Shown here piece after piece: positions 1 to 64,000 of a stretch of DNA of 64,000 nucleotides. The stretch spans positions 7,420,501 through 7,484,500 of the forward strand of contig NZ_CP041360.1 in NCBI RefSeq assembly GCF_006965485.1, in the 5' to 3' direction. The stretch is from Spirosoma sp. KCTC 42546 (GTDB taxonomy: Bacteria; Bacteroidota; Bacteroidia; Cytophagales; Spirosomataceae). The notes beneath the pieces are model-generated. The model had not been told where the DNA came from. It worked only from the letters and a program-made list of their open reading frames with translations, and did no database searches. Position numbers and translations under genes: made by a program. Positions within the stretch are counted from its first letter, which is position 1, and every line of letters starts with the position of its first letter.

Positions 1-1553
1 AGGCGCAGGTGGAAGCCCTGAAAAATGCCGCGTTTGAAGCTGGTTCTGAGCTTGTTAAATACGTTGATATGCTCCCTGATAGCAGTACGCTGAAAAGTTT
101 ATACCAGAATATGATCCAATCCAACGATGTCTCGGAAAAGGCTCGTCTGGAACAGATGCTACGAAGTCAGATTCAACCCGGAAGCATTGACGTCAACATC
201 ATGACGAAGGTCGATAAAAACAACCTCGACCGAAACGGACTGGTGCGCGAAAATGGATCTGATGCCCTAACCGCCTTACAGGGCTATGCCAATAGTACTC
301 TATCAAATTCATCCATTATTTTCTCGGCGGGTCTTAATCCGAGGCTGTTCAACTATCTGGAAAACTGCCCTGAGTTCGACGCCAAAGGTCTCGGCGAATT
401 TGACAAGAAGGTGGTCATCAAAGTAAGTGATTATCGATCGGCGCTGATTCAGGGAAAATATCTGGCAAAAAAAGGAGTTTGGGTCAGTGAATTCCGGGTT
501 GAGTCGGGGCTTAATTGCGGGGGGCACGCTTTTGCCACCGATGGGTATCTGATGGGACCGATCCTGGAAGAATTCAAGCAGAAAAAAACGGAGTTAGTGG
601 ATGCGCTTTTCAGCCTTTATGTCAACGCGTTACAACAAAAAGGAAAGCCTGTTTTTACCGAACCACACCCGATTAAATTGACTGTTCAGGGCGGTATTGG
701 TACGCATCAGGAAGACCAGTTTCTGCACCAGTATTATGGAGCTGAAAGTACAGGCTGGGGGACCCCCTTTCTGTTGGTTCCGGAAGCAACTACGGTGGAT
801 GATGATACCCTGGAAAAACTTCAGAAAGCGCGGCAGAAAGACGTTGTTCTGAGCAAAGCCTCTCCGCTTGGCGTACGTTTTTATTACCTGAAAGGGACCA
901 GTGCAGAAGTGGAAAAACTAAACCGGATTAACCGGGGGCGGCCCGGTAGCCCCTGCACCGAAAAACACCTGGTCACCAACACCGAATTCACAAAAGAGCC
1001 CATCTGTACAGCTTCTCAACAGTATCAGAAACTCAAACTGGAACAACTCAACTCGTTGAATCTACCCGCACCTGAGTATAACAAACAGGTATCAGAACTA
1101 GAGGAAAAGGAGTGCTTATGCGTGGGTCTGAGTAACGCGGTTTCGCATGTGTACGGGGTTCCGTTTCTCAAAAAACTGCACGCTGTAACCATCTGCCCCG
1201 GCCCGAACATCGCCTATTTTTCCAAAGTTGCGTCACTGAAGGAAATGACTGACCATATCTACGGGCGTACCAACCTGCTCGATGATCCGGATCGCCCGCA
1301 CATGTTCCTGAACGAACTAACGCAATACCTGAATTACCTGGAAGAGCAGTTGGCAGACGCTGACCCCACCGATTCAAAACGCCAAACCTATTTGCGAAAT
1401 TTCGGCCGGAACTTAGACGAGGGTATCGCGTATTACCGTCAATTAACCCCGAGTCTGTTTGACAGATCTGTTGCCGAAAACGCGTTTTCAGCGGGCCTGG
1501 CTCAGGCCCATGAACGCCTTCAGACACTTGCACCAGAGTTGTTGGCAGTGTAG
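1..1553 (+). CDS. Conserved uncharacterised protein, 5' end outside the window
   Basis: The reading frame is open from the window edge, so the first visible GTG at 9 is probably internal and the true start lies upstream. The visible 514 residues have no signal peptide or membrane segment. The middle part carries glycine-rich signatures (ESGLNCGGHAFATDGY near residue 165, VQGGIGTHQEDQFL near 226, GWGTPFLLVPE) that recall FMN-binding TIM barrels such as the glutamate synthase or nitronate monooxygenase families; this resemblance is from memory and is weak. Cysteines cluster in the second half (GSPC, PICT, ECLC, TICPGP), which could bind a metal or Fe-S centre. The gene ends just before a very long hairpin and converges on a LysR gene. 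Function is not assigned. Confidence 0.7.
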   Translation, partial: AQVEALKNAAFEAGSELVKYVDMLPDSSTLKSLYQNMIQSNDVSEKARLEQMLRSQIQPGSIDVNIMTKVDKNNLDRNGLVRENGSDALTALQGYANSTLSNSSIIFSAGLNPRLFNYLENCPEFDAKGLGEFDKKVVIKVSDYRSALIQGKYLAKKGVWVSEFRVESGLNCGGHAFATDGYLMGPILEEFKQKKTELVDALFSLYVNALQQKGKPVFTEPHPIKLTVQGGIGTHQEDQFLHQYYGAESTGWGTPFLLVPEATTVDDDTLEKLQKARQKDVVLSKASPLGVRFYYLKGTSAEVEKLNRINRGRPGSPCTEKHLVTNTEFTKEPICTASQQYQKLKLEQLNSLNLPAPEYNKQVSELEEKECLCVGLSNAVSHVYGVPFLKKLHAVTICPGPNIAYFSKVASLKEMTDHIYGRTNLLDDPDRPHMFLNELTQYLNYLEEQLADADPTDSKRQTYLRNFGRNLDEGIAYYRQLTPSLFDRSVAENAFSAGLAQAHERLQTLAPELLAV

Positions 1554-1555
1554 TA

Positions 1556-1633
1556 GGGATTTTTCGTGAAACGGTTTGAGTGGCGTCGGTTACTGATAAC
1601 CGACGCCACTCAAACCGTTTCACAAAAAATCCC
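1556..1633. terminator. Very long hairpin between convergent genes
   Basis: Positions 1566-1592 and 1597-1623 are perfect 27-bp inverted arms around a 4-nt loop (ctga). The stem continues outward with GGGATTTTT at 1556-1564 against AAAAATCCC at 1625-1633, with one C/A mismatch between, giving 36 paired positions out of 37. It starts two bases after the stop of the upstream gene and ends 21 bases before the stop of the opposing LysR gene, so it probably terminates transcription from both sides. The length is far beyond an ordinary intrinsic terminator. Confidence 0.8.
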
Positions 1634-1654
1634 TGATCGGCATAGTAAAGGCGT

Positions 1655-2554
1655 TTAGTTCTGTTTTTCAAAAATTTGCTGAATCCGGCCAATCTCGTCA
1701 ACGTACATCGTTTTCTTTCGAGTGCCGAAATAGAGCGTATTTTCAATCACCTTCTTGCCCTCCCAAACCAGCTTTACTTTACCCTTATCCAGCTCATCGC
1801 GACATAAAAAGTCCGGGATGATGGAAAAGCCTTTCCCATCGCTCAAACAACGTACAATAGAGCAGATATTCGGCACAATATAGTTGGGTTTAAAATCGGG
1901 ATGTCGGTTAAAATTCAGGTTCCAGAATTTTTTTAGATTATCCATGTCGGCAGCCGTACTATACCACAGTTGCTCTTTTAGCCAGCTTTCGGCCTCATTT
2001 ATTTTTCCGGCTTCAAGTAAAGCGGCCAGTTCTTCCGTATTCGATTTGGCTCCGGCAATCAGCACAATTCGCTCTTTGGAAAATGGCTGGTAATTCAGAT
2101 TCGTCTGTGCGCCTTTCTGGGGCGTAATGATCAAATCCAGCAGACCTTTATCAAGATCCTGCTGCATCTGCATGTACTCTCCAAACTTAATAATGACATT
2201 AAACGGCAGCGTGGCTATGTGCGGCTCCAACGTAAACTGAAACGTTTCAAAACACATACCGATACTGATGGTGGCCTTATCCGTTTTTGAGCTTTTGTGA
2301 AACTGTTGTTCGGCTGCTTCCAGCTTACTGATAGGCTCCAGAATAAAATTATACATCACCTTACCCCGCTCCGTAGGTACCATTTTTCGGGCTGCCCGGT
2401 CAAAGAGTTTATAGCCCGTGTGCGCTTCCAGTGAATTGAGGTGCAGGCTCACGCCCGGTTGAGAGATATACAGCGCCTGGGCGGCAGCTGTCAGAGAGCC
2501 AGTTTCGTAAATGGCTTTAAACGTTCGAAACCATTCCAGATTAACAATCATCAT
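1655..2554 (-). CDS. LysR-family transcriptional regulator
   Basis: The 299-residue product has the family's usual length. Residues 5-63 form the winged helix-turn-helix (FRTFKAIYETGSLTAAAQAL, then YISQPGVSLHLNSLE), and about 90-295 form the periplasmic-binding-protein-like effector domain. It is transcribed divergently from the quinone reductase gene at 2649, with 94 bp between the starts, the classic layout in which a LysR protein controls its neighbour and itself. A dyad TATCAT-N4-ATGATA lies directly upstream of its start and is a plausible binding site. Two ATGs are adjacent at the start (2554 and 2551). The effector is unknown; a quinone or electrophile would suit the neighbour, but that is inference. 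Confidence 0.9.
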   Translation of the reverse strand: MMIVNLEWFRTFKAIYETGSLTAAAQALYISQPGVSLHLNSLEAHTGYKLFDRAARKMVPTERGKVMYNFILEPISKLEAAEQQFHKSSKTDKATISIGMCFETFQFTLEPHIATLPFNVIIKFGEYMQMQQDLDKGLLDLIITPQKGAQTNLNYQPFSKERIVLIAGAKSNTEELAALLEAGKINEAESWLKEQLWYSTAADMDNLKKFWNLNFNRHPDFKPNYIVPNICSIVRCLSDGKGFSIIPDFLCRDELDKGKVKLVWEGKKVIENTLYFGTRKKTMYVDEIGRIQQIFEKQN

Positions 2555-2555
2555 C

Positions 2556-2571
2556 TATCATTTTTATGATA
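2556..2571. promoter_or_regulatory. Probable LysR operator dyad
   Basis: TATCAT (2556-2561) and ATGATA (2566-2571) form a perfect 16-bp palindrome with a TTTT centre. It contains ATC-N8-GAT, close to the ATC-N9-GAT form of the LysR T-N11-A box. It abuts the LysR start codon in the divergent intergenic region, which suits autorepression. Confidence 0.5.
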
Positions 2572-2592
2572 CAAATCTACTAGTTAACTTAT

Positions 2593-2623
2593 TTTTATAA
2601 TGAAGTGTGGCAATCTAATTTTG
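2593..2623 (+). promoter_or_regulatory. Bacteroidota-type -33/-7 promoter of the quinone reductase gene
   Basis: TAATTTTG at 2616-2623 matches the Bacteroidetes -7 consensus TAnnTTTG, with TTTT 19 bp upstream at 2593-2596 as a weak -33 TTTG element. The ATG at 2649 follows 25 bases after the -7 box. The assignment rests on consensus match only. Confidence 0.45.
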
Positions 2624-2648
2624 CATCAACAAAAAGACGAACACATCC

Positions 2649-3266
2649 ATGAAGACTATATTTGTTATTAACGGCGGTCAAAAATTCGCTCATTCGGGCG
2701 GTGCCTTTAATGAAACACTGACGGGCTGGACAGTTGATTTTTTACAACAACACCCTGATTTCGACGTGAAAGTCACCAATATCAATGATGACTACGATCC
2801 AGCAGAAGAAGTAAAAAAATACATCTGGGCGGATATTGTGATTTACCATACACCCGTTTGGTGGTTTCAGGTACCACATCGCCTAAAAGAATATATTGAT
2901 GTAGTGTTTACGGCTGGCCATCAGCAAGGCATTTACACGAGTGATGGCCGTTCCCGGAAGAATCCTGCTATTAACTACGGCACGGGTGGGTCGCTACAGG
3001 GCCGACAGTATATGCTGACAACGAGTTGGAATGCACCCGAGGAAGCCTTTACACTGCCGGGCGAGTTTTTTGGTCAAAAAAGCGTGGACGAAGGGGTCAT
3101 GTTTGGCTTTCACCGGATGAACGCCTTTACGGGTATGCAACCGCTGGAAAGTATTCACTTTCACGACGTCGAGAAAAATATAAATGTGAGCCGGGATAAA
3201 GCACGTTATATAGCCCACCTGGAGAAGGTACTTCTGGGCCAATCGGTGGCAGCTGTTGCGTGCTGA
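2649..3266 (+). CDS. NAD(P)H-dependent quinone reductase, MdaB-like flavodoxin fold
   Basis: The 205-residue protein starts with the flavodoxin-like strand MKTIFVINGGQKFAHSGG and contains the signature YHTPVWWFQVPHRLKEYIDVVF (split here across residues 70-92), which is typical of the MdaB and flavodoxin-2 family. Members bind FAD and reduce quinones by two electrons with NADPH, which limits redox cycling in the cytoplasm. It has no signal peptide. It is divergent from a LysR gene and is probably induced through it by quinones or electrophiles. The family call is firm; the substrate is inferred. Confidence 0.88.
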   Translation: MKTIFVINGGQKFAHSGGAFNETLTGWTVDFLQQHPDFDVKVTNINDDYDPAEEVKKYIWADIVIYHTPVWWFQVPHRLKEYIDVVFTAGHQQGIYTSDGRSRKNPAINYGTGGSLQGRQYMLTTSWNAPEEAFTLPGEFFGQKSVDEGVMFGFHRMNAFTGMQPLESIHFHDVEKNINVSRDKARYIAHLEKVLLGQSVAAVAC

Positions 3267-3267
3267 T

Positions 3268-3305
3268 TGTAGCGCGACCAGCAACGGCCGACCGTCCGCG
3301 CTACA
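3268..3305. repeat. REP-like palindrome (TGTAGCGCG ... CGCGCTACA)
   Basis: Nine-base arms TGTAGCGCG (3268-3276) and CGCGCTACA (3297-3305) enclose 20 bases that include the words cggccgacc and gacc. The same outer word and the GACC/GGTC core recur at 36811-36881 and, more diverged, at 63245-63270. The right arm overlaps the stop codon of the convergent acyl-CoA synthetase gene. It may act as a bidirectional terminator. Confidence 0.65.
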
Positions 3306-4821
3306 TTTCATTATACCACGCTTGTAATTCAGCTTTCAGAATTTTCCCGGCTACGTTCTTCGGAAATTCATCGACCTGCATCACCGCCGAAATCCGCTGA
3401 TACCTGGCCTCTATGTGGTTATTGACCCAGTCTTTCAGTTCTTGAACAGCAACCTCCTCAACCAATCTGACAGCAGCTATGGGCGTTTCGCCCCAATCAG
3501 TATGCGGTACACCAAACACGGCCACCTCGGCCACCGCCGGATGACGAATGATGATCTCTTCGATATCTTTTGGATAAACGTTTACCCCACCCGAAATGAT
3601 CAGGTCTTTCTTTCGACCTGCCAGGAAGAGATAGCCATCGTCGTCAACATAACCCAGGTCGCCGGTGTACAGCCAGCCATTGCGTAGCGCATCGGCGGTT
3701 TGATCTGGCTTTTTGTAGTAGCCTGACGTTAGAAAAGGAGCCCGGCCAATAATTTCGCCGACCTCACCCGAAGGGAGTTCGCTACCGCGGTCGTCCACAA
3801 TTTTCATTTCCGAAAACCAGATTGGGCGACCCACAGAGCCGGTCTTTTCGGCCGAAACCGTCTTGTCCAAAACCGTCATGAAGCCTTCTGTAAGGCCGTA
3901 TAACTCATAGAATGTATTCGGGAAGCGCCTAATTAATTCCGCTTTCGGGTCGTTCAACAAAGGTGCTCCCACCGACAGAATATACTCAACAGCTGGCAAC
4001 GACTCCATGGTAAATTCCGGGTAACGAAGGCAGGCCGCCAGTTGGGTAGGCACCAGAATAGTATGTGTTACGCCTTCCTGAGCCATACTTGTCAGAACCG
4101 GCTGAACCGAAAACTCCTTCAGCAACACATAGGTGCAGCCAATGAACATAGCCGGCATAAAGGTCAGCATGGCCCCATTAAACACAATGGAACCGGAGTG
4201 CATGACAACGCTTTCGGGCCGGATGCGGAAGGCGTTAGCAAACAATGATCCGTACATTGACCGGACAAAATGGGAATGCATAATTCCCTTGGGCAGTCCG
4301 GTTGTCCCGCTGCTGTACATGATATTGTACAGATCATCACCACTCAGGTCGGGAGAGGAAGGTTCCGTTAAAGAAGCCGCTTCCCGCAACGCAGGATACG
4401 ATTGCCAGCCTGGTAGCTCACCGTCAGTTAGCCAATAGTTATCCGTAGCCACAAGTAAGTCGTTTCGAACCTCGTCCAGGAAAGGCGCGTGAAGTGTGTC
4501 CGTCAGGACTAGACTAGAGTCGGCATCAGTGAGCAGGTTTACCAGCCCCCGACCCCGTACCATGGGGCTCATCGGCACGAGTACCGCGCCCAGCTTGGCC
4601 ACCGCCCAGAAGGCCTCATACAGCTCACGACTATTGGGCAGCACGGTAGCCACTTTATCACCTTTACCGATACCAGCAGCCCGCAACGCATTCGCCATCC
4701 GATTAACACTCCGGTTCAACTCCGCAAACGTAAGGCGTGTATCACCAAAGACGAACGCCAGATGATTGGGTCGAAACTGAGCGTGCTGCGTTAGCCACTG
4801 GTTGATAGTAAGGGGGTACAT
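3301..4821 (-). CDS. AMP-dependent acyl-CoA synthetase / acid-CoA ligase
   Basis: The 506-residue enzyme belongs to the ANL adenylating superfamily, which activates a carboxylic acid with ATP and transfers it to CoA. Visible motifs in order are the phosphate-binding loop YSSGTTGLPKG (about 169-179), YGLTEG (308-313), YTGDLGY (385-391), GRKKD (402-406) and the C-terminal catalytic lysine in NVAGKILK (about 493). All core residues look intact and the length is normal. It is the last gene of a tight minus-strand operon, starting 5 bp after the MFS gene, so its acid substrate may be imported by that transporter. Which acid is used cannot be read from the sequence. Confidence 0.9.
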   Translation of the reverse strand: MYPLTINQWLTQHAQFRPNHLAFVFGDTRLTFAELNRSVNRMANALRAAGIGKGDKVATVLPNSRELYEAFWAVAKLGAVLVPMSPMVRGRGLVNLLTDADSSLVLTDTLHAPFLDEVRNDLLVATDNYWLTDGELPGWQSYPALREAASLTEPSSPDLSGDDLYNIMYSSGTTGLPKGIMHSHFVRSMYGSLFANAFRIRPESVVMHSGSIVFNGAMLTFMPAMFIGCTYVLLKEFSVQPVLTSMAQEGVTHTILVPTQLAACLRYPEFTMESLPAVEYILSVGAPLLNDPKAELIRRFPNTFYELYGLTEGFMTVLDKTVSAEKTGSVGRPIWFSEMKIVDDRGSELPSGEVGEIIGRAPFLTSGYYKKPDQTADALRNGWLYTGDLGYVDDDGYLFLAGRKKDLIISGGVNVYPKDIEEIIIRHPAVAEVAVFGVPHTDWGETPIAAVRLVEEVAVQELKDWVNNHIEARYQRISAVMQVDEFPKNVAGKILKAELQAWYNEM

Positions 4822-4826
4822 GGTAA

Positions 4827-6101
4827 TCAGCGTTCTATCGACTCAATTGGCTTCAACTTGGGCGCAAACAGATGAATACACAACCAGGCCAGCAGATACG
4901 CACTACCGCAGATCAAAAACAGATAATTATATCCAATGGTAATGTCCCCCTGCGCCTTATAAGTATCCAGCAGCGCACCCACAACAATCGGAAAACAGAG
5001 CCCGCCTAATGAGCCTGCCATACCGCCAAGCCCTACCACCGAACTAACCGCATTTTTAGGAAACATATCCGATACCAGCGTAAACAGATTGGCGCTCCAG
5101 GCCTGGTGAGCCGCAACGGCCAGACTAAGCAACCCAACTACTTCCCAGATTGATGTGGCATAACGGGTCAACACAATTGGCACAATGCATAGCGCATAGA
5201 GCATCATGGCCGTTTTTCTGGATCGGTTGATGGTCCAGCCCCGGCGTATGAAATACCCGGACAAATAGCCACCACCAACGCTACCGAGTGTAGCCGCGGT
5301 ATACACAAAAATGAGTGGTAGGCTGGGCTTTTTCAGGTCCAGATTGAAGGAAGACGCAAAGTACGAGGGCAGCCAGAACAGGAAAAACCACCAGACCGGA
5401 TCGGTAAATAGCTTACCCAAAATGAACGCCCAGGTTTGTTTATACCGAAGCAAATCAACCCATCGTACCGATTCCCCTGAATTGCTTTCCACATCGCTGG
5501 TAATATAGACCAGTTCCTCTGCCGACAGCTTCTTATGGCGTTGCGGATTATCGTAGCTCCACCACCAGAAAACAACCCAGATAAAACCAACCAAACCCGT
5601 TAACACAAACGCCATTTCCCAGCCGTAAACGCCCAGCACCCAGGGTACCAGAATAGGTGCTACCACCGCACCAATATTGGTACCCGAGTTAAAGATACCC
5701 GTTGCCAGCGCCCGTTCCTTGCGGGGAAACCACTCTGCCACCGTTTTAATGGCAGCCGGGAAGTTCCCCCCTTCACCCAAACCCAGCAGGGCACGGTAAA
5801 ACCCGAATCCGAAGGTGCTGGTTGCCAGACCATGCAGCATAGCGGCTATACTCCACAGAAAAACGGCGATGGTATACCCCAGTTTGGTTCCAATAATGTC
5901 AATCAGTCGACCGAAGACGACGTAACTGAAGGCGTAGGCCGCCTGAAACGCCATCACAATATGACTGTAATCGGTTTCGGTCCAGTTGAAAACGGTTTCT
6001 AAAGTAGGCTTGAGCAGGCTGATCACCTGCCGGTCCAGATAGTTTATGGTCGTTGCTATGAACAACAGTACGACAATTCGCCAGCGGTAGTTGCTCATCA
6101 T
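4827..6101 (-). CDS. MFS transporter of the organic-anion / hexuronate type
   Basis: The 424-residue protein has about twelve hydrophobic segments. Its N-terminal region NYLDRQVISLLKPTLE and the loop GLGEGGNFPAAIKTVAEWFPRKER are typical of the anion:cation symporter family (ExuT, phthalate and sugar-acid permeases), which import organic acids with protons or sodium. Its ATG at 6101 overlaps the TAA of the upstream dehydrogenase by one base (TAATG); a second ATG follows at 6098. This points to translational coupling. With the upstream Gfo/Idh enzyme and the downstream CoA ligase it suggests uptake and use of a sugar acid or similar carboxylate. Confidence 0.88.
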   Translation of the reverse strand: MMSNYRWRIVVLLFIATTINYLDRQVISLLKPTLETVFNWTETDYSHIVMAFQAAYAFSYVVFGRLIDIIGTKLGYTIAVFLWSIAAMLHGLATSTFGFGFYRALLGLGEGGNFPAAIKTVAEWFPRKERALATGIFNSGTNIGAVVAPILVPWVLGVYGWEMAFVLTGLVGFIWVVFWWWSYDNPQRHKKLSAEELVYITSDVESNSGESVRWVDLLRYKQTWAFILGKLFTDPVWWFFLFWLPSYFASSFNLDLKKPSLPLIFVYTAATLGSVGGGYLSGYFIRRGWTINRSRKTAMMLYALCIVPIVLTRYATSIWEVVGLLSLAVAAHQAWSANLFTLVSDMFPKNAVSSVVGLGGMAGSLGGLCFPIVVGALLDTYKAQGDITIGYNYLFLICGSAYLLAWLCIHLFAPKLKPIESIER

Positions 6102-7138
6102 TAAAAGGACATCGTGCGTTTGGACTGACTACTTGCCTGGGCTAAATCAATAACGCGGGCGAGTTGCTGAATATCGGCGGGTGTAATGGCGAGCTCGGCC
6201 CCGTTTACAATAACATCGTATAGATTGTCGTAAAAAGGCGTGTAGTTGCCCGCTTCACTTTCAATGACCTCGCTCTGCCCATTCCGGTAAAGCGTACCCC
6301 AGCGATCTTTCGGTTCAGTGCCCCAGTCAGCTTGATTAGGAAAGTGATTCTGTCGAAGCAGTTCTTCCTGCACATCCAAACCGCCTTTTAGAAATGATCC
6401 TTCAGTGCCATGCAGGCTGTAGCGCAGTTGATTTTGATAGACTAGCAGGCTGGATTTAAGCCGAACGGCTTTATCGGCATAGCCCAGTTTTATATCGAAA
6501 TAATCGACGACCTGACTATCCGGGCGAATCATTCGGATGCTGGCTTCTACCGTATCGGGTTTACCAAACAGATGCAATGCCTGGTCGAGTACGTGTGGGC
6601 CCAGATTGTAGAGACTTCCCCGGCCCAGCGCAGCCTTCTCTTTCCAGGAGTGGGCCTGCAACGCTACCGGTGAGAACCGATCATACCGGCCTTCGTACTC
6701 GATGAGCGTACCCAGCGATCCGTCGGCCAGTAACCGCTTAATAGTCAGGAAGTCGGAATCCCACCGGCGATTCTGGTAAGCTGTAGCCATACACCCCTGC
6801 CGCTGTGCCAGTTCCAGCAGTTGAATAGCTTCTGGTTCGGTGATTGCAAATGGTTTTTCAACCACCACGTGCTTCCGATGCTCCAGCGCCTTCCGGGCAT
6901 ACTCTACATGGGTTTCGTTAGGCGAACAGATGAACACGAGATCGATAGCAGGATCGGCGAATAGCTCATCGGGCGTAGCCACCCACTCAATCGAGGCATC
7001 GAATTCACGTACTGCATCGGGTCGGCTACTGGCTATTTTCTTTAGGCGAAATTTTGGGTTGACGGATAGAAACGACGCATGGAAATAGCGCCCAGAGAGG
7101 CCAAAGCCAACCAAACCAACGTTAATTACTGTAGACAT
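6101..7138 (-). CDS. Gfo/Idh/MocA-family oxidoreductase (cytoplasmic)
   Basis: The 345-residue protein opens with the Rossmann dinucleotide motif VGLVGFGLSGRYFH and carries the family's lysine motif VVVEKPFA near residue 97, followed by the C-terminal alpha/beta domain (about 130-340). Such enzymes oxidise or reduce sugars or inositols with NAD(P). I chose the ATG at 7138 (MSTVINVG), because an upstream in-frame ATG at 7201 would place the start inside the long inverted repeat 7159-7247 and add residues unlike the family. It is the first gene of the operon with the MFS permease and CoA ligase. Confidence 0.88.
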   Translation of the reverse strand: MSTVINVGLVGFGLSGRYFHASFLSVNPKFRLKKIASSRPDAVREFDASIEWVATPDELFADPAIDLVFICSPNETHVEYARKALEHRKHVVVEKPFAITEPEAIQLLELAQRQGCMATAYQNRRWDSDFLTIKRLLADGSLGTLIEYEGRYDRFSPVALQAHSWKEKAALGRGSLYNLGPHVLDQALHLFGKPDTVEASIRMIRPDSQVVDYFDIKLGYADKAVRLKSSLLVYQNQLRYSLHGTEGSFLKGGLDVQEELLRQNHFPNQADWGTEPKDRWGTLYRNGQSEVIESEAGNYTPFYDNLYDVIVNGAELAITPADIQQLARVIDLAQASSQSKRTMSF

Positions 7139-7158
7139 ATGTATGATATATGGTATAT

Positions 7159-7247
7159 GGCTTACGGTATTCTTTTTACGGTTTATGGTGGGCTGACGCA
7201 TGAGTTGCTGCCGCCCACCATAAACCGTAGACAGGATACCGTAAGCC
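7159..7247. terminator. Long two-part inverted repeat between the PQQ dehydrogenase and the Gfo/Idh operon
   Basis: Outer arms of 12 bp (GGCTTACGGTAT, 7159-7170, and its complement at 7236-7247) and inner arms of 15 bp (7178-7192 and 7214-7228) are separated by a symmetric 7/7-nt internal loop, with a 21-nt terminal loop. It lies directly after the stop of the minus-strand PQQ dehydrogenase and 20 bp before the start of the next minus-strand gene. It probably ends the upstream transcript and may insulate the downstream promoter. Confidence 0.65.
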
Positions 7248-7250
7248 TAG

Positions 7251-9362
7251 TTAAGGTAAAGCAAAGGCAACGTACTTATCTCCTGATTTGGTGTTGAGTT
7301 TTCCGCCCCCACACGCAATAACTACGTACTGTTTTCCACCAACCGAATAGGTACTGGGTGTAGCATAGCCTGCTGCGGGCAACTGAGTTTGCCACCGGAT
7401 TTTACCCGTTTTTTTGTCGATTGCCCGAAGTTGCTCGTCTTTACTGGCCGCAATAAACAGTAATCCGCTGCCCGTTACAAGTGGCCCGCCGTAATTATCG
7501 GTTCCCGTAGGCGGAATGCCCTGGGCAGTTAATTCTTTGTATTCGCCCAATGGCACCTGCCACCGATGTTCGCCCGTATTGAGGTCAATAGCTGTGAGTG
7601 TACCCCAGGGTGGCGCACTCACAGGGTAGCCTTTACTGTCGTACCAGCGGTTGTAGCCTGTGTGCTGGTAAGGCAAACCCGCTTTTTGGGTGCTCACCGT
7701 TTGTGCCGTATTGCCCTTATTGAACAGAAAATCAACGATCGCTTTCCGTTCGGCTTCGGGCAGGTGCGAAAACGACGGCATCATACCCCGGCCTTTCAAG
7801 AGGACCTGATGAACCGCATCGGCAGAGAGTCTAGTTTCCAGACCCAGTAACGATGGATACGAACCATCATGATTTCCCCGGCGGTCGGCACCATGACAGG
7901 CCGCACACCGTAAGCTATATAATTGAGCCCCCGTCACGCTCGCATTGCCAATCGGCTGTTCTTTACGGATCAGGGTAGAAAAACAGGGATTTTGTTTTGC
8001 AGGAATATAGATGATACCCTCCGGGTCAGTCGCCGAACCACCCCATTGCGCTCCCCCATCGGTGCCCGGAAAAAAGATGGTCATGTCTGACGTCAGGGGT
8101 ATGTAGGGGCTACCTGTATGGGCTTTTCGTAGGGTAGCCACGATTTCATCCCGATTGGATGCCCAGGGATTGATGTCTTTTTCAGTGAACGTCTGCTTTG
8201 TAAACGGGGCCGGTTTTAGGGGAATGGGCTGCGTCCGACTCGGGAACTCACCCGCCACAGCAGCCGCCGAAAACGCTTTCTCGACAACAGGGAATAACGG
8301 CTTTCCCTTTACCCGATCAAAGACAAAAACATGGCCCTGTTTAGTTGTTTGTGCTACGGCATCAATCCGCCGTGGCCGACCGTCGGGGCCATTCTGTACA
8401 ACCGTCAGCAAATTGGGGGGAGCCGGTGGGTCCCGATCCCAGATGTCGTGGTGCACGAACTGAAAATGCCAGAGCCGTTTACCTGTGTTGGCATTCAGCG
8501 CTAGTAAACAGTTGGCAAACAGGTTATTCCCTTTCCGATTACCGCCGTAAAAATCATAAGCGGCTGAGCCTGTTGGTATGTACACAATGCCTCGTTCCCG
8601 GTCGATGGCCATCCCTGCCCAGGCGTTGGCCCCACCCAGGCGTTCACGCGGGTTAGCCGGAGCCCAGGTATCGTAGCCAAACTCGCCGGGTTGCGGAATG
8701 GTATGAAATGTCCAGACTTTCTGGCCTGTACGTACATCATAGGCCCGCACATCACCGAGCAAAGCCGTTTCACCTTCGGACAGACGTGCCCCAACAATGA
8801 TCAGGTTTTTGTAGATAGTATTGGGCGTGTTGGGCTGTACGTAATTATCGCCACCCGGTCGTTCGATGCCTTCTTTCAAATCAATTCGCCCGTCCTGCCC
8901 GAAGCTGTCGATGAGTTTACCCGTGCGGGCATCAAGTGCGTACAGCCATTTACCCGCTCCAAATAGAATTCGCTGGTCAGCCCCATCGGCCCAGTAGGTT
9001 ACGCCCCGGCTGGTAGTTCCGCCATTGTCGGTCAATTTCGTTCGCCATAGCTCCTGCCCGGTTGCCGCATTCAATGCAAAGGCCTGCGTATTTGCGGATA
9101 CACCGTACAAAATACCTGCAATAACAATTGGGTTGCACTGCATTTGGGTTCGATTCCCCACCGTATCGGCTCCACCCGACGCATAAGTCCAGGCCACCTT
9201 TAGCTGCTGTACGTTATCCGTGTTTAGTTGTATCAGGGGTGAATAATGACTGCGAGCACCATCTCCATTGTACTCTGTCCAGTTGGTATCGGGCAGCGCG
9301 GGCGTATGAACAAGACGGGTCGTGACAAACAGCAGAGAGGCTACGACAAACAGGTATCTCAT
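7251..9362 (-). CDS. Secreted PQQ-dependent dehydrogenase with inserted cytochrome c domain
   Basis: The 703-residue protein has an N-terminal signal peptide (RYLFVVASLLFVTTRLV) and a PQQ-type beta-propeller of the quinoprotein alcohol/glucose dehydrogenase family, with repeats such as ALNAATGQELWRTKL, AYDVRTGQKVWTF, ALNANTGKRLWHF, AIDLNTGEHRWQV and AIDKKTGKIRWQT. A class I cytochrome c domain sits between propeller blades at about 480-555, with the haem site CAACH (486-490) and a candidate axial methionine in GMMPSF (526-527). Such enzymes oxidise sugars or alcohols in the periplasm and pass electrons through the haem to the respiratory chain. The substrate is not readable. A long hairpin follows the gene. 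Confidence 0.88.
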   Translation of the reverse strand: MRYLFVVASLLFVTTRLVHTPALPDTNWTEYNGDGARSHYSPLIQLNTDNVQQLKVAWTYASGGADTVGNRTQMQCNPIVIAGILYGVSANTQAFALNAATGQELWRTKLTDNGGTTSRGVTYWADGADQRILFGAGKWLYALDARTGKLIDSFGQDGRIDLKEGIERPGGDNYVQPNTPNTIYKNLIIVGARLSEGETALLGDVRAYDVRTGQKVWTFHTIPQPGEFGYDTWAPANPRERLGGANAWAGMAIDRERGIVYIPTGSAAYDFYGGNRKGNNLFANCLLALNANTGKRLWHFQFVHHDIWDRDPPAPPNLLTVVQNGPDGRPRRIDAVAQTTKQGHVFVFDRVKGKPLFPVVEKAFSAAAVAGEFPSRTQPIPLKPAPFTKQTFTEKDINPWASNRDEIVATLRKAHTGSPYIPLTSDMTIFFPGTDGGAQWGGSATDPEGIIYIPAKQNPCFSTLIRKEQPIGNASVTGAQLYSLRCAACHGADRRGNHDGSYPSLLGLETRLSADAVHQVLLKGRGMMPSFSHLPEAERKAIVDFLFNKGNTAQTVSTQKAGLPYQHTGYNRWYDSKGYPVSAPPWGTLTAIDLNTGEHRWQVPLGEYKELTAQGIPPTGTDNYGGPLVTGSGLLFIAASKDEQLRAIDKKTGKIRWQTQLPAAGYATPSTYSVGGKQYVVIACGGGKLNTKSGDKYVAFALP

Positions 9363-9449
9363 GATTCAGGAAAGCACGGATGGTCCCTTTATTTACTGTC
9401 GAAATCAAGTACTGAACTTGTCGTGGCCAGGCTTTTGAGCTATCCGGGC

Positions 9450-9482
9450 AAAAAAAAACATGCCTTTCGGGCATGTTTTTTT
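9450..9482. terminator. Bidirectional terminator after the cold-shock gene
   Basis: CATGCC (9459-9464), a TTTCG loop and GGCATG (9470-9475) form a stem flanked by nine A on the left and seven T on the right. On the minus strand the A run becomes the U tract for the cold-shock gene. Confidence 0.85.
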
Positions 9483-9510
9483 ACTGTGTGTATCTTGGTA
9501 TATCTTTCGA

Positions 9511-9702
9511 TTAAGCCATTTCGACGTTTACGGCATTTAAGCCCTTCTTACCGCGCTCAACAGTGAATTTCACTTTGTCGTTCTCACGGATTTGATCAGT
9601 AAGACCTGAGGCATGGACAAAGATGTCTTCACCACCGTCATCGGGGTTAATGAAGCCAAATCCTTTGGTCTCATTAAAAAATTTTACAGTTCCTGTTTGC
9701 AT
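9511..9702 (-). CDS. Cold-shock protein, CspA family
   Basis: The 63-residue protein is a single cold-shock (OB-fold) domain. RNP1 is visible as KGFGFI (residues 13-18) and RNP2 as DIFVHAS (26-32). Members bind single-stranded RNA and DNA and act as RNA chaperones in the cytoplasm. The gene is monocistronic, with a strong terminator downstream and a 5' leader of up to about 110 bases shared with the divergent regulator gene. An autoregulatory cold-box was not identified. Confidence 0.95.
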   Translation of the reverse strand: MQTGTVKFFNETKGFGFINPDDGGEDIFVHASGLTDQIRENDKVKFTVERGKKGLNAVNVEMA

Positions 9703-9854
9703 TTTATTTGAATTTAGGTCAAAGGTCGACTTAATAAACTACAATTCCTACTATAATACTGGATTGCCAAAGTCTTTTCTTAGAAATGAGTAAGAGTTGA
9801 ATACAATCGGCTATGATCAAATTTACGTATTTTGAGAGTCAATTGATCTTTACC

Positions 9855-12800
9855 ATGCGTTTCCTCTACTTACTCTTCGTTATTTTACCGTGTACACTGC
9901 TTGCCCAACAAACCCAGTCGTCGGAAAAAGGCTGGCAGGAGCTAACTATTTCTGATGGGCTTTCGCAGGGAATGATCTTTGATCTTAAGCAAGACAGGAA
10001 AGGATTTATCTGGGTAGCCACAAAGGACGGACTGAATCGCTATGATGGCTATACTTTCACCGTTTTCACACACGATCCCTATAACAAATACAGTCTGTCG
10101 TCTAACGCGTGTTCGACCTTACTGGTTGATCGTCATGGGCGGTTATGGATAGGAACGCTAAACCGGGGGCTCAATTTATATGATGACCGAACCCAACGGT
10201 TCTACCATATCGACATGAGTGATCCGGCCTCTCCTGACGCGGGAAATTATGAGATTAGTTTACTGGCAGAAGATCCAGACGGCAACATCTGGGTTGGTAC
10301 CAGTCAGAACAAACTCGTTAAAATTACCTTATCTGATTCGCTAAGAAACGGCTTTCCCCAGCAGGCTGATGCTATGCCCCAGGTTCGGTTCAGCCGATTT
10401 TCATTTCCGTTAGATGGAGCCAGCAGTGGCAGTGCACCCGTACGAATCAGCTTTCATGACGATGGCCAAGTGGTGGTTAGTGCAGCCCGAGACCTATACA
10501 CACTAAGCTGGCGACAGCCTCAACCTGCCAGCTATTCGCAAATCAAACGCTTTGGCTCATTGGCCACTCTGTTCAAGGCAACCCCAGACGGGCAACAGCC
10601 CGATTATTGGTTTGGGTTTAGTACCGATACACTTGTTGGCTGGCAGCAGGCCAAACGAAAAGCGATTAAGTTGCCGCCTACTAAAAACTTCAATTTGTAT
10701 CTGGAAGCAATGGATAACGGTACGGTAGCGGTGGCAACGCCAGACTTTTTATGGCTTATGTCGCCCGCTCAGCTCTATGCACAGGATAGTCTATCGGTAC
10801 GTAACGCTTTTGCCGTTATGCCACCGAACCTGTTTGGCGTAACGAAACTCCTCATTGACCGAACCGGGAACATATGGGTAGGTACAGCGGGCTATGGACT
10901 GCGTAAATTCAGTCCCCGTATCAAGCAGTTTAAAGCCTACCTGCCCAACATCTCCCTTTCGTACTTATTTCAGGATCAACAGGGGCAGACCTATGTGCGG
11001 AGTCAGTTCGACTATGGCCGTTTAGACCGTTCCAACAATCGCTGGATATCGTTTCTGAATAAAAGCCGATCGGCTCAGGCCGATCGACCAGGTTACCTCA
11101 TGCAGGACCATCAGGGTTTTTTCTGGACTGCCCTCGTTAGCTCTCAGCGCAACTCAGCTCTCCATCAGCTAGTTAAGTATTCAACGAATTGGCAACGGCT
11201 CAAGACCTATCTCTTACCGCCCGGCACTGCCTTCGGTTTATATGGCAATCAGATTCGGGAAGACAAAGCCGGGTATCTCTGGATCGGGGCTATGAATGGC
11301 AAACTCCTCCAGTTCAACCCGACTACCGAACGCTTTACCGTATTTTCTTACCAGCATCTGCTGCCCCGGCAGGCTGCCGAAGTCGAAACCTACTCGCTGT
11401 ATTTCGATAGAGCCGGTACGGGCTGGATTGGCACCCAGAGTGGCCTTATCCGGGCTGATCATCCGCAAACAAAACCCACCTTTTCGATCTATAAAAACGA
11501 TATCACTAAACGCGAAAGCCTGAGCAACGATTTTGTATCGAGCACTATCGACGACCCTGATCGGCCGGGCAACTACCTCTGGGTAAGTACAAAAGGGGGT
11601 GGACTGGAACGACTCGATAAACAGACCGGGCAGTTCCGGCACTTTACCGAAGCCCAGGGCTTGCCCAACAAAGTGGTCTACGGAATCCTGGCCGATGAGT
11701 TTAACAATCTCTGGATGAGCACCAACCGGGGTCTGGCACAGTTTAATCCCCGTACGTTCCGGTTTCGTAATTACACCAAGGCCGATGGGCTTCAGGATGA
11801 TGAATTTAATACGGGTTCGTTTCTTAAAACTGCATCGGGCGAACTACTCTTTGGGGGCGTAAACGGGCTAACCGCGTTTCAACCTAAAGACGTGGCGGCT
11901 ACAACTGCCGGATCGACTCCCCCAGTTCAGATCATTGGGCTAAAAATCAATAACGAAGCTGTTGCCGTGGGAGCCTCAGATGGCATCTTGCCAGAAAGTA
12001 TAGAGCAAACACAGCGGCTTGATTTGTCGTATACGCAAAATCTGGTAACCCTGGAATTTTCGGTAATGGATTATGCCAATTCGGCCAAAAATCAATATCG
12101 ATATCGGCTGGAGGGTATTGACCAGAACTGGGTGGAAGCCGGTACAAACCGATTTGCGAACTATGCCCAATTGCCTGATGGTAACTACACCCTGCATGTG
12201 ATGGGCTCGACCGATGGTCAGGTATGGAGTAAGCCCGTCGACTTGCAGATCCGGGTACATCCGCCATTTTACCGTAGTTGGTGGGCCTATTTGCTGTATA
12301 TACTTGGGTCGATTGTCATTATCTGGCAGCTATACCAGTTCCAGAAACAACGGTGGTTGTTGCAGCAGCAGGTGGCTTTTGAGCAGAAAGAAGCCAGCCG
12401 ATTGGCGGAACTCGATGCACTGAAAACGCAATTTTTTACGAACATTTCCCACGAATTTCGCACACCCCTTACGTTGATTCTGGGTCCGCTGACTGCGCTG
12501 AAAGAACAGCTTCGGACGGAAAATGTGGTCACGTTAACCGCATCGGTTGTGAATTTAATGGAACAGAACAGTAATCGGCTACTCCGCCTGATCAACCAAC
12601 TCCTGGATCTGAGTAAACTATCGGCGGGTCAACTTCAGCCGACACTGGAAACTGGCGACATGGCTACGTTCTTTCGAACCCTGGCCAGTTCGTTTAGCTC
12701 GCTGGCCGAGAGTCGACAAATCCGGTTCTCGTTCTCTCAGCAATATGCCCATTTTCAAACTAGTTTCGATCATGACAAAATCGAAAAAATAGTAACCAAC

Positions 12801-14054
12801 CTACTCTCAAACGCGTTCAAATTCACCCCAGCGGGGAAGCAGGTCCATTTGCATGTCGACTATCCTTCCCCGTCCTCAACCGGTGAATTAGTCATTTCGG
12901 TAGAGGATACGGGTATTGGTATTGCCCCAGCGAATCTAGCGACCATTTTCGAGCGGTTTTATCAGGTTAAAGCGAACCGCATCGGCGGACCGCAGACCTA
13001 TGAAGGCACAGGTATCGGATTATCACTGGTTAGCGAGTTGGTAAAGATACTTGGGGGTACAATCACCGTGTCTAGCACAGAGGGAGTAGGCACGAACTTC
13101 AAGGTTCGCCTACCACTGGCAGGTATCGAACAACAATCGGTAGCAGATGGCTTCGAGATGATGGAAACGGCAGAACCTAGCGATAACCTCCCGGTAGTTT
13201 TGACCGATACGACTTTACCAACCCCAGCGACCGATAACATTCTGCTCATTATTGATGATAATGCCGACATCCGAGCTTACGTGCGGACTGTGTTCGAATC
13301 GGACTACAACATCATTGAAGCCGAAGATGGACTGGACGGCCTGGAAAAAGCGACGGCTAGTTTACCTAACGTAATCATCTGCGATCTGATGATGCCCCAA
13401 CTTGATGGATTTGGCTTTTGTAAAGCACTGAAAGCACAGGAAGTCACCAGTCACATTCCGGTGATCATGTTGACGGCTAAGGCAAGGGTAGAAGATCGAA
13501 TTGAGGGTTTCGAGCTAGGGGCTGATGACTACCTGACCAAACCCTTCAACCCGGCCGAACTACGGGTGCGGGCAAACAACCTGATTCAACAGCGCGAACG
13601 ACTGTATCACTGGTTTAGCCATCAGGCTCCCACTAACAGCGAGCCGCCTGCAACCTCAACAACCACCGGGGTAACACCAGACCTGCCCCCTGCCGACCAG
13701 AGATTCCTCGACCGGCTGTCGGCTATTGTTAACCAAAACCTGAGTGACCCGGCGTTTAATGTAGAAGCTTTGGCCGAGGCTGCTAACCTGAGTCGCACGC
13801 AGCTTAACCGGAAACTGAGAGCTATAGCCGACACCAGCCCAACTAACTTTATTCGGGAGATACGGCTGACTAAAGCGACCGAATTATTACTTGAGGGTGA
13901 GGAGAGCGTAACGCAAATAGCCTACGCCGTCGGGTTTGATAACCCATCCTACTTTACCAAAGTATTTCAGGAACGCTACCACACATTACCCTCGCAGTAT
14001 AGTCGAACCGTAACCGGACGAGCTGTAAAAGACGAGCCACCACTCACTGCCTAA
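9855..14054 (+). CDS. Hybrid two-component regulator (propeller sensor, His kinase, receiver, AraC output)
   Basis: This one-protein signalling system has, in order, a signal peptide (MRFLYLLFVILPCTLLAQQ), a periplasmic region of two-component propeller repeats (WVATKDGLNRYDGYTF, LWIGTLNRGLNLYD, IWVGTAGYGLRKFSP), a Y_Y_Y domain, one membrane helix at about 809-829, a HisKA domain with phospho-acceptor His866 in ISHEFRTP, a HATPase domain (DTGIGI, GTGIGLSL), a receiver with Asp1177 in CDLMMPQ, and a C-terminal AraC helix-turn-helix (about 1300-1380). In gut Bacteroides such HTCS proteins sense glycan fragments and switch on polysaccharide-use genes. I chose ATG 9855 because it gives a clean signal peptide; an in-frame ATG exists at 9813. 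The large secreted proteins downstream are possible targets. Confidence 0.93.
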   Translation: MRFLYLLFVILPCTLLAQQTQSSEKGWQELTISDGLSQGMIFDLKQDRKGFIWVATKDGLNRYDGYTFTVFTHDPYNKYSLSSNACSTLLVDRHGRLWIGTLNRGLNLYDDRTQRFYHIDMSDPASPDAGNYEISLLAEDPDGNIWVGTSQNKLVKITLSDSLRNGFPQQADAMPQVRFSRFSFPLDGASSGSAPVRISFHDDGQVVVSAARDLYTLSWRQPQPASYSQIKRFGSLATLFKATPDGQQPDYWFGFSTDTLVGWQQAKRKAIKLPPTKNFNLYLEAMDNGTVAVATPDFLWLMSPAQLYAQDSLSVRNAFAVMPPNLFGVTKLLIDRTGNIWVGTAGYGLRKFSPRIKQFKAYLPNISLSYLFQDQQGQTYVRSQFDYGRLDRSNNRWISFLNKSRSAQADRPGYLMQDHQGFFWTALVSSQRNSALHQLVKYSTNWQRLKTYLLPPGTAFGLYGNQIREDKAGYLWIGAMNGKLLQFNPTTERFTVFSYQHLLPRQAAEVETYSLYFDRAGTGWIGTQSGLIRADHPQTKPTFSIYKNDITKRESLSNDFVSSTIDDPDRPGNYLWVSTKGGGLERLDKQTGQFRHFTEAQGLPNKVVYGILADEFNNLWMSTNRGLAQFNPRTFRFRNYTKADGLQDDEFNTGSFLKTASGELLFGGVNGLTAFQPKDVAATTAGSTPPVQIIGLKINNEAVAVGASDGILPESIEQTQRLDLSYTQNLVTLEFSVMDYANSAKNQYRYRLEGIDQNWVEAGTNRFANYAQLPDGNYTLHVMGSTDGQVWSKPVDLQIRVHPPFYRSWWAYLLYILGSIVIIWQLYQFQKQRWLLQQQVAFEQKEASRLAELDALKTQFFTNISHEFRTPLTLILGPLTALKEQLRTENVVTLTASVVNLMEQNSNRLLRLINQLLDLSKLSAGQLQPTLETGDMATFFRTLASSFSSLAESRQIRFSFSQQYAHFQTSFDHDKIEKIVTNLLSNAFKFTPAGKQVHLHVDYPSPSSTGELVISVEDTGIGIAPANLATIFERFYQVKANRIGGPQTYEGTGIGLSLVSELVKILGGTITVSSTEGVGTNFKVRLPLAGIEQQSVADGFEMMETAEPSDNLPVVLTDTTLPTPATDNILLIIDDNADIRAYVRTVFESDYNIIEAEDGLDGLEKATASLPNVIICDLMMPQLDGFGFCKALKAQEVTSHIPVIMLTAKARVEDRIEGFELGADDYLTKPFNPAELRVRANNLIQQRERLYHWFSHQAPTNSEPPATSTTTGVTPDLPPADQRFLDRLSAIVNQNLSDPAFNVEALAEAANLSRTQLNRKLRAIADTSPTNFIREIRLTKATELLLEGEESVTQIAYAVGFDNPSYFTKVFQERYHTLPSQYSRTVTGRAVKDEPPLTA

Positions 14055-14109
14055 ATTTAGTTTACGAAATAATTCGAATAGTATCTTATTTGTCGACTTC
14101 ACCCCTACC

Positions 14110-14133
14110 AAGCCCAATTTTGGGCTTTTTTTT
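14110..14133 (+). terminator. Intrinsic terminator of the hybrid regulator gene
   Basis: AAGCCCA (14110-14116), an ATTT loop and TGGGCTT (14121-14127) are followed by T to 14133. It lies 56 bp after the stop codon. Confidence 0.85.
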
Positions 14134-14557
14134 GTTCGATGCACCTAAATTGACAAACAATGCAACATATATGGTAGCGGTTGAGACGCCAGGTGTAGTA
14201 CTTGCCGGGGCAATTTATCGCTAAATCTCAAGCCTACTCTACCGCCAACGTATGAACCATTTCTTCCTCGATCTACTGGCACCCTCTCCTGTTTTGGGCT
14301 GTGCCAAACGTAACAATAGTCCCGCCCAACCCGACGCTGTGCGAGTAACCGGCTCAATACAAAACACCGATTTGGTATCCCAATCGCTGCTGCATTTATA
14401 CCAATACCAAGGGAGTTCAGGCTATTGTTCCTGACGGTTTAGCCAACTGATAAACGCTTTCCGCTTCACACATCTTTCTGCTTTTCTTCCCGTCAATCGA
14501 TCGGATACAGGAATCGACTGTCTCCGAAAAATCTTAAATCCTTAGTCAATAGTAGTT
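14134..14557. other. Non-coding stretch upstream of the LRR/Ig protein gene
   Basis: I see no convincing gene here. A 60-codon open frame at 14252-14434 lacks any recognisable features. The stretch must hold the promoter of the large secreted protein at 14558 and could hold binding sites for the AraC output of the preceding regulator, but I did not find a clear direct repeat. Confidence 0.5.
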
Positions 14558-17500
14558 ATGACCCCTCTTTTACAGCTCACTCATTGTACCATTTTGCGAG
14601 TGCATAGCCTGCTAATTACGCTGCTCTGCGTCGGCCTGCTCGCTCAGGGAAAACCCATCGGTTCTAGTACACCCATGATCGATGCTATTACCGATTCAAC
14701 AACTGTCGATAGCATACGGGCCGGATATACGGATTTAAGTGGAGGAACTGACCGGCTTTTACGTGATGGCTGGCTGACCAGCGATGGGCCGAAAGTTATG
14801 CATCCAGCCGGAGCAGCCTCGTTCGAGATAGTTCACAATGGGGTAAAGAAAATTAGTGAGACTAAGGCCCGTTTAGAAGCTGCCCCCCTCTCAACGCTTG
14901 ATTACCAGCCGTTGATGGATCTGTATACTAGCACGAATGGACCAAACTGGACCAACCATACAGGTTGGGGCAACGGTACTGACCCCTGCACGGGTAATGG
15001 TGGGCAACCGTGGTTTGGTCTAACCTGCGATAATGGACGAGTTAATGAAGTCTCTTTAACTAGTAACAACCTGGTAGGTAGTCTTCCCGCTAGTCTGAGT
15101 GGGCTCACAGGTTTAACAGTGCTTCGAATTAACCAGAATTCACAGTTGGGTGGCAGCATTCCTACTGGATTGATCAATTTAACCGTCCTGACTGACATCG
15201 AACTGGATAACAATGCCTTGACGGGTTCGATTCCTACCGATCTAACTACACTGACCAACCTGCGCTATCTTTATTTACATCATAATCAGTTAACAGGTAG
15301 TATTCCTGCTAATCTGCCTACAAATCTGCAATACCTTGAATTACAGCACAATCAGCTAACGGGTAGCCTTCCTGCTAACTTGTTTGCCATGACCAGTATT
15401 CAGTATATTATTCTAAGTGCTAATCAGTTAACAGGTACTATCCCAGGTAACCTGAGTGCTTTGACCAGCCTGCTAAACTTTAATGTAAGTGAGAATCAGC
15501 TGACAGGGAACATTCCCACGAGCCTACCGACGAGCCTGCAAGGATTTGAGTTACAGGATAATCAGTTAACCGGTAGCATTCCGACTAATCTGCCTAAGAA
15601 CATAGAAAGACTTAATTTAAATGATAACCGGTTAACGGGTAGTATACCGACCAACCTGAATACGCTAACCAAACTGATAGAGATTAATTTATATAACAAT
15701 CAGTTAACGGGTGGCATTCCAACGAATCTGCCTACGAGTCTGCAATCCATTGATTTAAATAAAAATCAGTTAACGGGTAACATTCCTGCTAGTCTGGGTG
15801 CTCTGCCCAATCTAAAGGCCCTTAATTTAAGCACTAATCAATTGAGTGGTTGCTTTCCGGCTTCATTAACAGCGCTTTGTGGAGAAGGACATACTATTTA
15901 CTTAAGTAATAACCCAGGCCTGCCAGGAGAGGGCGACTTCAACACATTCTGTAATACGGGTGTTGGCAGTGACGGGTTTTTGGCCCAGGCTTCGGCTGAT
16001 CAGGCTGAAGTCTGTGTCCAGAGCGTAGTCAGTTTAAGTGCTAACGGTGGAAGCGGCTACACGTACAACTGGATAAGCCCAGCCGGAGCCATGCTAAGCA
16101 GTAGTTCAGACCAGACCGTGTCGGCAACGCTGACCACTTCAGGCGTGAAAACCTTCACGGTGGTGATTAGTAGTGGGCAGAGTTGCAGCAGCACAGCTAC
16201 GCTTAGGATAACAGCGAATAGCTTACCCACAGCTAGGTTAGAGAGCAATGGTATCCTGACCTGTGCCGATCCTAGTGTTCGATTGACAGCTACCGGCGGT
16301 ACATCGTACACCTTTGTTAACAGTAGTGGTGAGGTTTTGGCCGAATCAGGCAACATCCTAACGGTAACTACCCCTGGTACGTATTCGGTTAGGGTCGGCA
16401 ATGCCAATGGCTGTGTCAGTACCACCAGCACGACCGTCCTTGGCGACACAGATCCACCGACAGCTACTATTCTGGCTCCAGCCAGTAGCACAATAACCTG
16501 CACCACCACCAGCTTAAGCCTGACGGCCACCGGCGGAGGTACTTACCGGTGGGACAACAATACGACCAGTGCCATCCGAACCGTTACCGCAGCAGGTAGC
16601 TATTCCGTCACCGTTAGAGCTCCTAACGGCTGTACTGCAGTGGCCACACAGGTCATTATGGGCAACACAGATCCACCAACAGCTACCATTCTGACTCCAG
16701 CCAGCAGCACAATAACCTGCACCACCACCAGCCTAAGCCTGACGGCCACCGGCGGAGGTACTTACCGCTGGGACAATAATACGACGAATGCCATCCGGAC
16801 CGTTACCGCATCAGGTACCTATTCGGTCTCGGTTATAGCTCCTAACGGCTGTATTTCAGTGGCCACACAGGTCATTATGGGCAACACGGCCACAGTGTCG
16901 GTGTCGAATCCTTCGACCACAACCGCTAACCAGGGCACGTTCTTTAGTCAGACCTTTCTGGCCAGTGGTGGGCTGACCCCTCGTAGTTTCAGCTTAGCTA
17001 GCGGCAGTTTGCCGGATGGTTTAAGTCTGTCTACTACAGGAGTGTTGTCGGGGACACCCACACAAGGGGGGAGTTTTACCATTACGGTACGAGCTACAGA
17101 TGCCAATGGGTGTTCGGGCATTGGAGCATCTTATGTTATGACCGTTGCAAGTAACACACCTATCATTACCGATTTTGCAGCAGTGAATACGAGTATGTGT
17201 GTGGGTAGCCCCTTCACCTTCACGGCTACAATTGGCAACGTAACAGGCAACTACAACTACACGCTCACGAATGGCATCAACCTCCCCTCGATGGGTGTAA
17301 AAAGTGGTACTGCTTTCAGTTTGAATGTAACTCCTTCTGGATCGGGAAATCAAAGCTACACATTGGTTATCAGCGACAACGGTCAGGCGGCATCAGCAAT
17401 TGCCAACATAACTGTAAGTCCATTTCCGGTTCCTAGTCTGAGCAATAATGGACCCGTCAGTTGCACCATGACTACCGTAACCCTGACGGCTTCGGGCGGC

Positions 17501-20500
17501 ACCTCCTATACATTCGCGACGGGTGGAGGAGTGGTAGTAGGAACGCCGGGTTCATCGAACACCGCGAATGTAACCACGGCAGGTGGCTATACAGTGCGAG
17601 TGGCCAATGCTACGGGCTGTGTGAGTACCACCACTACCACAGTGGGCACCATCGTTGCGACCGTCACTGTCGACAACCCAACTACGGCAAACGGAGTAAA
17701 GAATGCAGCGTTTAGTCAGGACTTCAGCGCACAGGGGGGCACTTCTCCCCGTAGGTTCAGTGTGGCCAGTGGTAGCTTGCCAACAGGACTAAACTTATCG
17801 ACCACCGGTATCTTGTCGGGTACACCTACGCAAAGTGGTAGTTTCCCCATCACTGTACGAGCCACTGATGTCAATGGCTGTCCGGGTGTAGGTGCTACCT
17901 ATATCTTGACGATTGTGGATAACACCCCAATTATTGCAGGCTTTGCGGCTGTTAACGATGCGGTTTGTGCGGGTAGCCCTATTACCTTCACGGCTACAAT
18001 CAGCAATGTAACGGGGGCTTACAGCTACACACTCACCAACGGAATCAGCACCCCGACAACTGGTACCAAAACGAGTGCTTCCTTCAGCCAGACCCTAACT
18101 TCTGCGGGTTCAGGCAGCCAGAGCTTCAGGCTGATTATCAGCGACAACAACCAGTCGGCATCTGCCACTACTGATATAATGGTGAATGCATTGCCAACAC
18201 CTGGCCTGACCAACAATGGGCCGATCAGCTGCACCCTGCCTGCGGTGACCTTAACTGCCTCGGGCGGCAACTCCTACACGTTCACCACGAGTGGTAGCAC
18301 AATGATAGGCACGCCAGGGGCAGCTAACACAGTAGATGTGGGCACATCAGGCACCTATACGGTCAGAGTCGCTAATGCCAGTGGTTGTGTGAGTACCACC
18401 ACCACCACCGTTACCGGATCAATACCCACTATCACCGTTACCAACCCGACCACAAGAAGTGGCATCGTGAATGTAGCATTTAGCCAGAACTTTGCTGCTT
18501 CAGGTGGGGCAACTCCCCGTAGCTTCAGCGTAGCCAGCGGTAGTTTGCCGGATGGCCTGAGTTTATCGACTACCGGTAACCTGTCGGGTACACCCACCGA
18601 AGGAGGTAGCTTCACGATTGCCGTGGGCGCTACCGATGCCAACGGATGCTCTGGAGTGGGCGCGGCTTATGTGCTGACGATTACAGACAACACGCCCACC
18701 ATTGCCGATTTTGCCGCAGTGAACAACGCAGTTTGTGTGGGTAGTCCTGTCACCTTCACGGCTACAATCAGCAATGTAACAGGGACTTACAGCTACACAC
18801 TCACCAACGGAGTCAACACCCCAACAACCGGCACCAAAACGAGTGCTTCCTTCAGTCAGAATCTAACTTCTTCTGGGTCGGGCAATCAGAGTTTTACGCT
18901 CATTATTAGTGATAATGGCCAGTTATCGTCAGCAACTACCAATATAACGGTGAGTTCATTTCCTGTGGCCAGCCTGATTAACAATGGTCCCATCAGTTGT
19001 ACTTTGCCTGCGGTGACCTTAACCGCTTCGGGTGGTGACTCCTATACGTTTACCAACGGTGGAACTGTACTTGGTACACCAGGTTCAACGAACACAATAG
19101 AGGTGACTACCGCAGGTACCTATACGGTAAGAGTAGCCAATGCCAGTGGTTGTGTGAGTACCACTACCACAACAGTAACTGGCGCTATCGCTACGGTGTC
19201 GGTTAACAATCCCACCGTCACAACGGCCACTCAGGGGTCGGCTTTCAGTCAGGCTTTCACCGCCAGCGGTGGGACATCTCCCCGTAGTTTCAGTGTGGCC
19301 AGCGGTAACTTACCCGATGGGTTGAGTTTATCGACCACCGGCGTTTTATCGGGTACACCTACCGAGAGTGGTAGTTTTACCATCACCGTTCGAGTTACCG
19401 ATGCCAATGGCTGTTCGGGTGTGGGAGCTAATTACATCCTGACCATTACAGACAACACACCCACCATTGCTGATTTTGGAACGGTGAACACCAGTGTATG
19501 CGTGGGTAGCCCTATTACCTTCACTGCTACGGTGGGTAATGTGTCGGGATCGTACAACTACACACTCACCAATGGGATTGGTACACCGACCACTGGGCTG
19601 AAAACCGGTGCGGCTTTCAGCCAGGATCTGACCTCTTCTGAGTCAGGCAGCCAGAGTTTTACCCTACTTGTCAGAAACAATGGTCAGTTGGCCTCTGCAA
19701 CGACTGATGTAACCGTGAATTCATTACCGATACCCAGCCTAACTAACAATGGCCCCATCAGTTGCACGCTGCCTGCGGTGACCTTAACCGCTTCGGGTGG
19801 TGACTCCTATACGTTTACCAACGGTAGCGGGACGATATTGCCCGGCACCGGCAACACTCAGTCGATTACTACGGCTGGTACGTATTCTGTCACGGTGGCC
19901 AATGCCAGTGGTTGTGTGAGCAGCACCAGCACCACGGTTATCAGTAACGTCGTCGTGCCAGCTCTCAGCGTCAGCCCAACCAGTGCTACCCTAACCAACG
20001 CCAACCCGACCGCTACCCTGACTGCCAGCGGAACTGGCTCCTTCCTTTGGTCGACGGGCCAAACCTCGCCGATGATCTCGGTGACCACCAGTGGCAACTA
20101 CTCGGTCACCCTGACCAATGCCACGGGATGTACAGCTACTGCCAGTGTGCCGGTGGTGGGTTCGGATTTGACCATTACGCTGGATTTACCTCAGGCCAAC
20201 TTTGCTGCATCGGGTACAGCAGCAGTGGGCAACTTTGTGGTCAACGTCTTTGAGGTGGCGGGGTTGCCTACCTCATCGGGCAAAGTGACCATTACCATCA
20301 CGGCACCAGTAGGCTACACCATCTCATTTGCACCGACCCTGGCCAGTATCAATGTGTCGGGGGGAGGCACAGTGGCGGTCAATAATGGGCAGTGGTCAGT
20401 CACCAATACACTAGCGGCTCGACAACTGACCCTGACGATGAACTCAGGGACCTTTATTACGGGAGGTGGCGAATCGAGTTTAGGGTTTAGTATCACCCGA

Positions 20501-20620
20501 ACCACGGCTAACTCAGGCAGTACGGCCAGTATTACGGTCAATGTGGCCGATGATCTGACCATGACCTACGATGGCAATTTGTCCAATAACGTCTACGCCA
20601 GAATTATTAATGGGTTGTAA
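14558..20620 (+). CDS. Giant secreted LRR and Ig-like repeat protein, 2020 residues
   Basis: A signal peptide (about 1-31, SLLITLLCVGLLAQG) is followed by an LRR cap (MDLYTSTNGPNWTNHTGWG) and about twelve leucine-rich repeats of the LTGSIP type at residues 150-450, with 24-residue units mixed with shorter ones. Next come CUB/SprB-like adhesive modules, including two near-identical copies 219 bp apart (from about 16447 and 16666). Four copies of a 255-256-residue unit follow (778-1797), each made of a putative Ig (He_PIG) domain with LSTTGxLSGTPT, a middle module, and an NNGPISCTLP module. The C-terminal 150 residues are another beta-sandwich. I see no T9SS YPNP-type tail, so the export route after Sec is unclear. 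Adhesion or glycan and protein binding at the cell surface is inferred from architecture. Confidence 0.85.
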   Translation: MTPLLQLTHCTILRVHSLLITLLCVGLLAQGKPIGSSTPMIDAITDSTTVDSIRAGYTDLSGGTDRLLRDGWLTSDGPKVMHPAGAASFEIVHNGVKKISETKARLEAAPLSTLDYQPLMDLYTSTNGPNWTNHTGWGNGTDPCTGNGGQPWFGLTCDNGRVNEVSLTSNNLVGSLPASLSGLTGLTVLRINQNSQLGGSIPTGLINLTVLTDIELDNNALTGSIPTDLTTLTNLRYLYLHHNQLTGSIPANLPTNLQYLELQHNQLTGSLPANLFAMTSIQYIILSANQLTGTIPGNLSALTSLLNFNVSENQLTGNIPTSLPTSLQGFELQDNQLTGSIPTNLPKNIERLNLNDNRLTGSIPTNLNTLTKLIEINLYNNQLTGGIPTNLPTSLQSIDLNKNQLTGNIPASLGALPNLKALNLSTNQLSGCFPASLTALCGEGHTIYLSNNPGLPGEGDFNTFCNTGVGSDGFLAQASADQAEVCVQSVVSLSANGGSGYTYNWISPAGAMLSSSSDQTVSATLTTSGVKTFTVVISSGQSCSSTATLRITANSLPTARLESNGILTCADPSVRLTATGGTSYTFVNSSGEVLAESGNILTVTTPGTYSVRVGNANGCVSTTSTTVLGDTDPPTATILAPASSTITCTTTSLSLTATGGGTYRWDNNTTSAIRTVTAAGSYSVTVRAPNGCTAVATQVIMGNTDPPTATILTPASSTITCTTTSLSLTATGGGTYRWDNNTTNAIRTVTASGTYSVSVIAPNGCISVATQVIMGNTATVSVSNPSTTTANQGTFFSQTFLASGGLTPRSFSLASGSLPDGLSLSTTGVLSGTPTQGGSFTITVRATDANGCSGIGASYVMTVASNTPIITDFAAVNTSMCVGSPFTFTATIGNVTGNYNYTLTNGINLPSMGVKSGTAFSLNVTPSGSGNQSYTLVISDNGQAASAIANITVSPFPVPSLSNNGPVSCTMTTVTLTASGGTSYTFATGGGVVVGTPGSSNTANVTTAGGYTVRVANATGCVSTTTTTVGTIVATVTVDNPTTANGVKNAAFSQDFSAQGGTSPRRFSVASGSLPTGLNLSTTGILSGTPTQSGSFPITVRATDVNGCPGVGATYILTIVDNTPIIAGFAAVNDAVCAGSPITFTATISNVTGAYSYTLTNGISTPTTGTKTSASFSQTLTSAGSGSQSFRLIISDNNQSASATTDIMVNALPTPGLTNNGPISCTLPAVTLTASGGNSYTFTTSGSTMIGTPGAANTVDVGTSGTYTVRVANASGCVSTTTTTVTGSIPTITVTNPTTRSGIVNVAFSQNFAASGGATPRSFSVASGSLPDGLSLSTTGNLSGTPTEGGSFTIAVGATDANGCSGVGAAYVLTITDNTPTIADFAAVNNAVCVGSPVTFTATISNVTGTYSYTLTNGVNTPTTGTKTSASFSQNLTSSGSGNQSFTLIISDNGQLSSATTNITVSSFPVASLINNGPISCTLPAVTLTASGGDSYTFTNGGTVLGTPGSTNTIEVTTAGTYTVRVANASGCVSTTTTTVTGAIATVSVNNPTVTTATQGSAFSQAFTASGGTSPRSFSVASGNLPDGLSLSTTGVLSGTPTESGSFTITVRVTDANGCSGVGANYILTITDNTPTIADFGTVNTSVCVGSPITFTATVGNVSGSYNYTLTNGIGTPTTGLKTGAAFSQDLTSSESGSQSFTLLVRNNGQLASATTDVTVNSLPIPSLTNNGPISCTLPAVTLTASGGDSYTFTNGSGTILPGTGNTQSITTAGTYSVTVANASGCVSSTSTTVISNVVVPALSVSPTSATLTNANPTATLTASGTGSFLWSTGQTSPMISVTTSGNYSVTLTNATGCTATASVPVVGSDLTITLDLPQANFAASGTAAVGNFVVNVFEVAGLPTSSGKVTITITAPVGYTISFAPTLASINVSGGGTVAVNNGQWSVTNTLAARQLTLTMNSGTFITGGGESSLGFSITRTTANSGSTASITVNVADDLTMTYDGNLSNNVYARIINGL
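16889..19950 (+). repeat. Four tandem 765-768-bp coding repeats
   Basis: Equivalent codons fall at 16889, 17657, 18425 and 19190, giving periods of 768, 768 and 765 bp. Each unit encodes three beta-sandwich modules. Protein sequence is strongly conserved between units while many third positions differ, so the copies are old or under selection rather than freshly made. Confidence 0.9.
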
Positions 20621-20882
20621 GCGCAAAAGTTGATCGGTAGTTAGAAAGCAGAACTGATCTTTATACCGCCTGATTTCAGCCATTTTTTAGTAAAATGGAA
20701 CGAGAGTGACAAAGAATGCTACGAGAATGCTAGCGGTTAAGCGGGCATTTTCGGTATTTGCCATCGTATTTAACGATCATTTCGTTGCCTGTATCGCCCC
20801 CCCGTTGGAGTAGATAGTCAGGCGGTTCGCAAGGCTATCGTTACGTGCGTTTTAGTATCATTATCTAACCCATATTTACTCC

Positions 20883-23800
20883 ATGAACTCAATGTTTACC
20901 TACATGCCGAGGCTGTATGCCATTGGGCACAGCTTTTTTATTGGCCTCCTTTGTTTATTGGGAAGCCTGACCACTGTACTTGGCCTATCGCTACCAACGA
21001 GCGTCAACACGATTGGCGAGGTACCAAAAATTAGCGACGGAACTGGTTTACGACCCGTACTAGTCTCCTCGGCTACACGTGCAGCAGCTAACCTGTCGGC
21101 ACCGGTCTCGGTTTCGGCGGTTGAGGCCAACAAGTGCTATCGACTCGTGTCCCGACTCAGCAGCAAAGTGCTGGGCGTGGAAGGAACCGCCCAGAGCGAT
21201 GGCGACAAACTCACCCAGCAGACCGACGCCAACAAACTCACCCAGGGCTGGCGATTCATCGCTTCCGGCGGGGACTACTACAGCATCCAGGTGTTGTCTA
21301 CCCAGAAAGGCATTCAGGTGGCCAATTCCTCGACGGCCGATGATGCCTTGGCGGAGCAATGGACGTATTGGGGCGGTGGGCATCAGCAGTGGCGGTTGGC
21401 GCGCAACACGGAGGGCTATTTCACCTTCACCAACCGCAATTCGGGCAAGGCCCTCACGGTTCGCAATGCCAGCACGGCTGAGGGAGCCCCCATCAGCCAG
21501 CTGACCCTGGGATCGGGACAACAGCAGCAGTGGAGTATTGAGGAGCGTAGTTGTACGGCCACTGCCGCCAATCAGTCGCCTGTAGCCGTGGCTACCTCCA
21601 CTTCGCTAACAGGAACCTCGCCCCTGAGCGTGACCTTTACCGGCAACAAATCCTACGATCCCGACGGTGACCCCATTACCTACGAATGGAACTTTGGTGA
21701 CGGCAGCGCTTTTTCCACCGAAGCGAACCCCGTGAAGGTATTCACGGCGAAGGCCGGGAGTCAGGGTGTTGGGTTGATTCTTAACTATACAGTTCAGTTG
21801 ACGGTCATCGATAGTAAAGGGCTGCGGAGCCCGGTTCAGACATTTTCGGTCAAGCTCAACAATAGTAACCCAACGGTTAAGATCACCAACCCAATCAACA
21901 ATGCTAAATATCCCCTCGACAAGTCCACCAGCTATACCCTGGGCGCTACGGTCACTGGCAGCATCAGTTCTCAACTCTGGCAGGTGAAGCTACGCCACAA
22001 CAACCGCGAACAGCTTGTAAAAACCACGTCAGGAGCGAATCCGGTTATCGACATCTCGCCCGTAGGCTGCGACGGAGAAGACTATTATTACGTGATTACA
22101 GTGAAAGTGACGGATTTCAATAATCTTTCGGGCCAGGATTCAGTCAAGATTTACCCGGATTGTAACTCACCTAAATTGACCGTTACTGGCCTAACAGCGA
22201 CTACGCTCAGTAGCAGCAGTGTGCGGCTCAACTGGACCAACCCTACCCTACCCTTCGACAAAGTGCTGGTGGTAGGCCGAGCGGGCTCAGGTCTTACGGA
22301 CATTCCGCTCGAACCTAATTATACGGCCAATCCCAGCTTCACGGGTAACGGGTCTGACTTGCCGGGTGGCGGCAAGGTGCTCTATCAGGGTACGTCGACC
22401 TCGGTAGTGGTAACCGACCTGACGGCAGGGCAACCCTATTATTTCCGGGTGTATGCCCATGCAGGCAACGGCTGGTCGGGGGGCGTAGAAGTTAGTGCTA
22501 CTCCGGTAGCAGTCACCGCCAACCGTCCTCCCGTTGTTGTTGCCACCACTTCCCCGTTAACGGGCAGTTCGCCCCTGAGCGTGACCTTCACCGGCGACAA
22601 ATCCTATGACCCCGACGGCGATCAGCTTTTCTATGAGTGGGCGTTTAGTGATGGCACCTACTTGAACGTAGCCAATCCCGTGAAGGTGTTCACGACACAA
22701 ACAGGGCAGCATGGATCAGGTACAATAACAAGTTATACCGCTCAGCTCACGGTAACCGATAGCAAAGGGCAACGAAGTACCAGCCAGGTATTCAACATTT
22801 CGCTCACCAATACCGCTCCAACGGCCAAAATCACCAATCCGGTCGCTACTACCAAGTATGCCCTTGATAAGAGTACCAGTTATACGCTGGCCGCTACTAT
22901 TACAAATGCAGGCTCCAGCAATTCTATACTATGGCGAGTAAAACTGCGCCGGGGCAATAGCGAGCAACTGGTGACTACGCGGTCGGATATCAATCCTGTC
23001 ATTGATATTTCGCCCGTAGGCTGCGATGGTGTGGATACCTATTACGTGATTACACTGAATGTGACAGGGATTGGCGGTACTACGTCGGCGCAGGATTCGG
23101 TCAAGATCTATCCCGACTGCAACTCATCCAAGCTTACTATTACCGGCCTGACAGCGACTACGCTCAGTAGCAGCAGTGTGCGGCTCAACTGGACCAACCC
23201 TACCCTACCCTTCGACAAAGTGCTGGTGGTAGGCCGAGCGGGCTCAGGTCTTACGGACATTCCGCTCGAACCTAATTATACGGCCAATCCCAGCTTCACG
23301 GGTAACGGGTCTGACTTGCCGGGTGGCGGCAAGGTGCTCTATCAGGGTACGTCGACCTCGGTAGTGGTAACCGACCTGACGGCAGGGCAACCCTATTATT
23401 TCCGGGTGTATGCCCATGCAGGCAACGGCTGGTCGGGAGGTGTAGAAGTTAGTGCTACTCCGGTAGCAGTCACGTCGTCGGCACCGGTCTCGGTTTCGGC
23501 GGTTGAGGCCAACAAGTGCTATCGACTCGTGTCCCGACTCAGCGGCAAAGTGCTGGGCGTGGAAGGAACCGCCCAGAGCGATGGCGACAAACTCACCCAG
23601 CAGACCGACGCCAACAAACTCACCCAGGGCTGGCGATTCATCGCTTCCGGCGGGGACTACTACAGCATCCAGGTGTTGTCTACCCAGAAAGGCATTCAGG
23701 TGGCCAATTCCTCGACGGCCGATGATGCCTTGGCGGAGCAATGGACGTATTGGGGCGGTGGGCATCAGCAGTGGCGGTTGGCGCGCAACACGGAGGGCTA

Positions 23801-24224
23801 TTTCACCTTCACCAACCGCAATTCGGGCAAGGCCCTCACGGTTCGCAATGCCAGCACGGCTGAGGGAGCCCCCATCAGCCAGCTGACCCTGGGATCGGGA
23901 CAACAGCAGCAGTGGAGTATTGAGGAGAAAACCTGTCCGACCGGGGCCAGAGTGGGCGCTTTGGAAACGGGGGTGTCGTTCAAACTATGGCCTAACCCAG
24001 CCCGCGACCATGTGCTGATCGACCTAAGCCCCGCTAGTGGCCAACCTATAGGACTACAACTTAACGATCTTATGGGCCGTACACTTGAGCAGACGCAGTT
24101 GGAGACTGCTCCTATAGAGCCGTACCGCGTCAACACGAGCCAATTGCCTGACGGCCTTTACCTGATTCGGCTTACGCCTGCCGGGCAATCGCCCACAACG
24201 TTGCGGCTGTTGATACAGCGCTAG
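20883..24224 (+). CDS. Secreted ricin-lectin / PKD / FN3 protein with T9SS type A tail
   Basis: The 1113-residue protein has a signal peptide (about 14-40), then a ricin-type beta-trefoil (NKCYRLVSRLSSKVLGVEG ... QQQQWSIEE, about 80-222), PKD domain 1 (LTGTSPLSVTFTGNKSYDPDG), a beta module ending DSVKIYPDCNS, FN3 domain 1, PKD domain 2, the same beta module, FN3 domain 2, a second ricin trefoil and a C-terminal T9SS type A sorting domain (FKLWPNPARDHVLIDL ... LPDGLYLIRL). T9SS cargo is moved across the outer membrane and anchored or released. Glycan binding is likely from the QxW trefoils; no catalytic domain is seen. The two ricin domains and the two FN3 domains are almost identical at DNA level. 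It follows the LRR/Ig gene by 262 bp. Confidence 0.9.
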   Translation: MNSMFTYMPRLYAIGHSFFIGLLCLLGSLTTVLGLSLPTSVNTIGEVPKISDGTGLRPVLVSSATRAAANLSAPVSVSAVEANKCYRLVSRLSSKVLGVEGTAQSDGDKLTQQTDANKLTQGWRFIASGGDYYSIQVLSTQKGIQVANSSTADDALAEQWTYWGGGHQQWRLARNTEGYFTFTNRNSGKALTVRNASTAEGAPISQLTLGSGQQQQWSIEERSCTATAANQSPVAVATSTSLTGTSPLSVTFTGNKSYDPDGDPITYEWNFGDGSAFSTEANPVKVFTAKAGSQGVGLILNYTVQLTVIDSKGLRSPVQTFSVKLNNSNPTVKITNPINNAKYPLDKSTSYTLGATVTGSISSQLWQVKLRHNNREQLVKTTSGANPVIDISPVGCDGEDYYYVITVKVTDFNNLSGQDSVKIYPDCNSPKLTVTGLTATTLSSSSVRLNWTNPTLPFDKVLVVGRAGSGLTDIPLEPNYTANPSFTGNGSDLPGGGKVLYQGTSTSVVVTDLTAGQPYYFRVYAHAGNGWSGGVEVSATPVAVTANRPPVVVATTSPLTGSSPLSVTFTGDKSYDPDGDQLFYEWAFSDGTYLNVANPVKVFTTQTGQHGSGTITSYTAQLTVTDSKGQRSTSQVFNISLTNTAPTAKITNPVATTKYALDKSTSYTLAATITNAGSSNSILWRVKLRRGNSEQLVTTRSDINPVIDISPVGCDGVDTYYVITLNVTGIGGTTSAQDSVKIYPDCNSSKLTITGLTATTLSSSSVRLNWTNPTLPFDKVLVVGRAGSGLTDIPLEPNYTANPSFTGNGSDLPGGGKVLYQGTSTSVVVTDLTAGQPYYFRVYAHAGNGWSGGVEVSATPVAVTSSAPVSVSAVEANKCYRLVSRLSGKVLGVEGTAQSDGDKLTQQTDANKLTQGWRFIASGGDYYSIQVLSTQKGIQVANSSTADDALAEQWTYWGGGHQQWRLARNTEGYFTFTNRNSGKALTVRNASTAEGAPISQLTLGSGQQQQWSIEEKTCPTGARVGALETGVSFKLWPNPARDHVLIDLSPASGQPIGLQLNDLMGRTLEQTQLETAPIEPYRVNTSQLPDGLYLIRLTPAGQSPTTLRLLIQR
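21095..21545 (+). repeat. First copy of a 451-bp duplicated ricin-domain segment
   Basis: This segment recurs at 23477-23927 with a constant offset of 2382 bp. The only difference I see is A to G in the codon pair encoding LSS versus LSG. Such identity across silent sites indicates very recent duplication or gene conversion. Confidence 0.9.
22194..22516 (+). repeat. First copy of a 323-bp duplicated FN3-domain segment
   Basis: This segment recurs at 23151-23473 with a constant offset of 957 bp and two visible silent changes near its end (GGGGGGCGTAG versus GGGAGGTGTAG). Confidence 0.9.
23151..23927 (+). repeat. Adjoining second copies of the FN3 and ricin segments
   Basis: The second FN3 copy (23151-23473) and the second ricin copy (23477-23927) are separated by only three bases, although their first copies are about 650 bp apart and in the opposite order. 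The 3' half of the gene is thus a mosaic made from two separate source segments. Confidence 0.88.
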
Positions 24225-24281
24225 CAATGATACCTTTCCAACTATATATACACCCAGGTGATCAATAGCTTGTATGTTTTT

Positions 24282-24308
24282 AGGGCAACTCATGGAGTTG
24301 CCCTTTTT
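24282..24308 (+). terminator. Intrinsic terminator of the ricin/PKD protein gene
   Basis: AGGGCAACT (24282-24290), loop CATGG and AGTTGCCCT (24296-24304) give a perfect 9-bp stem with a T tail. A second, imperfect stem (CCAAC...GTTGG, 24417-24440, followed by TTGTTTT) lies about 110 bp further; the rest of 24309-24589 shows nothing else. Confidence 0.88.
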
Positions 24309-24589
24309 GTTTTGTTTCCTCTACCGGGAGAATAGTTCAGGCTTATTTAAAACTTTCTTATTACCAGCCTGTTATACGTTCGTTGAATCCAAACTTATAT
24401 GTTCGGTTCCTTACAGCCAACCCCCGTCTATGGGAGTTGGTTGTTTTATCGCTCCTCCCTTGTTTGTTCAAACTAGTACCTCACAGGGCTACGAAGCCTG
24501 ATCGGTCAATACCTAGTTTACAAGCCCTAAGTCAGTCGTACTAAATCACCCTTACTTCACCCTAAAGGCATTTAACCCAATTTTCACTC

Positions 24590-24796
24590 ATGGCAACCAA
24601 CACACTAGTCATTGTTACCGGATATGGTTCTATTACACCGAAGCCGTGGAGAAAAGCTTATTTAAACAGTAGCGAGGAAAACGCTAGTCAGCGATTTATC
24701 AAAGAGCATCCGGGCGTGCGCGATACAAGTGTTGTGAGCATCAGCTTCGACGATGAGTTTTCGATTGGTGCCCGGGGCGAAATTTCAACCAATTAG
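24590..24796 (+). CDS. Small protein of unknown function, 68 residues
   Basis: The frame runs from ATG 24590 to a TAG at 24794 and encodes a soluble, charged peptide beginning MATNTLVIVTGYGSITPKPW and ending SIGARGEISTN, with no signal peptide or membrane segment. The composition looks protein-like, without the runs of rare residues seen in shadow frames, and no longer frame overlaps it. I do not recognise a family. It stands alone, more than 350 bp from the gene before and almost 500 bp from the gene after. Confidence is moderate because of its size. Confidence 0.5.
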   Translation: MATNTLVIVTGYGSITPKPWRKAYLNSSEENASQRFIKEHPGVRDTSVVSISFDDEFSIGARGEISTN

Positions 24797-25291
24797 ACAC
24801 ATTGCTATCCATACGGTCAGTAAATCTGGATCGGTCAGTATGCATTACCTATAGCAGCCCAGGCTATTTTATAAATTCAGAGGCAATTATCATTCTGGAA
24901 ACCTGGTTATGGACTGTAGACCTGGCAGCGGGCGTGTAGAGAAAATCCAGTTTGCCATTCTCATTGTTGGTAGATAAGCGGGTTCCAAACCTATAAAAGG
25001 CTCAGCCGGAGCCTCTTTCCATTGGCCGTGTGGATGGAGTAGGCAACTTAATGAAGCTTATCTTCAGCTCCACTAACTGGCAATTTCTTTTAATTCATAG
25101 AGGAGAGTTCGTTCCTGATTTTTCATTCTATAAACAAGCATTCACCAAACACTCAGGCACGCTAACCTGTTAAACTCTGGAAAGATAAATCGACGAAGGA
25201 CAATGAAGGAACAGGATCAAGTATCCTGTATGTCTTTCAGTATTAAAATTTATTGGAATTATTTCTGGAAGGTGATTAATATAACAGGGCT
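24797..25291. other. Intergenic stretch without a convincing gene
   Basis: The stretch holds a small hairpin AGGCTC-AGCCG-GAGCCT at 24998-25014 with a short pyrimidine tail, a possible weak terminator. A 40-codon frame at 25051-25173 has no supporting features. The promoter of the DoxX gene should lie near the 3' end. Confidence 0.5.
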
Positions 25292-25678
25292 ATGGACGAG
25301 AAAACTGTAAAAAAAGTAGCAAGGATCGTTTTAGGAGGTTCTTTAGTTTTTGCTGGCATAAGCCATTTGACGTTTGCCAGGAAGGAATTCAGAGCGCAAG
25401 TCCCGGATTGGGTCCCGGTAAAGAAAGATGATACCGTGATCTATTCGGGCATAGCCGAAATAGCGTTGGGTAGTAGTTTGATACTGACGGACGAAAAGCA
25501 CCAGCAAGATGTTGGAAAAGTAGCGGCCACTTTTTTCACAGCTGTTTTCCCAGGCAACGTTTCTCAGTTCGTGAATAAACGAAGCGCATTCGGTTTGGAT
25601 ACGGACCTAAAACGGTTTGTACGCTTATTTTTCCAACCAGCCCTTATTTTTTGGGCGTTGAAGAGCACAGATAAATAG
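25292..25678 (+). CDS. DoxX-family small membrane protein
   Basis: The 128-residue protein has four hydrophobic stretches (VARIVLGGSLVFAGISHLTF, TVIYSGIAEIALGSSLIL, KVAATFFTAVFPGNVSQFV and FVRLFFQPALIFWALKS), the size and pattern of DoxX-like four-helix membrane proteins. The FAGISHLTFARKEFRAQVPDWVP segment is characteristic of this group in many bacteria. Biochemical function is generally unknown; some relatives link to redox stress. The gene appears monocistronic. Confidence 0.78.
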   Translation: MDEKTVKKVARIVLGGSLVFAGISHLTFARKEFRAQVPDWVPVKKDDTVIYSGIAEIALGSSLILTDEKHQQDVGKVAATFFTAVFPGNVSQFVNKRSAFGLDTDLKRFVRLFFQPALIFWALKSTDK

Positions 25679-25763
25679 TAAGCGTGCTGAACAGGCTTAT
25701 ACCGTTAGTAATCCTGAAAAATACGGGCGTGGCCTGCTGAAACAGTGATTAGTTGGGGATAAA

Positions 25764-26528
25764 TCACTGCCAAACCTTAAAATATTTAATGCCAATACTG
25801 ATTGATTGAACCATGTTACGAGTACCCCCGCGATGCCCTATGAAAATACCAACTTTGCCGCTGTTGGTTGATACTACCTGTTCATCAAAAATAGTTCTAC
25901 CATTAACACTCACCTTTACGTTTTTACCAAATCGCTCAACGCGGAGTAACTGATTATTTTCGCTCGAAATAAGGCCCCCGAGGCTGAAACGTTCTGTATC
26001 ACCAGTTTCAACATATAACGTAGTAGGCGACGCGTAGGCAGCTTGATACTGCTCAGGATTTTTGTCGCCATTCGGTTTGGCATCCCAGAAAATACCCGCG
26101 TAAGCATTCTCCCCCCAGATTCCAATCTGCGTTTCTGCGATAAAATCGTCAAAATCATCTTGCGAGCTCATAAAATAATCCTGTGCATTTTGGCCTTTAG
26201 CTAACATACCAGAGAAGTTCAATTCTTTTTTCTCAAGCTTGAAATAATCAATATGATCGTACTTGAAGTCAAGTCGTTCGAACCGGTTATTTGCGAAATT
26301 CTCGTTTATCGCGAGTGTCATGTTCGCTTTTTTAGACTCAATTTCTTTTTGAATTAACGCATGGTCTATACGAGTTTGGACTTCTTTTTTCTCATTCTCC
26401 GTTTTCTGAATTGCATCCATTTTTCGTTTTCTGGTCAATGCCTCAACTTGTTCCGGTTTGTTTGCCCATTGGACAAACAAGAAACCGAGAACCAGAATGG
26501 ATAGGATCGTAATGGCTAAAATTTTCAT
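25764..26528 (-). CDS. Membrane-anchored protein with coiled coil and jelly-roll domain
   Basis: The 254-residue protein has one N-terminal hydrophobic helix (AITILSILVLGFLFVQWA) that anchors it or acts as a signal, a lysine/glutamate-rich coiled coil at about 30-70, and a C-terminal domain (about 75-254) with QIGIWGENAYAGIFWDAK, LLRVERFGKNVKVSVNGRTIFDEQ and GKVGIFIGHRGG. That pattern resembles concanavalin-like jelly rolls (laminin-G or DUF1080 type), which often bind glycans. It is the second gene of a two-gene minus-strand unit with the small secreted protein at 27016. Function is unknown. Confidence 0.7.
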   Translation of the reverse strand: MKILAITILSILVLGFLFVQWANKPEQVEALTRKRKMDAIQKTENEKKEVQTRIDHALIQKEIESKKANMTLAINENFANNRFERLDFKYDHIDYFKLEKKELNFSGMLAKGQNAQDYFMSSQDDFDDFIAETQIGIWGENAYAGIFWDAKPNGDKNPEQYQAAYASPTTLYVETGDTERFSLGGLISSENNQLLRVERFGKNVKVSVNGRTIFDEQVVSTNSGKVGIFIGHRGGTRNMVQSISIGIKYFKVWQ

Positions 26529-26563
26529 TGGCGGAGGTGTTAGTCCAAAAAATCACGCGTATC

Positions 26564-27016
26564 TCAATTGCACTCGACCTTCAAACAGGTCAGAACAGAG
26601 GGAGGAATTCCCTTCAATTTTTCGCAGGCATAATCGCCTTCCGACAACGCAATCATTGTCCATTTGCCGTTTCTCCATTTCAGCACCTGGCCAGCACCTT
26701 GTGAGGTTTCCTGTTTATTTTTATCCAGCAGGTTTATACTGACCTCGGCATAATCGCCACAAATGCCTCCCCCGCTACTATCGACCTTCCTTTGGTCTAC
26801 TACTTTACCGGACTTGAGTTCGGCCATGTATTTTGTTTCCCTGATTTTGACCAACAGATAAACGTCTCCTTTAGAATGTGCACCTGTCTGATTTGCCTCT
26901 TTAACGAGCTGAGCAATCAGTGAAGTTTCTTTCGTTGTCTGTGCCTGCGCTTGATGATAACTTGGCGTAAATGTTAACAGCAAGGTTGAGATAATAGCAA
27001 AAAAATAAACCTTCAT
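26564..27016 (-). CDS. Small secreted protein of unknown function, 150 residues
   Basis: The protein starts with a clear signal peptide (KVYFFAIISTLLLTF, ending near AQAQ at 26) followed by a soluble domain of about 120 residues. Four cysteines (GGGICGDYA, DYACEKL, VLTCLKVECN) could form disulfides in the periplasm. The motif EVSINLLDKNKQETSQGAGQVLKW suggests a small beta-rich fold of the NTF2/SnoaL or lumazine-binding kind, but this is only an impression. It lies 35 bp upstream of the coiled-coil/jelly-roll gene and is probably co-transcribed with it. Confidence 0.65.
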   Translation of the reverse strand: MKVYFFAIISTLLLTFTPSYHQAQAQTTKETSLIAQLVKEANQTGAHSKGDVYLLVKIRETKYMAELKSGKVVDQRKVDSSGGGICGDYAEVSINLLDKNKQETSQGAGQVLKWRNGKWTMIALSEGDYACEKLKGIPPSVLTCLKVECN

Positions 27017-27210
27017 TTGTTCTTACTAATTACGTAGTACTGTTCTGCTTACTATACACAAAACACTTGTATACCAAAGAGTTGAAAGCTTATCACCCTG
27101 CCATTTCATCAAAAGTAAGGGGTATCTCTCCACGCCTTTTTGCTGGCTCCAATACAGTTAGTTATCTCTATGAAGTAATGACCCAAAGGTAGTGGACGCG
27201 TAAACACCCT

Positions 27211-27244
27211 AAAGCCCAACTCTATGTTGGGTGGGTTTGGCTTT
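27211..27244 (-). terminator. Hairpin after the Bcr/CflA-type transporter gene
   Basis: AAAGCC/GGCTTT outer arms and CCAAC (27216-27220)/GTTGG (27226-27230) inner arms form an interrupted stem about 105 bp past the transporter stop. The U tract is weak. The remaining bases of the 333-bp gap 27017-27349 show nothing else. Confidence 0.45.
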
Positions 27245-27349
27245 ATAATTGGTAGCTCAGCTTACCCAATGTGGTAATTTATCCGTGAAGGGGCTCAACT
27301 TGTCTGCAGTACTTTACGGGCTTACTGCTGTTTCCTATCAGGGGAATGG

Positions 27350-28546
27350 TTAGCGTTTAGGAGCCGTGCGTACCAAAAGCATAGCTGCCAGCCCGCCCAT
27401 AAAATAGGCAACTGGCAGAGGAGTTACCGAATTCACCAGCAGCCGATCAATGAATGAGCCTCCCAGTGCGCCTACAACTAGATAAGAGGTCCCATAAATG
27501 GACGCAGCCATACCTGCCATTGACCCCATGGGTTCGAGCGCTAACGCGCTACTATTGGGCTCAGCAGCTACATTGATCCCTTGTAGAAGGGCTATGAGAC
27601 CAAAGAAGATAAACATATTCACTGGCCCTTTTAGCAGGATCGTTAGCCCGAGTAAGATACTCGCCAGAATCCAGTAAACGGTTAACAGACTCCGTACCGT
27701 ACGACGCGCGCCAAACCGGGCAACCAGTTTGGCATTTAAGAATGTGAAGAGAGCCATTATAATACCCACACTCGCAAAGATGAAAACAAAAAGCCCCGGA
27801 CGGCCATAAATTGTACCAACCATGCGTTCCGAACTGCCTATATAAGAACTAAAACCAGCAAATAAGATGGTCGTAATAGCTGTATAGCGGACAAAAATCC
27901 GATTGCTCCAGACTCGACGTATAGACTGTATCAGTGAAGCTAAGGCTAACGGTTGCCGATCTGCTTCCGATAGTGATTCACTGAGCCGGAATGACCAGAT
28001 AAAGAAGACAATTGCAAAACTAGCTGGGGTTAGAAAAACTACCTGCCAGGGCCCAACAAGGAGGATGGCAGAACCCAGCAAAGGTGCCACAATGGGCACA
28101 GTCAGAAAAATGGTCAGAATCAGGGACATGATACGCGCCATTTCACTCCCCTGAAATCGATCACGAACACAGGCAATAGCACTTACAAACAAAGCTCCTG
28201 CTCCTAATCCCATAATAAAGCGTGCTACCAGAAGCCAGGCCAAGCCAGGAGCCATTACAGTGGTTATACACCCACCTATATAGAGAAGAAAACCAACTCG
28301 CAGTACGGGTAAGCGGCCATAGCGATCCGAGAGTACGCCAAAAAAAATCTGCCCAATTTGACCAAGAAAAAAGAACGTAACTAATTGAGCAGTTGCGGTT
28401 GACTCTGGCCCCAGACCGAAATGATGGCGAACGGCACCAAAGGTGGGCAGAATAATATCAATGGCCAGTGCGGTCAGCAACATAATTGAGGCCATCAAGC
28501 AAATGAATTCTGTTGGTTTAATCAGGTTTCTCTGAGGGATGTGCAT
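27350..28546 (-). CDS. Bcr/CflA-type multidrug efflux MFS transporter
   Basis: The 398-residue protein has about twelve membrane helices. The N-terminal TALAIDIILPTFGAVRHHFGL, the loop FFGVLSDRYGRLPVLRVGF (the MFS signature between helices 2 and 3) and the RFIMGLGAGALFVSAIACVRDRF stretch are typical of the Bcr/CflA drug-resistance subfamily, proton-driven exporters of drugs or small metabolites. It is divergent from a short-chain dehydrogenase gene at 28828, with 281 bp between starts. The exported compound is unknown. Confidence 0.87.
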   Translation of the reverse strand: MHIPQRNLIKPTEFICLMASIMLLTALAIDIILPTFGAVRHHFGLGPESTATAQLVTFFFLGQIGQIFFGVLSDRYGRLPVLRVGFLLYIGGCITTVMAPGLAWLLVARFIMGLGAGALFVSAIACVRDRFQGSEMARIMSLILTIFLTVPIVAPLLGSAILLVGPWQVVFLTPASFAIVFFIWSFRLSESLSEADRQPLALASLIQSIRRVWSNRIFVRYTAITTILFAGFSSYIGSSERMVGTIYGRPGLFVFIFASVGIIMALFTFLNAKLVARFGARRTVRSLLTVYWILASILLGLTILLKGPVNMFIFFGLIALLQGINVAAEPNSSALALEPMGSMAGMAASIYGTSYLVVGALGGSFIDRLLVNSVTPLPVAYFMGGLAAMLLVRTAPKR

Positions 28547-28785
28547 GAGCGTTCCGTTTTTCCATGCAAATCCTAAACCCGACTCGATGGACGCTTATTC
28601 GCCAGTACAAAAATGGCGACTAAATGGCTAGGAGAAACTGGGCTAAAACGTCAATATTAGGGGGTATTTCCGACAAAAGAGAGGTATTCAGCCAGTTGTA
28701 GCGTTGTTTCCTGGCTTACACTTAAAAATCCACTTTTTATAGACGACGGGTTGAAAATCGTACTACATTCTCTCCCCGGCCAGCC

Positions 28786-28793
28786 TACCTTTG
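28786..28793 (+). promoter_or_regulatory. Bacteroidota-type -7 element of the dehydrogenase gene
   Basis: TACCTTTG matches TAnnTTTG and lies 34 bp before the ATG at 28828. No good -33 TTTG is present at the usual spacing, so the promoter may be weak or need an activator. Confidence 0.4.
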
Positions 28794-28827
28794 TTAGTAA
28801 TCGCAGACAACTTAAACCAACAGGTAT

Positions 28828-29556
28828 ATGAACATTTCGAATAATAAAATTCTGATTACAGGGGGAGCCTCAGGGATTGGCTTAGGGCTTACCGAACGCT
28901 TCATCCAGGAAAACAACACCGTAATTATCTGCGGAAGGAGAGAGTCAGCACTCCGGGAAGTAGCGACTAATTTTCCTTCTGTCATCACAAGATCCTGCGA
29001 TCTGGCCATTGCCGAAGAACGGCACGCCCTTTACCAATGGATTCAGGAAGAACATAATGACTTATCGGTATTAGTAAACAATGCAGGTATTCAACAATGG
29101 ATGTCTGTTTCCGACGAGGACTTTTTCCGACGCGCCAAAGATGAACTTATGGTAAACATAGAAGCCCCACTTCACCTCACGTCCCTGTTCATTAACTTGC
29201 CCGCTCTAACCTCGGTTATTAACGTAACGTCGGGCTTAGCCTTTGTCCCGCTAACTAAAGTGCCCGTCTACTCTGCTACCAAGGCGTTCTTCCATTCCTT
29301 CACCCTATCGTTACGCGTGTTATTAAAATCCAACGGTATAGAGGTAATTGAGATGATACCTCCCGCCCTTAATACAGATCTGGGAGGAAAAGGATTACAC
29401 GATCATGCCCCTCCCGTAAGTGATTTTATCGATGCTGTGTTTGAGCAGTTAAAACAAGGTAAAACGGAATTGACATTTGGGTTCAGTGATGCAATGACCA
29501 AAGCAACACCCAGCGAGCTACTGACTACGTTCAACAGAATGAACACAACTAGTTAA
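28828..29556 (+). CDS. Short-chain dehydrogenase/reductase, DltE-like
   Basis: The 242-residue enzyme shows the classical SDR motifs: cofactor loop TGGASGIGLGL (residues 11-21), the VNNAG motif (about 85-89), the catalytic serine in NVTSGLAF and the YSATK active-site motif (Tyr about 150, Lys about 154). CGRR after the second strand suggests NADPH preference. This group is often annotated as DltE-like oxidoreductase. The substrate is unknown. It is monocistronic and divergent from the Bcr/CflA-type pump, which hints at co-regulation in response to a toxic compound, but that is inference. Confidence 0.88.
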   Translation: MNISNNKILITGGASGIGLGLTERFIQENNTVIICGRRESALREVATNFPSVITRSCDLAIAEERHALYQWIQEEHNDLSVLVNNAGIQQWMSVSDEDFFRRAKDELMVNIEAPLHLTSLFINLPALTSVINVTSGLAFVPLTKVPVYSATKAFFHSFTLSLRVLLKSNGIEVIEMIPPALNTDLGGKGLHDHAPPVSDFIDAVFEQLKQGKTELTFGFSDAMTKATPSELLTTFNRMNTTS

Positions 29557-29579
29557 TAGCTTAAGGTTCAGCAACGCTG

Positions 29580-29753
29580 TTAGTCAGTTGACCTTCGCGA
29601 TAAGTAAAGCCCTAAACCCGTAAATGTAAGCGAAGCAAAAAAACACACTAATGGATAGAAGTTTTTGAATGGAAAAAAGAAAGCACTGGCAATTAAAAGC
29701 GCGGAAATAAGTAGAGAAATAAGGCTTAAGACGCGAAAGAGTTTGTGTTTCAT
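29580..29753 (-). CDS. Small two-helix membrane protein, 57 residues
   Basis: Reading the minus strand from ATG 29753 to TAA at 29582-29580 gives a clean 57-residue protein: a basic start (MKHKLFRVLS), a first hydrophobic helix (LISLLISALLIASAFFF), a short loop with lysine and a tyrosine (PFKNFYP), a second helix (LVCFFASLTFTGLGLYL) and a charged tail (SRRSTD). The distribution of charges and helices is what a real membrane protein shows. The overlapping frame on the same strand has no such organisation. It converges on the dehydrogenase gene, ending 24 bp from its stop. No family is recognised. Confidence 0.65.
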   Translation of the reverse strand: MKHKLFRVLSLISLLISALLIASAFFFPFKNFYPLVCFFASLTFTGLGLYLSRRSTD

Positions 29754-29929
29754 TAGGTAAAAACGGCAATTGGCTAACTCGATGTCATATCAATCTGATA
29801 CCAGCGATTCCCACAAGCCTTGTAGTGGTACACTTCTATCTGCCCCTATATTATCGCAAATCGGGCTTCGTTTCTTAAAGATCACGTTTCGATATAAATA
29901 AACTAAAAAGCGCAATATCAGGAGCAACA

Positions 29930-30107
29930 ATGGTACTGACCATTGGAAACCTCAATGTATATACAGTTTATACAGGCAAGTTAAGCCAAGAACGGTGAAC
30001 AAGCCGAGCTATTACCAATGAGTGTTCGCGAATTTATCGAACGGCGTACACTAGCCGTAGAAGAGTATAAGACCGCTCATGTTAAGGTACATAATGAGCT
30101 TAATTAA
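29930..30107 (+). pseudogene. Remnant of a small helix-turn-helix (excisionase-type) gene
   Basis: ATG 29930, six bases after a GGAG ribosome site, opens with MVLTIGNLNVYTV, the start typical of small HTH_17/MerR-like DNA-binding proteins, and stops at TGA 29996. In the next frame the sequence continues as LLPMSVREFIERRTLAVEEYK and stops at 30105, resembling the end of such a protein. Part of the middle seems missing and the frame is shifted. The match is from memory and partial, so this is a cautious call. Confidence 0.35.
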
Positions 30108-30700
30108 CATAAAGGTGCTACTATCAAGCAGCCCACTTTGTCGAAACGGCCTCTGGTATAGGGGTAGTCACCTGAATATCAGCTCGAACTTGCTTTTGCG
30201 AATGCAGTTGGACAGATGGGTAGGCTCTGGTTATGTAGTCAACACCAGGCTGGATGAACTGACAGGCTGAGTGGATGACCCGGGGTCTGAGGTTAGCGTT
30301 TACCCTAATCAGTAAAAATGAACATGCTATATACCGATACCCACCAAACCCAGACCAGAGCGACCCCGTTGCGCTAACAGGAATCGTATAACAATAGCGG
30401 TCTGGATTGGAAGTAAAGATTTTAGGAGCAAGCCTCATTCGCATCAAATTTATTGCTGGCCCAAAAATCCTACATAACGTCCGAACTAATCGTAACTTTT
30501 GTAGCAACATTTATAACAAATGTTGCAGAATGAGTAAATGTGCAGGAAATTGAATCAACAGTAGGGATATAGAGCGTATGCTCTACAAAAACACCGTTGG
30601 CTTTGTATCGCCCTCGGCTTTCAGCTGATTAAAAAATTTATGCAGCGCTAATTCGGTCAGGAAGAGTAGTACGTATAGCACCTCTTTCGAAGCTCCAACA
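30108..30700. other. Decayed or non-coding stretch with one perfect hairpin
   Basis: A 128-codon minus-strand frame (30124-30510) has no recognisable domain, signal or codon pattern and I do not accept it as a gene. GCAACATTT (30504-30512), loop ATAAC and AAATGTTGC (30518-30526) make a perfect 9-bp hairpin without a U tract. Nothing else is supported. Confidence 0.5.
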
Positions 30701-30736
30701 TAGAAAAGCCCAGCCTTAATCAGCTGGGCTTTTCTA
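30701..30736. terminator. Strong bidirectional terminator
   Basis: A perfect 14-bp stem (TAGAAAAGCCCAGC, 30701-30714, with its complement at 30723-30736) surrounds an 8-nt loop. It lies 20 bp past the stop of the minus-strand gene at 30756-31127 and carries U-rich edges on both strands. Confidence 0.85.
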
Positions 30737-30755
30737 TAAAGTACAGAGCCTGCGT

Positions 30756-31127
30756 TTATTGCATGGCAATTGTACGGCTGGTCTGTTGAACGGGCGTCGA
30801 CAGATTTACTTGTTTCCGAATGCTGCCTTCGCTTGATTTTACTTCCAGTTCATACTCTCCATCGGCCAGTTGATCAACATTCAACTTCATGGCATATTTA
30901 GCTTCTTTCTTGCCAATGCTTTGCTGATACAGAACTTCATTGTTTTTATTGCGAAGCAACACAACAACTGGTGTCTCGGTTGATTTCTGGACCGCAACCC
31001 GGATTTCATGGTTGATTGTCACATACGCGCTGGCATCGAACGAAAGTGCTTTGGGAGTAGTGGGATTAATAAAGGAAGAAGCGCTCAATAAAATAGAAAC
31101 TGCGGCTTTGCTCATTAGTGGTAACAT
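30756..31127 (-). CDS. Small secreted beta-sandwich protein (DUF3244 / sorting-domain-like)
   Basis: The 123-residue protein has an N-terminal signal-like helix (MSKAAVSILLSASSFI, from the second Met) and one domain in which IRVAVQKSTETPVVVLLRNKNNEVLYQQ and LNVDQLADGEYELEVKSSEG follow the strand pattern of DUF3244 and T9SS type A C-terminal sandwiches, but without preceding cargo. Many Bacteroidota encode such short secreted proteins of unknown role. The gene is monocistronic, with a strong terminator. Its upstream region has a sigma-54-like promoter (31183-31198) and a tandem dyad (31254-31290), suggesting activation by an enhancer-binding protein. Confidence 0.68.
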   Translation of the reverse strand: MLPLMSKAAVSILLSASSFINPTTPKALSFDASAYVTINHEIRVAVQKSTETPVVVLLRNKNNEVLYQQSIGKKEAKYAMKLNVDQLADGEYELEVKSSEGSIRKQVNLSTPVQQTSRTIAMQ

Positions 31128-31182
31128 GGTAGTAGCGTGTTTAGTCTTTAAATAGGCGTTGTTTACTAGTTGCTACATCTAT

Positions 31183-31198
31183 TCCAAAGCTTGTGCCA
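31183..31198 (-). promoter_or_regulatory. Sigma-54-like promoter upstream of the small secreted protein gene
   Basis: On the minus strand the sequence reads TGGCAC, five bases, TTGGA. The -24 block is perfect and the -12 block differs from TTGCA at the C. It would start transcription near 31173, 46 bp before the ATG at 31127. The deviation at a normally invariant base keeps confidence moderate. Confidence 0.4.
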
Positions 31199-31253
31199 GT
31201 TTCTTATACCAATTGACTGTCAACATATTACGCAGTGTGCCATTAACGGGTGC

Positions 31254-31290
31254 TGTCCGTAACTGGACAATTTCTGTTCACTTGCGGACA
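31254..31290. promoter_or_regulatory. Tandem 16-bp dyads, 21 bp apart (enhancer-like operator A)
   Basis: TGTCC-N6-GGACA occupies 31254-31269 and TGTTC-N6-GGACA occupies 31275-31290, separated by 5 bp, so equivalent bases are 21 bp (two helical turns) apart. It lies 55 bp beyond the sigma-54-like promoter. The same layout recurs at 34990-35026. The remainder of the 31128-31520 gap shows nothing else. Confidence 0.65.
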
Positions 31291-31520
31291 AAATGGAGAG
31301 TATATGTGGGGAAAGAACGCAAGACCTGCCGATACCTTGGCAGTCCATTACTTTTGAGGAAACCGGAGCAGTTCCCCTCAGACAATGAAGCAGGAGAATA
31401 GTATGTAAAGTCTACCATTCAGGAAGCACCCTACCTAAACCGTTTAGAACCCTAACTATGAGCTTTACTTGCGCAAATGCTGGCCGATTTCAATAAACCA
31501 CAACAGAAATTTTTACCCGA

Positions 31521-32075
31521 TTATAGTGGTAGATTCTGGTATGAACACAGTCGGTAAACTTTATCACGACTTCGTTTAATCCGCATCTTAACGGTGCTAA
31601 GCTTCAGGTTATACAACTGAGCAATCTCCTCAAAACGCATTCCCTGCTCATACTTAAGCTTTAAGAGCGTCTGTTCGTTAGCCGACAAACTAGCCATCGC
31701 CTGTTTAAGCAGTTGAAGGGATTGTTCCTGAATTTGGGCATCCTGCCCTTCAGACGAACAAGTCTCTTCACTTTCATCGAGCGTAGTCAGCGTAAGCCGC
31801 TTGGATAAGCGGAGCTGGCCAGCGCAGTAATTGTGCGTAATTGAATAAAGCCAGGTAGAAAAACTCGACCGTTCGTGAAAGGTATCTAACTTACTAAACA
31901 TCTTGATAAAGATGTCATGCGTAAAGTCATGGGCATTCTCCGTGTCCTTAGTGATGGATAAACAATGCCGATATACTTTGTTGACGTACCGATTATAGAG
32001 AGTCTCGAAGCACTCATTGGGTTGATGAGGCATGTATTGCCGAATCAGGGCTTCGTCGGTTAGTGAAGTAGACAT
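31521..32075 (-). CDS. ECF-type RNA polymerase sigma factor
   Basis: The 184-residue protein has sigma region 2 (about 25-90, with DFTHDIFIKMFSKLDTFHERSSFSTWLY) and region 4 (about 125-175, with LSANEQTLLKLKYEQGMRFEEIAQLYNLKLSTVKMRIKRSRDKV), and nothing between, as in extracytoplasmic-function sigma factors. No anti-sigma gene (FecR or zinc-binding type) adjoins it, which is unusual because most Bacteroidota ECF genes are paired with one. The next gene on the same strand is the small secreted protein about 390 bp downstream. Confidence 0.92.
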   Translation of the reverse strand: MSTSLTDEALIRQYMPHQPNECFETLYNRYVNKVYRHCLSITKDTENAHDFTHDIFIKMFSKLDTFHERSSFSTWLYSITHNYCAGQLRLSKRLTLTTLDESEETCSSEGQDAQIQEQSLQLLKQAMASLSANEQTLLKLKYEQGMRFEEIAQLYNLKLSTVKMRIKRSRDKVYRLCSYQNLPL

Positions 32076-32190
32076 AAGTAAGCTGCGTAACAGTTGACTT
32101 GTAGTTTAGTAAAATAAAGGTGGCGGTTATATAGTTTATTAGTGATCTATATTCGATGAATAGCATAAATTGCCGTCTTTTAAGTAATAA

Positions 32191-32207
32191 TTGGCTTCTT
32201 TTTTGCC
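32191..32207 (+). promoter_or_regulatory. Sigma-54-like element upstream of the Hpt gene
   Basis: TTGGCTTCTTTTTTGCC keeps the GG-N10-GC spacing of sigma-54 promoters, with a good TTTTTTGC -12 block. It is about 190 bp before the Hpt ATG. No dyad like those at the other two sites is visible upstream, and the T-rich context makes a chance match possible. The rest of 32076-32399 shows nothing else. Confidence 0.3.
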
Positions 32208-32399
32208 AGGCCAGTAATTACCTAAAATGAGCACAGAGTAGACGCCCGCTAGTGCTAGGCCGTCAGGGTGCTATGTAGGGTTCAAGTGCCGGTTATTTTA
32301 TAACTTCTAATTAGTGAACTAGCTATCTATCTGAACAATTATTTACATTAGTACCTATTTTAATACTTGTAATTTAAATACTGTAGTTTTTTTATACTT

Positions 32400-32852
32400 A
32401 TGAGGACGGACCCAGACTTGGCATTGACACAGGTAGATCAGAGGGCTGGGATGGTACAGGAAGGAAATCGGCTAGCGAATACCCCCTCAACTCATCTGCT
32501 GGATACAGAACGACTGCGTGAATTATATGGTGAGGATACTGCCTATGCTGCCAGTATGTTCGAAACATTTCTGGAAACAGTATGGCCGGAATTTGATACG
32601 TTCGATACGCTTATTGCGGAACAACGCTGGGTAGATATACGTCTGTTAGCTCATAAACTAAGACCTACTCTTGGCATGGTGGGTTTATCAGATCTGGAAA
32701 TATTACTAGCCCAGTTTGAGGAATTAGCCGCTACAACCACCAAATCCGAGCGGATTAGCCGTCTCTGGAATCAATTACATTCCGATCTGATAAGCTGTAA
32801 ACCACTTGTTCAGGCCGAATGGCAACGCTTGCTGACAACAACCATACCATGA
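32400..32852 (+). CDS. Hpt-domain phosphotransfer protein
   Basis: The 150-residue protein contains one histidine phosphotransfer domain at about 45-130, with the phospho-acceptor His85 in LLAHKLRPTLGMVG and helical flanks typical of the four-helix bundle. Such proteins relay phosphate from a hybrid kinase receiver to a response regulator. Its stop overlaps the start of the LytTR regulator (ATGA), so the two are translationally coupled and probably partners. No cognate kinase is nearby, so the phosphate donor must be encoded elsewhere. The N-terminal 30 residues are poorly structured. Confidence 0.88.
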   Translation: MRTDPDLALTQVDQRAGMVQEGNRLANTPSTHLLDTERLRELYGEDTAYAASMFETFLETVWPEFDTFDTLIAEQRWVDIRLLAHKLRPTLGMVGLSDLEILLAQFEELAATTTKSERISRLWNQLHSDLISCKPLVQAEWQRLLTTTIP

Positions 32853-33541
32853 TCCTGAAATGTATAATCGTTGATGATGAAACGATGGCTCGCAAGGCCT
32901 TGCAACGCCTTTGTGAGCAACACGAATCCTTAGACATAGTGGCGATTTGTGAGAATGCCACTCAGGCTCTGAACGTATTATCAGAACATGAAATTGATTT
33001 GATCTGGCTGGATGTTGAAATGCCGGAGCTATCAGGATTCGACTTACTGGATCGACTACCCGTTGTACCACAGGTTATTCTGACAACCGCTAAAACAGAT
33101 TATGCCTTTGATGCCTTTCAGTACCAGGTTACGGATTATCTGAAAAAGCCTATAACGCAACCTCGCTTTAAGCTAGCTGTTGAGAAGGTTCTGGCAGCAC
33201 AGAAAAAGAATGAGCCAGTGCGGCAGGGGGATAATAAAGCCATTTATGTCAAGTGTGATGGCCGCTATGTTCGCGTTCCCTATGATTCAATCATGTATAT
33301 TGAAAATGCGGGCGACTACGTCAAAATCCTGACCAGCCAACAGGCGTTTGTGGTCTATACAACGATGAAATCACTGGAAGAAAAATTAGGAACACAGTTT
33401 CTCCGGGTTCATCGGTCTTATATCATTAACCTGGATAAAATCGTCGATATAGAAGAGAGCAATTTAGTGGTAGCTTCAAAAGTAATTCCCATTAGCCGCG
33501 CCAATAAGTCCGAACTGATGAGTCGGTTAAATTTATTATGA
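32849..33541 (+). CDS. LytTR-family response regulator
   Basis: The 230-residue protein has a receiver domain (about 1-120) with the acidic pair IIVDDE, the phospho-acceptor Asp in IWLDVEMPELSG and the conserved Lys in YLKKPI, then a LytTR DNA-binding domain (about 135-228, VPYDSIMYIENAGDYVKI, FLRVHRSYIINLDKI). I chose ATG 32849 because it overlaps the Hpt stop by four bases and gives the standard MILKCIIVDDE start; an upstream in-frame ATG at 32819 would add ten residues inside the Hpt gene. It likely receives phosphate through the Hpt protein. Confidence 0.93.
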   Translation: MILKCIIVDDETMARKALQRLCEQHESLDIVAICENATQALNVLSEHEIDLIWLDVEMPELSGFDLLDRLPVVPQVILTTAKTDYAFDAFQYQVTDYLKKPITQPRFKLAVEKVLAAQKKNEPVRQGDNKAIYVKCDGRYVRVPYDSIMYIENAGDYVKILTSQQAFVVYTTMKSLEEKLGTQFLRVHRSYIINLDKIVDIEESNLVVASKVIPISRANKSELMSRLNLL

Positions 33542-33592
33542 GCGATCGGTCTGATTGACGTCAAACTGAAACTGGAGAAACCTCTAGGCTGG

Positions 33593-34555
33593 TTAGAGAA
33601 GCTTAAAACGGGTTGCCGATGCATGCGTTGCTTCACTATCAGCCAGTCCTTTAAATGGATTAAGTCGGTATGTTAAGTGGTACCAACGCTTACTGAGCTT
33701 ATAGGTTAGCTTTAGCAAAAAGCGTCTCCATCCTCCAATGGGGTTATAGTGCTGCCAGGGAGTCATGCGCAGATATTGATAAAACTCCTCCTGATAGGCC
33801 TTGTTATACTGATATGATGTGTAAATAGGCTTCACACCCGTAAAGTGAATAATATAGGGATTGACTTCATCATATTGGGCATAACAATTCCAGCGCCGGT
33901 CAAGCTCCAGCCATTGATTCGCTAATACCACATTTAGGCCATACTGGTCGGGAAACACAGCATATTTAACATTCTCCTCAATACATCGAATGACACGCTC
34001 AGTAATATTCTGCTGGCGCCAAGCTATAGGATTAATCAGTAAAAGGCCCGAATTGAAAATCTTTGTATCAGGTGCTAAGCCTAAGTCCTGATAATTGCTA
34101 TATCCCCCCCACGAACTACCTGCTACTTCAGCCCGATCCTGAACAGCACCCAATAGTTTATCCCCCAAATCAATAGCCCATAAAGCTGTTATATCCTGGT
34201 GAGCAATCATATCTACATCCAGATAGACAACCTTGGTCAACTCCTGAGGAATAAAATAAGGAATAAACAACCGCACAAAAACGTTGCGAGGAAACGTCGA
34301 GCGATCCATGGGTAGCGTCACCCCTGGAGGTAAAGTCTCATCAATGGTTAACCAATGAATATGAAACACATCCGGGTTTATGGCCCGTAAAAGCTTATTC
34401 CGGGTTAACGGTCGAATCCCGTCATTCACCAAATAGAGATCAAATTGCGTCGGAGAAGCGAGATTGACTTCAATCGACTTAAGTAAAGAGGCTAATAAGA
34501 GGGCAAACCTATTATCACAAATGGTGACAAGAGCGAATTTTTGATTTGAGGGCAT
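33593..34555 (-). CDS. Glycosyltransferase family 8 protein
   Basis: The 320-residue enzyme follows the GT8 (GT-A, retaining) pattern: N-terminal VTICDNRFALLLASLLKSI, the DxD nucleotide-sugar/metal motif VVYLDVDMIA (Asp113 and Asp115), FNSGLLLINPIAW and the C-terminal metal-site motif HFTGVKPI. Relatives add glucose or galactose to lipopolysaccharide or other surface glycans. The C-terminal 50 residues are basic and aromatic (KLTYKLSKRWYHLTYRL), which fits membrane-peripheral attachment. It is not in an LPS cluster here, and converges on the LytTR gene. Confidence 0.92.
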   Translation of the reverse strand: MPSNQKFALVTICDNRFALLLASLLKSIEVNLASPTQFDLYLVNDGIRPLTRNKLLRAINPDVFHIHWLTIDETLPPGVTLPMDRSTFPRNVFVRLFIPYFIPQELTKVVYLDVDMIAHQDITALWAIDLGDKLLGAVQDRAEVAGSSWGGYSNYQDLGLAPDTKIFNSGLLLINPIAWRQQNITERVIRCIEENVKYAVFPDQYGLNVVLANQWLELDRRWNCYAQYDEVNPYIIHFTGVKPIYTSYQYNKAYQEEFYQYLRMTPWQHYNPIGGWRRFLLKLTYKLSKRWYHLTYRLNPFKGLADSEATHASATRFKLL

Positions 34556-34664
34556 GAGTACATCAATAGTATAGAATAGAAGTCCTTTGGGTTAATAGCA
34601 CTAGACAGGGCAGACTTGTTTCTCATGAACCTTCATCTATAGGAAGTGTCCATTCGTTCCAGGG

Positions 34665-34763
34665 CTATAGGGTCACAATCATCCATGTACTGATCGCAGC
34701 AATACCAAGTAGTGCGTAGATTATGTAGTTCAATAGGGTTGAGTGCTGGTTACGGGTATTCAT
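34665..34763 (-). CDS. Single-helix membrane peptide, 32 residues
   Basis: The minus-strand frame from ATG 34763 to TAG at 34667-34665 encodes a polar start (MNTRNQHSTLLN) followed by one membrane helix (YIIYALLGIAAISTWMIVTL). This is the layout of small single-pass proteins that accompany larger membrane complexes. It lies about 100 bp before the glycosyltransferase gene on the same strand and may share its transcript. The short length makes chance possible; the organised hydrophobicity is the main support. The surrounding bases up to 34989 show nothing else. Confidence 0.42.
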   Translation of the reverse strand: MNTRNQHSTLLNYIIYALLGIAAISTWMIVTL

Positions 34764-34989
34764 GATTGGTTAGCTCGAGGATTATTTTTTAAACATTTAG
34801 ACAGAGATCAATTAGACAGTCACTATAAATTTATTAAAAGGTAAAAACGGAAACAAAATAAAGTCAACGCTATCTATTTCTTCAAGTATACTTATATTTA
34901 ATTTTCATTAACTTCATACAGACAACTAAGAAACAAGGGTTGACATGTACAACACAGACGAGTCTATAAAGTCAACGTACAGTTTAGAG

Positions 34990-35026
34990 TGTACTAAAAT
35001 GGACGCTTGCTGTCCAAAATCGTACA
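34990..35026. promoter_or_regulatory. Tandem 16-bp dyads, 21 bp apart (enhancer-like operator B)
   Basis: TGTAC-N6-GGACG occupies 34990-35005 and TGTCC-N6-GTACA occupies 35011-35026, with 5 bp between. Half-site, spacer and 21-bp period equal those of operator A at 31254-31290. A sigma-54-like promoter begins 53 bp downstream. Confidence 0.65.
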
Positions 35027-35079
35027 GGGCCAATTTCCCTAAAAACCATATTTCATTCATTATCAACTACTTAACAGTT

Positions 35080-35095
35080 TGGTATAGTAGTTGAC
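35080..35095 (+). promoter_or_regulatory. Sigma-54-like promoter of the predicted small RNA
   Basis: TGGTAT, five bases, TTGAC fits the TGGYAY-N5-TTGCW consensus except at the base after TTG. The deviation is at the same position as in the promoter at 31183-31198. Initiation would fall near 35105. Confidence 0.4.
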
Positions 35096-35104
35096 TCATA
35101 AATA

Positions 35105-35210
35105 GTGATCCCCATTAACTCGAAACTACCAGTAGGGTGTAACAGTAATGTCGTGGAGTTTAGGTTAAGAAAACGCAAAGGCCATACTCATCTTGAAGTA
35201 TGGCCTTTTT
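35105..35210 (+). ncRNA. Candidate sigma-54-dependent small RNA, about 105 nt
   Basis: A sigma-54-like promoter and an intrinsic terminator bracket about 105 bases that contain no reading frame longer than six codons (ATG at 35147). The dyad operator upstream matches one found ahead of another gene. No known RNA family is recognised. This is an inference from flanking signals only. Confidence 0.4.
35177..35210 (+). terminator. Strong intrinsic terminator with no upstream gene
   Basis: AAAGGCCATACT (35177-35188) and AGTATGGCCTTT (35197-35208) make a perfect 12-bp stem with an 8-nt loop and a T tail to 35210. The preceding 600 bp hold no plus-strand gene, which is why a small RNA is proposed. 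Confidence 0.88.
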
Positions 35211-35319
35211 GTATCCATACGTTTGTGATATGAGTAGATTTCCGGCAACCAGTAGCTTCCAATTCCGTCGTAAGGCTCTGCCTGAATGATTAGTTGCCTT
35301 TTAGAAATACCTGTTACGT

Positions 35320-36051
35320 ATGAGCTTTATAAACCCAATTGCCAAAACCTGGCTGGCTGGCTTTAACCTTCTCTTATCAACTGTACATAGCCAGGCTATA
35401 CCGCTCCCTACTCCATTCCCAGCAGTAGTTCAACAAACGAAACCGAACGCAACCAGTGGCTGGCGGCAGCTTTTCAATGGAACTGACCTTACCAGCTGGA
35501 AACATGTGGGTAAGGGAAGTATGTCTGTTGAAAACGGATCGATCCGTGGTCATGGTGGCATGGGATTGCTATACTGGACAAAGGAAAAATTCAGCAACTG
35601 TACCATTAAGGTGGTTTACAGAATGCAGAAAGAGAATAGTAACTCGGGCGTCTATATTCGAATACCCCTCGAGCCCCGCGAAGAATGGATGCCGGTTCAT
35701 TATGGGTATGAGGTGCAAATTGATAACCATCCAGAAACGTCTAAAGAGGATGATACGCACATTACCGGAACGCTCTATTCCCTAAACAAACCGCTGGCTA
35801 AGCCCGGCAAACCCGGTCCGGAATGGAATACCATGAAAATTACGCTGGACGGGCCTCGTACCATCATTTCAGTCAACGGCGTAAAAGTGACCGACTATAA
35901 AGAAGGTGACCCCGTACCGGCACGTAAATTTGATTTTGAGCCCTATCGGGGCATACGACCAAATGCAGGGTACATCGGTTTACAAAATCACGGAGAACAT
36001 GACGTCGTATTCTTCAAGGAGGTATCCGTAAAGCCACTTACCAAAAATTAA
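35320..36051 (+). CDS. Secreted DUF1080 protein (3-keto-disaccharide hydrolase-like)
   Basis: The 243-residue protein has a signal peptide (about 1-26, WLAGFNLLLSTVHSQA) and one DUF1080 domain, a concanavalin-like jelly roll, with GWRQLFNGTDLTSWKHVGKGSMSVENG at its start, NSGVYIRIP in the middle and GYIGLQNHGEHDVVFFKEVSVKPL at its end. Characterised relatives cleave 3-keto-glycosides made by Gfo/Idh-type oxidoreductases, and DUF1080 is also a glycan-binding fold. Eleven bases separate it from the CBM6-like gene downstream, so the two form an operon. The Gfo/Idh genes at 44-48 kb may supply its substrate. Confidence 0.88.
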   Translation: MSFINPIAKTWLAGFNLLLSTVHSQAIPLPTPFPAVVQQTKPNATSGWRQLFNGTDLTSWKHVGKGSMSVENGSIRGHGGMGLLYWTKEKFSNCTIKVVYRMQKENSNSGVYIRIPLEPREEWMPVHYGYEVQIDNHPETSKEDDTHITGTLYSLNKPLAKPGKPGPEWNTMKITLDGPRTIISVNGVKVTDYKEGDPVPARKFDFEPYRGIRPNAGYIGLQNHGEHDVVFFKEVSVKPLTKN

Positions 36052-36062
36052 TCTTACTACCT

Positions 36063-36803
36063 ATGAACTACGGCATAGCAGGCCATTGGGGCCGCTTCGT
36101 TCGGTCCACCATCCAATACCCATTAAGTGCAGGGTTTTTAAGTCTTGTTATGCTACTGACCGTAACGGTTTCAGTAGTAGTTGCCCAGGTGCCGAAAAAC
36201 TATAAAGGCAAACCATTTAAGGATGCCGATTATACAAAAGGTGCCCAATTAATACCCGGACGCATTGAGTTGGCCTATTACGATCTGGGTGGCGAGGGAA
36301 TTGCTTACCATGATACTGATCCAATCAATAAAGGTAGCGGGGAACTCAACCGCAAACCCGACCACCAACGACCGGGCGTGCCTGAGTATCTGGTTCATTT
36401 CAGAGAAAAAGAAGGTGTCGATCTTTCATTCACCAAAGACTTTGCCGACTTCAATCATCCTAACAAAGTCGATCCAAAAGTAAACCAGTTATATATTGGC
36501 TGGCAGGAGGACGGTGAGTGGACCAATTACACAGTTAATGTCGGGGTCCCCGGCCAGTATAGAATTATAACGGTGTATGGCTATCAGGACAACAAATCCA
36601 CGCTATCGGTGAACAATAAAAAAGTCGTTGATCTGGTTTTCCCTGAAAATACAGGTGACTATCATCGCTGGACACAGGCTACAGTGGGTGAAATCACCTT
36701 CCCGGTTGCCGGTCCTAACCTGCTCACCCTGCATTATAACAAGGGCTCTAACCTAGCCTATCTGGACTTTGTACTGGTGAAGGAGTTACCAGCAAGCAAA
36801 TAA
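36063..36803 (+). CDS. Secreted CBM6-like carbohydrate-binding protein
   Basis: The 246-residue protein carries an N-terminal signal helix (about 20-42, AGFLSLVMLLTVTVSVVVAQ) and one beta-sandwich of the CBM6/galactose-binding type: IPGRIELAYYDLGGEGIAYHDTD near its start, GWQEDGEWTNYTVNVGVPGQYRI in the middle and the closing NLAYLDFVLVKE. This pattern is common as an appended module in Bacteroidota glycosidases, here as a free-standing protein. It probably binds a polysaccharide and presents it to the DUF1080 partner encoded just upstream. It converges on the M20 peptidase gene, with REP-like palindromes between. Confidence 0.83.
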   Translation: MNYGIAGHWGRFVRSTIQYPLSAGFLSLVMLLTVTVSVVVAQVPKNYKGKPFKDADYTKGAQLIPGRIELAYYDLGGEGIAYHDTDPINKGSGELNRKPDHQRPGVPEYLVHFREKEGVDLSFTKDFADFNHPNKVDPKVNQLYIGWQEDGEWTNYTVNVGVPGQYRIITVYGYQDNKSTLSVNNKKVVDLVFPENTGDYHRWTQATVGEITFPVAGPNLLTLHYNKGSNLAYLDFVLVKELPASK

Positions 36804-36810
36804 GGCTTCT

Positions 36811-36881
36811 TGTAGTGCCGACCGGGACGGTCGGAAGAGAAACGCTTTAGTCCACGCCCGACCGGGACGGTCGGCACTACA
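36811..36881. repeat. Pair of REP-like palindromes forming one larger inverted repeat
   Basis: The 17-bp palindrome CCGACCGGGACGGTCGG occurs at 36818-36834 and 36858-36874. TGTAGTG precedes the first and CACTACA follows the second, so the whole element is also a 24-bp inverted repeat around 23 bases. It fills the gap between the convergent CBM6-like and M20 genes and shares its outer words with 3268-3305. Confidence 0.8.
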
Positions 36882-36883
36882 AT

Positions 36884-38341
36884 TCATTGGCTATTTTTAA
36901 TGAGCGTTACGTAAAACCAGATTGCGTTTCGATAATCTTTAACACGAATACGCTCATTGGTACCGTGGACACCCGCTGTTTGTGCTTCCGTCATAGGCAT
37001 GGGCGAAAACTTGTAGATGGAAGATGTAAGAGCCGCGTAAAATTTAGAATCAGTAGCGCCGAGCATGACGTTTGGCGCTACAATCACATCCGGAAAAATA
37101 CTCTTGATGGTTTTATGAATCGTCTGGAAAGCAAAATTTTCAGTACTGGAAAGGGGGGCGGGGTTATTTCCTTTCCCCAAAATACTAACTGTAACACTAT
37201 CATTGTCAATTATTTCTTTCACTCGGCCAATTACCCCTTCAACTGTATCGCCCGGCAAGAGCCGAAAATTAACAGTTGCTACGGCATCAATGGGCAATAC
37301 GTTGTCTTTGGCACCAGCCCGGAAAATAGTGGGTGCCGTAGTTGTGCGTAAGGTGGCATTTCCTGATTTTGTTTCGGCAATCAGCTTCTTAATAAGTGGG
37401 CTAAAAAGCCATTGATTGGCAAAGACAATTCGTTTCTCAACGGGAACTTCCGACGCCAGATAATCGATCAACTGATCGGCACCTCCATCCAGCCGAGCCG
37501 GGAAAGGATTATGCTCTAATTTGCTGACTGCTTCGGCTACCATGCCAATGCTGGTTTGCGCAGGTGGCATGGAGGAGTGCCCGCCTTTGCCAATGGCCGT
37601 CAATTCCAGGCTTAAATAGCCTTTTTCAGCGATACTGATCAGTGCAACAGGCTTATTAATGCCCGAAACGCCTTCGGTCTTAATAGCGCCCCCTTCGTCC
37701 AGAATATATTCCAGCGAGATACCCCGTTGTTTAAGAGCAGTCGCAATGGTTTGGGCACCCCGTTGCCCCGATGTTTCCTCGTCCTGACCAAACGCCAGTA
37801 GTATTGTTCGTTCGGGTTGAAAGTTCGTTTTCAACAAATACTCAACCGCTTCCAGCAGGCCCATCACGCCCATTTTATCATCGAGTGTACCTCGTCCATA
37901 GAGATATCCGTCATCAATGATACCCGCAAACGGGGGTCGTTTCCACATCCCCTGTGTTCCTTGAATAACCGGTACCACGTCGTAATGACCCATTAACAAA
38001 ATAGGTTTAAGCGTAGGATTTCGCCCTTTCCATTCGTATAATAGACCATACTGATTGAACGTCTGTGGATTCAGCCGCTGATGAATAAGCGGGTAGGACG
38101 CTCGGATGTAGGTAATGAATTTATCGAATTGGGTTGTATCCGTCAGGCTGTAGTCTGTGTAGGAAACGGTTGGAATGCGAATGGCTCCGGCAAACCGCTG
38201 AATAGCCGAATCGGATACATTAATCGGAGCAGCCGGTGGCACATTCATTAGCTGATGCGAGGTCAGCCGAAAGGTATTAACCAGCAGAATGATAATCAGT
38301 ACCACTAAGGAAAACCCAATGATTCGTAAAACAGAGCGCAT
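36884..38341 (-). CDS. M20-family zinc peptidase, membrane-anchored
   Basis: The 485-residue protein begins with one hydrophobic helix (IIGFSLVVLIIILLVNTF) that anchors it facing the periplasm. The M20 catalytic and metal residues are visible: His119 and Asp121 in LLMGHYDVVPV, Asp154 in GRGTLDDKMG, the glutamate pair in GQDEETSG (188-189), Asp in YILDEGG and the final His in GVHGTNERI. This set matches the carboxypeptidase S-like branch, which removes C-terminal residues from peptides or cleaves N-acyl amino acids. A dimerisation domain lies at about 250-370. Confidence 0.92.
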   Translation of the reverse strand: MRSVLRIIGFSLVVLIIILLVNTFRLTSHQLMNVPPAAPINVSDSAIQRFAGAIRIPTVSYTDYSLTDTTQFDKFITYIRASYPLIHQRLNPQTFNQYGLLYEWKGRNPTLKPILLMGHYDVVPVIQGTQGMWKRPPFAGIIDDGYLYGRGTLDDKMGVMGLLEAVEYLLKTNFQPERTILLAFGQDEETSGQRGAQTIATALKQRGISLEYILDEGGAIKTEGVSGINKPVALISIAEKGYLSLELTAIGKGGHSSMPPAQTSIGMVAEAVSKLEHNPFPARLDGGADQLIDYLASEVPVEKRIVFANQWLFSPLIKKLIAETKSGNATLRTTTAPTIFRAGAKDNVLPIDAVATVNFRLLPGDTVEGVIGRVKEIIDNDSVTVSILGKGNNPAPLSSTENFAFQTIHKTIKSIFPDVIVAPNVMLGATDSKFYAALTSSIYKFSPMPMTEAQTAGVHGTNERIRVKDYRNAIWFYVTLIKNSQ

Positions 38342-38521
38342 ACGCTAACTAGTAAAGTAAGTGATCAGAAATTGATGGAATTAGGTTACTGATCATGTTA
38401 GGCTAGCCCAAAAACGCTACTATTCCGAAACAAACCAAACCTTATTTGGAAAATTGACAAGATTTTAATCTTAATTACCACAATTTCGCTTTTTATCAAT
38501 AATAAATAGACTTAAAATAAA

Positions 38522-38567
38522 ATAGCTCAAAACGTTTCGATTTATGAACCAAAACGTTTTGAGCTAT
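38522..38567 (-). terminator. Terminator of the SMP-30-like gene
   Basis: A perfect 16-bp stem (38522-38537 with 38552-38567) surrounds a 14-nt loop. On the minus strand it is followed by TTTTATTTTAAG. It lies 20 bp past the SMP-30-like stop. Confidence 0.8.
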
Positions 38568-38587
38568 AAAGCGTTGCCTGGTACTGA

Positions 38588-39511
38588 TTACTCAACTCCC
38601 TTTACCTGCATCGGCAGGGTATATATGGACTCCGATGCTGTAATGAAAAGCGTTTTGCGGTCTTTGCCTCCAAAGCACACATTCCCTACCCAACGCGAGG
38701 GCACTGGTATAGTACCCAGTTTAACTCCGGCTGGCGAGTAAACCGTAACACCCCGGCCTGAGATGTACAGATTTCCCTGACTATCAAGCGTCATACCATC
38801 CGAGCCCTGCGGCACAAAAAGCTGCCGATTGGTCAACATACCGTCGGCTTTGATCTCGTATTTGTAGGTTTTGCTGTCCCGAATATCGGCCACGTACAGA
38901 TACTTCCCATCGGGCGTACCGACAATGCCATTGGGCTGTTTTAAATCACCATCAACTAATACGGCTTCCTGTTTTCCTTTGGGCAAATAATAGACTTTCT
39001 GCCCGTCGATATCTGGCTTTTTTCGCTCCCAATAGTCACGCTGGTAATAGGGATCCGTGAAGTAAATACCGCCTTTAGCGTCAAGCCATAAGTCATTGGG
39101 CCCATTCATACGCTGGCCCTGAACGTTGGTTAGCAGAATGGTAATTTTTTTATCGGGGCCAATCGACCATAGTTCATCTTTTTCATCGGCACAGGAAATC
39201 AGGTTGCCTTTTTTATCGAAATACAGTCCGTTAGAGCGTCCTGTTTTATCCATGTACAGCGACAGTTGACCATCGGTATCGTACTTCCAGATTTTGTCGT
39301 TGGGCTGATCGGTAAAATAAATATCTCCCTTTTTATTGACGGCTGGACCCTCGGTAAACGCAAACTGGCTGGACACCTGACGAAGGGTAGCACCCGGTGC
39401 TACAACCTTGATCGAATCAAGCCCTTTTGCCGGACTACTCTGGGCACTTAATGTACAGGAGGTAGCTAGTAGGACCGTAAGTATGAGCCCTGCTTTGCAA
39501 TAATCATTCAT
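38588..39511 (-). CDS. SMP-30/gluconolactonase-family secreted protein
   Basis: The 307-residue protein starts with a signal peptide (DYCKAGLILTVLLATSCTLSAQ; the cysteine could also serve as a lipobox). I chose ATG 39511 because the longer frame from 39562 adds residues ahead of the signal. The six-bladed SMP-30/LRE propeller follows, with FAFTEGPAVNKKGDIYFTDQPND, the metal-site motif GPNDLWLDAKGGIYFTDPYY and KQPNGIVGTPDGKYLYVAD. Relatives hydrolyse sugar lactones. It lies 86 bp after the ThuA gene on the same strand and may share its transcript. Confidence 0.88.
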   Translation of the reverse strand: MNDYCKAGLILTVLLATSCTLSAQSSPAKGLDSIKVVAPGATLRQVSSQFAFTEGPAVNKKGDIYFTDQPNDKIWKYDTDGQLSLYMDKTGRSNGLYFDKKGNLISCADEKDELWSIGPDKKITILLTNVQGQRMNGPNDLWLDAKGGIYFTDPYYQRDYWERKKPDIDGQKVYYLPKGKQEAVLVDGDLKQPNGIVGTPDGKYLYVADIRDSKTYKYEIKADGMLTNRQLFVPQGSDGMTLDSQGNLYISGRGVTVYSPAGVKLGTIPVPSRWVGNVCFGGKDRKTLFITASESIYTLPMQVKGVE

Positions 39512-39597
39512 AGGTAGAGTTGCTAAATTAGTATCTACAACCAGTAAGGTTAGACGAGCCAAAAACTAACCTTTACACTATTTTTTATAAGTCCTGT

Positions 39598-40434
39598 CTA
39601 TCGAATCGGCGTGTCTCTGGAATCCGCGTAGGCTTTGCTGAAATCAATTTTTGTTACCTGCCCGGCCACGTAGCGAATGCCCTGAAAAATGTGCTTAATA
39701 AAGGTGGCGTCACTCTCGTAATCCGTTTTGGCGTGGCCAAGGGTTGTACACCAGGTATACCCGCCATCGAAATTGTAGTACCAGGCTGAGGGATACAGCT
39801 CCGTATAAGAACCACCAAACTGCTTCACTTTTTCAGGTTCATCCTGGTTAAGCGAGGTCAGATCATTAGCCATAATAACCGTTGGCCCCGGCGACATATT
39901 TTTGGTAAAGTAGAACTCGTCTTCTTTCTCCCAGATTTTGGGTAACCCCTGCATAGACGGATGCTTCGAGTCGATTATGTCAACCTTGAACTTCTGAAAC
40001 TTGGGGTGCCAGGCAAAGGTGCCTCCTATCATCCGCTTAAACCAGGCCCAGTTGCGCTCAGTACCCATCACCGAATGAATACCCACAAAGCCTCCGCCCG
40101 CTTCGATATACCGCCGGAACGCCAGTCGTTGGTCATCCGTATCAAATACATCGTTGTTGGTGCTGGGAAAAATTAGCAGTGTGTATTGCTTAAGATTGGC
40201 TTCGGAGAAAACCGTTGGCTGCTCAGACACATCGACAGAAAACCCGTTTTGCTGACCGAGTTTCTGAATACATGCCACCGCATTCGGAATATTATCGTGG
40301 ACATACCCCTTCCCGTTCTTCGTGTACACCAACACCTTGACTTTCTTCCAGTTCACCGTCTGGCCTATACTGGCCCCCAGCGTGAGCAACACTACACACA
40401 AAGCAGACAATCCTATAGCTGTAAATCGATTCAT
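39598..40434 (-). CDS. ThuA-domain protein, secreted
   Basis: The 278-residue protein has a signal peptide (about 1-24, IGLSALCVVLLTLGASIGQ) and a ThuA domain with a glutamine-amidotransferase-like fold (VKVLVYTKNGKGYVHDNIPNA, YTLLIFPSTNNDVF, GGGFVGIHSVMG, EDEFYF, YTWCTTLGHAKTDY). ThuA was first linked to trehalose and sucrose use through 3-keto sugars, and ThuA-like proteins are frequent near Gfo/Idh and DUF1080 genes in Bacteroidota. The catalytic mechanism remains unclear for most members. Confidence 0.9.
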   Translation of the reverse strand: MNRFTAIGLSALCVVLLTLGASIGQTVNWKKVKVLVYTKNGKGYVHDNIPNAVACIQKLGQQNGFSVDVSEQPTVFSEANLKQYTLLIFPSTNNDVFDTDDQRLAFRRYIEAGGGFVGIHSVMGTERNWAWFKRMIGGTFAWHPKFQKFKVDIIDSKHPSMQGLPKIWEKEDEFYFTKNMSPGPTVIMANDLTSLNQDEPEKVKQFGGSYTELYPSAWYYNFDGGYTWCTTLGHAKTDYESDATFIKHIFQGIRYVAGQVTKIDFSKAYADSRDTPIR

Positions 40435-40494
40435 AATCCGTTTAACGATTTACACTAGAAAAGCAAAGCGGTTTGGTTATCTACGCTTGCTGAT

Positions 40495-42459
40495 CTACAC
40501 GGATGAGTCTTGTTTAGGCTTCACCCGCATAAGTTTAATATTACTAGGGCGGGTTAGTACGAGTGGAACATCTTCAGTAATAACATTGCTGGTATCCAAT
40601 CCATAGGCCGCCTGGGGCGACAAGGCAATGTATTTGAGTAGAAAATAGCCATTCATAATCACCTGCGAACTCACAGGAAGGTCATTTTCATAGGACAGAA
40701 AGGATCGAAACAGGACAAACCGAAAATCGCCCGGTACCCGATGTGTATTCAACGATTGGTAGCGGCTATCGATGGTTACTTCCTTGTTTTTCACCATGTC
40801 TTCTACCACCATTCGGAAGAGAAGGTTGATGCGCGGCTGCACCCGGAAACCCAGATAAAACGTAATGAAATACGCATCCTCATGAGCCAGTGTATCTACC
40901 TTGTAGCGCATTACATAGGGTTCGTCTTCTACGTTTACATGCAGGAACCAGTAAATATCTGCTCGTTTAGGAGCGCGATTCAGAATAGAGTACAGGGTTT
41001 CTGACTCAATTTTACGAGCGTCTTCGGCTGTTGTCAAGTAAACCAAATGGGTAGCAAATTTGGGAATATCCAAATCGTTACTCAACTTTTTCAGGAGTGG
41101 CAGATTGTCGGGCAGGGAATCGTATTGAATAAGTCTTGCCTTCAGGTCTTCCCCCCGTTGCCAGAATAACATCATGGCCATGAGCAACAACCCCATCGTG
41201 ATCGAAATCCAGCCGCCCTCTTCAAACTTCACCAGGTTGGCACTTAGAAAGGTGGTTTCAACGGTCAGAAATATGCCGGTAATGAGCACAATCAGGAAGG
41301 TGTTTACACGCTTTACACGCAGATAGGTACTCATCAGCACCGTACTCATCAGCATGGTTAGCGTAACGGCCAGGCCAAAAGCAGCTTCCATATTTTTGGA
41401 TTCGCGGAAGTGCAGAACCATCAGAATACAGCCCGTCATAAGGCCCCAGTTGACGAACGGCACATAGAGTTGCCCACGGAAATCGGACGGATAGACGACG
41501 CTTTGGCGGGGCCACAAATTCAATCGCATGGCCTCCCCCACCAGCGTGAATGAACCACTAATTAGCGCCTGCGAAGCAATGATAGTAGCCAAAGTAGCTA
41601 GTCCAATGCTGAACACAACCAACGGAGCCGGTACAATGGAATAAAATGGGCTGGTTTCGCCAATCTGCTTCCCCAGGTGTTGCATCATCCAGGCCGATTG
41701 CCCCGCATAAGACAGCAACAGCGTTAGTTTAACGTACCCCCAGCTAGCCCGAATATTACCGCGCCCGCAGTGCCCCATGTCGGAGTAAAGGGCTTCGGCT
41801 CCGGTGGTGCAGAGAAATACGCCCCCGAGCAACCAAAATCCACCTGGGTACTCCATCAACAGCCGAAACGCCCAGACTGGATTCACGGCCTTCAGAACAG
41901 AGGGTTGATGCAATAAAGCCAGGAAACCAATAACGCCAATAAATGTAAACCAGACCAGCATGATTGGTCCGAAGAGTTTGCCTAATTGCTGCGTCCCAAA
42001 TTGCTGACTCACAAACAGAGCAATCAGGATACCGATCACAATAGGGACAGTATCCAGATTAGGATAAAAAATAAGCAGGCCCTCGATGGCCGACGAAACC
42101 GAAATAGGTGGAGTAATCAGGCCATCGGCCAGGAGAAACGATCCCCCAATCACGGCCGGATACAACAGCCACTTCCCCGTAAACCGCCGGACAAGCGTAT
42201 AGAGTGAGAAAATGCCCCCCTCTCCCTTGTTATCGGCCTGTAGCGTGATAATCACGTACTTGATGGTGGTTTGTAAGGTGAGTGTCCAGATGACACAGGA
42301 TAAGGTACCCAGCACCAGCGTATCGGATAGGTCTTTCCCGCGCATAACGGCCGCCAGTGTATACAGGGGCGACGTACCAATATCACCGAACACAATACCG
42401 ATAGCGACCAGCAGCCCCTGGGCCGATACTTTATTTAACGAAGAATGAGATGTAGACAT
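40495..42459 (-). CDS. kup: KUP-family potassium uptake transporter
   Basis: The 654-residue protein matches Kup: the N-terminal signature LLVAIGIVFGDIGTSPLYTL at residues 13-32, about twelve membrane helices to residue 440, and a cytoplasmic C-terminal domain of about 200 residues. Kup takes up potassium with protons at low affinity. The LADGLITPPISVSSAIEGL and EALYSDMGHCGRGNIRASW stretches are conserved family regions. It is transcribed alone on the minus strand. No c-di-AMP riboswitch (ydaO type) was recognised in the leader. Confidence 0.95.
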   Translation of the reverse strand: MSTSHSSLNKVSAQGLLVAIGIVFGDIGTSPLYTLAAVMRGKDLSDTLVLGTLSCVIWTLTLQTTIKYVIITLQADNKGEGGIFSLYTLVRRFTGKWLLYPAVIGGSFLLADGLITPPISVSSAIEGLLIFYPNLDTVPIVIGILIALFVSQQFGTQQLGKLFGPIMLVWFTFIGVIGFLALLHQPSVLKAVNPVWAFRLLMEYPGGFWLLGGVFLCTTGAEALYSDMGHCGRGNIRASWGYVKLTLLLSYAGQSAWMMQHLGKQIGETSPFYSIVPAPLVVFSIGLATLATIIASQALISGSFTLVGEAMRLNLWPRQSVVYPSDFRGQLYVPFVNWGLMTGCILMVLHFRESKNMEAAFGLAVTLTMLMSTVLMSTYLRVKRVNTFLIVLITGIFLTVETTFLSANLVKFEEGGWISITMGLLLMAMMLFWQRGEDLKARLIQYDSLPDNLPLLKKLSNDLDIPKFATHLVYLTTAEDARKIESETLYSILNRAPKRADIYWFLHVNVEDEPYVMRYKVDTLAHEDAYFITFYLGFRVQPRINLLFRMVVEDMVKNKEVTIDSRYQSLNTHRVPGDFRFVLFRSFLSYENDLPVSSQVIMNGYFLLKYIALSPQAAYGLDTSNVITEDVPLVLTRPSNIKLMRVKPKQDSSV

Positions 42460-42564
42460 GAAGTCAATAAGATCGAATCATTTGCCATCAAAACTACGTG
42501 TCTCCTCCGTTGTTTTGGTTTATTTTACACACTATTTCATTCTAGCAGAAACCCATTCGACAAA

Positions 42565-42917
42565 ATGACCTCACCGCTACAACAGGATTTAAACGATCTG
42601 GCTATCCTGCTCGAACGGGCTAAAACCGAAAGTTTAGCCCATCTCAATGCCCTCGATACGCTCCCGACAAGTACAACCTATACAGTCGGCAGGAAACCAA
42701 TTAGCAAATGAGGGAATGGGCGCTATTCAGGTAATGGATCTGTTCAATGACTGATTGCGGCAACTTATTGTGGCTTCATCGCGCCTACTACCTATCGAGT
42801 ATTCGGGCCGCCTTCGTAAACTGGCGCACAACCGATGCTGACCTTGCCACCATTTTCTCAAAAACTAGTTTACATTCAATACGCGAGGTTTTGAGAAACC
42901 TCACTTGTCAGTTATAA
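42565..42917 (+). pseudogene. Broken pyridoxal-5'-phosphate-dependent decarboxylase gene
   Basis: Three blocks in different frames match parts of the family. Block one (42565-42711) begins MTSPLQQDLNDLAILLERAK and includes ALDTLPTS, a typical N-terminus, then hits TGA. Block two (from 42701, another frame) reads LANEGMGAIQVMDLFND, a stop, then LRQLIVASSR, matching the region before the GPRYWGFVTGG motif. Block three (42789-42917) reads IRAAFVNWRTTDADLATIF, the typical C-terminal end. The catalytic middle of several hundred residues, including the PLP lysine, is gone. The gene is dead by deletion and frameshift. Confidence 0.7.
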
Positions 42918-42941
42918 GTAACTGACAACACACTCAACTAA

Positions 42942-44297
42942 TTAGTCCGGTAAGCCTGCTTCCTGAAGTTTTCGATATAAAGTCGTCAGACCAATATCCA
43001 ACAAGCGGGCGGCTTCTGCTTTATTACCGTTTGTATGGCGTAGCACCCGTCGAATATGTTGCTGTTCAACGGTGGCCAGGTCCATAGCGGCTGGGTTAGC
43101 GGGAAATAAGCCATCCTGCATATCGTAGGGTAATAAATCGGGGGTAAGTTCGGTTGAACCATCGTCATGGGTATCGGCCAGGATAACCGCCCGCTCAATG
43201 ACGTTCTTCAACTCGCGAATATTGCCTTTCCAGGCGTGTTGCTGGAGTTTTTGCACAAAGGCTGGACTAAGCTGAATAGCCCGTTTACCCACCTTAACGG
43301 CCTCCTGTTGCGCAAACTGACCAGCTAATGTCGGAATGTCGTCGCGTCGGTCGCGGAGGGGTGGCAGCTCAATACTGAATACCGACAATCGGTAATAGAG
43401 GTCTAGGCGAAAGTGGTTTTCAGTTGCCGCCTGTTCCAGGCTTCGATTGGTGGCAGCAATGACCCGAACATCGGTTTTGGTTGGCTTGGTGTCACCCACA
43501 CGCAGGAACTCGTGGGTTTCGAGTACCCGTAGTAGTTTAGCCTGCAAGTCGAGCGGCATTTCGCCGATCTCGTCTAAGAAAATCGTGCCTTTATCCGCTT
43601 CGGAAAAGAGTCCTTTTTGATCACGACTGGCCCCGGTAAAGGCCCCGGCCCGATGGCCGAAGAGTTCACTTTCGAGAATGTCTTTACCCAGAGCCCCGCA
43701 GTTGATGGCCACAAACGGTCCCGTTCGGCGCGGACTAGCCTGATGAATAGCCTGAGCAAATACTTCTTTGCCGGTGCCTGTTTCGCCCGTGAGGAGCACA
43801 GTAGTATCCGTAACGGCCACTTTTCGAGCCAGTTCGATTGCGTGCTGTATTGATTTCGAGTAGCCAATTATACTATCGAAGCCGTAGCGCTGCCCTACCC
43901 GTTGTTCCAGTTGCCTAATTCGGAATTGCAGCGAGGCTTTCTCAACGGCCCGGCTCACTAGTGGGATAATCCGGTCATTGTCATCACCCTTTGTAATGTA
44001 GTCGAACGCGCCGTTTTTGATAGCTGTCACCCCATCCGAGATAGTACCGTAGGCGGTTAGTACAATGATTTCGGTAGCTGGGTAAAGTTGCTTAATCTGA
44101 GCCGACAACTCAATACCATTTTTGTCCGGCAATTTCACATCACTGATTACCAGATGAATATCATCCCGTTCGAGGATTTTCAGGCCAGCGCGGGCGTTTT
44201 CGGCTTCCAGCACCGTGTAGCCCTCCAGTTGCAGGATACGAGCCAGAAGCTGACGTAACCGCGACTCGTCGTCGATAATGAGAATAGTAGCAGCCAA
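42942..44297 (-). CDS. Sigma-54-dependent NtrC-family response regulator
   Basis: The 451-residue protein has a receiver (1-120; Asp53 in ISDVKLPDKNG), an AAA+ domain (about 140-375) with Walker A GETGTGKE (171-178), the sigma-54-contact loop GAFTGA (218-223) and Walker B TIFLDEIGE, and a C-terminal Fis-type helix-turn-helix (GNKAEAARLLDIGLTTLYRKLQ). It binds enhancer dyads and drives open-complex formation by sigma-54 polymerase. No sensor kinase gene adjoins it. It starts 43 bp after the Gfo/Idh gene at 44341, so it may be the tail of that cluster. It is a candidate for binding the tandem dyads at 31254 and 34990. Confidence 0.95.
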   Translation of the reverse strand: MAATILIIDDESRLRQLLARILQLEGYTVLEAENARAGLKILERDDIHLVISDVKLPDKNGIELSAQIKQLYPATEIIVLTAYGTISDGVTAIKNGAFDYITKGDDNDRIIPLVSRAVEKASLQFRIRQLEQRVGQRYGFDSIIGYSKSIQHAIELARKVAVTDTTVLLTGETGTGKEVFAQAIHQASPRRTGPFVAINCGALGKDILESELFGHRAGAFTGASRDQKGLFSEADKGTIFLDEIGEMPLDLQAKLLRVLETHEFLRVGDTKPTKTDVRVIAATNRSLEQAATENHFRLDLYYRLSVFSIELPPLRDRRDDIPTLAGQFAQQEAVKVGKRAIQLSPAFVQKLQQHAWKGNIRELKNVIERAVILADTHDDGSTELTPDLLPYDMQDGLFPANPAAMDLATVEQQHIRRVLRHTNGNKAEAARLLDIGLTTLYRKLQEAGLPD

Positions 44298-44340
44298 TGT
44301 TTTTTAGGTCTGGCGCGATGCCAGACCCAAATCTACCACC

Positions 44341-45513
44341 TCATTTCGTAAGATGAATCATTTGCGCCTGTTTCTGCGCTTTTAACGCCAACTCCGTAGC
44401 CAGGAAGCAGTGTTCCTGCGTCATGGCGGTCTCAGTACGGTTCAGTATATCATTGACCAGTTGTTCGCCGTACGGTAACACGACCTGGGTACTATCAATA
44501 TAGCGAGTTTCTTTCTTGTCAGTGATAAACAGGTGATTACCGCCCTCACGTCCGGCCGGATCAATGTTCTTTCTGATTTCGATAAACCCTTCTGTGCCGA
44601 GAATCGTCAGTCGTCCATCACCCCAACTTTTCAGTCCATCAGGCGTAAACCAGTCAACCCGAATATAGCCCATACCGCCATCACCGCGTAACATTACATC
44701 CCCAAAATCCTCAAAATTAGGATATTGGGGAAAGTGAACATTGCCAACCTGTGAAGCAACAACATCGGCTTTTTTTGAGCCTGTAAAGAATAAAAACTGA
44801 TCGAACTGGTGCGAACCGATATCGCAGATGATACCCCCAAATTCCTTTTTTTCGAAGAACCAGGGTGGGCGGGATGCAGGCGTCATGCGGTGTGGTCCTA
44901 AACCAATGGTCTGAATAACATTGCCAATTGCCCCGGCTTTCACCAATTCACCTGCTTTTACAGTGGCTTTATTTTCAAAGCGCTCACTGTACATGATCGA
45001 ATAGATACGTTTGGTTTCTTTCTGAACCTTACGCACTTCGGCCAGTTGTTCGAGGGTGGTGATACCCGGTTTATCAGACATATAATCCTTACCGGCCTTC
45101 ATGACCCGAATGCCCAGTGGAGCACGATCAACGGGAATACCAGCACTCAGAACAAGCTGAATTGACTTATCATCAAGAATTTCGGCTTCACTTTTCGCTG
45201 CCTTTGCCTGCGGATAGCGTTTGGCAAAGTCGGCCATTAAATCCGGCTCTTTAGCATAATAGGAAACGAATTCGCCCCCACCCCGCGTAACCGCGCCAAC
45301 CTGACTATTGATATGCCCGTGGTTCATGCCAATAACAGCAAATCGAATCCGGGCTGCGGCAGGTTTCGAATCACTTCCCAGCGACGCTGACCGTACAATA
45401 GCGGGTGCCCCCAGAACAGGTTCGGGCAGCGATGGCAGTACGACTAAACCAGCGGCAGTGGCAATGGTTTCTTTAATGAAATTGCGCCGATTGGCAGATT
45501 GTGGTGAGTTCAT
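44341..45513 (-). CDS. Gfo/Idh/MocA-family oxidoreductase with Tat signal
   Basis: The 390-residue protein has a Tat-type signal (NRRNFIKETIATAAGLVVLP), so it folds in the cytoplasm, probably with bound NAD(P), before export. After it come the Rossmann region (RIRFAVIGMNHGHINSQVG), the family lysine region (AGKDYMSDKPGITT) and the C-terminal domain with IICDIGSHQFDQFLFF, whose histidine corresponds to the conserved active-site region. Exported members act on sugars, for example oxidising glycosides at C3. It is one of three related genes on the minus strand at 44-48 kb. Confidence 0.9.
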   Translation of the reverse strand: MNSPQSANRRNFIKETIATAAGLVVLPSLPEPVLGAPAIVRSASLGSDSKPAAARIRFAVIGMNHGHINSQVGAVTRGGGEFVSYYAKEPDLMADFAKRYPQAKAAKSEAEILDDKSIQLVLSAGIPVDRAPLGIRVMKAGKDYMSDKPGITTLEQLAEVRKVQKETKRIYSIMYSERFENKATVKAGELVKAGAIGNVIQTIGLGPHRMTPASRPPWFFEKKEFGGIICDIGSHQFDQFLFFTGSKKADVVASQVGNVHFPQYPNFEDFGDVMLRGDGGMGYIRVDWFTPDGLKSWGDGRLTILGTEGFIEIRKNIDPAGREGGNHLFITDKKETRYIDSTQVVLPYGEQLVNDILNRTETAMTQEHCFLATELALKAQKQAQMIHLTK

Positions 45514-45588
45514 AAAATTAATGAGTGAAAGGGTGAAAGAGTGTTATTCGGCATTCCGATGGTTCGGCGCTCATTCACTCTTTCGCCA

Positions 45589-46962
45589 TTATTTTTTCTT
45601 CGCCAACTCCAGCGCCTGCGTAGTTGTGTAGTATTTGGCAATCATGTTCGGTACTTCCCAGGCAGGTAGGCTACCCGTTTTCAGGTATTCCAGGTATTTT
45701 TCGGCAACCCGACCAAAGTGGGCTTCGTGGCCTTCTTTGTATTTCTCTGGGATAATGACTTCCCAACCCGTGGTCGCTTTCTTAACTTCCACACCGGGAA
45801 ACTCTTTTTGAATGGCGGGCAAAACAGTTTTCAAGGCAGCATCCAAATCCTTGTTTCCAGCAACAGCCTCAATGTATAAGGTCGGTTTATATTTTTGGGC
45901 GGCTTCCTGGCGAATAATTAGGTTGGCTTTTGTGCCGCGCATGATCGAGTAGTGCGTATCGCCGGTTCCTTCGGGCGCTTTGTACGCCCAGATCACGGAC
46001 ACTTTAGCGTGCACACCTTTCAGTTCATAATTGATTTCGCCATTGCTGTATACTCGTAAAATGCTGTCTTTCACAACATCCTTTTTGAGGTAATCAGGAA
46101 AAGCAGCCTGTTTGGTAATCGCCTTGAACTGGCTTAGGGTCATATCGGTAGTCCAACGGCGGGCCGCGTTCAGCTTAATATCCTTCTGATAATCAATCGT
46201 TTGCTCAGGAAAGCATTCCCACTGCACCAGATCGACCAGGTGAGTGGTCACGTCTACGATTCCTTCGCCCTGCTGCGCTACGTCCATAAACCAGGCCGGA
46301 CGAGTTAGGATACTACCCGACACGTTTTTATAAAAATGGTGAACGCTTTCTTTGGTTACTGCCGGGTTCTCAGGCGTGCCCTTTTCCAACGTACCGAACA
46401 CCTCGGCTTGCTGTGAAAACGCCCGCTGTAACTGAGTCGTGATCTCGTAGCGCTCTGTCATAATGTCGTAGAGCAGCACTTTATTTTTCTCGGCGGTCGC
46501 AAATGACTCCTTCAGTTGATCGAAGTTCGACGCGCTGATCACCATCGGTTTATCGGCCAGCACATTGAAGCCAGCGCCAACCGTTTTCTGAATGTAATCC
46601 GTTTTCAGGCGGTTGTTACCGGCCATAACAACTACGTTTCCGGCTTTATCGGCAATCATCTTATCGAAAAAGTCGGGGCCTTTATAGACCTCTTCTTTCC
46701 AATGTGTCGGGTTTTCGGGTCGAGCGTTGTAGCCCTCAATTTTATCGAGATGTAACTGTAAATCCGGGCCATCGGGCGCGTAGACATGCACGACGGAATC
46801 TACACCATCGTACATGGTTTTCTGAACCAGCGCGGCATGAAAATGGCCGGGATCTAACGTAATCAGGCGGATGGCCGATTTATCAGCTTCATTCTTAGAG
46901 GTCTGGCAAGCGGTAATCAGCGAAGCCATAAGTAGGCAGCCAACGGTGGGGGATAACTTCAT
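45589..46962 (-). CDS. Gfo/Idh/MocA-like lipoprotein oxidoreductase
   Basis: The 457-residue protein has a lipoprotein signal (LLMASLITACQ, Cys19), so it is anchored at a membrane facing the periplasm. A Rossmann-like domain follows (IRLITLDPGHFHAALVQKTMYDGVD, VVVMAGNNRLKTDYIQKTV, FNVLADKPMVI, carrying the DKP version of the lysine motif), and the C-terminal part (about 160-455) has VDVTTHLVDLVQWECFPEQTI. The GxGxxG loop is replaced by DPGHFHA, so cofactor binding may differ from the classical form. It lies between two Tat-exported Gfo/Idh genes, suggesting a shared periplasmic sugar pathway. Confidence 0.87.
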   Translation of the reverse strand: MKLSPTVGCLLMASLITACQTSKNEADKSAIRLITLDPGHFHAALVQKTMYDGVDSVVHVYAPDGPDLQLHLDKIEGYNARPENPTHWKEEVYKGPDFFDKMIADKAGNVVVMAGNNRLKTDYIQKTVGAGFNVLADKPMVISASNFDQLKESFATAEKNKVLLYDIMTERYEITTQLQRAFSQQAEVFGTLEKGTPENPAVTKESVHHFYKNVSGSILTRPAWFMDVAQQGEGIVDVTTHLVDLVQWECFPEQTIDYQKDIKLNAARRWTTDMTLSQFKAITKQAAFPDYLKKDVVKDSILRVYSNGEINYELKGVHAKVSVIWAYKAPEGTGDTHYSIMRGTKANLIIRQEAAQKYKPTLYIEAVAGNKDLDAALKTVLPAIQKEFPGVEVKKATTGWEVIIPEKYKEGHEAHFGRVAEKYLEYLKTGSLPAWEVPNMIAKYYTTTQALELAKKK

Positions 46963-46983
46963 TCTTTAGGTTTTATTCGTTTG

Positions 46984-47033
46984 GAGTTTGAGGTTTGAAG
47001 TTAGCCTATTCGTCAACGTCAAACCTCAAACTC
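46984..47033. terminator. Inverted repeat between two Gfo/Idh genes
   Basis: Fifteen-base perfect arms (GAGTTTGAGGTTTGA, 46984-46998, and 47019-47033) enclose 20 bases. It probably reduces read-through from the upstream minus-strand gene at 47057 into the lipoprotein gene. A weaker 9-bp pair (45535-45543/45576-45584) sits in the next gap of the cluster. Confidence 0.55.
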
Positions 47034-47056
47034 TAAACCCCAAACTAGTTAATTTT

Positions 47057-48490
47057 TTATTTAGCTGAGGCCATCATTTTAATGGCATAGGGCGCGCGTT
47101 GTGGACGCGACAGGAGTTTATTGGCTTCGGGATCGTTTTTAAACTGCTCCTTTTTAGGGTCCCAATAGAGTTTGCGCGGGGCCGACCCTCGGTTTAGTTT
47201 CATGGCCGCGTGATGCAACAAACAAGCCGAACAGGAACGGTGGCCGACTTCGGCAGGTGCAATCGGCTCTTTCCGGCTCACGATGCTTTCTAACCAGTTT
47301 CCGTGATGCTCCTTACTGACTGTTAAATGAACTTCGTTTGGGCCAATAACAGACGTAAGGATTTTAGGGTCGCTGGCGTCGAGTTTTTTGGCGGCATTTT
47401 GCTTGGCAATCGGGTCGCTGGCCGTGACTGCCGCGTCACCCCGCGATACAAAGATCCAGCCTTCCGTGCCTTCAAACCGAATGCCGTTGGCTATTTCATT
47501 TGTCACGATCATGTGCACTCCATTTTCGTACATGGCTTCGGTACGGAAAATACCGTGCACATCCCACAGACCACTCTTCGGAAATTCGGCTTTACCCCAG
47601 ATTTCGACAGGCCCGGTATATTCGGTATTCATGGCCCAGTGGGCTGAGTCGACGTGGTGAGCGCCCCAGCCGGTAATCATACCCGCGCCAAACTGTTCGC
47701 AACGCAACCAGCCCGGACGATCGTAACCAACCTGCGGGTGCACGCGCTTTTCGGTGTAATATACCTCAGGCGTTGTCCCGAGCCACATATCATAATTCAG
47801 ATTCTTTGGAACGGGCATTTGCGGCTCTTCATCGCCCGATGGGTCGCCGGGGAGACCAACGTAGACCGTTTTTAATTGCCCAATCCGGCCATTACGCACC
47901 AGTTCAGCCGCATAGCGGAACTGCTCCGACGACCGTTGTTGGCTGCCCACCTGCACAATCCGGCCCGATTGCTTGACGGCATCGGCCATCATACGTCCTT
48001 CGGCAATGGTGAGCGAGGCTGGTTTTTGCATATATACGTCCTTCTTCGCGCGCACCGCATCGACCACGATAGGCGCATGCCAGTGGTCGGGCGTACTAAC
48101 GATGACGGCGTCAATATCTTTGTTCAGCAGTAACTCGCGATAGTCGGTGTAGACCTTCACGCCATCGTAGCTATCCTTGCCGGTTTTCTTGGCATAGACG
48201 CCATTAACCAGTTGTTTGGCTTCATCGGCCCGCTTGCTGTCCAGATCACAAACGGCCATGATAAGGGCATTATCGTACTGCCAAACGCCCGGCATATCGT
48301 GTCCACGGGAGATGCGCCCCGTACCGATTGCGGCTACGTTGATTCGGTTACTGGGGGCGTTTTTACCAAATACGGAGGCTGGTACAATAGTGGGGAACCC
48401 ACTGATGATTGTGGACGACGCTAACGTGCCTTTTGCCGCCAGATCAATAAATTTTCTCCGGGAAAGGGCTGATTTTTTTTCAGTTGACAT
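47057..48490 (-). CDS. Gfo/Idh/MocA-family oxidoreductase with Tat signal
   Basis: The 477-residue protein has a Tat signal (LSRRKFIDLAAKGTLASSTI), the Rossmann motif NVAAIGTGRISRGHDMPGV, the lysine motif KDVYMQKPASLTIAEG, and the C-terminal domain with GAGMITGWGAHHVDSAHWAMNTEYTGPVEIWG, a signature of the secreted sugar-oxidoreductase group common in Bacteroidota and Planctomycetota. I chose ATG 48490; a TTG three codons upstream is less likely. It is the first gene of the three-gene Gfo/Idh series. Likely role: oxidation or reduction of sugars or glycosides in the periplasm; the substrate is unknown. Confidence 0.92.
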   Translation of the reverse strand: MSTEKKSALSRRKFIDLAAKGTLASSTIISGFPTIVPASVFGKNAPSNRINVAAIGTGRISRGHDMPGVWQYDNALIMAVCDLDSKRADEAKQLVNGVYAKKTGKDSYDGVKVYTDYRELLLNKDIDAVIVSTPDHWHAPIVVDAVRAKKDVYMQKPASLTIAEGRMMADAVKQSGRIVQVGSQQRSSEQFRYAAELVRNGRIGQLKTVYVGLPGDPSGDEEPQMPVPKNLNYDMWLGTTPEVYYTEKRVHPQVGYDRPGWLRCEQFGAGMITGWGAHHVDSAHWAMNTEYTGPVEIWGKAEFPKSGLWDVHGIFRTEAMYENGVHMIVTNEIANGIRFEGTEGWIFVSRGDAAVTASDPIAKQNAAKKLDASDPKILTSVIGPNEVHLTVSKEHHGNWLESIVSRKEPIAPAEVGHRSCSACLLHHAAMKLNRGSAPRKLYWDPKKEQFKNDPEANKLLSRPQRAPYAIKMMASAK

Positions 48491-48737
48491 AATCGGCAAG
48501 ATTCAGAGACGATTCATAGTATACAGAAGGGTCGAGGTAGTGATTTTTACTATTTTTTTATTCGCAAGCCTGCCAATTCAGTAAATAGTATATCCCTTTC
48601 CCCTGTAACCAGCCATCTCTCCCAGCGTCTCATACAAATAGCTGACTAACTGGCAAGTCTAACGCTTGTTCCTGAAAGTTACCGCTGAATTTCCCGTTCT
48701 TTACCACCTGATTACGAACTACTTGTTTCTTGTACCT

Positions 48738-50084
48738 ATGCGTCAACACTACGTAATTTTCCTCTTACTGGCCGGGCTTACGTCTGCCTGCACGTTTGGC
48801 TCTTATCCATCCGGTTATCCGTCGAGCGGTGGCCAGCAATACCCATCAAGCGGTCAACAATCACCGGATGATACCTACCCCAACTCGGGCAGTCAACCGG
48901 GAACAGGCCGCCCTGCCGATCCTGGGGTAGCGGTGAACAGCATTCGGTTGACGAAAGATTATACGATTCTGAATTTGACCTATACTGAGCGTGGTCAGCC
49001 GAAATATGGCCAAAATCGCAGGCTAATACCTACCGGTTATATCTCATTTGATCCTGCAGGTCAATTAGTGAGTGCTAATGGAGCACGTAAATTTGGCTTC
49101 CTTAAAGTTGAGGGAATTCCAGAAAAACCAAAGCAACGCAATACGTTTTCTGGCGACCAAGTCACATTTACCCTTTATTTCGAGCGGCTGGATAAAGGTT
49201 TAGAAAATTTTGATCTGTTCGAGTGTAATGATTATGATCAGATTGTTTGCTGGAATATCTACAACCTCTACGTCAATAACCCCGCCGATCCCGTAGTTTA
49301 CAATCCCCCAACGGCACCAGCACCAACGCCCGTCCCCAACTTACCCAAAAAGAAAACGAACCTGCCACCCGCTCCGTCGGGTGAATCGGGTGGTGAGATG
49401 GAAACGCCCCGAACGGATGTTCCTAAGACGAAACCCGTGCCCGCTCCAGCTCCCGTACTTACGCTCGTGAATGTATCGGGCGTAGTCAGTGATGCGAAAA
49501 ACAAACGACCCGTTACGGCCACGATCGACTATCAGCTATCGTCAAGTAAGCAAATGTTGGACTCGGTGCAGAGCTTTGCGTCGACGGGAGCCTATCGAAT
49601 GAGTTTACAAAAGGGGCAAGTGTATACTTATATCGCGTCGGCACGGGGATACCAATCAACCAGTGGCGTTTTGGATTTGAGCAAAGTAGCTGGTGGACAG
49701 AAACTAACCCGCGATATTTCTCTAACACCCCTGGCCGTGGGCGATAAGGTGACACTCAAGAATATCTATTTCGAAATGTCGAAATCAGACTTGTTATCGG
49801 CTTCTTTTGCTGAGCTAGACAAACTAGTATCCATGATGCAGGATAACCCAAATATGAGTATCCGACTCGAAGGCCATACCGACATCATCGGCGATCACGA
49901 CAAAAATCTACAACTCTCCCGCGACCGCGTCATTGCCTGCCAACGCTATCTGGTTCAGAAGGGAATCGACATCGACCGAATTCAGACGGTTGGTTACGGC
50001 GACACGCGGCCTATTCTGACCAAAGGCACCGACGAAGAACGTAAGGTGAACCGCCGGGTGGAGTTTGTGATTCTGACGATTTGA
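48738..50084 (+). CDS. OmpA-family lipoprotein
   Basis: The 448-residue protein has a lipobox (LLLAGLTSACTFG, Cys18), a low-complexity linker rich in Ser, Gly, Pro and Gln (about 22-60), a middle beta domain, a Pro/Ala-rich linker (about 195-245), a carboxypeptidase regulatory-like domain (VVSDAKNKRPVTATIDYQL) and a C-terminal OmpA peptidoglycan-binding domain (about 340-448, with LKNIYFEMSKSDL, RLEGHTDIIGDHDKNLQLSRDRV and VNRRVEF). It likely ties the outer membrane to the wall. I chose ATG 48738 because it gives the lipoprotein signal; the frame opens at 48666. Its TGA overlaps the next ATG (TGATG). Confidence 0.9.
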   Translation: MRQHYVIFLLLAGLTSACTFGSYPSGYPSSGGQQYPSSGQQSPDDTYPNSGSQPGTGRPADPGVAVNSIRLTKDYTILNLTYTERGQPKYGQNRRLIPTGYISFDPAGQLVSANGARKFGFLKVEGIPEKPKQRNTFSGDQVTFTLYFERLDKGLENFDLFECNDYDQIVCWNIYNLYVNNPADPVVYNPPTAPAPTPVPNLPKKKTNLPPAPSGESGGEMETPRTDVPKTKPVPAPAPVLTLVNVSGVVSDAKNKRPVTATIDYQLSSSKQMLDSVQSFASTGAYRMSLQKGQVYTYIASARGYQSTSGVLDLSKVAGGQKLTRDISLTPLAVGDKVTLKNIYFEMSKSDLLSASFAELDKLVSMMQDNPNMSIRLEGHTDIIGDHDKNLQLSRDRVIACQRYLVQKGIDIDRIQTVGYGDTRPILTKGTDEERKVNRRVEFVILTI

Positions 50085-51229
50085 TGGCAACAACACCCGA
50101 CAACCCACACGACAGGTTTTTTAAAGAGACATTTTCTCAGCCTGAAATTCTGATCGACTTTTTAAACGCGTTTGCACCAGAGGCTGTCCGGGAACGTATC
50201 GACTACACTACATTGACCCGTGAAGTGGATACGTTTACCGATGAACAACTAGCGGAACATTTCGCTGATCTTGTTTTTTCGGTGCAGTATGCTGGCCACC
50301 CTATCCGGCTTGTTCTCTTGTTGGAACACAAAAGCTACACTGAGGAGTACCCACATTTTCAGATCAACCGGTATCTGCTCAACCTTTGGGAGAGTCAGAT
50401 CAAACAGAAACAACGGTTGACACCCGTTTTACCTGTTCTGGTCTATCATGGCAACCGACGGTGGAAAAAGCGCAGTGTGCCTGATTATTTCGCCCCCTTG
50501 CATGAAACACTCAACGCCTATCTGCCTGCGTTCGATTATCTATTGATCGATCTGTCGACACTCTCTGACGAACGACTCCCTACATTACAGTCAGATTACG
50601 CCCGACTTACGGCTATTCTATTGCAGAATAGTCGCCGGAAGCGCGAACTGACACGCATGCTGGATACCTTTGCCGATGTTGTCCGCCGATTAGTTGAAAC
50701 ACCGGCCGGGCAACGTTTCGTAGGTACTGGTTTTCTCTATTTATCATACACCGCCGACTTGACCAAAGTCGAACTATTCGGTATCTTTAGCCGTATTTCT
50801 TCAAAAACCGAATCTTCTACCATGACAGTCGCCGAAGAACTATTACAGGAAGGACGTCGCCAAGCTATGACAGCCGCTGAAGAACTATTACAGGAGGGAC
50901 GTCGCCAAACTATGACAGCCGCTGAAGAACTGGTACAGAAAGAGCGCCGACAAGCTATGACAGCCGCTGAAGAACTGGTACAGAAAGAGCGCCGACAAGC
51001 TATGACAGTTGCTGAAGAATTGATACAGAAAGAGCGCCGACAAGCTATGACAGTTGCCGAAGAACTGGTACAGAAAGAGCGTGAACAAAGTCGTCAGAGT
51101 AAGATCAAATTCATTAGGGCTATGTTGAATTTGAACCTCACGGCTGATACCATTGCCTCAGCGGCAGAGCTGCCCCTGGCCGAGGTAGAAACTATTATAG
51201 ATGAAATTAATCGTACTCAAGCTACATAG
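50084..51229 (+). CDS. Rpn-family recombination-promoting nuclease (PD-(D/E)XK)
   Basis: The 381-residue protein begins with the Rpn/transposase_31 N-terminus (NPHDRFFKETFSQPEILIDFLNAF) and the nuclease core, where FADLVFSVQYAG, LVLLLEHKSYTEEYPHFQINRYL and LTPVLPVLVYHG supply the Asp, the Glu-x-Lys pair and supporting strands. After about residue 245 comes a helical array of six 15-residue repeats (AMTAAEELVQKERRQ type) and a short C-terminal domain. Rpn proteins cut DNA and some act as phage-defence toxins. Its ATG overlaps the OmpA stop by one base, implying coupling to an unrelated gene. Every repeat begins with an in-frame ATG. Confidence 0.9.
   Translation: MATTPDNPHDRFFKETFSQPEILIDFLNAFAPEAVRERIDYTTLTREVDTFTDEQLAEHFADLVFSVQYAGHPIRLVLLLEHKSYTEEYPHFQINRYLLNLWESQIKQKQRLTPVLPVLVYHGNRRWKKRSVPDYFAPLHETLNAYLPAFDYLLIDLSTLSDERLPTLQSDYARLTAILLQNSRRKRELTRMLDTFADVVRRLVETPAGQRFVGTGFLYLSYTADLTKVELFGIFSRISSKTESSTMTVAEELLQEGRRQAMTAAEELLQEGRRQTMTAAEELVQKERRQAMTAAEELVQKERRQAMTVAEELIQKERRQAMTVAEELVQKEREQSRQSKIKFIRAMLNLNLTADTIASAAELPLAEVETIIDEINRTQAT
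50822..51091 (+). repeat. Six tandem 45-bp coding repeats in the Rpn gene
   Basis: Units start at 50822, 50867, 50912, 50957, 51002 and 51047, each with ATGACAG. The last four are nearly identical (one reads GTTGCTGAAG instead of GCCGCTGAAG). An AGGAGG sequence lies near 50894, about 12-14 bases before the third unit's ATG. The array is prone to slippage and could differ between strains. Confidence 0.92.
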
Positions 51230-51254
51230 GTTTGCGCTGGTTCATCCATGTGCC

Positions 51255-51282
51255 AAAGCGAACCACACCGGTTCGCTTTTTT
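51255..51282 (+). terminator. Terminator of the OmpA-Rpn unit
   Basis: AAAGCGAACC (51255-51264), loop ACACC and GGTTCGCTTT (51270-51279) with a T tail form a strong intrinsic terminator 25 bp after the Rpn stop. Confidence 0.9.
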
Positions 51283-51408
51283 GTTGCCGCTTAACAAGGC
51301 ACTACGAGACTAGGCTACCTATGCCGTCTATTTACCTATCTTTGCACTTATTTTTTAACCGCACAACGGTCTCCGGCTCTGACAGGAGACCATTCGTGCC
51401 TTTCGATT

Positions 51409-54400
51409 ATGCCAGGCGTGAAGTACCAACAATATGAGTCCCTCGACTACGCGCAGATCGCAGCCGAGGTATTGACTTACTGGAATCAAAATCAGGTATT
51501 TGAACAATCAGTGGCGATCCGCGATGGGCAGCCCACATTTACGTTCTACGAAGGACCGCCATCAGCCAATGGAGCCCCTGGAATTCACCATGTGATGGCC
51601 CGGACGATTAAGGACATTTTTTGTCGGTATAAAACGCTTCAGGGATTCCAGGTCGAGCGCAAAGGCGGCTGGGATACACACGGACTACCCATTGAATTAC
51701 AGGTTGAAAAAGAGTTGGGTATTACCAAAGATCATATCGGCAAACCCGAGTCGGAAGGGGGTATCAGCGTGGAAGAGTACAACCGCAAATGCCGAGAAAC
51801 GGTCATGCGGTTTACGGATCAGTGGAACGACCTGACCCAGAAAATGGGCTATTGGGTGGACCTCGATAATCCTTACGTCACCTACAAAAACGAATACATC
51901 GAATCGGTTTGGTGGCTGCTCAAGCAGTTGTACGACCAAAAGACGGCAACTGGCGAGCGAATGCTCTATAAAGGCTACACCATCCAACCCTATTCGCCAA
52001 AGGCAGGAACGGGTTTAAGTTCGCACGAGTTGAATATGCCGGGCACCTATAAAGATGTGCGGGATACGACCATTGTTGCCCAGTTTAAGGTGAAGCCAAG
52101 CGGTAAATCGGGCTTTTTGTTTTTCGATTCTGCCGATGCCGATATCTATATCCTGGCCTGGACCACCACGCCCTGGACACTACCCGCCAACTCAGCGCTG
52201 ACCGTTGGGGCCAACATCGACTATGTATTGGTGAAAACCATCAACCCCTACACGCACGTAGTGGTGCATGTGGTGATGGCCAAAAACTTAGTGGGACGAT
52301 GGTTGAACGAAAAAGGCAAGGTCGATTCGCGTACTAGCCCTGCCTTCGATGCCTACCTGCCTACGGATAAAATAACGCCCTGGACCATTGTTTCGGAGTT
52401 TAAAGGCCAACACCTCGAAGGTATCGAGTATGAGCAGTTGATGCCCTATGTTCAACCAGCTACTCCTGCCTTCCGGGTTATTCTGGGCGATTTCGTCACG
52501 ACTGAAGATGGTACGGGTATCGTGCATACCTCGCCAACTTTTGGGGCCGATGACTTCCGGGTAGCGCAGGCTGCGGGTATTCCACCGATCATGGTCAAGG
52601 ATGAAACGGGAAAATATGTACCGATTGTGGATAAACACGGCCAGTTTGTGGATGAAATCACAGATTATGCCGGACGGTACGTAAAAGAGGAATATTACTC
52701 CGACGAAGAACGCGAAGATCCTGATTTCAAACCGACCGATGTGCTGATTGCCATCAAGCTGAAGGAAGAAAACAAAGCGTTCCGGGTTGAGAAATACGAA
52801 CACCCCTACCCACACTGCTGGCGGACGGATAAGCCGATTTTGTATTATCCACTCGATAGCTGGTTTATCCGCACGACAGCAAAGAAAGAGCAATTGGTTG
52901 AACTGAATAAAACGATCAACTGGCAACCCGAGAGTACGGGAACAGGCCGCTTTGGCAACTGGCTCGAAAATCTTGTAGACTGGAACCTAAGCCGTAGCCG
53001 TTTCTGGGGAACACCCCTGCCGATCTGGCGCACTGAAACGGGCGAAGAAGTTTGCGTTGGATCGGTCGACGAAATGAAGGCGCATGTCGCAGAAGCCCAG
53101 AAATCTGGTAAGTTAAGCGACGAGCAACAAGCGAAAAACGACGAGTTTCTGCAAAAGCTTTCATCTGGCGATTACGACCTCCACCGGCCTTATGTCGATG
53201 AAGTCTATTTCGTTTCGGAGAGCGGTCAGGTGATGCAGCGCGAATCTGACCTGATCGACGTTTGGTTTGATTCAGGAGCGATGCCGTATGCGCAATGGCA
53301 TTATCCGTTCGAAAATCAGGACGTGTTCAAAAAAGCGTTTCCGGCCGATTTTATCTCCGAAGGCGTTGACCAAACTCGGGGCTGGTTCTTTACGCTCCAT
53401 GCCATTGCGGTGATGCTATTTGATTCGGTGGCGTTCAAAAACGTAGTTTCGACAGGATTGGTGCTGGATAAAAACGGCAACAAAATGTCGAAACGACTAG
53501 GCAATGCTGTCGATCCATTTGAAACACTTGCGAAATATGGCCCCGATGCAACGCGCTGGTACATGATCACCAACGCTGAGCCCTGGGATAACCTTAAATT
53601 CAATACCGATGGCATTGGCGAAGTGCAGCGGAAGTTGTTCGGCACACTGTCCAATACCTATAACTTTTTCGCGCTCTACGCCAATCTGGATGCGTTTACG
53701 TTTGCCGGACGAAGCGTGCCTGTAGCTGAACGACCTGAACTGGATCGCTGGATTTTATCCAAACTGCAATCATTGATTCTGGAAGTTGGTACTCAGTTTG
53801 ATAGCTACAATCCTACGAAAGCAGGTCGGGCGGTTCAGGATTTCGTGAACGACCAGTTATCAAACTGGTACGTCCGTTTATCGCGCAGGCGTTTCTGGTC
53901 TGGGGTCGCGATCGATGGTGAGTTGACCCTCGACAAACGGGCGGCCTACGAAACTCTGCACGAATGTCTGACAACCATATCGCAATTAATGTCGCCTATC
54001 GCGCCGTTTTATGCCGATTGGTTGTATCGCAACCTAACAGAAGCCGCCACGTCGGTTCACTTAACCGACTTCCCGGCGGCTGATCAGGCGCTGATCAACA
54101 CAGAACTGGAGCAATCGATGGAACTGGCCCAGGAAGTATCGTCGCTGGTACATTCGCTTAGAAAAGGCCATAAGCTAAAAGTTCGGCAGCCACTAAGCCG
54201 TGTACTGATTCCGGTCCTGAATGCGGATACGCGTCGGCAAATTGAGCACGTTAGCCCGATCATTATGTCGGAAGTGAACGTAAAAGCGGTTGAGTTTGTG
54301 GATGATGCCAGCGGTATCCTGAAAAAGAAAGTTAAACCGAACTTCAAGGCGCTGGGCCCTAAGTTTGGCAAACAGATGAAAGATGTTGCCGCCGTCATCA

Positions 54401-54837
54401 CAGCGATGACGCCCGAGCAATTGAAACAACTGGAACAATCCGACAGCTTGCAGCTTGGCTCGTTCGATTTACAATTGTCGGATGTTGAAATTCTGACCGA
54501 AGATATTCCAGGCTGGCTCGTGGCCAGCGACAGTGGCTTGACAGTGGCACTAGACGTTCATGTAACCGACGAATTACGGGGAGAAGGTATTGCCCGCGAT
54601 TTTGTAAACCGGATTCAGAACCTGCGTAAAGACCGTGATTTTTCGGTGACTGACAAGATTCGCATTGAACTTGAACGGAACAACGAAGCACTGGCAACCG
54701 CCATTGAAGCCAACCGTGATTATATCCGGCAGGAAGTTCAGGCCGTTTCACTAGATTTAGTGAGTGGCCTAAATGGCACTGCGGCAGAAATAGAGATGGA
54801 CGAGTTCCAGTTACGGCTCAAAATAGAACGGGCTTAA
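51409..54837 (+). CDS. ileS: Isoleucyl-tRNA synthetase
   Basis: The 1142-residue class I synthetase charges tRNA-Ile. The HIGH-type motif appears in GPPSANGAPGIHHVMART (about 48-65), the editing (CP1) domain at about 200-420 contains TTPWTLPANSAL and GTGIVHTSPTFGADD, and the KMSKS motif is seen in KNGNKMSKRLGN (about 687-698). The anticodon-binding region follows (about 760-950). The length and the C-terminal extension of about 180 residues agree with the eukaryote-like IleS type used by Bacteroidota, which elsewhere is associated with mupirocin tolerance. No T-box leader is seen. Confidence 0.97.
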   Translation: MPGVKYQQYESLDYAQIAAEVLTYWNQNQVFEQSVAIRDGQPTFTFYEGPPSANGAPGIHHVMARTIKDIFCRYKTLQGFQVERKGGWDTHGLPIELQVEKELGITKDHIGKPESEGGISVEEYNRKCRETVMRFTDQWNDLTQKMGYWVDLDNPYVTYKNEYIESVWWLLKQLYDQKTATGERMLYKGYTIQPYSPKAGTGLSSHELNMPGTYKDVRDTTIVAQFKVKPSGKSGFLFFDSADADIYILAWTTTPWTLPANSALTVGANIDYVLVKTINPYTHVVVHVVMAKNLVGRWLNEKGKVDSRTSPAFDAYLPTDKITPWTIVSEFKGQHLEGIEYEQLMPYVQPATPAFRVILGDFVTTEDGTGIVHTSPTFGADDFRVAQAAGIPPIMVKDETGKYVPIVDKHGQFVDEITDYAGRYVKEEYYSDEEREDPDFKPTDVLIAIKLKEENKAFRVEKYEHPYPHCWRTDKPILYYPLDSWFIRTTAKKEQLVELNKTINWQPESTGTGRFGNWLENLVDWNLSRSRFWGTPLPIWRTETGEEVCVGSVDEMKAHVAEAQKSGKLSDEQQAKNDEFLQKLSSGDYDLHRPYVDEVYFVSESGQVMQRESDLIDVWFDSGAMPYAQWHYPFENQDVFKKAFPADFISEGVDQTRGWFFTLHAIAVMLFDSVAFKNVVSTGLVLDKNGNKMSKRLGNAVDPFETLAKYGPDATRWYMITNAEPWDNLKFNTDGIGEVQRKLFGTLSNTYNFFALYANLDAFTFAGRSVPVAERPELDRWILSKLQSLILEVGTQFDSYNPTKAGRAVQDFVNDQLSNWYVRLSRRRFWSGVAIDGELTLDKRAAYETLHECLTTISQLMSPIAPFYADWLYRNLTEAATSVHLTDFPAADQALINTELEQSMELAQEVSSLVHSLRKGHKLKVRQPLSRVLIPVLNADTRRQIEHVSPIIMSEVNVKAVEFVDDASGILKKKVKPNFKALGPKFGKQMKDVAAVITAMTPEQLKQLEQSDSLQLGSFDLQLSDVEILTEDIPGWLVASDSGLTVALDVHVTDELRGEGIARDFVNRIQNLRKDRDFSVTDKIRIELERNNEALATAIEANRDYIRQEVQAVSLDLVSGLNGTAAEIEMDEFQLRLKIERA

Positions 54838-54902
54838 CGATCAAACCTCCCGAACGCGTTGAGTTGCTAGAGCGGCACCGTTTCAGGACGTGAGTTTACG
54901 AG

Positions 54903-54930
54903 AGGCACCTTCGATCGAAGGTGCCTTTTT
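54903..54930 (+). terminator. Terminator of ileS
   Basis: AGGCACCTTCGA and TCGAAGGTGCCT form a perfect palindrome at 54903-54926, followed by T to 54930. The rest of the 318-bp gap up to 55156 shows no gene or repeat that I can support. Confidence 0.9.
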
Positions 54931-55156
54931 GCTTGTTCAGTAGTTTCTGTCTGAACCACTGAATTTACCCAATATTGTAAAATAAGTACACAACGGCATG
55001 AATGTTGTAAGTAAGTACCTGAGTACGTAATTGATATGCTGTTAAAATTCCCTTGCTGCCATTTGTTGAAGCGGGCCCAGCTATACTCAAACCCCTAGCC
55101 CATTTAATGAATAGTAGCTTACGATAGTAGCGGCACTCACTTAAATACTTACAACC

Positions 55157-55555
55157 TTGATAGATATTTTACGAACTACGTTACACTCATTTGTCAATAA
55201 TTATCAGGCCGTTATGTGGCGGCTACGTGAGTGTTCGCTCAACGATGAGCAATTAGGGATTGCCGTAGGACTCAGTGGAAACGCCATTCGGAACCGGCGC
55301 AGCAAGCCCGATCTCTGGAAACTATCAGATGTTCAGCGATTAGCTGCTCATTTTACGCTACCCACTACAGCTTGTGTTCAGCTCAATCAGACACTCAATG
55401 AGCTGACAAGTACCCTAAAAAAACTCTCTCCCGACGAACGTCGACGCATTGAACGACAGTTACTTGTAAAGATAACTCAGTTGGAATCGTACAATCAAAG
55501 CGACTGGCCCGTCAGGAATTTACTTAAGATGCATCAGGCATTATACAATGCCTGA
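55157..55555 (+). CDS. Unknown protein with possible helix-turn-helix
   Basis: The 132-residue frame starts with TTG at 55157 because no ATG precedes the conserved-looking part; the next ATG is at 55214. The middle (LNDEQLGIAVGLSGNAIRNRRSKPDLWKLSDVQRLAAHF) has the shape of a helix-turn-helix of the Cro/XRE type, where the second helix would be LSGNAIRNRRS. The C-terminal half (TLNELTSTLKKLSPDERRRIERQLLVKI) is helical, perhaps a dimerisation coil. It is alone between ileS and the phosphatase gene. DNA binding is inferred from shape only. Confidence 0.62.
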   Translation: MIDILRTTLHSFVNNYQAVMWRLRECSLNDEQLGIAVGLSGNAIRNRRSKPDLWKLSDVQRLAAHFTLPTTACVQLNQTLNELTSTLKKLSPDERRRIERQLLVKITQLESYNQSDWPVRNLLKMHQALYNA

Positions 55556-55645
55556 AAACTAATTAGCTGATTGCGAACAAATTACGCTTATTGACGGATT
55601 TGTCGGTCGTCAGGTGTAATTTTACGGTGTCTTCTCATTCACCGT

Positions 55646-57982
55646 ATGCACTACGCTCGTTGCCTGACTCTGGCTTTCCTTCTGATTTTTGGGCAGAACG
55701 TTCTGGCTCAATTACCTGGTATTGTTCGTGGCCCCTACTTGCAGGTACTTACACCAAACTCGGTTGTCGTTCGCTGGCGTACAGATCAGCCCACAACTGG
55801 TCGGGTATGGTATGGTTTGGCAGCCAGTCAGCTTACTGAGAATACCCGTGAAAGCCAGCCCACTCTCGAACATGCACTGACCATCACGGGGCTGCAACCG
55901 GCAACCCGCTACGCCTATGCCATTGGCTACGACGATACACAATTAGCATCGGGTCCAGACTACTATGTTAAAACGGCTGTGCCGACTGGCGATACCCGCC
56001 CCTTTCGGATGTGGGTACTAGGTGACTTTGGCAGTGGCAGCGATAATCAGACAAACGTCTATCAGGCCTATCGCAATGCTACCGCTAACCGGCCAGCTGA
56101 TTTATGGCTTTGGCTTGGCGACAATGCGTACTCGTTTGGTTTCGAGGAAGAATATCAACGGCTGGTTTTTCCGGTGTACGCACCCACACTCCGCAATACG
56201 CCCCTATTTATTACACCGGGCAATCACGATTACGCCGATAGCGAAACAAATTTCAACACAGCCTATTACAATCTATTTTCGTTTCCGCAACAGGGTGAAA
56301 CAGGGGGTGTTCCGTCGGGTTCAAAGTCATATTATTCTTCCAGCTACGGCAATGTCCATTTAATCTCACTGGACTCGCAGGGCCGACAGGATGGACAATA
56401 TCGGCTATATGATACCACCTCTACTCAGGTACAATGGCTCAAACGTGATCTGGCGGCTAACAAATTGCCCTGGACAATCGTCATTTTTCACCATCCACCC
56501 TATAGCAAAGGCGGCCACAACTCCGATACGGAGGAATCTATGCGGCTTATCCGCGAGAACCTGACCCCAATTCTGGAGCGCTACGGAGTCGATTTAGTCC
56601 TGAATGGGCATAGTCATGGCTACGAACGAACGTACCGGATTAAGGGATTACGTGGTTTAGCTAACACCTACGATAAAAGCCAAAACCTTGTCGAAAATAC
56701 GACAGCCCGTTACGATGGCTCGCTCAACTCCTGCCCTATTCTGACAAAGGGCCAGGGAACGGTGTACATTGTTAACGGTTCTGGTGGTCAACTAGGCGGA
56801 CAATCCGTCGACTTTCCGCATCCGGCTACGGTTTACAATAATACTACACTTGGTGGATCAATGCTGCTTGACGTAGTTGATAATCGCCTGGATGCTCAGT
56901 TAGTCATGTCCGACGGTTCTGTGCAGGATAAGTTTACGATCATGAAAAATGTGAATAAATCGGCTTCCTTTACCGCCGAGTTCGCCGACACACTTGCCTT
57001 TTCGGCATCATGGATAGGCGACTATCGCTGGCCAACTGGACAAACCAGCCGTACCATTCGCTACATAGCCGATAAGGCCGGCACGTTCCCAGTTGTTGTT
57101 ACTGACAATCAAGAGTGTCTAGCCGACCAATTTACGGTAAGCGTCCAGCAACCGCCTAAACTAACGGCAAAAGTATCCGGCACTACATCCGGCACTACAT
57201 CGGTTTGTGTAGGCAGCACCTTCGCGGTTACAGCAACACCCGAAAATACCAGCAAGGCGTCAACCTGGCAGTACGATGTGCTCCTGTCTGATGCCTCGGG
57301 TGATTTTACAAACGAAACGATTGTTGGCTCAGGGTCACTGACAACTCTAAATGCGTCGCTTCCAGCCAATTTAGCTCCCGGCGCAGGCTACAGAGTACGA
57401 GTGCGGCCACGCGGCATTTCGTATGCACAGCTTGTATCGAGCGATGGATTTACAGTAAAACCCTTACCAACCGCTACATTAGCTGGCTCGGGAACGGTAT
57501 TGCAAGGACAACCCATTGATCTCTCGCTCAGCTTCACAGGCGATAGCCCCTGGAAAGGCACGTTGTCGGATGGAACGGCATTTTCGAGCAGCACAACGCC
57601 CACTGTCCAAACAGTTCAACCAACCAAATCCACTGTTTACTCAATAGCGAGTGTTGAAAATAGTTGCGGTAAAGGCAGCGCTTCAGGACAGGCAACCATA
57701 ACAGTGCTTTTACCGACCGCCGAAGAAGAATTTTCGGGTGGACAACTTCGGATTTACCCGAATCCAACGCATGAAGTAGTGTATATTGAGTTAACGACGA
57801 ATCAGAAAAAGGAGGTCACGTTAAGCCTGAGTGATAGTCAGGGCCGATCGGTGTTCCAGAAACAATATGGATCGGTTTCTTCGGTAATAGAAACTATTTC
57901 AATGCCCCATGCCACAGGAACCTACATGCTTACCATTCAGGCGGGGCAGAACAAGGTGGTTAGAAAGGTGGTGCGGCAATAA
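55646..57982 (+). CDS. Secreted purple acid phosphatase-like metallophosphoesterase with T9SS tail
   Basis: The 778-residue protein has a signal peptide (about 1-21), an N-terminal FN3-like purple-acid-phosphatase domain (25-110) and a metallophosphoesterase core with all metal motifs: GDFG (126-129), GDNAY (158-162), GNHD (192-195), FHHPPY (281-286) and GHSHGYER (321-328). Ig-like modules fill about 440-690, and a T9SS type A sorting domain ends the protein (LRIYPNPTHEVVYIEL ... ATGTYMLTI). It probably releases phosphate from organic esters outside the cell. A TonB-domain protein gene follows 88 bp downstream. Confidence 0.93.
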   Translation: MHYARCLTLAFLLIFGQNVLAQLPGIVRGPYLQVLTPNSVVVRWRTDQPTTGRVWYGLAASQLTENTRESQPTLEHALTITGLQPATRYAYAIGYDDTQLASGPDYYVKTAVPTGDTRPFRMWVLGDFGSGSDNQTNVYQAYRNATANRPADLWLWLGDNAYSFGFEEEYQRLVFPVYAPTLRNTPLFITPGNHDYADSETNFNTAYYNLFSFPQQGETGGVPSGSKSYYSSSYGNVHLISLDSQGRQDGQYRLYDTTSTQVQWLKRDLAANKLPWTIVIFHHPPYSKGGHNSDTEESMRLIRENLTPILERYGVDLVLNGHSHGYERTYRIKGLRGLANTYDKSQNLVENTTARYDGSLNSCPILTKGQGTVYIVNGSGGQLGGQSVDFPHPATVYNNTTLGGSMLLDVVDNRLDAQLVMSDGSVQDKFTIMKNVNKSASFTAEFADTLAFSASWIGDYRWPTGQTSRTIRYIADKAGTFPVVVTDNQECLADQFTVSVQQPPKLTAKVSGTTSGTTSVCVGSTFAVTATPENTSKASTWQYDVLLSDASGDFTNETIVGSGSLTTLNASLPANLAPGAGYRVRVRPRGISYAQLVSSDGFTVKPLPTATLAGSGTVLQGQPIDLSLSFTGDSPWKGTLSDGTAFSSSTTPTVQTVQPTKSTVYSIASVENSCGKGSASGQATITVLLPTAEEEFSGGQLRIYPNPTHEVVYIELTTNQKKEVTLSLSDSQGRSVFQKQYGSVSSVIETISMPHATGTYMLTIQAGQNKVVRKVVRQ

Positions 57983-58070
57983 GGGGAACAGGTATTTTTG
58001 AAGTAGGTCAACCTAATTTTCTTCTTTCTTCCCGTGATCCATTGCTGTTGACTTACCTTAACATACCCGT

Positions 58071-58568
58071 ATGCGCTATTGGCGATTATTCCTGCTATTC
58101 GTAAGTAGTCATGTGGCTTTTGCTCAACTGGCAAGCCCTGATCTTAATCAGGACCCCGTTTTTACGACTGTTTTAAAGCGTCGTCTCACCTACCCTCGCC
58201 AGGCTGAGTGGTCCAGTGTATATGGTCGGGTTTTTGCCGGATTTACCGTTGATAATAAAGGGCGTATTCAGAACATTTCAATTCTAAACTCCAGCCACAA
58301 AGGCACTTATTATGGCTTTGAACCAACTATTCGAACAGCCTTAAAAAAGTTACCTTACCTAAGTCTTCAATACGCCGGTAGCTACATTTTACCGGTTTCT
58401 TTCATTTTTGTGGATTACCGCCATACGGATAAACCCTTTATTCCCCAGGATACCCTATTTATTCAGGATCTGGCGGGCCGAATCATATTGAAGGAGATCA
58501 ATGTATTTGGCAGTAGTACCAATAGTAGAGAGCGGATCATAGCCGCAGAAAAAAACGAGCCCTATTAA
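58071..58568 (+). CDS. Secreted TonB C-terminal-domain protein
   Basis: The 165-residue protein has a signal peptide (YWRLFLLFVSSHVAFAQ) and one TonB C-terminal domain at about 40-125 (LTYPRQAEWSSVYGRVFAGFTVDNKGRIQNISIL, IRTALKKLP). It lacks the membrane helix and proline-rich linker of a true TonB, so it cannot couple to ExbBD in the usual way; such free domains are common in Bacteroidota and their role is unclear. It follows the phosphatase gene and converges on ccmD. Confidence 0.8.
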   Translation: MRYWRLFLLFVSSHVAFAQLASPDLNQDPVFTTVLKRRLTYPRQAEWSSVYGRVFAGFTVDNKGRIQNISILNSSHKGTYYGFEPTIRTALKKLPYLSLQYAGSYILPVSFIFVDYRHTDKPFIPQDTLFIQDLAGRIILKEINVFGSSTNSRERIIAAEKNEPY

Positions 58569-58589
58569 GTGCCTGTGAGACACATATTG

Positions 58590-58620
58590 TGTTTTCGCTT
58601 GGCTTTTCCGAGTGAAAACA
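58590..58620. terminator. Hairpin between convergent TonB-domain and ccmD genes
   Basis: TGTTTTCGCT (58590-58599) pairs with AGTGAAAACA (58611-58620) with one G-U wobble around an 11-nt loop. No clear U tract follows on either strand, so termination efficiency is uncertain. Confidence 0.55.
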
Positions 58621-58630
58621 GGAGGCTTCA

Positions 58631-58792
58631 TCACAAAGAATCCTGACGCAGTTGCATTCTGCGTTTTACCCTATTTACCCGGCTTCCAATTCTAAGAAAG
58701 TAGTACAGCCACCCTGACAAAACAACCCCAATCACGACGACAACAACCCAGATTTTACCGTCTTCCCGTAGTATTTCTGTTAGTTTATCCAT
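58631..58792 (-). CDS. CcmD-like small membrane protein
   Basis: Reading the minus strand from ATG 58792 to TGA at 58633-58631 gives 53 residues: MDKLTEILREDGKIW, one membrane helix (VVVVVIGVVLSGWLYYF) and a basic tail (LRIGSRVNRVKRRM). This is the size and layout of the CcmD family, which helps release holo-CcmE from the CcmABC haem-handling complex during cytochrome c maturation. It starts 11 bp after the ccmC stop, as expected for the pair. It supports the function of the PQQ dehydrogenase and other cytochromes. Confidence 0.82.
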   Translation of the reverse strand: MDKLTEILREDGKIWVVVVVIGVVLSGWLYYFLRIGSRVNRVKRRMQLRQDSL

Positions 58793-58803
58793 TTTGCTAC
58801 TCG

Positions 58804-59526
58804 TTATAAATTGCCTGGGTCTTGTACTTGTATCGCCTGATGGGCAGCCGACTTTTTCGCTTCTTCCTGTTCGTCCAAATTTAGTTCTAACCGGCGCAGT
58901 CTAACGCGAAGTTGAGTAATCCAAAAACCAAGTAAGGTAAAGCCAATAAAAGCAGGTCTGATAATCCGTTTTATGGAGCTATCGGAATCATATTGATTAA
59001 AACCGGGGTTCCCGCCGTTGCCAGGATGTAATGAATCCGTTAAGCGGGGGAGGATAAGAATAAGGGGAATAAAAATAGCAAAGGCGAAGATGTTGTAGAC
59101 CGAAGAAATTCTAGCTCGGCGCATCTCGTCGTCAAATGATCCCCTTAGTACAAAATAAGCCAGATACATAAGCATACCAACGGCAACGCCATTCGTTTTA
59201 GGATCATTGGGCCATAAATCGCCCCAGGCAAAATAGGCCCATACCGATCCGGTAACACAACCCAGAACACCAAATAGAAGAGCCGTATTGGCAAATTCCA
59301 CTGATAACAAATCATCGTCAGCTTTCCCTTTTCTGAGGTACCGTATCGAAAAAATAGCGGACGACAGCAGCATAACCATCATCGCAATCCAAAGGGGGGG
59401 ATGAAAGAACGTATTGCGGATTGCCTCGTGTAAAATAGGTAATTTAGGCACAGGGCTCATCAAGCCTGCAATAAAGACATACGTTAAAATGAGAACGGTC
59501 AACGCTTTCCACCAGTGTTTTAGCAT
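58804..59526 (-). CDS. ccmC: Cytochrome c biogenesis protein CcmC (haem handling)
   Basis: The 240-residue protein has about six membrane helices and the tryptophan-rich periplasmic motif GSVWAYFAWGDLWPNDPK (about 94-111), the WWD-type signature that binds haem in the HCP superfamily. CcmC loads haem onto CcmE. The spacing to ccmD supports the name. CcmB and CcmE are not adjacent in this window, so the cluster is split or lies elsewhere. The C-terminal tail after the last helix is charged and longer than in enterobacterial CcmC. Confidence 0.9.
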   Translation of the reverse strand: MLKHWWKALTVLILTYVFIAGLMSPVPKLPILHEAIRNTFFHPPLWIAMMVMLLSSAIFSIRYLRKGKADDDLLSVEFANTALLFGVLGCVTGSVWAYFAWGDLWPNDPKTNGVAVGMLMYLAYFVLRGSFDDEMRRARISSVYNIFAFAIFIPLILILPRLTDSLHPGNGGNPGFNQYDSDSSIKRIIRPAFIGFTLLGFWITQLRVRLRRLELNLDEQEEAKKSAAHQAIQVQDPGNL

Positions 59527-59710
59527 ATGTCTATGGGCAAGTTTAGAATAGCGTTCAAAGATAGCTATACACCGCTTATGAACGTAAATTTTGCTGCCAT
59601 ATAGTTATCAGATAAACATCTGTATCACAGCCCTGTAAAGGCGGATTTTTAGTAGGAAAACTATGTTCAGGCAACACAAAAGCGCAGTAGGTGCGTCCCT
59701 ACCCGAAGCA

Positions 59711-60604
59711 TTACAGCACCTGCCCAATTCCAAATAACAGCACAAACAGTAAGGTGGTGAGGGCAAGCTGGCCCAGGCGGGCATTGAGTTCAGCAGGCAT
59801 CTTATGCGTAGCCACAGCCCGACCGTTCAGTATAAACAGCGGGAACGCCAGTAGGTAAACGTAACTGAACCAGGCCGCCCCTGTCAGAAACGAATAGGCA
59901 ACAGCACAGCCCATTCCGGTTAGGAGCAATCCCCAATGGTAGCGAATGGCTAGCGGCAACCCCAGACGTGCGGGGATTGAGCGTTTGCCGGTCATGGTGT
60001 CGGTTTCAATGTCGCGGATGTTATTGACGTTTAGCACACCCGTAGCAAATAATCCAACGCTTGTGGCGGGTAACAGCAGGATAGCACTGAACGAAAGCGT
60101 ATGTAAAAAATACGTTCCCAGTACGCCCACCCACCCAAAGAAAATCAGCACGGCAATATCACCAAAACCCGCGTATCCATACGGTCGTTTACCATTGGTG
60201 TAGCCAATGGCAGCAGCAATGCTGAGTAGGCCCAAGACCAGGAAAAACCAGAAGATTTTGGGGCCAGCATCATAAAAAGCCAGAGCAAGCAGCCCAATCC
60301 CAGAAATAAGCGAGAGTACCGACATTAGTACAATGCCTCGAAGCATGGCTTCTTTACTAATGTCGCCGGTAGCAACGGCCCGGCGGGGCCCCACCCGGAG
60401 TTCGGTGTCTTTACCTGAAACCGCGTCGCCGTAATCATTGGCAAAGTTGGACAGGATTTGGAGGAAGATGGTCGTCAGAGCGGCCAAAAGTGCAATTGGC
60501 CAACTGAAATGGTGATTGGCATATGCCAGAAAACTACCAAGAATAATACTGGCTAAGGATAGCGGTAACGTACGCGGCCGGGCAGCCGCAATCCAGCTTT
60601 TCAT
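59711..60604 (-). CDS. menA: 1,4-dihydroxy-2-naphthoate polyprenyltransferase
   Basis: The 297-residue membrane enzyme belongs to the UbiA superfamily. The first Asp-rich motif is NFANDYGDAVSGKDTE (about 67-82) and the second is NVNNIRDIETDTMTGKRS (about 190-207), which together bind Mg and the prenyl diphosphate. The start MKSWIAAARPRTLPLSLASI is typical of MenA. It joins the polyprenyl chain to dihydroxynaphthoate, the step before menaquinone. I chose ATG 60604; the longer frame from 60673 reads through an inverted repeat. It lies 102 bp downstream of the peroxidase gene. Confidence 0.95.
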   Translation of the reverse strand: MKSWIAAARPRTLPLSLASIILGSFLAYANHHFSWPIALLAALTTIFLQILSNFANDYGDAVSGKDTELRVGPRRAVATGDISKEAMLRGIVLMSVLSLISGIGLLALAFYDAGPKIFWFFLVLGLLSIAAAIGYTNGKRPYGYAGFGDIAVLIFFGWVGVLGTYFLHTLSFSAILLLPATSVGLFATGVLNVNNIRDIETDTMTGKRSIPARLGLPLAIRYHWGLLLTGMGCAVAYSFLTGAAWFSYVYLLAFPLFILNGRAVATHKMPAELNARLGQLALTTLLFVLLFGIGQVL

Positions 60605-60611
60605 AATGGAT

Positions 60612-60695
60612 AATGTAAAATGAATAATGGATAATGATGTTATCGGCAAATGGCCGATCCACTCATTATCCATTATTCATTATTCATTTTACATT
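60612..60695. terminator. Long inverted repeat between peroxidase and menA
   Basis: A 26-bp arm at 60612-60637 matches the complement of 60663-60695, which carries one extra 7-base TATTCAT word. The arms are built from the short word ATAATGGATAATGA and its variants. It lies just after the stop of the minus-strand peroxidase gene and before menA. Confidence 0.6.
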
Positions 60696-60706
60696 AGCTA
60701 TTAACA

Positions 60707-61327
60707 TTACATGCCAATAGCTTTCTTAAACTCTTCATCTTCAGGCTTCACTTTCGAGCCAAAGAAATTGGTTAGGTCACCTTTTTCATTGATGACATAT
60801 TTGCAGAAATTCCAGGTAGGTGCCTGCTCATTCCAGCCATTCAACGACTTGGTCGTCAGCCATTTGTAGAGGGGAGCCTGATCGTCGCCCAGTACAGATA
60901 CTTTCTCGAACATGGGGAAGGTTACGCCGTAATTCTTTTTGCAGAACTCAGCAATTTCTTCGCTGCTGCCGGGCTCCTGGCTTTTGAAGTTGTTGGCTGG
61001 GAAACCCAGAACCACTACTTTATCGCCATGTTCTTTGTAGAATTTCTCCCAATCGGCATACTGTGGCGTAAAGCCGCATTTCGAGGCAACGTTCAGAATG
61101 ACAACTTTTTTGCCTTTGTAGGCTTTCAGCGCTACAGGTTTTCCATCCAGTGAATTTACAGTGAAATCATAAAGGCTTTTAGTTGGCGCGGCTGCGTCGG
61201 CTGGAACCGAGAGAGCAGCCCGTTTGTCGCTAAAAATGCCTTTGACAAGAACGGAAAAGGACATAAAACTAGTGAGTGTAAAAACGACCGCAACCGCGAT
61301 CATGGAAACGATGAGATTTTTTTTCAT
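60707..61327 (-). CDS. Glutathione peroxidase-like thiol peroxidase, exported
   Basis: The 206-residue protein has an N-terminal hydrophobic helix (IVSMIAVAVVFTLTSFMSF) that exports or anchors it, then a GPx domain with peroxidatic Cys84 in NVASKCGFTPQY, the Gln in FPANNFKSQEPGS (about 117) and the Trp-Asn pair in TWNFCKYV (about 172). Cys at 84 replaces selenocysteine. A resolving Cys is likely near residue 129 (EFCKKNYG). Such enzymes usually use thioredoxin-like donors. I chose ATG 61327 over the in-frame ATG 61390, which precedes the signal helix by 21 residues. Confidence 0.9.
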   Translation of the reverse strand: MKKNLIVSMIAVAVVFTLTSFMSFSVLVKGIFSDKRAALSVPADAAAPTKSLYDFTVNSLDGKPVALKAYKGKKVVILNVASKCGFTPQYADWEKFYKEHGDKVVVLGFPANNFKSQEPGSSEEIAEFCKKNYGVTFPMFEKVSVLGDDQAPLYKWLTTKSLNGWNEQAPTWNFCKYVINEKGDLTNFFGSKVKPEDEEFKKAIGM

Positions 61328-61395
61328 GGTTAGTTTGACGTGTTTGTAGAAATTTTGGCAAGGGAACTGTTTAGACTGAACCTGAATCACTTAAA

Positions 61396-63180
61396 CTACA
61401 TTTTTTCAGGCACCTCTATGCCCAATAAACCCATTGCCTTACGAATAGTTTCACCAATGGCTTTTGATAATACTAGCCGGGTATGTAATTTGATGGGATC
61501 GGTTTCTTTCAGTATCGACAGCTTGTCGTAGAACTGGTTAAACGTCTTCGCCAACTCATAGGCATACTGGGCAATATAAGAGGGTGCGTAGGCTGTTCCT
61601 GCTTCGGCTACACGCTGCGGATACTGACTCAGCAAAAAGACCAATTGTAGCTCAATCTCATCCAATTCCGTTGCTGACACGAGCCCTTCCAGCGATATAG
61701 TCAGGTCGGCGGCCTTCCTTAGTACAGATTGAATCCGGGCGTGAACGTACTGAATGTACGGCCCCGTATTTCCGTGCAGATCAACTGACTCGGCCGGATT
61801 GAACTGCATTCGTTTTTGCGGATCTACCTTCAGCAGGTAATATTTCAGAGCGCCTAACCCCAGCATCTGAAACAGGGTTGTCTTTTCGGATTCACTGAAC
61901 TCGTCGAGTTTACCTTTGGCGGCCTCATCGGCGGCAGTCGACGCAGCGTCGATGGTTTCCTGAATCAGATCGTCGGCATCCACAACGGTGCCTTCCCGCG
62001 ATTTCATTTTTCCCGTTGGCAAATCCACCATGCCATACGAAAGGTGATATAACTCATTGGCATACGTCCGCCCTAACCGACGCAGAATAGCAAACAGCAC
62101 CGCAAAGTGATAATCCTGCTCGTTGCCTACCACCCAAATGGAGCGGTTATTATGAAAATCCTGGAATTTCAGATCGGTTGTGCCCAGGTCCTGCGTCATA
62201 TATACCGACGTACCATCCGAACGCATCACCAGCTTCTGATCCAGACCTTCTTCGGTCAGATCGATCCAGACCGAACTGTCATCTTTCCGGTAGAAAACCC
62301 CCTTTTGCAAGCCTTCCTCAACAACTTCTTTCCCTAATAAATAGGTATTCGATTCGTAATAGGTTTTATCGAAACTAACGCCAATGCTTTTATAGGTAGC
62401 ATCGAAACCAGCGTATACCCAGGCGTTGAGCTGGCTCCATAGCGCTACCGTTTCGGGATCACCCTGTTCCCAAAGGCGCAGCATCTGCTGAACCTCGAGC
62501 ATAAGAGGAGCTTTCTTTTCGGCCTCTTCTTTGGGTGTTCCCTGACTCACCATCTCTTCAATCTGCGCTTTGTAGGCTTTATCGAACAGAACGTAGTATT
62601 TCCCAATCAGGTGATCGCCCTTCATGCCCGATGACTCAGGTGTTTCCCCATGACCGAACATCTTGTAAGCCAGCATGGATTTGCAGATATGGACGCCCCG
62701 ATCATTAACGATACAGGTTTTCACAACGTCGTAGCCATTGGCAGCCAGAATCCGGCTGACCGAATCGCCCAGAAAATTATTACGTAAGTGCCCGAGGTGC
62801 AGCGGTTTGTTCGTGTTCGGCGATGAGAACTCAACCATCACCGACTGTTCTTTTGCGGGCAACAGACCGAATGACGAACTGGCAGCAATGTCATTTAATA
62901 CTTCAATCCAGGCCGCATCGGCAACACTAATATTCAGAAAACCCTGCACCACATTAAACGCACTGACAAGCGAACTATGTTCGAGCAACCAGGCCCCAAT
63001 GGTTTGTCCAATTTGCGCAGGTGCCTGCCGAAGGGCTTTGGTTAGCGGAAACGTAACAAAGGTGTAAAGCCCTTCAAATTCTTTTTTAGTAGGCTGTAAT
63101 GACACTTCACCAATTTCCTGCTGATACAATTCGGAAACGGCACGCTGAATAACAACTTTTAATTCTTCCTGAATATCCAT
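61396..63180 (-). CDS. argS: Arginyl-tRNA synthetase
   Basis: The 594-residue class I synthetase charges tRNA-Arg. The N-terminal additional domain (about 1-105) starts MDIQEELKVVIQRAVSELY. The HIGH motif is LHLGHLRNN within SSPNTNKPLHLGHLRNNFLG, and the KMSKS-type site is the usual ArgS variant TGKMKSREGT. The DALR anticodon domain occupies about 470-594. I chose ATG 63180, since the longer frame from 63222 adds 14 residues not typical of ArgS. Confidence 0.96.
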   Translation of the reverse strand: MDIQEELKVVIQRAVSELYQQEIGEVSLQPTKKEFEGLYTFVTFPLTKALRQAPAQIGQTIGAWLLEHSSLVSAFNVVQGFLNISVADAAWIEVLNDIAASSSFGLLPAKEQSVMVEFSSPNTNKPLHLGHLRNNFLGDSVSRILAANGYDVVKTCIVNDRGVHICKSMLAYKMFGHGETPESSGMKGDHLIGKYYVLFDKAYKAQIEEMVSQGTPKEEAEKKAPLMLEVQQMLRLWEQGDPETVALWSQLNAWVYAGFDATYKSIGVSFDKTYYESNTYLLGKEVVEEGLQKGVFYRKDDSSVWIDLTEEGLDQKLVMRSDGTSVYMTQDLGTTDLKFQDFHNNRSIWVVGNEQDYHFAVLFAILRRLGRTYANELYHLSYGMVDLPTGKMKSREGTVVDADDLIQETIDAASTAADEAAKGKLDEFSESEKTTLFQMLGLGALKYYLLKVDPQKRMQFNPAESVDLHGNTGPYIQYVHARIQSVLRKAADLTISLEGLVSATELDEIELQLVFLLSQYPQRVAEAGTAYAPSYIAQYAYELAKTFNQFYDKLSILKETDPIKLHTRLVLSKAIGETIRKAMGLLGIEVPEKM

Positions 63181-63244
63181 TCGATTGTGAAACTGCGCGA
63201 ACGGGCAGTTTTCCGATAGCAAAAGTACGAAATGTGCGGCTTAT

Positions 63245-63270
63245 GTAGTGCGACTGGAAAGTCACGCTAC
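63245..63270. repeat. Diverged REP-like palindrome
   Basis: GTAGTGCGACT (63245-63255), loop GGAA and AGTCACGCTAC (63260-63270) pair with one mismatch and one G-U. The outer GTAG/CTAC and GCGAC core match the element at 3268-3305. It lies between two minus-strand genes, just before the acylase stop. Confidence 0.6.
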
Positions 63271-63272
63271 TT

Positions 63273-64000
63273 TCAGGGCCATAATACAGTAGTTTCTTCC
63301 GCTACTGACTTTACTTTTTCTTTCGAGAAGAATACTGGGAAATACTTATTCTCGGCCCAGATCGGGAACAAATCGCCGTAATGCGGGCTATCGGGATTAC
63401 CCGACTGACCAGGGTTGTTGATGCCTAACGTTTTATCCCAATCTTCGGTATCAACCAAAATACGAAACGACGCGCCGTGGGTTTGGTTGAGATTGAAACT
63501 CGTTGCATTAACCGTTTCGGCATAGCCACCCCGAGGCAACGGACCGAGATTGATTTTCTTCCGCATAGCCTTGTCAACCAGATTACTAAGCGGGTGTGTA
63601 AGCGTAATGTGTTTATTCTTCGATTGACCATACTGCCACTTGTCCATGTCGTTCCCGAGTCGGTTGGTGAGTTCGGCTACGGCATGGTCCAAGCAGGAAA
63701 GAAGTAAACTATCACGAGAGGCCGTTGGAACGAGAAGGGCATCTAGTACCCGTTTCGATGGCAGGCTTTTTAAGTAAGGCTGAGCGTTTTTCGGTACTTT
63801 TTGCAAATAAACAGCCTGTTTTAACTGCTCTTCCCAGGCAACATAAATGGCGGCAGCAATGGAGTTTGGGTCAAGTTTATAATCCCATCGGTGCAAATAC
63901 GCCAAGGCCTTTGCGGTCTGATTAGTAGGCGATGACAGGTTTTGAAGTAGTGGGACGAGCGTCCGGGCCGGAATAGCCAGATAATCGGCTTGCAAGGCCA
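63273..64000 (-). CDS. Penicillin acylase family protein, C-terminal part
   Basis: The gene runs off the window edge; 240 residues are visible from the methionine at 63995, but the frame stays open to the end. The C-terminal segment FNLNQTHGASFRILVDTEDWD followed by NNPGQSGNPDSPHYGDLFPIW is characteristic of the beta chain of Ntn-hydrolase penicillin amidases, where GQSG and the following loops shape the acyl site. The catalytic Ser that starts the beta chain lies outside the window. Members cleave amides such as acyl-homoserine lactones or beta-lactam side chains. It lies upstream of argS on the same strand. Confidence 0.87.
   Translation of the reverse strand, partial: ALQADYLAIPARTLVPLLQNLSSPTNQTAKALAYLHRWDYKLDPNSIAAAIYVAWEEQLKQAVYLQKVPKNAQPYLKSLPSKRVLDALLVPTASRDSLLLSCLDHAVAELTNRLGNDMDKWQYGQSKNKHITLTHPLSNLVDKAMRKKINLGPLPRGGYAETVNATSFNLNQTHGASFRILVDTEDWDKTLGINNPGQSGNPDSPHYGDLFPIWAENKYFPVFFSKEKVKSVAEETTVLWP

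Follow-up and report, generated by a model that had tools for sequence, protein, structure and literature searches.

A predicted sigma-54 enhancer of paired dyads and its candidate activator at scattered promoters in Spirosoma sp. KCTC 42546

In Spirosoma sp. KCTC 42546, two dyads with a half-site of the TGTCC type lie upstream of a sigma-54-like -24/-12 element and probably form, with an activator encoded near 1.224 Mb, a regulatory system that serves many promoters. The enhancer and its sigma-54 promoter, leaving the activator aside, are the firmest part of this reading, and we consider them very probable. The activator is most likely the REC-AAA+-HTH_8 protein G000:C1:1224307-1225692 acting with the neighbouring histidine kinase (G000 is this genome, and the protein belongs to the class labelled L055). 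The recurrence of the arrangement, its spacing, phase and conservation, and its linkage to particular genes can be read directly from the genomes.

The window, that is, the whole stretch of 64,000 nucleotides that was analysed, holds two copies of the arrangement. The first is composed of the following features.

30700..30737, minus strand: perfect 15-bp inverted repeat 3' of the small protein gene
30756..31127, minus strand: small protein gene, 123 aa, DUF3244-like, downstream of the -24/-12 element
31183..31198, minus strand: sigma-54-like -24/-12 element, TGGCACAAGCTTTGGA, read on the minus strand from 31198 to 31183
31254..31269, minus strand: promoter-proximal dyad, TGTCCGTAACTGGACA on the plus strand and TGTCCAGTTACGGACA on the minus strand, with both halves consensus
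31275..31290, minus strand: promoter-distal dyad, TGTTCACTTGCGGACA on the plus strand and TGTCCGCAAGTGAACA on the minus strand

An earlier note on this DNA had described the two dyads, their start-to-start period of 21 bp and a minus-strand TGGCAC-N5-TTGGA element 55 bp from the dyad, and each of these was found in place. The inner half of the distal dyad is GAACA, which makes it an off-consensus half-site 2. The -24/-12 element has the twelve-base G-G/G-C spacing, with GG instead of GC at -12. With the T taken at -26, a convention that we assume, transcription presumably starts near 31172, which leaves 45 nt to the ATG at 31127. The inverted repeat at 30700..30737 reads as terminator-like and is absent from the terminator scan list. 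The region between the two window sites (31521-33541) holds a minus-strand ECF sigma factor gene and then two plus-strand genes, which encode an Hpt-domain protein and a response regulator of the LytTR type. The LytTR protein (32852-33541) might be a binder of 21-bp repeats. Among named organisms, Spirosoma supplies the nearest homologues of a neighbouring gene.

Single dyads are mildly enriched in the window, with three against a shuffle mean of 0.99 (8 of 100 shuffles reach three), and by themselves are weak evidence. The -24/-12 pattern with one mismatch allowed shows no enrichment in the window (12 against 16.0 expected). The scan of the genome and its relatives proposed in the earlier note, for TGTNC-N6-GNACA pairs at 21 bp, yields nine exact, six one-mismatch and six two-mismatch copies in the 8.66-Mb genome, and the pair is present in 35 of 59 relatives. 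When a stricter form was sought in 390 genomes of the order, 56 had it. The reversed pattern, used as a control, occurs nowhere in the 8.66-Mb genome, the 59 relatives or the 390 genomes, and the nine exact copies against none bear out the view that the pair is not explicable by chance. When the gap between dyads is left free from 0 to 30 in the 59 genomes, nine of the 16 perfect pairs turn out to have a gap of 5 and the other seven a gap of 6, which puts the period at 21 or 22 bp. Position 6 of the half-site, which lies outside the search pattern, is constrained too: 161 of 172 half-sites from 43 loci have A or G there, and the dyad consensus is TGTCCR-N4-YGGACA. Locus L086, whose site is absent from the expected position, was left out of the half-site count, the 72-locus promoter count and the polarity count.

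The best -24/-12 element was sought up to 250 bp on either side of the pair, at 15 loci of this genome and then at 72 in all, with scoring weights taken from the usual sigma-54 consensus. It scores at least 17 in 56 of the 72 dyad loci, and 52 of these 56 elements lie at 41-69 bp; 16 loci are without a strong element. The background reaches this score at 108 of 188,920 positions. Elements scoring at least 16 fall at 43-47 bp (4), 52-56 bp (37), 62-68 bp (20) and beyond 190 bp (5). The distances cluster near 44, 54 and 64 bp, mostly at about 54 or 64, and phasing at 10.5 bp gives a Rayleigh p of about 4e-17 over the 72 loci, a value that is too small because many of the loci are related by descent.

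Upstream of the small protein gene, the arrangement is conserved between species. A match was present in 43 genomes, and 30 of these contributed their best homologue, one locus each. The homologues range from 100 to 41% identity, and upstream of 29 of the 30 both the pair, with no more than one mismatch, and an element at 54-56 bp are kept, in line with the conservation at orthologues that the earlier note had made a condition. Of the 29 homologous promoters with the pair (L016-L044), 27 have TTGG in the -12 part, against TTGC in the usual consensus, so the TTGG variant is conserved too. The genome has one rpoN gene. The reading as an NtrC-type enhancer with a sigma-54 promoter, first put forward in the earlier note, is thus well supported by recurrence, by conservation at the homologues, by phasing at the 72 loci and by the presence of rpoN.

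In the mechanism that we propose, an NtrC-type two-component activator would bind the two dyads, which are two helical turns apart, and form an AAA+ ring. The bound activator would touch sigma-54 RNA polymerase at the downstream -24/-12 element on the same helix face, and the promoter of the small exported protein would be opened. Binding, phosphorylation, sigma-54 dependence and the signal are the steps that we infer.

The genome encodes ten strong sigma-54 activators. In relatives of three genera, the pair adjoins activator-kinase genes of the L055 class. It lies 140-175 bp upstream of the L055-class activator gene in G374, G403, G059 and G174 (173 bp in G174). In genus g89, a recognisable L055-type activator stands beside the pair in 12 of 13 dyad loci, and the longer stretch available at locus L199 places the kinase after the activator. 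In G059, the pair is flanked by the activator-kinase operon on one side and a MacA/MacB operon on the other, and each side has its own element, one at 54 bp and one at 55 bp. In four genomes (G000, G011, G039 and G360), the adaptor gene that adjoins the L055-class activator is preceded by one strong dyad, which has an element at a distance of 55 bp. In this genome, the MacA/MacB-like operon next to the 1.224-Mb activator has the dyad and the promoter, with a degenerate partner dyad, and no full pair is present at the activator's own gene. Eight further dyad-bearing genomes, for which all activators were listed, have the pair beside an activator in two cases (G374 and G403) and in none of the other six, and a separate set of genomes likewise gave no activator adjoining the pair.

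Among 148 genomes, an L055 match above 500 bits is present in all 13 that bear the dyads, several of them with more than one such homologue. The class is also present in about 52 of 135 genomes without the pair (hand count), so its co-occurrence with the pair is suggestive; the hypergeometric value of 1e-5 is built on this hand count and on related genomes and carries little weight. The activator tree has its own limits of sampling: of 99 loci, 34 lacked an activator frame under the filter used, and 7 of 65 lacked a usable core, so that L051 is absent from it, and 12 of its 14 dyad-adjacent activators were fetched via the dyad. The L055-class activator is below every curated NCBIfam cut-off shown, the best being PrsR (TIGR02915) with 351.4 against 502.6 bits.

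Among the competing explanations, the one that survives best keeps the enhancer and assigns it to the L051-class protein (G000:C1:4214788-4216140), or to several related activators that share sites. The recognition helices of L051 and L055 resemble each other closely, with ALYRRLEKFG in each, and the L051 gene adjoins MacA, MacB and FtsX genes in a MacA/MacB-type operon of its own. However, the dyad of that operon (L146 ~17430-17540; G000:C1 near 4.222 Mb) is another one, TGTGCGAAATCGCACA; it is accompanied by a degenerate second dyad, and TGGCACGTTGTTTGGC lies at a distance of 53 bp. The 20-kb stretch around L051 has no TGTCC pair, and the L051-type motif was found nowhere else in a search of 59 genomes, which leaves this assignment unlikely. 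The layout at the L051 operon is that of the TGTCC pair with another half-site. A sister regulon of the same shape, built on TGTGC/GCACA and allowing at most two mismatches, appeared at one place in 59 genomes, distinct from the L051 copy, so that motif is a single-locus observation.

Somewhat less probable again is the same mechanism driven by the NtrC-type protein encoded in the window at 42942-44297, which the earlier note had named as the regulator. The domains of this protein are REC, sigma-54 activator and HTH_8, its gene is 12 kb away from the site, and 10 of the 13 dyad-bearing genomes have an orthologue (in G052, a piece at a contig end only). The assignment is probably wrong because the other three dyad-bearing genomes, G174, G028 and G130, have no orthologue (best matches 325, 311 and 309 bits), and G028 and G174 are single-contig assemblies. 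The protein also belongs to a clade separate from the 14 dyad-adjacent activators, and the members of its clade in the tree have no pair in their stretch. On clade and missing orthologues, it was rejected as a candidate, and that part of the earlier note did not stand.

With an L055-class activator as the probable regulator, the sites in this genome number about 20 and are scattered over it. They comprise 15 with at most one mismatch, three two-mismatch sites with a fitting element (the count covered three of the six), one 22-bp pair and one single-dyad site. The same enhancer at about 20 promoters would define a regulon. Permease operons follow 10 of the sites: seven are PadR and permease operons (L002, L003, L004, L007, L008, L010 and L208), and three have FtsX-type permease genes (L209-L211), judged by sequence appearance. 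The Pfam test covered the PadR genes of L003 and L004 and one permease, plus the prefix domain of that permease. Three sites precede genes for small DUF3244-like proteins. Single sites belong to a DUF4097 (toastrack) protein, a beta-lactamase-fold hydrolase, a MacA-like adaptor operon and the second window copy, and three sites (L005, L011 and L012) are unassigned. Most likely, a single signal-sensing regulator activates a large set of pump-like transporters jointly with small exported proteins, and the target set suggests an envelope or antimicrobial stress response.

A PadR-type gene stands first in seven of the roughly 20 target operons (Pfam-tested for two), as would be expected if the dyads were repressor sites for the PadR regulators, but pairs also stand before genes without PadR, such as those of small proteins and activator-kinase operons. 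Moreover, the pairs stand a good distance upstream of the predicted start and keep a fixed phase relative to the -24/-12 element, and we give the repressor explanation very little credence. The idea that the pair is a product of chance or a mobile repeat element, to which the mild enrichment of single dyads in the window would lend itself, is refuted so far as sequence can tell by the empty reversed control across 390 genomes, by homologues that keep the motif bases alone while spacer bases vary, and by an element phased with the pair.

The second window copy, site 2, is composed of the following features.

34990..35005, plus strand: first dyad, TGTACTAAAATGGACG
35011..35026, plus strand: second dyad, TGTCCAAAATCGTACA
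35080..35095, plus strand: weak sigma-54-like element, TGGTATAGTAGTTGAC, which differs in Spirosoma arboris at its last base only
35106..35213, plus strand: predicted RNA of about 108 nt that would end in a hairpin, with its start placed from the -24/-12 position

The earlier note had taken this as a recurrence of the same arrangement. The copy is real, but it has one mismatch to the pair pattern, the first base of its element is 54 bp from the dyad end as against 56 at the first site, and a hairpin precedes the next gene. This hairpin (~35177-35212) is followed by TTTTTG on the plus strand and lies between the site 2 start and a hydrolase gene (35320-36051), so site 2 probably does not act as a simple promoter for it. 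In the terminator scan the hairpin appears for the minus strand alone; taking it as a plus-strand terminator is our own reading. The hydrolase gene was rejected as a plain target, with the pair present upstream of one of 14 homologues scanned (L219-L232, from 10 Spirosoma, two Fibrisoma, one Segetibacter and one Mucilaginibacter), that of Spirosoma arboris. Site 2 probably yields the RNA of about 108 nt, as a small RNA or an attenuated leader, and not hydrolase mRNA. Spirosoma arboris (L219:2340-2447) keeps the dyads, the element and the hairpin, along with some 25 nt that precede the hairpin, and in the stem one pair has gone from A-U to G-C with both sides changed. The stretch folds a little better than its shuffles (z of -2.4), 5 of 200 of which are as good. 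Among 299 sequences searched, Spirosoma arboris is the one relative found with this predicted RNA, and Rfam gives no match at site 2, its three sub-threshold matches all being elsewhere.

The enhancer may also have a direction. Half-sites were numbered 1 to 4 reading towards the promoter at 64 loci oriented by promoter; the count leaves out the 8 of 72 loci without an element scoring at least 16 at 39-72 bp, including L010 and L015 of this genome. Exactly one half-site is off consensus in 41 pairs, at position 2 in 34, position 1 in three, position 3 in four and position 4 in none, a tally inflated by homology between sites. In this genome, it is at position 2 in 11 of 11 such pairs. The other oriented pairs have no off-consensus half-site (13), two (8) or three (2). 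In genus g89, 12 of the 13 pairs located between an activator gene and a transporter gene are symmetrical, and the two-sided pair of G059 retains one weak half-site. That the enhancer is polar, and that the site 2 small RNA adds a post-transcriptional arm to the regulon, is a tentative proposal that we lean against more than towards. If it holds, the weak far dyad would become occupied cooperatively, helped by the strong one nearer the promoter, and activation would be cooperative and directional. Textbook enhancers, unlike a polar one, are orientation-free.

The 123-aa protein downstream of the first site is probably exported, judging from its N-terminus. It is predicted to form a seven-strand beta sandwich, with a pLDDT of about 90 over residues 31-110 (17-sequence alignment). 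The nearest structures in the PDB to this predicted fold are Bacteroides DUF3244 proteins (E of about 1e-4, TM 0.44-0.51), and in the Pfam test for DUF3244 (PF11589) the protein scores 22.2 bits, below the 25-bit gathering cut-off. Two loci of genus g105 (L155 and L156) have a pair and a strong element 54 bp away facing a gene for a protein of about 172 aa with a signal-like N-terminus; no recognised activator is close by in the stretch covered.

No paper describing this enhancer was found in the open-licence literature. The analysis offers a readable enhancer code for a Bacteroidota regulon with scattered sites, and a candidate activator with its kinase. The members of the regulon are MacB/FtsX-type transporters and PadR regulators, together with small exported proteins that are unstudied. 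By sequence, activators could be paired with sites over many genomes.

NtrC and glnA form an NtrC/sigma-54 enhancer system. Like the NtrC, ZraR, AtoC and PrsR systems, the one proposed here would combine a REC-AAA+-HTH_8 activator, paired upstream dyads in phase and a -24/-12 promoter. Unlike these NtrC-type systems, its dyad is TGTCCR-N4-YGGACA, its period is 21-22 bp and its targets are scattered over the genome. In Vibrio, LuxO is a sigma-54 activator that drives the Qrr small RNAs. A sigma-54 activator driving a small RNA is what is suggested for site 2; unlike Qrr, the predicted site 2 RNA is known from two species only.

Sigma-54 control of FtsX-like permeases in Bacteroidia has been predicted by promoter matching, and in the portions of that paper available the activator is not given, its specificity being described as not to hand for all organisms studied (PMC12316311). 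Permease genes with -24/-12 promoters are common to that work, as far as those portions go, and to ours, which adds the enhancer and a candidate activator. In Flavobacterium psychrophilum, the available text on the sigma-54 motif SM4, of the -24/-12 class, mentions three activators and assigns none (PMC9723704). As described there, SM4 resembles the present case in its Bacteroidota host, -24/-12 promoters, envelope-stress functions and uncharacterised exported proteins. Toastrack (DUF4097) domains and PadR-type regulators are presented as stress-system partners, with an FtsX/MacB_PCD fusion named, in the accessible part of a further paper (PMC11237479). The link drawn in that part is one of gene neighbourhood and domain fusion, whereas here it would be a common enhancer at separate places in the genome.
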